The notes under the pieces were generated by a model. That model was not told the origin of the DNA. It saw only the letters and a program-made list of their open reading frames with translations, and did not search any database. Source: Magnetococcales bacterium (GTDB taxonomy: Bacteria; Pseudomonadota; Magnetococcia; Magnetococcales; JADFWU01). Taken from it: DNA of 20,518 nt. Shown here piece after piece: positions 1-20,518 of this stretch (positions within the stretch are counted from its first letter, which is position 1; each line of letters opens with the position of its first letter). The position numbers were made by a program, and so were the translations under genes. The DNA lies in NCBI GenBank assembly GCA_015234045.1, contig JADFWU010000053.1:1-20518 (forward strand), read 5' to 3'.

Positions 1-65
1 GTGGGTGATATTTGACACGAGCATTAAGCCAGTTCATGAGATCCTTATCTTGAATTCCCGATTCT
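1..65 (-). repeat. 65-bp exact inverted repeat, copy A (3' end of kdsB)
   Basis: The reverse complement of bases 1-65 is identical to bases 9512-9576, and both copies are read in the same protein frame (residues E230-P250 here, E157-P177 there). Identity stops abruptly at base 65: the next bases are GAGAC before AGAATC here and GAGCT before AGAATC in the other copy. The repeat reaches the window edge, so its true length is unknown. The sequence fits the C-terminus of a Panacea protein better than that of KdsB, so this copy is probably the acquired one. Confidence 0.95.
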
Positions 66-751
66 GTCTCAACCACACGAATCCGGTAACCATTCTCCAA
101 TACACGAAGTTGTTCCAACCGCTCATACTTTTCCAGAGGTGAAGGGGGTAGTTTAGAAAACGTTTGTAAAAACTCTGTTCGATAAACGTATATGCCAACA
201 TGTCTACGCATTGCAGAAGGTATGGTTTGTACGCCGTGTGGCCACTCTGCAAACGCATCCCGGTCAAAGGGAATCGGTGCCCGCGAGAAATAGAGAGCAA
301 AACCTGTTAGATCACAGACCACTTTCACCACATTGGGATCCATCACCTCACGCATAGTGTGGATGGAATGAGCCAATGTACTCATTGGAATTGAGGCATC
401 CTGTCTCAGTGGTGAAACCGCCTCATCAATAACATTAGGCTGAAGGAAAGGCTCGTCTCCTTGGATATTGACCACAATATCCACATCCAACTGGCGGGCT
501 ACTTCCGCTACACGATCTGTACCAGACACATGGTCTGATCTGGTCATCATCACTGAACCATTATGCGCTTTAACAGCGTCATAGATGCGTTGGTCATCGG
601 TGGCCACAACCACATGATCCACATCCGCCTGGGCGGCCTGCTCCAAAACCCGAACGATCATAGGCCTACCACCGATATCTGCCAGTGGTTTTCCAGGTAA
701 ACGGGTAGATGCAAAACGGGCTGGAATGACAACGGCTACTTTATCCACCAT
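1..751 (-). CDS. kdsB: 3-deoxy-manno-octulosonate cytidylyltransferase (CMP-Kdo synthetase), 3'-partial, with an atypical tail
   Basis: KdsB makes CMP-Kdo from Kdo and CTP in the cytoplasm, the activated sugar that joins lipid A to the LPS core. The frame opens at ATG 751-749 and stays open to base 1 (250 codons, no stop). It shows the N-terminal nucleotide-binding motif IPARFASTRLPGKPL (residues 9-23), the ATDD segment, SGTDR (76-80), the metal-site motif NIQGDEP (95-101) and the late KdsB motif LEQLRVLENGYRIRVVET. From residue 230 the protein stops looking like KdsB. The expected VDTPEDL motif, whose Asp (Asp235 in E. coli) is a metal ligand, is absent. Instead there are 21 residues identical to the end of the Panacea-domain protein at 9045-9596. 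AGAGG lies 9 bases before the ATG, and the gene follows the DUF3108 gene by 11 bp. The KdsB identity of residues 1-229 is certain. Whether the tail is real, and whether the enzyme works, is not. Confidence 0.9.
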   Translation of the reverse strand, partial: MVDKVAVVIPARFASTRLPGKPLADIGGRPMIVRVLEQAAQADVDHVVVATDDQRIYDAVKAHNGSVMMTRSDHVSGTDRVAEVARQLDVDIVVNIQGDEPFLQPNVIDEAVSPLRQDASIPMSTLAHSIHTMREVMDPNVVKVVCDLTGFALYFSRAPIPFDRDAFAEWPHGVQTIPSAMRRHVGIYVYRTEFLQTFSKLPPSPLEKYERLEQLRVLENGYRIRVVETESGIQDKDLMNWLNARVKYHP

Positions 752-762
752 ATACTGGGCCT

Positions 763-1647
763 CTATCGATCCTCAACTTCTTCTACGATTTTTCCAGAAC
801 CACCACGGCCATCCTGAAATTCCGTCAAATCAATGGCGACAGCACCAATCTTGACCTGTGCTTCAACCCGCAAGGGTAGACGTCTTTCATCATTGGTCAA
901 CCAAATGATCAATTGTCCCTTCAAACGAAACAGCTTGGAGGTCTTTAACTGAGGGTAAACGGGCATGGCATCAAACCAACCCATAGGCGTATAAATCCGC
1001 TGCGCTTTACCAACACGCACTTCAGCGTTATACCACTTACCACCATCAATTATGGGAACTTTGACTGTTGATTGCGGTTGGAGATTCTTTAGGAGCCGTA
1101 AACCATAGAAGGAAGAGATAGGGTCGTTGACGTTGACCGGAATATCCTTCACCACTCTATTTTTACCGCTTTTCTTTCCGTTTTTCCGCTCGGTAAATAC
1201 CACTTCATTGGTGGTGCGGTCAAATTTTGATTCAGCATATCGGATAAGATCGTCCTCTTTTTGGGATTTTAAATAGTAATCTGAACGCAAGGCATTATCT
1301 ACAATCCGACCTTTGGCTTGCAGACGATCTTTCACTTGAAAAAAGAAATCCACTGCACCGATGGAGTCCAATGTCACATCAATATCGTAACTATCATCAC
1401 TCGGCTGCTTGAATTTCATGATCGAGATACCAGCCGGAAAGCCCATCCAGTGTAAATTAAACACCAACCGTTCGCCATCCACCGGACCAAGACGTGTTTG
1501 TGTGGTTTGCTGTTGATTTTGCAGTTGATCGGTTTGGACAGGTTCAGACGGTATTACTGTTTCTGCCTGTATGGGCAGAACATGCCAGCTGGCAAGCAGT
1601 GTCAACAACATCAACCAACGTCGTTTTCTTTTTCTCGATTGTTTCAT
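763..1647 (-). CDS. DUF3108 domain-containing exported protein
   Basis: The ORF can begin at codon 1713, but the better start is ATG 1647-1645. It is preceded by an AGG-type ribosome site about 6 bases upstream, and translation then begins directly with a signal peptide: basic KQSRKRKRRW, a hydrophobic LMLLTLLASW core and a likely cleavage after IQA. This gives 294 residues. The mature part resembles the DUF3108 family of periplasmic, beta-rich proteins: an early GERLVFNLHWMGFPAG segment, VTLDSIGAVDFFFQVKDR, NDPISSFYGLR, and a C-terminal IIWLTNDERRLPLRVEAQVKIGAV stretch. The molecular role of the family is not known. Its place directly upstream of kdsB and beside heptose genes suggests an envelope job. 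It probably forms a two-gene transcript with kdsB, divergent from gmhB. Family assignment is from memory of these motifs and is moderately sure. Confidence 0.8.
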   Translation of the reverse strand: MKQSRKRKRRWLMLLTLLASWHVLPIQAETVIPSEPVQTDQLQNQQQTTQTRLGPVDGERLVFNLHWMGFPAGISIMKFKQPSDDSYDIDVTLDSIGAVDFFFQVKDRLQAKGRIVDNALRSDYYLKSQKEDDLIRYAESKFDRTTNEVVFTERKNGKKSGKNRVVKDIPVNVNDPISSFYGLRLLKNLQPQSTVKVPIIDGGKWYNAEVRVGKAQRIYTPMGWFDAMPVYPQLKTSKLFRLKGQLIIWLTNDERRLPLRVEAQVKIGAVAIDLTEFQDGRGGSGKIVEEVEDR

Positions 1648-1768
1648 CAAAGACCTGCCTATCTGAAAACCAAATGCTGAAACTATGTTGAAAACGGTGT
1701 TTTCACTCAGCATGGTTTGAAGCTATTGTCATTCTCTCACGCTTCCGCCATAGTGACGGTGTATGCCA

Positions 1769-1797
1769 TTGTAGAGAATTTATGTTGATTATCTAAT
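1769..1797 (+). promoter_or_regulatory. Possible promoter for the gmhB operon
   Basis: In the divergent spacer between the DUF3108 gene and gmhB, TTGTAG (1769-1774) is followed after 17 bases by TCTAAT (1792-1797). The -10 is a 5/6 match, the -35 only 3/6. It lies 18 bases before the gmhB ATG, which leaves a very short leader. The remaining spacer must also hold the promoter for the minus-strand genes, but I see no convincing motif for it. Confidence 0.3.
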
Positions 1798-1815
1798 TGT
1801 GGAAAAGCAATCTTC

Positions 1816-2376
1816 ATGCCGTTGAATAATCGCACGACCTCAACGATCAAAACCATATTATTGGACCGAGATGGTGTACTGAATACCGACCGGTTCGACT
1901 ATGTCTATACACCGGACCAATTGGCACCCATTCCAGAAGCCTTACGCGCTTTACGGCTGCTCAAACAAGCCAGATACCGCATTATTGTGATCACCAATCA
2001 AGCCTGTATCGGTCGCGGTCTGATCACAGAGGATCAACTGACGGCCATTCATCAGCAATTAATCAGTCTGGTTGAAGCGGCTGGCAGTGCCATTGACGAT
2101 ATTTTCTACTGTCCACATCATCCTGACGATGGGTGCAATTGCCGGAAACCGTTACCCGGTCTCATTGACCAAGCCCACAGTAAATGGTCGTTCGAACGGT
2201 CGGAGACCTGGCTGGTTGGTGATTCTCTGCGCGATATCCAAGCAGGTAACCAAGCGGGGTGCAAAACAGCCATGGTGCGTACCGGTCATGGTATGGAACA
2301 CTGCAAGAAAGTGACTGACACGCCGGTCTATGATGATTTGCTGGATTTTGTTCAAAATGCGCTGGGACTCTCCTGA
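1816..2376 (+). CDS. gmhB: D-glycero-beta-D-manno-heptose 1,7-bisphosphate 7-phosphatase
   Basis: GmhB removes the 7-phosphate from heptose 1,7-bisphosphate, the step between the two HldE activities in ADP-heptose synthesis. It is a 186-residue HAD-superfamily protein. Motif I is LLDRDGVLN (about residues 16-24, nucleophile and general acid aspartates), motif II ITNQA (about 59-63), and the later acidic motif is VGDSLRDIQAG. The zinc-binding insertion typical of GmhB is present as CPHHPDDGCNCRKP, with three Cys and a His. Length agrees with the family (about 190). It is the first gene of the plus-strand heptose/lipid A operon and is followed 35 bp later by hldE, the enzyme it cooperates with. 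The related histidinol-phosphatase family shares the fold, but the heptose neighbours settle the choice. Confidence 0.95.
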   Translation: MPLNNRTTSTIKTILLDRDGVLNTDRFDYVYTPDQLAPIPEALRALRLLKQARYRIIVITNQACIGRGLITEDQLTAIHQQLISLVEAAGSAIDDIFYCPHHPDDGCNCRKPLPGLIDQAHSKWSFERSETWLVGDSLRDIQAGNQAGCKTAMVRTGHGMEHCKKVTDTPVYDDLLDFVQNALGLS

Positions 2377-2411
2377 TCCCGGCTACCACTTATTTTTCAG
2401 GAATCTAAACC

Positions 2412-3920
2412 GTGTTTTCCAATATTGACTTGGTCTCAAAATCGCTAAAATCCGCATTTTATGGCCGCACTATCATGGTGATAGGCGATTTAATGTTGGA
2501 TCGCTATTTATGGGGCAGTGTTTCCCGAATTTCTCCTGAAGCACCTGTGCCAGTGGTACGTCTCAAACGGGAAACCGAACAGTGCGGCGGCGCGGCCAAC
2601 GTTGCGTTTAATCTGGTCAATCTTGGTATACAGCCGATTATTGCCGGTGTGGTAGGCCGAGATAGTGAAGGGCGTCGTCTGCAAGGCCTGCTCAATTCGG
2701 CAGATATCGATATTCAAGGCGTGATCACCGTCGATCATATACCAACCATCACTAAAACCCGCATCATCGGCGGTCATCAACAGATGCTGCGCCTGGATCG
2801 TGAGGTCAACTACAGCTTACCGCAGAACCATCACCAAATGTTGATGGATCGCATTCTAACGATCCTCAAAACCGACACACCGGCGGTTATTCTGCTCTCC
2901 GACTACGCCAAAGGGGTTCTGACTCCTACTCTGTGTCAGGAGATCATAGCAACTGCCCGGCGAATGGACATACCGGTATTGGTAGATCCAAAGGGATCAG
3001 CATATCACAAATATCGCGGTGCTTCGGTCCTCTCGCCCAATCGGTCTGAACTGGCTACGGCTGTGCGCCGTCCCGATGAAGAGTTGGCCACGCAATTGAT
3101 GGCTGGCGAGATTCTGCGTGAGAATTTGGAACTGGATTATCTGGTTGTCACACTGAGTGAACTGGGTATTGCGTTGGTAGATGATGCCGGCATTCGGCGC
3201 ATTCCATCAGTGGCTCGGGAAGTGTTTGATGTTTCTGGTGCTGGCGATACGGTTATCAGTACCCTCGCCGCCGGCCTGGCGGCTGGACTGGACCGTATGG
3301 ACGCGCTGGTACTGGCCAACGTCGCTGCGGGTGTGGTGGTGGGAAAACTGGGCACACTGCCCATTACGCGACCGGAATTAAGCCGCGCTGTCAGCAATGA
3401 AAATGCTTTGGGCGAATCGAAAAAAATCTGCAATTGGGAACAAGTGGGCACACTGGTGGATGGTTGGCGCAATCAGGGAGATCGTATTGTGTTTACCAAC
3501 GGCTGTTTTGATCTACTGCATGCTGGTCATGTAAGCTATCTGGAAGCGGCACGCATGCATGGTCATCGACTGGTGGTTGGGCTAAACTCCGATAGCTCGG
3601 TCAAGCGCCTGAAGGGTGAAAGCCGTCCAATCATTCAACAACAGGATCGTGCTCGGGTACTGTCCGCTATTGCCTCTGTCGATGCCGTGGTGATTTTTGA
3701 TCAGGATACACCGTTGGAGCTGATACAGCGCTTGAGGCCGGATGTGCTTGCCAAGGGTGCGGACTACAGTGAAAATGAAGTCGTCGGCGGTGATGTGGTA
3801 AAATCCTGGGGCGGCTCCATTGAACTGATTCCTCTGATTACAGGACGTTCCAGTTCAACAATAGTTGAAAAAATCAATAAAAACGATGCCGAAGAGAGTA
3901 TTGATCCGGTTTCTTCATGA
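2412..3920 (+). CDS. hldE: Bifunctional heptose 7-phosphate kinase / heptose 1-phosphate adenylyltransferase
   Basis: HldE phosphorylates D-glycero-D-manno-heptose 7-phosphate at C1 and, after GmhB, adenylates heptose 1-phosphate. Both domains are visible. The N-terminal ribokinase-like domain (about residues 15-325) has VIGDLMLDRYLWG, RISPEAPVPV, CGGAANVA and the C-terminal kinase signature SGAGDTV (near residue 276, catalytic Asp). The nucleotidyltransferase domain (about 350-490) has FTNGCFDLLHAGH (near residue 360, with the HxGH motif), LNSDSSVKRLKG and LAKGADY. The protein has 502 residues, slightly longer than E. coli HldE (477), mainly from a short N-terminal extension and a C-terminal tail. 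The start is GTG 2412, with AGGA about 8 bases before it. It lies between gmhB and hldD, so three of the core enzymes of ADP-heptose synthesis are together. I do not see gmhA in the window. Confidence 0.97.
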   Translation: MFSNIDLVSKSLKSAFYGRTIMVIGDLMLDRYLWGSVSRISPEAPVPVVRLKRETEQCGGAANVAFNLVNLGIQPIIAGVVGRDSEGRRLQGLLNSADIDIQGVITVDHIPTITKTRIIGGHQQMLRLDREVNYSLPQNHHQMLMDRILTILKTDTPAVILLSDYAKGVLTPTLCQEIIATARRMDIPVLVDPKGSAYHKYRGASVLSPNRSELATAVRRPDEELATQLMAGEILRENLELDYLVVTLSELGIALVDDAGIRRIPSVAREVFDVSGAGDTVISTLAAGLAAGLDRMDALVLANVAAGVVVGKLGTLPITRPELSRAVSNENALGESKKICNWEQVGTLVDGWRNQGDRIVFTNGCFDLLHAGHVSYLEAARMHGHRLVVGLNSDSSVKRLKGESRPIIQQQDRARVLSAIASVDAVVIFDQDTPLELIQRLRPDVLAKGADYSENEVVGGDVVKSWGGSIELIPLITGRSSSTIVEKINKNDAEESIDPVSS

Positions 3921-3988
3921 CATCATCCATGGCATGATTTCGACAACGGGCAACAGCGGTATTCTTAGACAAACGGTTAGGTGATTTG

Positions 3989-4945
3989 ATGGTTATTGTC
4001 ACAGGCGGTGCAGGATTTATCGGCTCAAACCTGATACATGGGCTTAACCAACACGGCGAAACCGATATCCTCGTGGTGGATAATCTCGAAAAAGGTGAAA
4101 AGTTTCTCAATATTCGAGATCTTTCGTTTGCAGATTTCATGGATAAGCAGGAGTTTCGTTCCAAACTGCAATCCGGTCTATTCAAGCACGCCAATGTGCA
4201 AGCCATTTTCCATCAAGGTGCCTGTTCCGATACCATGGAGTATAATGGCCGCTATATGATGGATAATAATTTCACCTATTCCAAAGAGTTACTCCATTTT
4301 TCCATCAGTCATGAAGTACCATTTGTCTATGCATCCAGCGCGGCGGTTTACGGCGATGGTACTCGGTTTTCCGAGATTCCTGAAAACGAAAAACCGTTGA
4401 ATGTCTATGGCTACTCAAAACTGCTGTTTGATCAATATGCCGGTCAGCACTATAAGAATGCTCGCAGCACCGTCGCAGGCCTGCGTTATTTTAATGTCTA
4501 TGGTCCACGAGAAGGCCATAAAGGGCGTATGGCTTCCATGGTGACTCAGTTGCATAATCAACTGGATCAAACTGGTGAGGCAGTTCTGTTTGAAGGGACC
4601 GGCGGCTATGGCAACGGTGAACAGCGGCGTGATTTTCTTCATGTCCATGATGCTGTAAAAGTGAATCTGTTTTTTGCCGATGGCCCACCAAAGCACGGTG
4701 CATTCAATGTTGGCACCGGTGCCAGCCGCTCTTTCAATGATATCGCAAACACATTGATTGGCTTGAAGGGCAAAGGTGAGATCCGCTATAGAGCCATGCC
4801 TGAAGGATTGGCTGAAAAATACCAAAGCTTTACTGAGGCGGATATCAGCAGTTTGAGAGCTGTAGGCTACTTGACACCGTTTTCCTCTCTTGAAGAGGGC
4901 ATCAAAGCCTCTTTTCATCTCTCTGCCAAAACAAAAAAGGCGTGA
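3989..4945 (+). CDS. hldD: ADP-L-glycero-D-manno-heptose 6-epimerase
   Basis: HldD inverts C6 of ADP-D-glycero-D-manno-heptose to give the L,D form used by core heptosyltransferases. It is an extended short-chain dehydrogenase/reductase of 318 residues (E. coli 310). The Rossmann motif is VTGGAGFIGSN (residues 4-14), followed by VVDNL. The epimerase features HQGACSDT, YASSAAVYG and the catalytic YGYSK (Tyr-x3-Lys) are present, with RYFNVYGPRE and DFLHVHDAV further on. A TTG at 3986 also opens the frame, but ATG 3989 has AGGTGA at a normal distance (5-6 bases) and gives the usual MVIVTGGAGF start. It follows hldE by 68 bp. Nothing unusual is seen. Confidence 0.96.
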   Translation: MVIVTGGAGFIGSNLIHGLNQHGETDILVVDNLEKGEKFLNIRDLSFADFMDKQEFRSKLQSGLFKHANVQAIFHQGACSDTMEYNGRYMMDNNFTYSKELLHFSISHEVPFVYASSAAVYGDGTRFSEIPENEKPLNVYGYSKLLFDQYAGQHYKNARSTVAGLRYFNVYGPREGHKGRMASMVTQLHNQLDQTGEAVLFEGTGGYGNGEQRRDFLHVHDAVKVNLFFADGPPKHGAFNVGTGASRSFNDIANTLIGLKGKGEIRYRAMPEGLAEKYQSFTEADISSLRAVGYLTPFSSLEEGIKASFHLSAKTKKA

Positions 4946-5025
4946 GCATGTTGAGGCGGATTTGATACAAAATTCATTCAACCGCGTAATTCCTATCCAT
5001 AAAGAGCCTGTCACGGAAACCAATC

Positions 5026-6039
5026 ATGGCCAGAGATGAATTACGGGCCGGTCACTATCTGGAGTGGATTCTCCTGCGTTGGTTGATCAGCCAGGTCAAC
5101 AAAGGCAGCATGGCGGATGCCTACCGCCGTATCCAACGCCTGACCCGTTATCTTGCCCGACCTATCCTGCGTTCCGAATGGGCTTGGGCCAATGCTAATC
5201 TGCACTTGGTATACGGTGATAATCTGAGCGCACAACAGCGGGATTTTCTTGCCAGACGCGCTTTCGAAAACATCCTGTTCAGCCATGTGGAAGGATTGCG
5301 GGCCTGGGATACCGCATTCGACACCACGCCTGCCCAACCGCTTATAGATGCTACGGCCCTGGGCCGTCCAATGATCATCGCTGCGATCCATATAGGCGCT
5401 TGGGAACCTGGCATGTATCAGATTGGCAAACTCGGTGTGCCGCTAACAGCGGTCTATCGTCATGCCAACAATCCATTGAGCGAACGGGAATTTCAAAAAG
5501 CGCGCGATCAGTATGGTATCGGATTTATCAGACGCAATGAGCCGCGTGCATTTATCAACGTACTGAAACGCAATCAAGCCCTTGGTCTGATGTTGGATAT
5601 CAACGTTAAACGCAATGGGATTACCGCACCATTTCTAGGCGTGGATGCTCAATGCGCGCCGGGCACTGCCCGATTGGCAGCCCGTTTCCAAGCATTGGTG
5701 GTGCCGGTTATGGCCAACCGCAACACACCAGGACACGCCACCCTACGCGCCCTTCCCGCTTTGGAACCACCCGCCAAACGCGCTGATACCGCCACTCTGC
5801 AAGCCTTTACTGCAAAAATAAACGCATCGGTCGCACCCTGGGTGCATGAATATGCCGAACAGTACAACTGGCTGCATTCCCGTTGGCGCAGTCGTTCGGA
5901 TGGCACGCTATGGAAACCAGAAGATGCCCTGGCCCATAAACGACCGCATGCCGAGTATGCTCCCCTTTCAAAACGGGTGGAAAACTTGATTAATCAATCA
6001 GTAAAGAATGAGCCATCCCATCGGAATCAATCGGAATGA
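5026..6039 (+). CDS. Lysophospholipid/lipid A acyltransferase family protein (LpxL/HtrB type)
   Basis: Members of this family add secondary acyl chains to Kdo2-lipid A at the inner membrane. The 337-residue protein carries the catalytic block as AAIHIGAWEPG, with His122 and Glu127 matching the family HxxxxE (usual form HFGNWE). It is followed by the second block VYRHANNPLSE and by MLDINVKRNGITAPFLGVDAQCAPGTARLA, which corresponds to the usual DQ.....G...PFFG.....TGP region. Unlike E. coli LpxL there is no obvious N-terminal membrane anchor: the first 60 residues are amphipathic and basic. The ATG at 5026 lacks a strong ribosome site. The stop overlaps the start of the next gene (ATGA at 6036-6039), which indicates coupling. 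The paralogues lpxL, lpxM and lpxP cannot be separated by eye, so no symbol is given. Confidence 0.88.
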   Translation: MARDELRAGHYLEWILLRWLISQVNKGSMADAYRRIQRLTRYLARPILRSEWAWANANLHLVYGDNLSAQQRDFLARRAFENILFSHVEGLRAWDTAFDTTPAQPLIDATALGRPMIIAAIHIGAWEPGMYQIGKLGVPLTAVYRHANNPLSEREFQKARDQYGIGFIRRNEPRAFINVLKRNQALGLMLDINVKRNGITAPFLGVDAQCAPGTARLAARFQALVVPVMANRNTPGHATLRALPALEPPAKRADTATLQAFTAKINASVAPWVHEYAEQYNWLHSRWRSRSDGTLWKPEDALAHKRPHAEYAPLSKRVENLINQSVKNEPSHRNQSE

Positions 6040-7520
6040 AAACACCCTCTCAACGCTCTGCCTGGTTGATTCTATTCGGCTTGATGGCGTGCCAAACCCT
6101 GTTTTGGACCCTGATTCCCTCTTTAACCCATATCAGCATGCCGTTGGATGTCGTTGAAGGATTGGCTTGGGGGCATGAATGGCAATGGGGCTACTATAAA
6201 CATCCACCCCTGCCTTCCTGGTTGCTGGAAGCCAGTTTTACCGCTTTAGGCGATGTTGGCCCCTTTTTATTAAGCCAGTTGACCATCTCACTGGCCTATT
6301 TTTTTGTTTTTCTATTGGCTAAAGAGATCTATGACACTCGGCGGGCGTTGATCGGTACTGCATTACTCACTGGTGTTTATTATTTCTCGCTACCAACGCC
6401 AGAGTACAACCACAACATCGCCCAAATTCCTCTTTGGGCGGCAGGTATTTTCTTTTTCTATAAAGCCCTTCAAACCCGCGCTTTACTGTGGTGGTTCTGC
6501 TTGGGCACAGCACTGGGATTGGGCCTACTGACCAAATACTCTGTCCTGGTGCTTATGGCGGTAATCGGGCTTTACCTTCTGCTATCAAAGCAACACCGAA
6601 ACATGCTACTCAGCTTTGGCCCCTATCTGGCTTTGGCGATAACACTATTGGTCATCACACCGCATATTCAGTGGCTCATCGACCATGATTTCCTACCCTT
6701 TCGCTATGTAGAAAAACGCGCTGGTATGGCCATGGTTCTATGGTTGCGTCCAATCGCCAGTATTAAATTTCTGTCGGCTCAATTGGCTGACCATCTCCCC
6801 ATGCTGATTATACTGGTCACTGCTGGCCTGTATAGAAAATCCTCTATTTCAAGCAGAAACAGCACCCTTTCCCAAACAGACCGGCGTTTTTTACTGGCAT
6901 TTGGACTCGGGCCGGTTTTACTGGTCTCTTTGGTGCCCTTATTCACCGGAATGGGCCTACGCAGCATGTGGGGCACGCCACTGTTTACACTGTCTGGCTT
7001 ACTGATAGTCTCTCTACTGCCGGTGGATCAGGAAAACGTTAAAATCAAACGCTTCACCTATGCAGTCATCGCCTTACTGGTCACTATGCCAATGGCCTAT
7101 GGTGCAAAAGCGCTCTACGGCTGGAAAATCGCCAAAAAAGCCAACCGTCTGGAGTGGCCTGATCAAGAGATCACCCAACGCATGATGTATAACTGGAATT
7201 CGAACAATAAAAACTGCCCATTGAAAATTGTCGGCGGCTCCGACTGGCTGGGCGGTATGATCAGCTTACGCGCAGAAAAGCGCCCAAGCCTGTTATTCGA
7301 TGGGAATTTTGAGATTTCACCGTGGATTACACCCGAACAGGTACAACAACACGGTGCCTTGCTGGTGTGGAAGGTGAAAAACGATCAGCCATCTATTCCA
7401 GAGGCTTTCAAAGCACTGCCTGGATTTGCCCTGGGCGGTATGGAGTCCTTCAACTGGCCTCGGGCTGGCACCAAGTTTGCGCCGTTGACCCTTGGTTGGG
7501 GAATGGTGCCTTGTGGATGA
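6036..7520 (+). CDS. Glycosyltransferase family 39 (ArnT/PMT-like) integral membrane protein
   Basis: GT39 enzymes move a sugar from a polyprenyl-phosphate donor to an acceptor on the periplasmic side of the inner membrane; ArnT, which modifies lipid A, is the best-known bacterial example. The 494-residue protein has an N-terminal hydrophobic segment (LILFGLMACQTLFWTLIP), then a loop DVVEGLAWGHEWQWGYYKHPPLPSWLL. That loop matches the family pattern of an acidic residue followed by K.PPL.PWL. After it come about ten hydrophobic segments and a soluble C-terminal domain from about residue 380. It is translationally coupled to the acyltransferase (4-bp overlap), which supports a role in lipid A or core modification. 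Its donor could be made by the GT2 enzyme at 9619-10596. The specific sugar and acceptor cannot be read from sequence. It is the last host gene before the AT-rich segment. Confidence 0.85.
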   Translation: MKTPSQRSAWLILFGLMACQTLFWTLIPSLTHISMPLDVVEGLAWGHEWQWGYYKHPPLPSWLLEASFTALGDVGPFLLSQLTISLAYFFVFLLAKEIYDTRRALIGTALLTGVYYFSLPTPEYNHNIAQIPLWAAGIFFFYKALQTRALLWWFCLGTALGLGLLTKYSVLVLMAVIGLYLLLSKQHRNMLLSFGPYLALAITLLVITPHIQWLIDHDFLPFRYVEKRAGMAMVLWLRPIASIKFLSAQLADHLPMLIILVTAGLYRKSSISSRNSTLSQTDRRFLLAFGLGPVLLVSLVPLFTGMGLRSMWGTPLFTLSGLLIVSLLPVDQENVKIKRFTYAVIALLVTMPMAYGAKALYGWKIAKKANRLEWPDQEITQRMMYNWNSNNKNCPLKIVGGSDWLGGMISLRAEKRPSLLFDGNFEISPWITPEQVQQHGALLVWKVKNDQPSIPEAFKALPGFALGGMESFNWPRAGTKFAPLTLGWGMVPCG

Positions 7521-7586
7521 AATATTATTCACCCTTTCGCCATCTCGGAATAGAGATAAACAACCACTGTTACTGTGGGTTCAGAG

Positions 7587-7703
7587 ATGATTGCCAAAGT
7601 GAAGTATGGCAATATTGGCCATTTAGATCGTCTCAAAATCAGTTCGGGAGTTCCGATAGATGAATATTTAATTTTACGAAAAGAAGCACCAGTTTTCGAT
7701 TGA
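7587..7703 (+). CDS. Short ORF, unknown, possibly a gene remnant
   Basis: ATG 7587 opens 38 codons (MIAKVKYGNIGHLDRL at the start, LRKEAPVFD at the end) before TGA. No ribosome-binding site of usual form precedes it. The peptide is mixed, not low-complexity, so it could be a fragment of a decayed gene. I do not recognise it. It may be a chance ORF. Confidence 0.2.
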   Translation: MIAKVKYGNIGHLDRLKISSGVPIDEYLILRKEAPVFD

Positions 7704-7972
7704 TTTCAATGAACGCACACATCAAATGATTATGAAATTTATTGAAACCATGAGTCAAAAAAACAACACTAAATACAGTTAAATTGCAATAAGTTTCTAC
7801 TGGATATTATCAAGGAAGTATTATTTAACAATATGGCCCTGGCTGGTCTTACACCCCTGACAACTGATTTATTTTATGCAATAATTAGCTGTTTAGTGTA
7901 GACACATTCTGAAGTACCCGCCTCAAATCAATCTACAAAATTCCGGCAAGAATGAATCATGGCATGCTTGTT

Positions 7973-7994
7973 GCTGACAAACCATATTGACAGC
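7973..7994. promoter_or_regulatory. Inverted repeat upstream of the cyclase gene, possible operator
   Basis: GCTGACAA (7973-7980) and TTGACAGC (7987-7994) are inverted copies with one mismatch, separated by six bases. The right arm contains a perfect -35 hexamer (TTGACA), but no acceptable -10 lies 15-19 bases downstream. The repeat is 80 bases before the chosen cyclase start, a reasonable place for autoregulation of a two-gene module. The evidence is position and symmetry only. Confidence 0.3.
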
Positions 7995-8073
7995 AAGATG
8001 CTTGATGTGTGGTGATGCGAGATTTTTCTTCTCACTCATCATAATATTGGATTTTTACTGGAAAGATTCTTTA

Positions 8074-9024
8074 ATGGCTTCTGATAAAGACGATATAAAA
8101 GATAGTAAAGATAAAGAAGAAACAGATCAAAATCAGCATGGAACAAATAAAAGCGATCCTGCGGATACTAATGAAGAACCACAAAAATCAGCTGACCCAA
8201 TTGAACAGCTGACTGCCCGAGAAAAACTAGAGTATCTAAATAACCATATTTACACTGGTTTTCTTGTATTATTTGATATTAAGGACTCTACAAGTCGCAA
8301 GCATGCCTATAAACGTCGATGGATTTTACAAACATCTGCATTTTATGAAAGTTTTGCAAAATTCATTAAAGAATTGAAGGTTAAAATACAGATACCTTGG
8401 GATGAACCTGTTGTTAAACTTGCTGGTGATGGATGTATGTTATTTATACCGCACCTTCCTAGCCGAGATGAAAAGCAAGATCTAAACATAAAAAATCATT
8501 CCCCTCGAACAATTCTGCGAGAAGTGATGACTTTCAGACAGATCATTCACGATGACACTGAATTGTCTGGTTTACGCCTCAAGATTGTTATTACCTATTT
8601 GACCAATATCCATCGAGTTAAGGTTAACGACACAAACGATGTATTAGGTAGAGGCATCGACTTCAGTTTCAGGCTTGAGCGATTTGCTGACTCCACCCAC
8701 TTAGTTGTGAATAAGTATTTTATTGATGTCTTGCGTGATAAAGGACGACCTAACGAGATCAGCTTGAGCAAGTTAGAGAAAAAGATTTTAAAACATGTCA
8801 TTCCATGCAGAAAACGCATGAAGGGTTGGGCTAGCCTTGAGGGCGAGTCTTTTTATTTGATAACAGAACCCGATGATATTGAAAACTTTCTGGATGCAAA
8901 ACCGTCACCTGAACGCGGAGATGTTCACACCGAGTTGATGGCTCATTTCATAAAGCATCATAGGAAGAAACAAACTGCTAACTCTACGGATCCGATTAAT
9001 ATTGATATTTCTGCAACGCCCTAA
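8074..9024 (+). CDS. Class III nucleotidyl cyclase homologue, candidate toxin or signal synthase
   Basis: The 316-residue protein has an acidic, low-complexity N-terminus (residues 4-41) followed by a region resembling the class III adenylyl/guanylyl cyclase catalytic domain (about 58-225). LVLFDIKDST matches the first metal site (Asp68; usual form FADI..FT). VVKLAGDGCMLF matches the second (Lys115 and Asp119; usual K..GD...F). GRGIDFSFRLERF matches the G..VN.A.R.E motif, keeping the Arg (200) but with Asp196 where the family has the catalytic Asn. No receptor, HAMP or PAS domain is present. The frame also opens at TTG 7987 and ATG 8005; those would add a short hydrophobic run (FFFSLIIIL). 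ATG 8074 was chosen because GGAAAG precedes it. The gene is AT-rich and followed after 20 bp by a Panacea-domain gene. It could be a Pycsar-like cyclase, or a toxin neutralised by its neighbour. The fold call is fairly firm; the product is unknown. Confidence 0.72.
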   Translation: MASDKDDIKDSKDKEETDQNQHGTNKSDPADTNEEPQKSADPIEQLTAREKLEYLNNHIYTGFLVLFDIKDSTSRKHAYKRRWILQTSAFYESFAKFIKELKVKIQIPWDEPVVKLAGDGCMLFIPHLPSRDEKQDLNIKNHSPRTILREVMTFRQIIHDDTELSGLRLKIVITYLTNIHRVKVNDTNDVLGRGIDFSFRLERFADSTHLVVNKYFIDVLRDKGRPNEISLSKLEKKILKHVIPCRKRMKGWASLEGESFYLITEPDDIENFLDAKPSPERGDVHTELMAHFIKHHRKKQTANSTDPINIDISATP

Positions 9025-9044
9025 CACTTTTGAGGACTTGATCC

Positions 9045-9596
9045 ATGCCAGAATCAAAACCTTCCCGGAATCCAAAAGAGAATCTGACCCTATTGATTGC
9101 CATGTTGATCGAGAAGCGTCAGGTAAACCGCACATCTCTAAACAAACAGTTGTTTTTCTGTGACTTGTTGCATTTCCAGAATTTCAAGAAATCCCTATCT
9201 CGTGCTTCATACCGCAAGCTTGACTTTGGACCTGTTCCAGATAATATCAGTGAAGTTAGAGAATTTATGATCCAATCAGATCTGATAACAGAAAACATGG
9301 TAGCGAATGGCCCTTATTATGAGTACTTATACGAGGCTAATAGTGACAAGATTGACTATAAGAAGGCGGAAAAGCTACTCGGAGAAAAAGAATCAAGATT
9401 AGTCCGTGCTGTTGCATCAGGACTTTCCGATATTTCTGCATCCGAGCTTTCCCGAATAACACATGAGCATGAACCTTGGAAAAGTGGACAATGGTTCGAG
9501 GAGCTTGAGCTAGAATCGGGAATTCAAGATAAGGATCTCATGAACTGGCTTAATGCTCGTGTCAAATATCACCCACATGAAACTCAATTGAATTGA
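9045..9596 (+). CDS. Panacea-domain (DUF4065, SocA/GepA-like) protein, candidate antitoxin
   Basis: Panacea domains occur in many two-gene toxin-antitoxin loci, where one antitoxin fold is paired with unrelated toxins. This 183-residue protein shows the family pattern: an N-terminal helix LTLLIAMLIEK, then LNKQLFFCDLLHF (32-44; usual form L.KLLYF.D), then the GP motif YRKLDFGPVPDNI (56-68). The C-terminal LSRITHEHEPWKSG (135-148) corresponds to the usual L...TH...PWK. The final helix (IQDKDLMNWL) fits the common C-terminal I.....M..YY pattern. GAGGA lies 8 bases before the ATG. The gene starts 20 bp after the cyclase homologue and shares its AT-rich composition, so they are probably co-transcribed and co-inherited. 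Its last 27 residues include the segment duplicated in kdsB. It ends 22 bp before the convergent GT2 gene. Confidence 0.8.
   Translation: MPESKPSRNPKENLTLLIAMLIEKRQVNRTSLNKQLFFCDLLHFQNFKKSLSRASYRKLDFGPVPDNISEVREFMIQSDLITENMVANGPYYEYLYEANSDKIDYKKAEKLLGEKESRLVRAVASGLSDISASELSRITHEHEPWKSGQWFEELELESGIQDKDLMNWLNARVKYHPHETQLN
9512..9576 (+). repeat. 65-bp exact inverted repeat, copy B (3' end of the Panacea gene)
   Basis: This copy is identical to the reverse complement of bases 1-65 and encodes residues E157-P177 of the Panacea protein. It is probably the native copy, because it continues naturally from the Panacea domain into its last helix and stop. The two copies face each other across about 9.4 kb, so recombination between them would invert everything from kdsB to the cyclase. 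Confidence 0.95.
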
Positions 9597-9618
9597 GTTT
9601 GAAGATAGCCCCTTGATT

Positions 9619-10596
9619 CTAAGGTTGCCCACCATCGCTTTTTTCCTCATCAAAGCCCACCCTCTCCTGAACCAGATAGAGCGGACGTTGCTTTACCTCA
9701 ATAAAAACCCGGCCAAGATATTCGCCAATAATGCCAAGCCCGACCATATTCAATCCACTAAAGAACAAAATCGTCACCAGAACAGATGCATAGCCCGGCA
9801 CATCCACACCGATGATCAGTGTTCTGAAAATCAGGAAAAACATGTAGCACATGGCAAAAAACGCCGTGATCATGCCCATGTAGGTCCAGATGCGTAATGG
9901 AAAGGTGCTAAAAGAAAAAATCCCTTCCAGGGCGAAATTCCAGAGTTTCCAGAATGCCCATTTACTGCTTCCGGCGGCTCTCGGCTGTCTTGAAAAGTAC
10001 AACATGGTTTGACGAAAACCAAGCCAGGCAAACAGCCCTTTCATAAACCGTGTCCGTTCAGGCAAGCGCTTCAAAGCAGCCACAACACGTTTATCCATCA
10101 AACGAAAATCGCCAGCGTTGGCAGGTAGCGGTGTTTCGCTCAGTTTGCCAATGATTCGATAGAACAGATTGGCACTGACCCGCTTGCCAAACGAATCACT
10201 GGAACGATCACTGCGAATGGCACCAACCATGTCATAACCATCCATCCAACGATCCACCATATCGGGGATCAACTCCGGTGGATCCTGAAGGTCCGCATCA
10301 ATCAGAACAATAGCATCTCCGCTGGCGTGATCCAGACCCGCCGTGGTTGCCAACTCCTTACCGAAATTTCTGGAGAGATTGATCAAACGAATACGTGGAT
10401 TTCTCAGATGATTTTGTTTGAGGAGTTCTACTGTGCTATCAGCACTGCCATCGTTGACACAGATGATCTCATAATTGCTGGTAACCTGTTCGAGAATCGG
10501 CTCAATGGTATCAAAAAAAATCCCAATGCCCGACTCCTCGTTATACATAGGCACAACCACGCTCAACAAAAATTGCCCTGGCCTTGAATCCGGCAT
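9619..10596 (-). CDS. Glycosyltransferase family 2, GtrB/ArnC-like polyprenyl-phosphate sugar synthase
   Basis: Such enzymes move a sugar from a nucleotide donor to undecaprenyl phosphate on the cytoplasmic face of the inner membrane. The 325-residue protein has SVVVPMYNEE (12-21), VNDGSADST (48-56), the metal-binding DAD (Asp100-Asp102) in LIDADLQDPP, then GDFRLMDKRV and the acceptor-site region LPERTRFMKG. Two C-terminal membrane hairpin segments follow (about 225-262 and 272-295, with GLGIIGEYLGRVF between the helices and the tail). This is the usual GtrB/DPM1-type architecture and length. It is the last gene of the minus-strand operon, 55 bp after the ELM1-like gene. A natural partner is the GT39 transferase at 6036-7520, which uses this kind of donor. 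The sugar is not determinable here. ArnC would need the rest of the arn operon, which is absent, so no symbol is given. Confidence 0.9.
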   Translation of the reverse strand: MPDSRPGQFLLSVVVPMYNEESGIGIFFDTIEPILEQVTSNYEIICVNDGSADSTVELLKQNHLRNPRIRLINLSRNFGKELATTAGLDHASGDAIVLIDADLQDPPELIPDMVDRWMDGYDMVGAIRSDRSSDSFGKRVSANLFYRIIGKLSETPLPANAGDFRLMDKRVVAALKRLPERTRFMKGLFAWLGFRQTMLYFSRQPRAAGSSKWAFWKLWNFALEGIFSFSTFPLRIWTYMGMITAFFAMCYMFFLIFRTLIIGVDVPGYASVLVTILFFSGLNMVGLGIIGEYLGRVFIEVKQRPLYLVQERVGFDEEKSDGGQP

Positions 10597-10651
10597 GATG
10601 CCCCTCTTTTTCAGCCTGTGAACCTATTGCAATACGCATCTATAAGAGTGC

Positions 10652-11686
10652 CTATACTGGCTCTAACAGATCCTTCAAGCCACTCTGGTAGATCTCCTGA
10701 GCCACAGAGCCTTGTAACGTCTCGAAACCGGTTAACATCTCCGATCCCAGATCATTCAGTTCATCCAACATGATGCGTTTGATTCGATTTTTATCGATAT
10801 TGCGTTGAATATAATCCAGAAAAAACCGGTCACGCACCTCATCTACCACCACATGTTGTGGCCCCAGAGCGATTACCGGTTTTCCAGCACCCATGCCATC
10901 GGTCAACATAGTCAAAGAGTCCTGTGTGCAAAATACCACATCAGAAGCCCCCAAATAGGGCTTAACAACCTTGGCAGGAGCGGAACCCCACCATGTTGCA
11001 TGCCCCACCAGCTCAGGTTTCAAATGATCCTGGAGAACGTTCTCCGCTTCGAGACCAGTACGCCGAGAACTGGTAACAAGCCATTGAATTTCATTTTCCA
11101 AGGCCAACTTATTCATGGTCTGGGCAAGTTGCTGCCACTCCTCAGCGCTATATTTATGGCTGCGGCTGTTGCCACCGATCAAAAGTGACCAATAACGCCC
11201 TTTCAGACCATTTTTTTGCCTAAACGCATCACCTGCCCGCTTTGCACCTTCAGCAGAAACCGGTGTTGGTAGAAAATCCAGAGACTGACAGTTGTCACAG
11301 GTAAAGTGTGATTCAATGAGCAAAATACGTGAAAAAAGCGCTGGAGAGATGGGCGGCAAACCAATAAACAGATTGGCACAACTAAAATGCCGTGCTATCA
11401 AAGCGTTGAACACCGCTGTTTTACCACCACTGGAGAGCACAAAACCCGGTGGTTCATCAGGTAGTGTATCAATAGTAAACAAGACACGGCCCGCGCCAAG
11501 CCCCATCAAACCACCTAAACGCTCAGTCATCAACCGAACCGTTGGGCGCATGAATCCTCGGTAACGTGGCTTTACGGTAATCCAGTGAACAGCCCACCCT
11601 TTGACTTCACCGATAATCTCGGCAATGGCTTTGGACTGGTTGTAATGGCCAGGATTGCCATCACTGATCAACCATACCGTTTTCAT
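10652..11686 (-). CDS. ELM1/DUF1022-like glycosyltransferase-fold protein (copy 2 in the operon)
   Basis: The protein resembles the ELM1 (mitochondrial fission, DUF1022) family, whose bacterial members are found in envelope gene clusters and look like GT-B fold transferases. Features are VWLISDGNPGHYNQSKA (the 'DG..GH..Q' start), FVLSSGGKTAVFNALIA, LLIGGNSRSHKYSAEEW at mid-protein, WLVTSSRRTG, and the C-terminal VFCTQDSLTMLTDGMGAGKPVIAL. The frame also opens at TTG 11704, but ATG 11686 forms an ATGA overlap with the stop of the FkbM gene and gives 344 residues. The substrate is unknown. Together with the ELM1 gene at 14438-15370 this makes two divergent paralogues in one operon. The sequences are clearly different, so it is not a recent duplication. 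Confidence 0.75.
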   Translation of the reverse strand: MKTVWLISDGNPGHYNQSKAIAEIIGEVKGWAVHWITVKPRYRGFMRPTVRLMTERLGGLMGLGAGRVLFTIDTLPDEPPGFVLSSGGKTAVFNALIARHFSCANLFIGLPPISPALFSRILLIESHFTCDNCQSLDFLPTPVSAEGAKRAGDAFRQKNGLKGRYWSLLIGGNSRSHKYSAEEWQQLAQTMNKLALENEIQWLVTSSRRTGLEAENVLQDHLKPELVGHATWWGSAPAKVVKPYLGASDVVFCTQDSLTMLTDGMGAGKPVIALGPQHVVVDEVRDRFFLDYIQRNIDKNRIKRIMLDELNDLGSEMLTGFETLQGSVAQEIYQSGLKDLLEPV

Positions 11687-12609
11687 GATTCGCTCAATGT
11701 CCAACCTTCAGGAACATCTGCCAGTACGGCACCTTTTTTCACCAATATCAGATCAAAATGGATATGTTTCTGATCCAATTGGCTAATATATTCGCTCAAA
11801 GCTTTGATCTTTACATAAGATGAACCGTTTTTAGCCTTCGGAGCATAGAGATCAAAGTGACTCAGAACTTCTTCATCATACCGCGAGGCTGGCCAACCGG
11901 TTTTATCCAGGAAACGTGCATCCACTTCGATAAAACCGATAGCAAAGTCAGCCTGTGCCAATGTTTCGCGCATCCCGAGCAATACATAAGGCTCGAAGCC
12001 TTCCACATCTATTTTGAATACCAAACGCTTGGCATCCAGTCCTTTCTGTTGCAGTACTGAATCCACACTGACCGTGCCCACACGCACTTTTGTGCTTTCG
12101 GTCATGGTTTCAGCAATACCGCCAATGGCTGTGGAACCACCGCTCCACACCTCATTGACAAAGAAATCAACTTCTTCACCGGGTTTTTCACCAACCAGCG
12201 CATTGACGAGATGAATTCTGTCTGGATTGGGATGCTCAGCTTGGGATTTCTTCAAATAGTTGATCAGAACAGGATTCGCTTCAAACGCCAATGCCGTGAC
12301 CTGATCATCATAAGGCACCGAGAAAATACATTCGCCATAGTTAGTGCCCACATCCAATGCCACTGAGGGCTTGATGGTTGTGACAAAATCTTTCCAGAAT
12401 CGGCGATTGATGGGATAGCGTTTTCGAATGGAGTCAAATAAGATTTTCTTAATCGCCCGTCGATCCACCGGATTGATATATATCGGGCTGATACCCTCCA
12501 CCATATGGACATGATCCGGTGTCATGGTGCCATATTTAAGCAGTATCTGAGGTGCAAGACGCAATTTGCGAAACCACCATTCCAGCTTTTTACCTAATTT
12601 GGATCCCAT
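11683..12609 (-). CDS. FkbM family SAM-dependent methyltransferase
   Basis: FkbM-family enzymes O-methylate sugars or polyketides. In surface polysaccharide clusters they usually methylate a glycan hydroxyl. The 308-residue protein has the SAM-binding motif I as VALDVGTNYGE (83-93) and a following acidic motif at ALAFEANPVLINYL, typical of FkbM ('FEP.P'). A later VFKIDVEGFEPYVLLGM matches the family's 'KIDVEG.E...L.G' signature. The N-terminal 80 residues are basic and specific to this protein. The start ATG 12609 lies 3 bp after the stop of the preceding transferase gene, and its own stop overlaps the next start by 4 bp. Membership is secure. That it methylates the LPS core glycan is inferred from context. 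Confidence 0.88.
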   Translation of the reverse strand: MGSKLGKKLEWWFRKLRLAPQILLKYGTMTPDHVHMVEGISPIYINPVDRRAIKKILFDSIRKRYPINRRFWKDFVTTIKPSVALDVGTNYGECIFSVPYDDQVTALAFEANPVLINYLKKSQAEHPNPDRIHLVNALVGEKPGEEVDFFVNEVWSGGSTAIGGIAETMTESTKVRVGTVSVDSVLQQKGLDAKRLVFKIDVEGFEPYVLLGMRETLAQADFAIGFIEVDARFLDKTGWPASRYDEEVLSHFDLYAPKAKNGSSYVKIKALSEYISQLDQKHIHFDLILVKKGAVLADVPEGWTLSES

Positions 12610-12612
12610 TCT

Positions 12613-13347
12613 CTAGCCCCTCCAGTACGATTCAATCCACACGGCTGGACGAATAAATTTTCGTGGTCGTTTATACCAAGGCGCTGGCCATCGACCCTGC
12701 ACCGCTTCATGAGGATTGGGCACACCAGGAAAAGCCACAACCCGTGCCGTTTCCGGCAATATCGGTGTCTGCCAATAGCGCATAGGCCAAAGGGGTACGC
12801 AGTGGGTCTTGAACAGAATACACCACTCATCTGGCCAAAAATCAATCTCTTTTACTGTCTTGGAAATATAGGTCTGAGAATTGGTAAATTGGCCAAACAC
12901 ATCATCGGTTTGATTGAGTAATTTATCCAATAGATACGGATGACTGCCAATCCGAAACCGAAATACCGAGGTATTACCGATCCCTTTTCCTGGCTGTGTC
13001 CAGTTCTGCATGACCAGATAATTTTTTTCCGGTGCATGGGTAAAAAAACCATCCAATGTACCGGTAATCACCACATCCAGATCCAGAAACAGCCAATCCC
13101 CGGTCATTTCCGGCAATGTTTCCGCCCACAAAGAGACTTTACGCCATCCCCGATTACAGTGCGGCTCAGGGATTGAAACCGTTGGACAGGGCTTACACTC
13201 CACCTCTGAGCGCACACCTTCCGGTCGATCTGTCATGCAGACAAACCGAAACGGACCGGTGATATTACGACTCACCATGCCATAGAGCCGATTCACATAG
13301 TCCGCCGGGAACTTTTCGCCCCATTTCATGCAGATTAACTGTTTCAT
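12613..13347 (-). CDS. Putative GT-A fold glycosyltransferase
   Basis: The 244-residue protein has a short N-terminal strand (QLICMKWGEKFPADYVNRLYGMV), then FRFVCMTD, GWRKVSLW and the likely donor/metal site WLFLDLDVVITGTLD, with a DxD motif at Asp89-Asp91. This arrangement is common in small GT-A transferases related to the GT8/GT32 kind that act in polysaccharide clusters. The C-terminal half contains FPGVPNPHEAVQG and a tryptophan-rich tail (WPAPWYKRP, WIESYW). The start overlaps the stop of the preceding GT4 gene (TAATG). There is no membrane segment, so it probably works on the cytoplasmic face. The donor and acceptor are unknown, and the exact family is uncertain. Confidence 0.75.
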   Translation of the reverse strand: MKQLICMKWGEKFPADYVNRLYGMVSRNITGPFRFVCMTDRPEGVRSEVECKPCPTVSIPEPHCNRGWRKVSLWAETLPEMTGDWLFLDLDVVITGTLDGFFTHAPEKNYLVMQNWTQPGKGIGNTSVFRFRIGSHPYLLDKLLNQTDDVFGQFTNSQTYISKTVKEIDFWPDEWCILFKTHCVPLWPMRYWQTPILPETARVVAFPGVPNPHEAVQGRWPAPWYKRPRKFIRPAVWIESYWRG

Positions 13348-14459
13348 TAACGTCTCATTGAGTGATAAAGCGCATGAGTCTGATCCAACATCTCTTGCAA
13401 AGAAAAACGTGTAACGGGTTTCATTGTCGGTGCTTGGCTAAAAAATGTATCGCACCGCTGGACCAAACCATCCAGATCATCCAGCTTAACCCGCCCTTCT
13501 GGTAGCAGATCTGCCAATATCTCACCCACGCCGCCATGATCCCAACCGATGACTGGTCGGCCCAAATAGAGCGCTTCCAGAACCGTGCGTCCAAACGATT
13601 CCGGTCTACTGGAGAGCGATAGTACCAGATCAGAAACCGCATAGATCTCCCGAATATCAGAACGCGCTCCCGTAAAAGTGATAGGCAAGCCTTTTTTTGC
13701 CACTTCAGCATACAGTTCCTGAGCATAGCCCTGACGACGCTTATCCTCACCACCCACTACCAGACCATGAATATCTGGATAGCGCGTTTTCAAGCGTTCA
13801 ATCAGTTTCAAAAAAGTAGCATGCCCTTTCAAGCGCGTCAGACGGCCAGCCAAGGTGATCACTTTTGCCTGTTTTAATTTTGGATAATCCTGATACCATG
13901 CATCCAACCATGTTTTATCCGGTTGATGACCAAAGGGAAAATCTTTTTTATCCACACCACGGTGAATTAATACCAGCTTGTCAGGATCAGTACTGGGATA
14001 ATTTTCAAGAATATGCGTCCGAAGCGCTTGTGAAACCGCAATCACGCGTTCACCTGAAGTCATGATCTGACTATAACGACTCACCGAGTGCAAACCATGC
14101 ATGGTGGTCACATAACGTGGCCGGGTCACAGGGTCCATACCACGCCACGCCAGCCAGGCCAACCAAGCCGGAACCCGAGAACGCACATGAACGATATCAA
14201 CCTGATGTTCCTTCAACAACCGACGCAATGGCCAGATCCAACGCAAGGTCAACGGACTTTTTTTACCTACAGGCCACTGGATATGCTCACTACCCGCTTG
14301 AGTCAACGGCGTAACCAACTGACCACCACCGGAAATGACCAATGAACGATGACCACGCGCCACCAACGAGGCAGCCACTTCCATCACACCGCGTTCAACA
14401 CCACCGGCGTGCATCTCCGGTACGATTTGAACAACGGTCAATTTTGACTCGGATACCAT
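13347..14459 (-). CDS. Glycosyltransferase family 4 (GT-B)
   Basis: This is a retaining GT4 enzyme, probably acting in LPS core or another surface glycan on the cytoplasmic face. The frame opens at GTG 14483, but ATG 14459 gives the usual start VVQIVPEMHAGGVERGV close to the N-terminus and has GGGAG upstream; that gives 370 residues. The N-terminal Rossmann domain includes VDIVHVRSRVPAW and TTMHG. The C-terminal domain has LAGRLTRLKGH, VVGGEDKRR, ITFTGARSDIREIYAVSDLVLSLS and the E-x7-E motif PESFGRTVLEAL followed by GRPVIGWDHGGVGEIL. With the ATG start it overlaps the upstream ELM1 gene by 22 bp, so expression is coupled. The specific sugar is not known. Confidence 0.93.
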   Translation of the reverse strand: MVSESKLTVVQIVPEMHAGGVERGVMEVAASLVARGHRSLVISGGGQLVTPLTQAGSEHIQWPVGKKSPLTLRWIWPLRRLLKEHQVDIVHVRSRVPAWLAWLAWRGMDPVTRPRYVTTMHGLHSVSRYSQIMTSGERVIAVSQALRTHILENYPSTDPDKLVLIHRGVDKKDFPFGHQPDKTWLDAWYQDYPKLKQAKVITLAGRLTRLKGHATFLKLIERLKTRYPDIHGLVVGGEDKRRQGYAQELYAEVAKKGLPITFTGARSDIREIYAVSDLVLSLSSRPESFGRTVLEALYLGRPVIGWDHGGVGEILADLLPEGRVKLDDLDGLVQRCDTFFSQAPTMKPVTRFSLQEMLDQTHALYHSMRR

Positions 14460-15370
14460 CGCCGCACAATCTCCCGTGCACACCGTCGCGTTTCACATAA
14501 AGGAGCGGATAACGGCTCCAATGCCTGACCTTGTTGCCATTGAGCAAAGGTGGTGATTGATCCCTTTTCAGCCAATTGATCCAACCCATCAACCAATCGG
14601 CTCTTCTTGTTGCGCGGCATGGGCAACACACCAACACCACACCCGGATGTCAGCGATTCATACACCATGTTCACACTATCCTCACTTACCCATGACCAAG
14701 CCGACTGAGCCAGTTGTGCGGGTAACCAATCCGGCCTTGTCTGCTCAAAAGGCACAACTGTCACTCTCTTACTGCTCAGACTCGCCAAACCAGATACAAA
14801 ATCATCCGGCGTTCTTGGCGAGGTTGTCAGCGTCCAACATAGTGAGCTCTGTTTCTCGATGATAGCTTCAATGGATTTAATCAGGCTGTTTTGATCCCAG
14901 CCATGATGTTTGGAGGGACCACCGATTAGGAATAATCCCTTATCCAAATGCTGATCCGTGACGGGTTGAACCCGATTCAAACCACCTTCTGTCACGATTA
15001 TGTTATCTGCTGGTGAAGGTTGATCATGGGCCGGAATAATACAGAGATCAAACCAACGTCTGGGCAATGAGGGTTTCATAATCAACACAGTACGGCCACC
15101 CACCCAACGCCGGGTTGCCAATAGAGGAATATGTGTCCCATGACCAGCCGCAATAATCAAATCAGGTGGCATACGCCCTTCTGAAGGTACGCCACCAAAC
15201 AGCCACTGTTTCAGCGCTCTGGCTTTGCTTGGAATCGGAATATCATAACAGGTGATGGACAGATGAACGCTCAGAGCCTCAACCAACCCCAATGTCTGCG
15301 TCTCATGGCCACGTCGTCCATCCAGATAGCGCCAGATCACCACACTCTGTTTCTGGTCGAATTCAGACAT
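14438..15370 (-). CDS. ELM1 family (DUF1022, 'mitochondrial fission ELM1') protein (copy 1 in the operon)
   Basis: The bacterial ELM1 family has no settled biochemical function. Its fold and position in envelope operons suggest a glycosyltransferase-like role, and the 'mitochondrial fission' name comes from a plant homologue. This 310-residue protein has WRYLDGRRGHETQTLGL (the family 'DG..GH..Q..GL' start), DLIIAAGHGTHIPLLATRR, TVLIMKPSLPRRWFDLCIIPAHD, GLFLIGGPSKHHGWD, TLTTSPRTP and WVSEDSVNMVYESLTSGCGVGVL. These make it a typical member. The start is ATG 15370, 16 bp after msbA's stop. Being sandwiched between the lipid A flippase and a GT4 strengthens the link to LPS. Confidence 0.88.
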   Translation of the reverse strand: MSEFDQKQSVVIWRYLDGRRGHETQTLGLVEALSVHLSITCYDIPIPSKARALKQWLFGGVPSEGRMPPDLIIAAGHGTHIPLLATRRWVGGRTVLIMKPSLPRRWFDLCIIPAHDQPSPADNIIVTEGGLNRVQPVTDQHLDKGLFLIGGPSKHHGWDQNSLIKSIEAIIEKQSSLCWTLTTSPRTPDDFVSGLASLSSKRVTVVPFEQTRPDWLPAQLAQSAWSWVSEDSVNMVYESLTSGCGVGVLPMPRNKKSRLVDGLDQLAEKGSITTFAQWQQGQALEPLSAPLCETRRCAREIVRRWYPSQN

Positions 15371-15386
15371 GGCAGAGGCCTATCAC

Positions 15387-17135
15387 CTATTGATCTTCCT
15401 GGGCAAACTGCATGGCATGTAAACGGGCATACTCACCCTCTTGCGCCAGCAACTGATCGTGATTGCCTTCCTCCACGATCCTACCCTCTTTGAGCACTAT
15501 AATTCGATCAGCATTGCGAATGGTCGAGAGCCGGTGGGCAATCACCAGCGTGGTACGCCCTTCCATCAGCCGATCCAACGCATCCTGTACGACCTGTTCA
15601 CTTTCGGTATCCAGTGCGCTGGTGGCTTCATCCAGAATCAATATCGGTGCATCCCGCAATACGGAACGTGCGATAGATATGCGTTGCCTCTGACCACCGG
15701 ACAGACGTGTACCACGGTCGCCGATTTCCGTTTGATAGCCCTCTGGCAGATCATCCAAAAACGCCAACACATGGGCAGCCCGGGCTGCTGATTCCATATC
15801 GGCAGGCGTGGCATTTGGCGTACCGTAGGTGATGTTGTTGGACACGGTCTCATTAAACAGCACCACATCCTGAGTCACCATGGCAATCTGCATACGAAGG
15901 CTTTTGATGGTGGCATCCCGGATATCCACGCCATCCAAGCTAATCCGCCCTTCAGTCACATCAAAAAAACGCGGCACCAGCTGGATCAAGGATGTTTTAC
16001 CACTGCCACTCGGGCCAACAAGTGCAATACGCTCACCTGCTTTTATGGAGAGGTTGATATTTTTCAGAACCGGAGCTTCATCGGCTTTATATCTAAAAGT
16101 GACATCTTCAAAATCCAACGACTGCCCAAGCGGTGCCAATACCTGACCTTGATTTGGACTCACGATGGATGGCTGTTTATCCAGTAGTTCAAAGATACGC
16201 CGCACCGCGGCCATACTCTGTTGCAAGCGATTATTCAAACCAGTCAGCCGCTTGATAGGTGTGTAAGCCATCAACAACGCGGTGATAAAAGAGAAAAATC
16301 CGCCAGTACTGATATCACCATCCACTACGGCCTTACCCGCATAAAGAATCACCGCTGAAACCGCCACACCAGCCACCAGATCAATTGCGGGCTTGGATAC
16401 TGAACGCACCATGGCCGCATGCATGTAGTTGCCCAACACTTCCTTGGTTTTGATCCGAAATCGTGCCCGCTCCATACGCTCGGAAGAGAACGCCTTTACC
16501 ACCTTGATGCCGTTGAGACTCTCTTCCAGATGACTGGTCAACACCTCCATCATCTCTTGGCGTACACGGCTTAACAGACGCATACGACGACCAAATCGGT
16601 AGATGAGATAACCCGCAGCCGGAAGCCCGGTCAAAGCCATCACAGCCAGCTCAACATCGCGGTAAAACAGTACGCCGAGCAGAACAACAATGGAAAAACT
16701 TTCTCGCAGCAGATTGGAAACGACATACGAAGATGCCTCTTTGACCAGATTGGCATCAAAGATGATTCGTGAAATCAGGCTGCCAGTGGAATTCTTGAGA
16801 AAAAAGGCGGTATCCATTTTCATCAGATGGCTATAGATATCCACCTGCAACTTACGCACAACGCGATGACCGACCCACTCCATCAAGTAAGATTGAACAA
16901 AGAATGCGCCACCGCGCACCAAAAAAATGCCCATGATCAATACCGGCATCATGTAGAGCATGGAACGGTCTTTGTTGATGAACACTTCATCAAGCAACGG
17001 TTGCACAAGAAAAGCGATGGCACCATTGGTACTCGCTAACAGTAGCATGGCGATAATCGCTGGAAGGAGATACCAGCGAAAGGGCCATATCAGCCGTAAA
17101 TAGCGGCCAAACAGTTGTCGATTATCCAGCTCCAC
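15387..17135 (-). CDS. msbA: Lipid A export ATP-binding/permease protein MsbA
   Basis: MsbA flips core-lipid A across the inner membrane using ATP. The 582-residue protein, the same length as E. coli MsbA, is an ABC half-transporter. The membrane domain (about 1-310) has six hydrophobic segments, and the nucleotide-binding domain (about 340-575) has Walker A GPSGSGKT (near residue 375), the Q-loop VTQDVVLFNE, the signature LSGGQRQR, Walker B ILILDEATSALD and the H-loop IAHRLSTI. The start is GTG 17135, with GGAG 6-7 bases upstream. It is the first gene of a seven-gene minus-strand operon ending with GT2. Generic multidrug half-transporters look similar, but the LPS context and length favour MsbA. 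Confidence 0.9.
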   Translation of the reverse strand: MELDNRQLFGRYLRLIWPFRWYLLPAIIAMLLLASTNGAIAFLVQPLLDEVFINKDRSMLYMMPVLIMGIFLVRGGAFFVQSYLMEWVGHRVVRKLQVDIYSHLMKMDTAFFLKNSTGSLISRIIFDANLVKEASSYVVSNLLRESFSIVVLLGVLFYRDVELAVMALTGLPAAGYLIYRFGRRMRLLSRVRQEMMEVLTSHLEESLNGIKVVKAFSSERMERARFRIKTKEVLGNYMHAAMVRSVSKPAIDLVAGVAVSAVILYAGKAVVDGDISTGGFFSFITALLMAYTPIKRLTGLNNRLQQSMAAVRRIFELLDKQPSIVSPNQGQVLAPLGQSLDFEDVTFRYKADEAPVLKNINLSIKAGERIALVGPSGSGKTSLIQLVPRFFDVTEGRISLDGVDIRDATIKSLRMQIAMVTQDVVLFNETVSNNITYGTPNATPADMESAARAAHVLAFLDDLPEGYQTEIGDRGTRLSGGQRQRISIARSVLRDAPILILDEATSALDTESEQVVQDALDRLMEGRTTLVIAHRLSTIRNADRIIVLKEGRIVEEGNHDQLLAQEGEYARLHAMQFAQEDQ

Positions 17136-17310
17136 GAAGGCTCCAATTCACAAAAATATGACGATTTATACAGTACGGCATGCAAGGTAACAGGAACCCT
17201 CAATGAAAAAAAGTGCTATAGAAGGTAAGCTACGCCTTGTATCCTAGCGTATACCTTTCTATTTTAGGAACCTTTTGGAACTCATCTCCTCCCTGAAGAG
17301 GCTTTACTCT
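17136..17310. promoter_or_regulatory. Divergent msbA/typA spacer
   Basis: This 175-base spacer must hold both promoters. Toward typA an extended -10, TGCTATAGA (17214-17222), stands out, though no good -35 precedes it. A second weak pair is TTGTAT/TATTTT with 17 bases between (17237-17265). Toward msbA, TATAAA lies on the minus strand at about 17165-17170. No riboswitch or clear operator was seen. Confidence 0.35.
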
Positions 17311-19134
17311 GTGCTGGAAAAATTACGTAACATCGCCATCATCGCTCATGTTGACCATGGCAAGACCACTCTTGTAGACAAATTGCTTCAACAATCCGGC
17401 ACGCTGGAAAAGCGTAAAGCTGCGCCAGATCGGATTATGGATTCCAATGATCTGGAAAAGGAGCGTGGCATTACAATTTTGTCCAAAAACGCTGCTATTC
17501 AATGGAATGAGTATCGGATCAACATCGTAGACACACCCGGCCATGCCGACTTTGGCGGCGAAGTTGAGCGTGTTCTATCCATGGTGGACTCGGTGCTATT
17601 GCTGGTTGATGCCGTTGAAGGTCCAATGCCGCAAACCCGCTTTGTCACTCAAAAAGCCTTTGATATGGGCTTCAAACCCATCGTGGTCATCAACAAGATC
17701 GACCGTGACGGCGCACGGCCTGATTGGGTGATGGATCAGACATTCGATCTGTTCGACCGTTTGGGCGCATCCGATGAGCAGTTGGACTTTCCTGTTGTCT
17801 ACGCCTCTGCCATACGCGGCACGGCCTCATTGGATCCTGATGATCCAGGTACGGACATGACACCGCTGTTTCAAACCATCGTTGATCATGTATCACCGCC
17901 TGATGTTGATCTGGATGGTCCGTTTCAGTTGCGGGTCTCTTCATTGGATTACAGCAGCTATGTCGGCGTGATCGGTATCGGACGCATTCAGCGCGGTTCT
18001 GTCACACCCAATACACCCATTACCGTGATCGACCCGGAAGGTGAAATTCGTAAAGGACGCGTGTTGCAGGTGTTGGGATTTCTCGGCCTGGAGCGTATTC
18101 AGGTAGAACAGGCGCGCGCCGGTGATATCATCGCCTTTACCGGACTTGAAAAAGTCAACATCTCAGACACCCTCTGTCATCCCGACACCGTTGAAGCACT
18201 ACCTGCCCTGACCGTGGACAAACCCACCATCAGCATGACCTTTCAGGTCAACAACTCACCCATGGCAGGCAAGGAAGGCAAATATGTTACCAGTCGTCAG
18301 ATTCGTGATCGTCTGATGCGGGAATTGGAACATAACGTTGCCCTTCGGGTAGAGGAAACCGAAGATCCCGACAAGTACCGCGTTTCTGGTCGTGGTGAAC
18401 TGCATCTCTCTATTCTCATTGAAACCATGCGTCGAGAAGGGTTTGAGATGGGCATCTCCCGCCCGGAAGTCATCCTACGCGAGACCGATGGGAAAATGAC
18501 CGAACCCTACGAACAGCTTACCGTGGATGTGGAAGAAGAGCACCAAGGTAGTGTTATGGAAGCGTTGGGTGAGCGCAAAGGCGATCTCACAGACATGGTA
18601 CCCGATGGTCAAGGTCGTGTGCGTCTCGATTATATCATTCCTTCTCGAGGCATGATCGGCTTTCTGACCGAATTCCGCACCATGACCCGTGGCACAGGCT
18701 TGATGTATCACGTCTACGATCACTACGGCCCCAGGGTTGCCGAAAAGATTGGACAGCGCAAAAATGGCGTGTTTGTCTCGAAGGGAACAGGTAATGCTGT
18801 TGGATTCGCTTTATTTAATCTTCAGGATCGTGGCAGCATGTTCCTTAACCCAGGCGACCCGGTTTATGAGGGCATGCTTGTGGGCATCAACTCCCGCGAT
18901 AATGATCTGGTGGTCAACCCACTGAAAGCAAAACAGCTCACCAATGTCCGCGCTTCCGGTACGGATGAGCACATTACACTCACACCGCCGATCCTTTTTT
19001 CATTGGAACAGGCGTTGGAGTTTGTCGATGATGATGAGTTGGTTGAGGTGACACCCAACTCTATTCGACTGCGTAAAAAGCTTCTTCTTGAACATGAACG
19101 CAAAAAAGCCAGCCGAACAAAAAAGGCCAGCTAA
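17311..19134 (+). CDS. typA: Translational GTPase TypA/BipA
   Basis: TypA (BipA) is a ribosome-binding GTPase of the EF-G family, involved in 50S assembly and stress or cold adaptation. The sequence shows G1 [10 protein letters not shown]2 ERGITI, G3 DTPGHADF, G4 [10 protein letters not shown] and the G5-like ASA. Domain II, the EF-G-like domains III and V ([33 protein letters not shown]) and the TypA-specific C-terminal domain ([33 protein letters not shown]) follow. The frame opens at TTG 17275, but GTG 17311 matches the family start ([17 protein letters not shown]), has GAAGAGG upstream and yields 607 residues, the length of E. coli BipA. The gene is convergent with the small gene beginning at the next base. 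Its location beside LPS genes seems incidental. Confidence 0.96.
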
Positions 19135-19431
19135 TCAGACCCGTTTGAAATAGTCGCTGATTTTCTGATCAAATTCAGGAAAATATCTGGAAATTATCGA
19201 TATATCAAACGCTGTCATAATGGCCGATGGTGGCTCCCGATCCAGCAGGAACATGAAGATAGCTTTCATGAACTGTTCTTCGCTGATGGAGCCACCAACA
19301 CCGGTCAATTGTACAAAATATGCGTGATCCACAGTAACTGTGTGCTTTCCAGCAAGCGCATTGCCCACCACGTCAAACTGCATTAGTTGACCCGACTTTG
19401 ATTCAACTTTTTTCACTGTTATATCGAACAC
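19135..19431 (-). CDS. Conserved hypothetical protein, 98 residues
   Basis: The start is GTG 19431 with a strong AGGAG eight bases upstream, so the gene is probably translated. The protein is small, soluble and mildly hydrophobic at its centre. It begins FDITVKKVESKSGQLMQFDVV, includes TVTVDHAYFVQLTG and a helical SEEQFMKAIFMFLLDREPPSAI, and ends FDISIISRYFPEFDQKISDYF. I recall similar short proteins in Proteobacteria with no assigned function, but cannot name a family. Its stop abuts the typA stop, so transcription converges with no room for a terminator. Confidence 0.7.
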   Translation of the reverse strand: MFDITVKKVESKSGQLMQFDVVGNALAGKHTVTVDHAYFVQLTGVGGSISEEQFMKAIFMFLLDREPPSAIMTAFDISIISRYFPEFDQKISDYFKRV

Positions 19432-19453
19432 TTACCAGTCTCCTTTGAAAAAC

Positions 19454-19482
19454 AAAATATTTTGACAATTTTATTTTATCAA
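19454..19482 (-). promoter_or_regulatory. Promoter for the 98-residue hypothetical gene
   Basis: On the minus strand, TTGATA (19482-19477) and TATTTT (19459-19454) are separated by exactly 17 bases and lie 23 bases upstream of the GTG start. Both hexamers are good sigma-70 matches, and the strong ribosome site follows. The stretch is very AT-rich, which raises the chance of a fortuitous match. Confidence 0.45.
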
Positions 19483-19496
19483 AAAATACGTATAAT
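19462..19496 (+). promoter_or_regulatory. Promoter-like consensus hexamers with a 23-base spacer
   Basis: A perfect TTGACA (19462-19467) and a perfect TATAAT (19491-19496) lie upstream of the lysine-rich ORF, but with 23 bases between them instead of about 17. TATAAT may act with a weak -35 (ATTTTA, 17-base spacing), or the pair may depend on a DNA-distorting activator. It overlaps the opposing promoter, so the two would interfere. Confidence 0.35.
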
Positions 19497-19531
19497 CCCA
19501 CCGTCAACTCGATATATCACGGGGGTGGGAA

Positions 19532-19702
19532 ATGAAAATCAAGGTAAAGTTAAAAAAACTCTTTAAAGAGATAAAGGGAGATGGAAAGAAAAAAATGAAG
19601 ATAAAACAGAAAAAACACTCAAGCACCATGAATCTCTATTCCAAAACACCACGCCAAATACAGAGTGAGATGGAACAAAGATATCAGAAAGAAAACGTTT
19701 GA
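19532..19702 (+). CDS. Small lysine-rich protein, unknown
   Basis: ATG 19532 is preceded by GGGGGTGGG, a purine-rich site close to the start, and opens 56 codons ending at TGA 19702. The N-terminal half is strongly basic (MKIKVKLKKLFKEIKG, then KKKMKIKQKK), with lysine making up over a quarter of all residues. The C-terminal part (NLYSKTPRQIQSEMEQRYQ) looks like an amphipathic helix. Consensus promoter hexamers lie 36-70 bases upstream. It has no recognisable domain and could bind nucleic acid or ribosomes. The AT-rich surroundings mean that lysine codons may simply reflect composition. It could be a chance ORF. Confidence 0.4.
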   Translation: MKIKVKLKKLFKEIKGDGKKKMKIKQKKHSSTMNLYSKTPRQIQSEMEQRYQKENV

Positions 19703-19720
19703 GATCTATTTGACTGAACA

Positions 19721-19741
19721 CCCACTCGCTAAAGCGGGCGG
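19721..19741. repeat. Imperfect hairpin
   Basis: CCCACTCGC and GCGGGCGG can pair around a TAAA loop with one mismatch and one G-T pair. There is no T-run, so it is not a standard intrinsic terminator for either flanking gene. Similar small hairpins with a CGCTAAAGCG centre occur near IS200/IS605-type ends and REP elements, but no transposase is present here. Confidence 0.35.
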
Positions 19742-19837
19742 ATTCGTATTGCGGACTGAAAGTTTGGATATCGACTAAACTCACATCTTGCACCAGAATC
19801 GAGTTGATGGATTGATTTTCTTGTGTAATAAAACGAC

Positions 19838-20518
19838 TTACTGAAACATCCGATCAATGGCTGTGACCAAGTGGCGTTTTTTAAACGGTTTGGTAATGTG
19901 CATGCTACAACCGGCATCCAGTGTTTTTTGAATATCTTCCCGCATGGCAAAAGCGGTAAGTGCAACAATGGGCACAGGTGCATGGCCATACTGTTTTTCC
20001 CAGGCACGGATTTCACGGGTTGCTGTGTAGCCATCCATCACCGGCATCTGCATATCCATAAAAATCAGGTCGTAGTGATGTTTGATATGTGCCTCAACAG
20101 CCAGTTGACCGTTCTCAGCAATATCAATGGAGTGTGGCTCTTTTTTCAAATAGACCTGAACCAGCAGCCGGTTATCATCGGAATCATCAACCAACAAAAT
20201 TCTCAGAGGCCGAATCGGTGAACGCCGTTTGAGAATCTCTTCCGAAGGTTGAACAGGAAGGGCCTGAGTGATACCAGTCGCCTCTACCCGTTTTTCTACT
20301 GCGTCCTGTTGAGCATAGGAGAGCGCAGCTGTAAAATAAAAAGCACTCCCAACGCCCTCCTCACTCTTTACCCCGATCCGACCAGACATCAACTCCACTA
20401 ATTTTTTACAGATGGACAGCCCTAGCCCAGTCCCGCCATAACGGCGTGTTGTGGAAGAGTCGGCCTGGGTGAATGGTGCGAATATATCCCCTTGTTTATC
20501 AAAGGGAATACCTATACC
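19838..20518 (-). CDS. Hybrid sensor histidine kinase/response regulator, 5'-partial
   Basis: The frame is open from the right edge to TAA-type stop at 19838 (226 residues seen). It begins inside the HATPase_c domain: [20 protein letters not shown] (G1/F box), then [17 protein letters not shown] (G2 box) and [12 protein letters not shown] at the domain end. After a linker of about 40 residues comes a receiver domain: [13 protein letters not shown] (acidic pocket), [13 protein letters not shown] (phospho-acceptor Asp at 20056-20054), VALTA and ITKPF (conserved Lys). The protein ends right after the receiver, with no HPt domain, so phosphate must pass to a separate HPt or REC protein. The sensor region and the H-box lie outside the window, so the signal is unknown. 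A GTG at 20398 opens the same frame but is inside the kinase domain and is not the true start. Confidence 0.93.

Follow-up and report, generated by a model that had tools for sequence, protein, structure and literature searches.

The kdsB-Panacea junction at the left end of a Magnetococcales contig: very probably a contig-end artefact

The reading frame of kdsB at the left end of contig C66 runs directly into sequence of a Panacea gene that lies on the same contig. We confirmed this observation and conclude that the junction very probably arose as a contig-end artefact. It is highly likely that this end is a technical inverted chimera, with phi29 MDA as its most likely source, and that the true end of kdsB is unassembled and not fused to another gene. 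The evidence comes from the repeat itself, from the conserved C-terminus that the assembled kdsB lacks, and from other contig ends of the same assembly.

The repeat at the contig end and the truncated kdsB

The window, by which we mean the whole stretch of DNA analysed, is the entire contig C66 (20,518 bases), so that base 1 is the contig end. The source assembly is a draft of 117 contigs and 3.65 Mb, 93% complete. Comparison of the window with itself bore out the exact repeat of the preliminary description: bases 1-65 and 9512-9576 are exact reverse complements of each other, and the repeat does reach base 1. If 2 mismatches are allowed, the inverted match spans 72 bases (1-72 and 9505-9576, 97% identity), and the exact pair is the sole repeat of at least 20 bases detected in the window. 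An exact match of 65 bases is far beyond chance, while the shared reading frame, with a prior of 1/3, carries little weight. A query of 800 bases from the contig end matched the whole genome at just these two sites, and the terminal 30-mer was present at the same two sites only in the sequence examined. The exact 64-base tail sequence had no match in the other genome contigs searched.

On the minus strand the kdsB frame stays open from base 751 as far as the contig end, where it terminates in ...RVVET-ESGIQDKDLMNWLNARVKYHP. Translation confirmed that the final 21 residues, those after RVVET, are residues of the Panacea protein. The authentic portion of the gene (66-751, minus strand, about 229 residues) lacks its 3' end. 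Its nucleotidyltransferase domain scored above the curated cut-offs of the KdsB (CMP-Kdo synthetase) family models (TIGR00466, 253.6 bits; NF003952, 303.7 bits), and the model matches end at residues 224-232. The likely origin of the terminal 65 bases is 9512-9576 on the plus strand, within an intact and uninterrupted gene of 183 aa for a Panacea (SocA-like) domain protein (9045-9596, plus strand), which matches Pfam PF13274 over the whole profile with 59.4 bits.

The preliminary description also held that the C-terminal motif segment of KdsB is missing. The comparison with homologues that it proposed agrees with this: in all 13 kdsB genes from the same order that could be read to their ends, the tail contains GVD with T, A or S as the next residue, and this segment is absent from the frame as assembled. 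Relatives align to the query no further than residue 239. The missing aspartate is one that we take to be metal-binding. Mg-A is bound by conserved active-site aspartates of KdsB (PMC3149649). The GVD segment would be absent here because the contig ends in a chimera and the authentic sequence goes no further than the join.

We then looked for the rest of the gene. The search for a second, intact kdsB that had also been proposed was run across the assembly and found none, other matches reaching at most 34.8 bits. One degenerate pattern for the missing tail had no match in the assembly sequence searched, and another had two (C29 at 72 kb and C35 at 31.6 kb), neither of them contig-terminal; the motif itself was not found at the contig ends examined. 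Contig C5 offers a probable neighbour. In the relative L016, pyrG directly follows kdsB, and on C5 pyrG lies about 70 bases from the right contig end, in an orientation that puts kdsB just beyond the end and kdsA downstream. This kdsA is intact, scoring over the cut-off without stops. The bases of C5 upstream of pyrG encode no recognisable KdsB tail. With the gene order of L016, kdsB would come next at this end of C5, which makes a small gap there probable, and C66 and C5 probably adjoin across a short unassembled gap that holds the kdsB tail. The adjacency is drawn from this one relative, and the genes downstream of kdsB differ in others. We infer that the authentic kdsB is intact in the organism.

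The gene that lies directly before the Panacea gene (8074-9021, plus strand) has no Pfam or NCBIfam match. It carries motifs resembling those of class III nucleotidyl cyclases (FDIKDST, GDG and GRGIDFSFRLE), and on these motifs its product may be cyclase-like; a single-sequence fold had a mean pLDDT of 34, too poor to use. Both genes are adjacent and in the same order in one of the 40 relatives searched (G022 C268, L028; 36-38% identity), because of which the pair has the look of a mobile module of two genes, with a possible toxin-antitoxin or signalling role.

Inverted single-copy pieces at other contig ends

We surveyed about 2.03 Mb of the assembly, covering 192 of the 234 contig ends, for exact inverted pairs of at least 40 bases within 10 kb on the same contig. 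Just five were found, four of them flush with a contig end. Besides C66 (65 bases, 9.5 kb apart), these are at the start of C36 (L123; 45 bases, 0.8 kb apart), the end of C109 (L107; 52 bases, 2.3 kb apart) and the start of C114 (L143; 77 bases, 3.9 kb apart). By our own arithmetic, four flush arms under random placement of 192 ends in 2.03 Mb have a chance of about 1e-14. All four pieces are at most 77 bases long, have abrupt homology edges and occur just twice in the sequence examined. An ungapped self-search of the contig ends without the 10-kb limit added just imperfect inverted matches (C70, C93 and C31).

The remaining exact pair, 52 bases long and the only non-terminal one, is on C49 (L134; 11006-11057 and 11353-11404) and could represent either a natural hairpin or a chimera within the contig. 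Direct pairs numbered 60, and the contig-terminal ones lie on tandem arrays (C34, C67 and C105), a multi-copy repeat (C26) or a diverged repeat (C72). C72 had been considered as a further inverted case and was rejected, as its repeat is direct and diverged with homology that continues. A dispersed short repeat with the 30-mer ATATCAAAAGCGGCGCAAAAACATCACCAG was seen at about 29 places in the contigs examined, several of them contig ends; examples are C26 at 54161 and 62382, C63 at 10514 and C67 at 5583.

Many contig ends share an overlap of exactly 77 bases with other contigs, from which we infer a de Bruijn assembler with k = 77. The inverted pieces resemble such overlaps in not exceeding 77 bases. 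They differ from ordinary repeat-induced breaks in that three of the four (45, 52 and 65 bases) are shorter than 77 bases and therefore, as genuine repeats, would have been incapable of breaking the assembly. That no piece exceeds 77 bases is as expected, because the graph would have absorbed a longer tail at its proper location.

Immediately beyond the exact match, and separated from it by one or two mismatches, a further matching run of 5 bases was found at C66 and of 6 bases at both C114 and C109, and no microhomology beyond the join was found at C36. Among random pairs, 0.76% would be expected to show a run of at least 5 within 12 bases (P 0.0076 each). At C66 the junction zone (66-72, minus strand) consists of two mismatches followed by a run common to kdsB and the Panacea gene, which reads TTGAG in the kdsB sense; the full microhomology there may be longer.

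Origin of the chimeric end

phi29 MDA is known to produce chimeras when a 3' end, once displaced, anneals again to another displaced strand close by and extension follows (Lasken and Stockwell 2007, PMC1855051). Among 475 such chimeras 406 were inverted, 337 of these with segments less than 10 kb apart, and complementary bases were present at the junction in 93.5% of the near inverted ones (PMC1855051). The overlaps are mostly 5-8 nt, with a peak at 6 nt (PMC4595205). The four contig ends share the inverted join, the distance below 10 kb (0.8-9.5 kb) and recurrence across the genome, and three of the four have short junction complementarity; they differ from the published cases in being known from assembly contig ends alone and not from reads. 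It thus appears that the DNA was amplified by MDA. Against this origin stand C36, which lacks microhomology, and the absence of the kdsB tail from the assembly sequence searched.

At C66, a strand ending in kdsB would have been displaced during copying before sequencing. Its 3' end could then have annealed, through TTGAG and a few neighbouring complementary bases, to nearby single-stranded DNA of the Panacea gene about 9.5 kb away, and have been extended on that strand in the inverted orientation. With the native sequence past about residue 229 of kdsB unassembled, the assembler would have capped the contig with the chimeric tail, which at 65 bases is shorter than the k-mer of 77, so that the graph was unable to merge it into its true place. 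The preliminary description had weighed an artefact against recombination with the accessory module, and the artefact is strongly supported by three other contigs, which likewise end in inverted single-copy pieces that do not exceed the apparent k. Its version of the artefact, an assembly that joins two places at a shared segment, has to be amended in one respect: the 65-base repeat is the product of the chimeric join and not a segment shared beforehand at which the assembler joined them. All that was shared beforehand at C66 is a short microhomology consisting of TTGAG and perhaps some adjacent bases.

The main rival is a technical chimera with a different origin (library ligation, library fold-back or assembler error), which would make the same join without MDA. 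Any process yielding near-range inverted chimeric reads would give the same contig-terminal pattern, but fragments in a short-read library are shorter than the 0.8-9.5 kb seen here, and MDA fits the orientation, the range and the microhomology; we consider this rival unlikely. A real rearrangement is more improbable still; this would be either an inversion, carried by all cells or only some, of the DNA that separates kdsB from the Panacea gene, or a fusion of a truncated kdsB to a copied piece of the Panacea gene. Inversion of bases from about 66 to 9511 would yield exactly the observed junction, and the frame stays open across it. However, the Panacea locus is intact and uninverted on the same contig, the window holds, besides the terminal piece, no inverted repeat to drive such an inversion, three unrelated contigs have the same kind of end, and kdsB would have lost its conserved GVD segment while kdsA is kept. 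The recombination or fusion that the preliminary description had considered is not supported. A site-specific invertible switch was likewise rejected, as there is no other inverted repeat in the window; neither flanking inverted repeats nor a junction peculiar to this locus was found. It is very improbable that some cells of the population carry a real inversion between kdsB and the Panacea gene by which KdsB alternates between its native tail and Panacea-gene sequence. The least credible reading is that KdsB natively ends in this tail in the lineage concerned, the likeness to the Panacea gene dating from an old duplication. In its favour, the set searched contains no other genome of the family and thus no close relative for comparison; yet an old duplication would not retain 100% DNA identity with an abrupt edge, and relatives in the same order retain GVD tails.

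Consequences for annotation

Under the favoured explanation, an inverted chimera added at the contig end, bases 1 to about 72 of C66 are to be trimmed or flagged and kdsB is to be annotated as partial at the contig edge. The genes at the start of C36, the end of C109 and the start of C114 are suspect in the same way. For draft genomes in general, the case provides a simple check: if the terminus of a contig repeats single-copy sequence from inside that contig in inverted orientation, over a length that does not exceed the assembly k-mer, it should be trimmed, and no gene fusion or truncation located there is to be believed until this has been done. In this organism, the correction averts a false claim that an LPS gene has been disrupted by an accessory module.

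What the first reader, a model, noticed from the sequence alone, without database searches (positions are those of the whole stretch)
8074..9596. Candidate new two-gene system: class III cyclase homologue with a Panacea-domain partner
An AT-rich pair with a 20-bp gap encodes a stand-alone cyclase-like protein and a Panacea protein. Panacea domains are known as versatile antitoxins paired with many toxin types. Class III-type cyclases are the signal makers of Pycsar anti-phage systems, whose known effectors are, for example, TIR or membrane proteins. I know of no described system that combines the two. The cyclase may be a toxin that depletes or signals with nucleotides and is held in check by the Panacea protein, or the Panacea protein may be a nucleotide-responsive regulator.
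Basis: partly seen in the sequence, partly recalled or inferred. Interest (0 to 1): 0.75.

Follow-up and report, generated by a model that had tools for sequence, protein, structure and literature searches.

The report
Cyclase and Panacea toxin-antitoxin-like gene pair
Two adjacent genes in a magnetotactic-type bacterium encode a divergent nucleotide cyclase and a Panacea antitoxin-type protein; the same pair recurs in a distant relative and most likely forms a toxin-antitoxin or phage-defence module, a combination already described once in a Burkholderia prophage.

Summary
Window 8074-9024 encodes a divergent class III cyclase (AlphaFold model; Z 17.9, 2.1 A over 160 residues to adenylyl cyclase Ma1120); 9045-9596 encodes a stand-alone Panacea protein (PF13274, E 8e-16). 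Pairing is not chance: a second Magnetococcales genome has the same genes, same order, 2 bp apart, 37%/36% identical, in different surroundings.

Panacea with a putative cyclase toxin is already described (Burkholderia prophage phi52237, PMC8832971). Pycsar membership is unsupported: no TIR or membrane effector is adjacent. I favour a type II TA-like module: cyclase effector restrained by Panacea.

New here: related stand-alone cyclases (phrog_18024) lie just downstream of ImmA/IrrE metallopeptidases in 26 of 27 viral loci and most genomic ones, across four phyla; I found no description in the papers held. Both cyclase sets carry Asp instead of the class III transition-state Asn, hinting at partner exchange and perhaps altered chemistry. 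Toxicity, product and defence are untested.

The parts
8074..9024 (+). Stand-alone class III-type nucleotide cyclase (316 aa), the likely toxin/effector; catalytic domain about residues 54-266, a charged low-confidence tail at residues 1-43
   Evidence: Retained catalytic positions: D68, D119 (metals), K115, D189 (purine contact), R200, K250; D196 where Asn is canonical.
9045..9596 (+). Stand-alone Panacea (SocA/DUF4065, PF13274) protein, 183 aa, the likely antitoxin/sensor
9025..9044 (+). 20-bp intergenic gap with a GAGG Shine-Dalgarno-like sequence; consistent with a two-gene operon (2 bp in the G010 pair)
7521..8073 (.). AT-rich leader without an intact gene of its own (GC about 0.35); one promoter-like match at 7857-7885 (CTGACA-17-AATAAT), not above the chance number

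Best explanation
The pair is a type II toxin-antitoxin-like (PanAT) module, plausibly used in abortive anti-phage defence. The first gene makes a divergent class III cyclase that, when free, turns a purine nucleotide (ATP is favoured by the Lys/Asp contact pair) into a product that stops growth, or drains the substrate. The second gene makes a Panacea protein that binds the cyclase and holds it off until a cue, such as phage infection, releases it. Shown here: both domains, the conserved two-gene order, the catalytic residues, the AT-rich non-syntenic placement. Inferred: toxicity, neutralisation by binding, substrate, trigger.
For: Panacea domain E 8e-16. Same pair at 37%/36% identity in a second genome, in different surroundings. 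Class III fold, Z 17.9. Metal aspartates D68 and D119, K115/D189, R200 and K250 invariant across the window protein, its Panacea-paired homologue and 21 viral relatives. Precedent: phi52237 PanT, a putative cyclase, is toxic, is neutralised and bound by PanA, and mainly blocks transcription (PMC8832971). Related cyclases pair with ImmA/IrrE metallopeptidases, the antitoxin type of RosmerTA (PMC10440598), in 26 of 27 viral loci, so this kind of cyclase repeatedly sits beside TA-type partners. AT-rich.
Against: No experiment. Only two Panacea-paired members were found, both in Magnetococcales. Homology to the phi52237 toxin could not be tested because its record is not held. Asn to Asp at position 196 could lower cyclisation. 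No complex could be modelled. No other defence gene was recognised in the window.
Confidence: 0.62

Rival explanations
1. Non-toxic signalling pair: the cyclase is an ordinary second-messenger enzyme and the Panacea protein its regulator or target, without cell killing.
For: Catalytic residues are largely intact. The host order also carries canonical CyaB-like cyclases, so cyclic-nucleotide signalling exists there.
Against: The sporadic, AT-rich, non-syntenic distribution and the TA-type partners, here and in relatives, fit an accessory module better.
Confidence: 0.17
2. The cyclase fold has been repurposed: the invariant Asp at the transition-state Asn position means the enzyme hydrolyses NTPs or transfers nucleotidyl groups to a target instead of cyclising, and the Panacea protein restrains it.
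For: D196 is conserved in the window protein, its G010 homologue and the ImmA-type cyclases, whereas Magnetococcales CyaB-like cyclases keep Asn.
Against: Metal, phosphate and purine contacts are kept. The effect of Asn to Asp on this fold was not tested, and no target is known.
Confidence: 0.1
3. Pycsar-like defence: the cyclase makes a pyrimidine cyclic nucleotide on infection and the Panacea protein is the receptor/effector.
For: Uridylate and cytidylate cyclases are among the structural matches (8jsz; 8jsf).
Against: Known Pycsar receptors are TIR or membrane proteins (PMC11224242); none is next to the pair. The cyclase has the purine-type K115/D189 pair. Purine cyclases match as well or better. 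I know of no Panacea protein shown to bind nucleotides.
Confidence: 0.09
4. Chance neighbours.
For: Only two examples, in one order.
Against: Each of two diverged genomes has a single detected copy of each gene, and they are adjacent, in the same order, 2-20 bp apart, in different surroundings. With several thousand genes per genome this is very unlikely.
Confidence: 0.02

Closest known systems
PanAT of Burkholderia prophage phi52237 (PanT YP_293707.1 / PanA YP_863932.1; Kurata et al. 2022, PMC8832971)
   Same: Two-gene locus of a Panacea protein and a putative adenylate/guanylate-cyclase-like protein not recognised by domain databases; there toxicity, neutralisation and complex formation are shown.
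   Different: Phage-borne; sequence relation of the two cyclases not tested here; the window pair has no functional data.
ImmA/IrrE - cyclase pairs (phrog_18024 family; no published name found)
   Same: Related stand-alone class III-like cyclase with the same catalytic set and the same Asn-to-Asp change, in a tight two-gene unit with a TA-type partner.
   Different: Partner is an upstream HExxH metallopeptidase, not a downstream Panacea; cyclases only about 15-21% identical to the window protein; separate branch in the tree.
RosmerTA (RmrA ImmA-type antitoxin with diverse RmrT toxins; PMC10440598)
   Same: Logic of an interchangeable antitoxin/sensor with varied toxins; ImmA partners of the related cyclases match RmrA models.
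   Different: The window pair has no ImmA, and no tested cyclase of the family matches a PADLOC RmrT model.
Pycsar (PycC cyclase with PycTIR or PycTM; PMC11224242)
   Same: Class III cyclase fold and metal aspartates.
   Different: No Pycsar effector; purine-type Lys/Asp pair; Panacea partner.
Class III adenylyl cyclases Ma1120, Rv1900c, CyaB
   Same: Fold (Z 16.8-17.9) and most active-site residues.
   Different: Stand-alone with no sensor domain, Asp instead of the transition-state Asn, 12-20% identity.

Membership tests
PanAT (Panacea toxin-antitoxin) | Panacea domain in one partner | tested here: met
   PF13274 E 8e-16
PanAT (Panacea toxin-antitoxin) | Conserved two-gene adjacency with a putative toxin | tested here: met
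   Window and G010/L004, same order, gaps of 20 and 2 bp, 37%/36% identity
PanAT (Panacea toxin-antitoxin) | Partner toxic alone and neutralised by PanA through direct binding | not testable with these tools
PanT of phi52237 (cyclase-type PanT) | Sequence homology of the cyclase to YP_293707.1 | not tested
   phi52237 record not in the collections held; a related phage, KL3, was fetched but has no gene annotated as Panacea or cyclase
Class III nucleotide cyclase | Class III catalytic-domain fold | tested here: met
   Z 17.9, rmsd 2.1, 160 aligned; Foldseek E 4.6e-8
Class III nucleotide cyclase | Two metal-binding aspartates | tested here: met
   D68 and D119 invariant
Class III nucleotide cyclase | Transition-state Asn-x3-Arg pair | tested here: not met
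   Arg kept (R200), Asn replaced by D196 in the window and all relatives aligned. A divergent homologue; activity cannot be read from this alone
Pycsar | Cyclase next to a PycTIR or PycTM effector | tested here: not met
   Neighbours are a PMT_2 glycosyltransferase, Panacea and a GT2 glycosyltransferase
Pycsar | Pyrimidine-selecting active-site residues | tested here: inconclusive
   K115/D189 look purine-type, but PycC clades use differing residues and no residue-level superposition was available
RosmerTA / ImmA-cyclase pair | ImmA/IrrE HExxH partner | tested here: not met
   No HExxH ORF next to the window or G010 pair; the partner is Panacea

The most novel reading that the evidence does not exclude
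A family of stand-alone class III-like cyclases with an invariant Asn-to-Asp change serves as an interchangeable effector of two unrelated antitoxin/sensor types: ImmA/IrrE metallopeptidases (widespread, in prophages and plasmids) and Panacea (the window pair). This would make cyclase toxins a general class of TA/defence effector, perhaps with non-canonical nucleotide chemistry.
Probability: 0.4. Interest if true: 0.7.

Novelty: new member of a known kind. Interest (0 to 1): 0.45.

Why it matters
It gives a second, chromosomal and clearly separate case of Panacea paired with a nucleotide cyclase, and shows that the cyclase has relatives paired with a different antitoxin type. If the cyclase is the toxin, what it makes and why that stops growth becomes testable; the phi52237 study left the product unknown. 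The ImmA-cyclase pairs, found in prophages and plasmids across several phyla and apparently unnamed, are the larger lead.

Tried and rejected
Sequence-only searches with the window cyclase: no match in Pfam, PDB, plasmids, phages or the first genome-contig scan. Weak hits (CasR E 0.026, PRK07525 E 0.23) taken as chance. Viral scans with the Panacea pair or the cyclase core found nothing; the peptide patterns were narrow, so this is weak evidence of absence. The first fold, from two sequences, was poor (pLDDT 50.7); adding 21 viral relatives raised it to 75.9. A profile comparison in which the window sat on both sides was discarded as circular. A tree put the two Panacea-paired cyclases on a long branch outside the ImmA set; long branches meet there, so neither sisterhood nor the direction of partner exchange is claimed. 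Pycsar cyclases were in the Foldseek lists but not in the 50 VIA rows. The phi52237 record could not be fetched, nor could two phages I believed to be its relatives. Centring a genome search outside Pseudomonadota and laying the whole genome in Python were not possible.

Full report
What is there. Window 8074-9024 (+) encodes a 316-aa protein and 9045-9596 (+) a 183-aa protein, 20 bp apart. Both starts have a Shine-Dalgarno-like sequence. The pair lies in an AT-rich stretch (GC 0.34-0.41; flanks 0.47-0.54) between cell-envelope genes: a lipid A acyltransferase and a PMT_2 glycosyltransferase upstream, a GT2 glycosyltransferase downstream on the other strand. The genome has one detected Panacea gene and one copy of this cyclase. 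Its class contains 48 held genomes, all of one order, and the relative found with a public title is a Magnetococcales MAG, so the host is a member of Magnetococcales.

The second protein is a Panacea protein: PF13274, E 8e-16, covering the whole domain model. It has no other recognised domain.

The first protein is a divergent class III cyclase. Sequence libraries do not name it. A profile of it and its one close relative finds CyaB-like HAMP-cyclases of Magnetococcales (E 1.5e-6 and weaker), and its best PDB match is CyaB, though at E 0.08. An AlphaFold model from 23 sequences has mean pLDDT 75.9, with ten-residue blocks of 74-95 over residues 61-220. Its nearest solved structures are class III cyclases throughout: Foldseek E 4.6e-8 to CyaB, VIA Z 17.9, rmsd 2.1 A, 160 residues to Ma1120. 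Aligned with relatives, it keeps D68 and D119 (metal), K115 and D189 (the Lys/Asp purine contacts of adenylyl cyclases), R200 and K250. These role assignments rest on established knowledge of mammalian adenylyl cyclase and CyaC. The canonical transition-state Asn is D196. That change is invariant in the two Panacea-paired proteins and the 21 viral relatives, and in the 17-member set A4 (D172 there).

The pairing recurs. In genome G010 (JADFZS010000039.1, Magnetococcales bacterium nJSWbin1) a 37%-identical cyclase is followed after 2 bp by a 36%-identical Panacea gene. The surroundings differ: a TPR-methyltransferase and a thioredoxin there. G010 also has just one Panacea gene over the cut-off. 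The pair is rare: 2 of 48 Magnetococcia genomes, none in the other Pseudomonadota of a 398-genome draw, none in 337 genomes of another class (that search had no positive control).

A larger relative. Both cyclases match phrog_18024 (E 6e-4 for the window protein). That family is common in Magnetococcales and present in other Pseudomonadota, and plasmid or phage copies occur in Leptospira, Mycolicibacterium, Sphingomonas, Tistrella and Clostridioides. Just upstream, overlapping or within about 25 bp, lies an ImmA/IrrE HExxH metallopeptidase in most genomic loci and in 26 of 27 viral loci found with a pattern taken only from the cyclase (some of these loci are near-identical). Three such proteins were typed as PF06114, with RmrA- and CapP-like matches. 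The one exception among viral loci, L077, begins at the contig end. None of these loci has a Panacea gene next to the cyclase. A model of this family built without the window finds the Panacea-paired cyclases (E about 1e-5 to 7e-5) but not the CyaB-like ones present in the same set; profile comparison gives probability 95.9, E 6e-9. In the reverse direction the Panacea-type profile finds CyaB-like cyclases and not the ImmA type, and the tree is unresolved by long branches. So the two sets are related class III cyclases, but direct sisterhood and the direction of partner change are open. G010 carries both kinds (L037 and L003).

How it probably works. Panacea proteins are antitoxins for many toxin types and may also be sensors (PMC8832971, PMC10440598). 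A putative nucleotide cyclase paired with Panacea is already known from Burkholderia prophage phi52237: it is toxic in E. coli, mainly stops RNA synthesis, triggers RelA-dependent ppGpp and is bound by its PanA. By analogy I infer that the window cyclase is the toxin and the Panacea protein holds it inactive until triggered, perhaps by phage. The substrate is predicted to be a purine nucleotide. The invariant D196 leaves room for unusual chemistry. None of the functional steps is shown here.

What it is not shown to be. It is not a Pycsar member by the features tested: no TIR or membrane effector is adjacent. It is not RosmerTA: no ImmA partner. Whether its cyclase is homologous to phi52237 PanT could not be tested, because that record is not held.

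Verdict. The window pair is a new member of a known kind. The ImmA-cyclase pairs, for which I found no description in the open-access papers searched, are the more novel lead.

Noticed in passing
L036-L044, L046-L049, L055, L058, L060, L061, L064-L066, L068-L076, L078-L096, L098-L101: Stand-alone class III-like cyclases (phrog_18024) sit immediately downstream of ImmA/IrrE-type HExxH metallopeptidases in prophages, plasmids and chromosomes of Pseudomonadota, Spirochaetota, Actinomycetota and a Clostridioides phage; no published name found.
   Followed up: partly
L036:1393-2862, L064:2686-4272 (phage phiCD27 orf37), L087:2959-4404: Some ImmA-paired cyclases appear to have a C-terminal NUDIX domain (PF00293 E 1e-7 in L036; the other two judged by eye), suggesting linked nucleotide synthesis and hydrolysis.
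   Followed up: no
tallies: phrog_18024 cyclases are much commoner in Magnetococcia (15 genomes hit, of at most 48) than in the other Pseudomonadota of the same draw (7 of about 350).
   Followed up: no
window 7587-7703: Short open stretch upstream of the cyclase (MIAKVKYGNIGHLDRLKISSGVPIDEYLILRKEAPVFD) that may be the remnant of a lost gene.
   Followed up: no
window 10652-11704 (-) and 14438-15370 (-): Two ELM1-like proteins (PF06258 matched for the first, the second judged by eye) in one envelope-biosynthesis cluster.
   Followed up: no
L022, L023, L034: Other Magnetococcales Panacea genes are followed, with a 4-bp overlap, by a conserved protein of about 140 aa of unknown family: probably another PanAT pair.
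   Followed up: no
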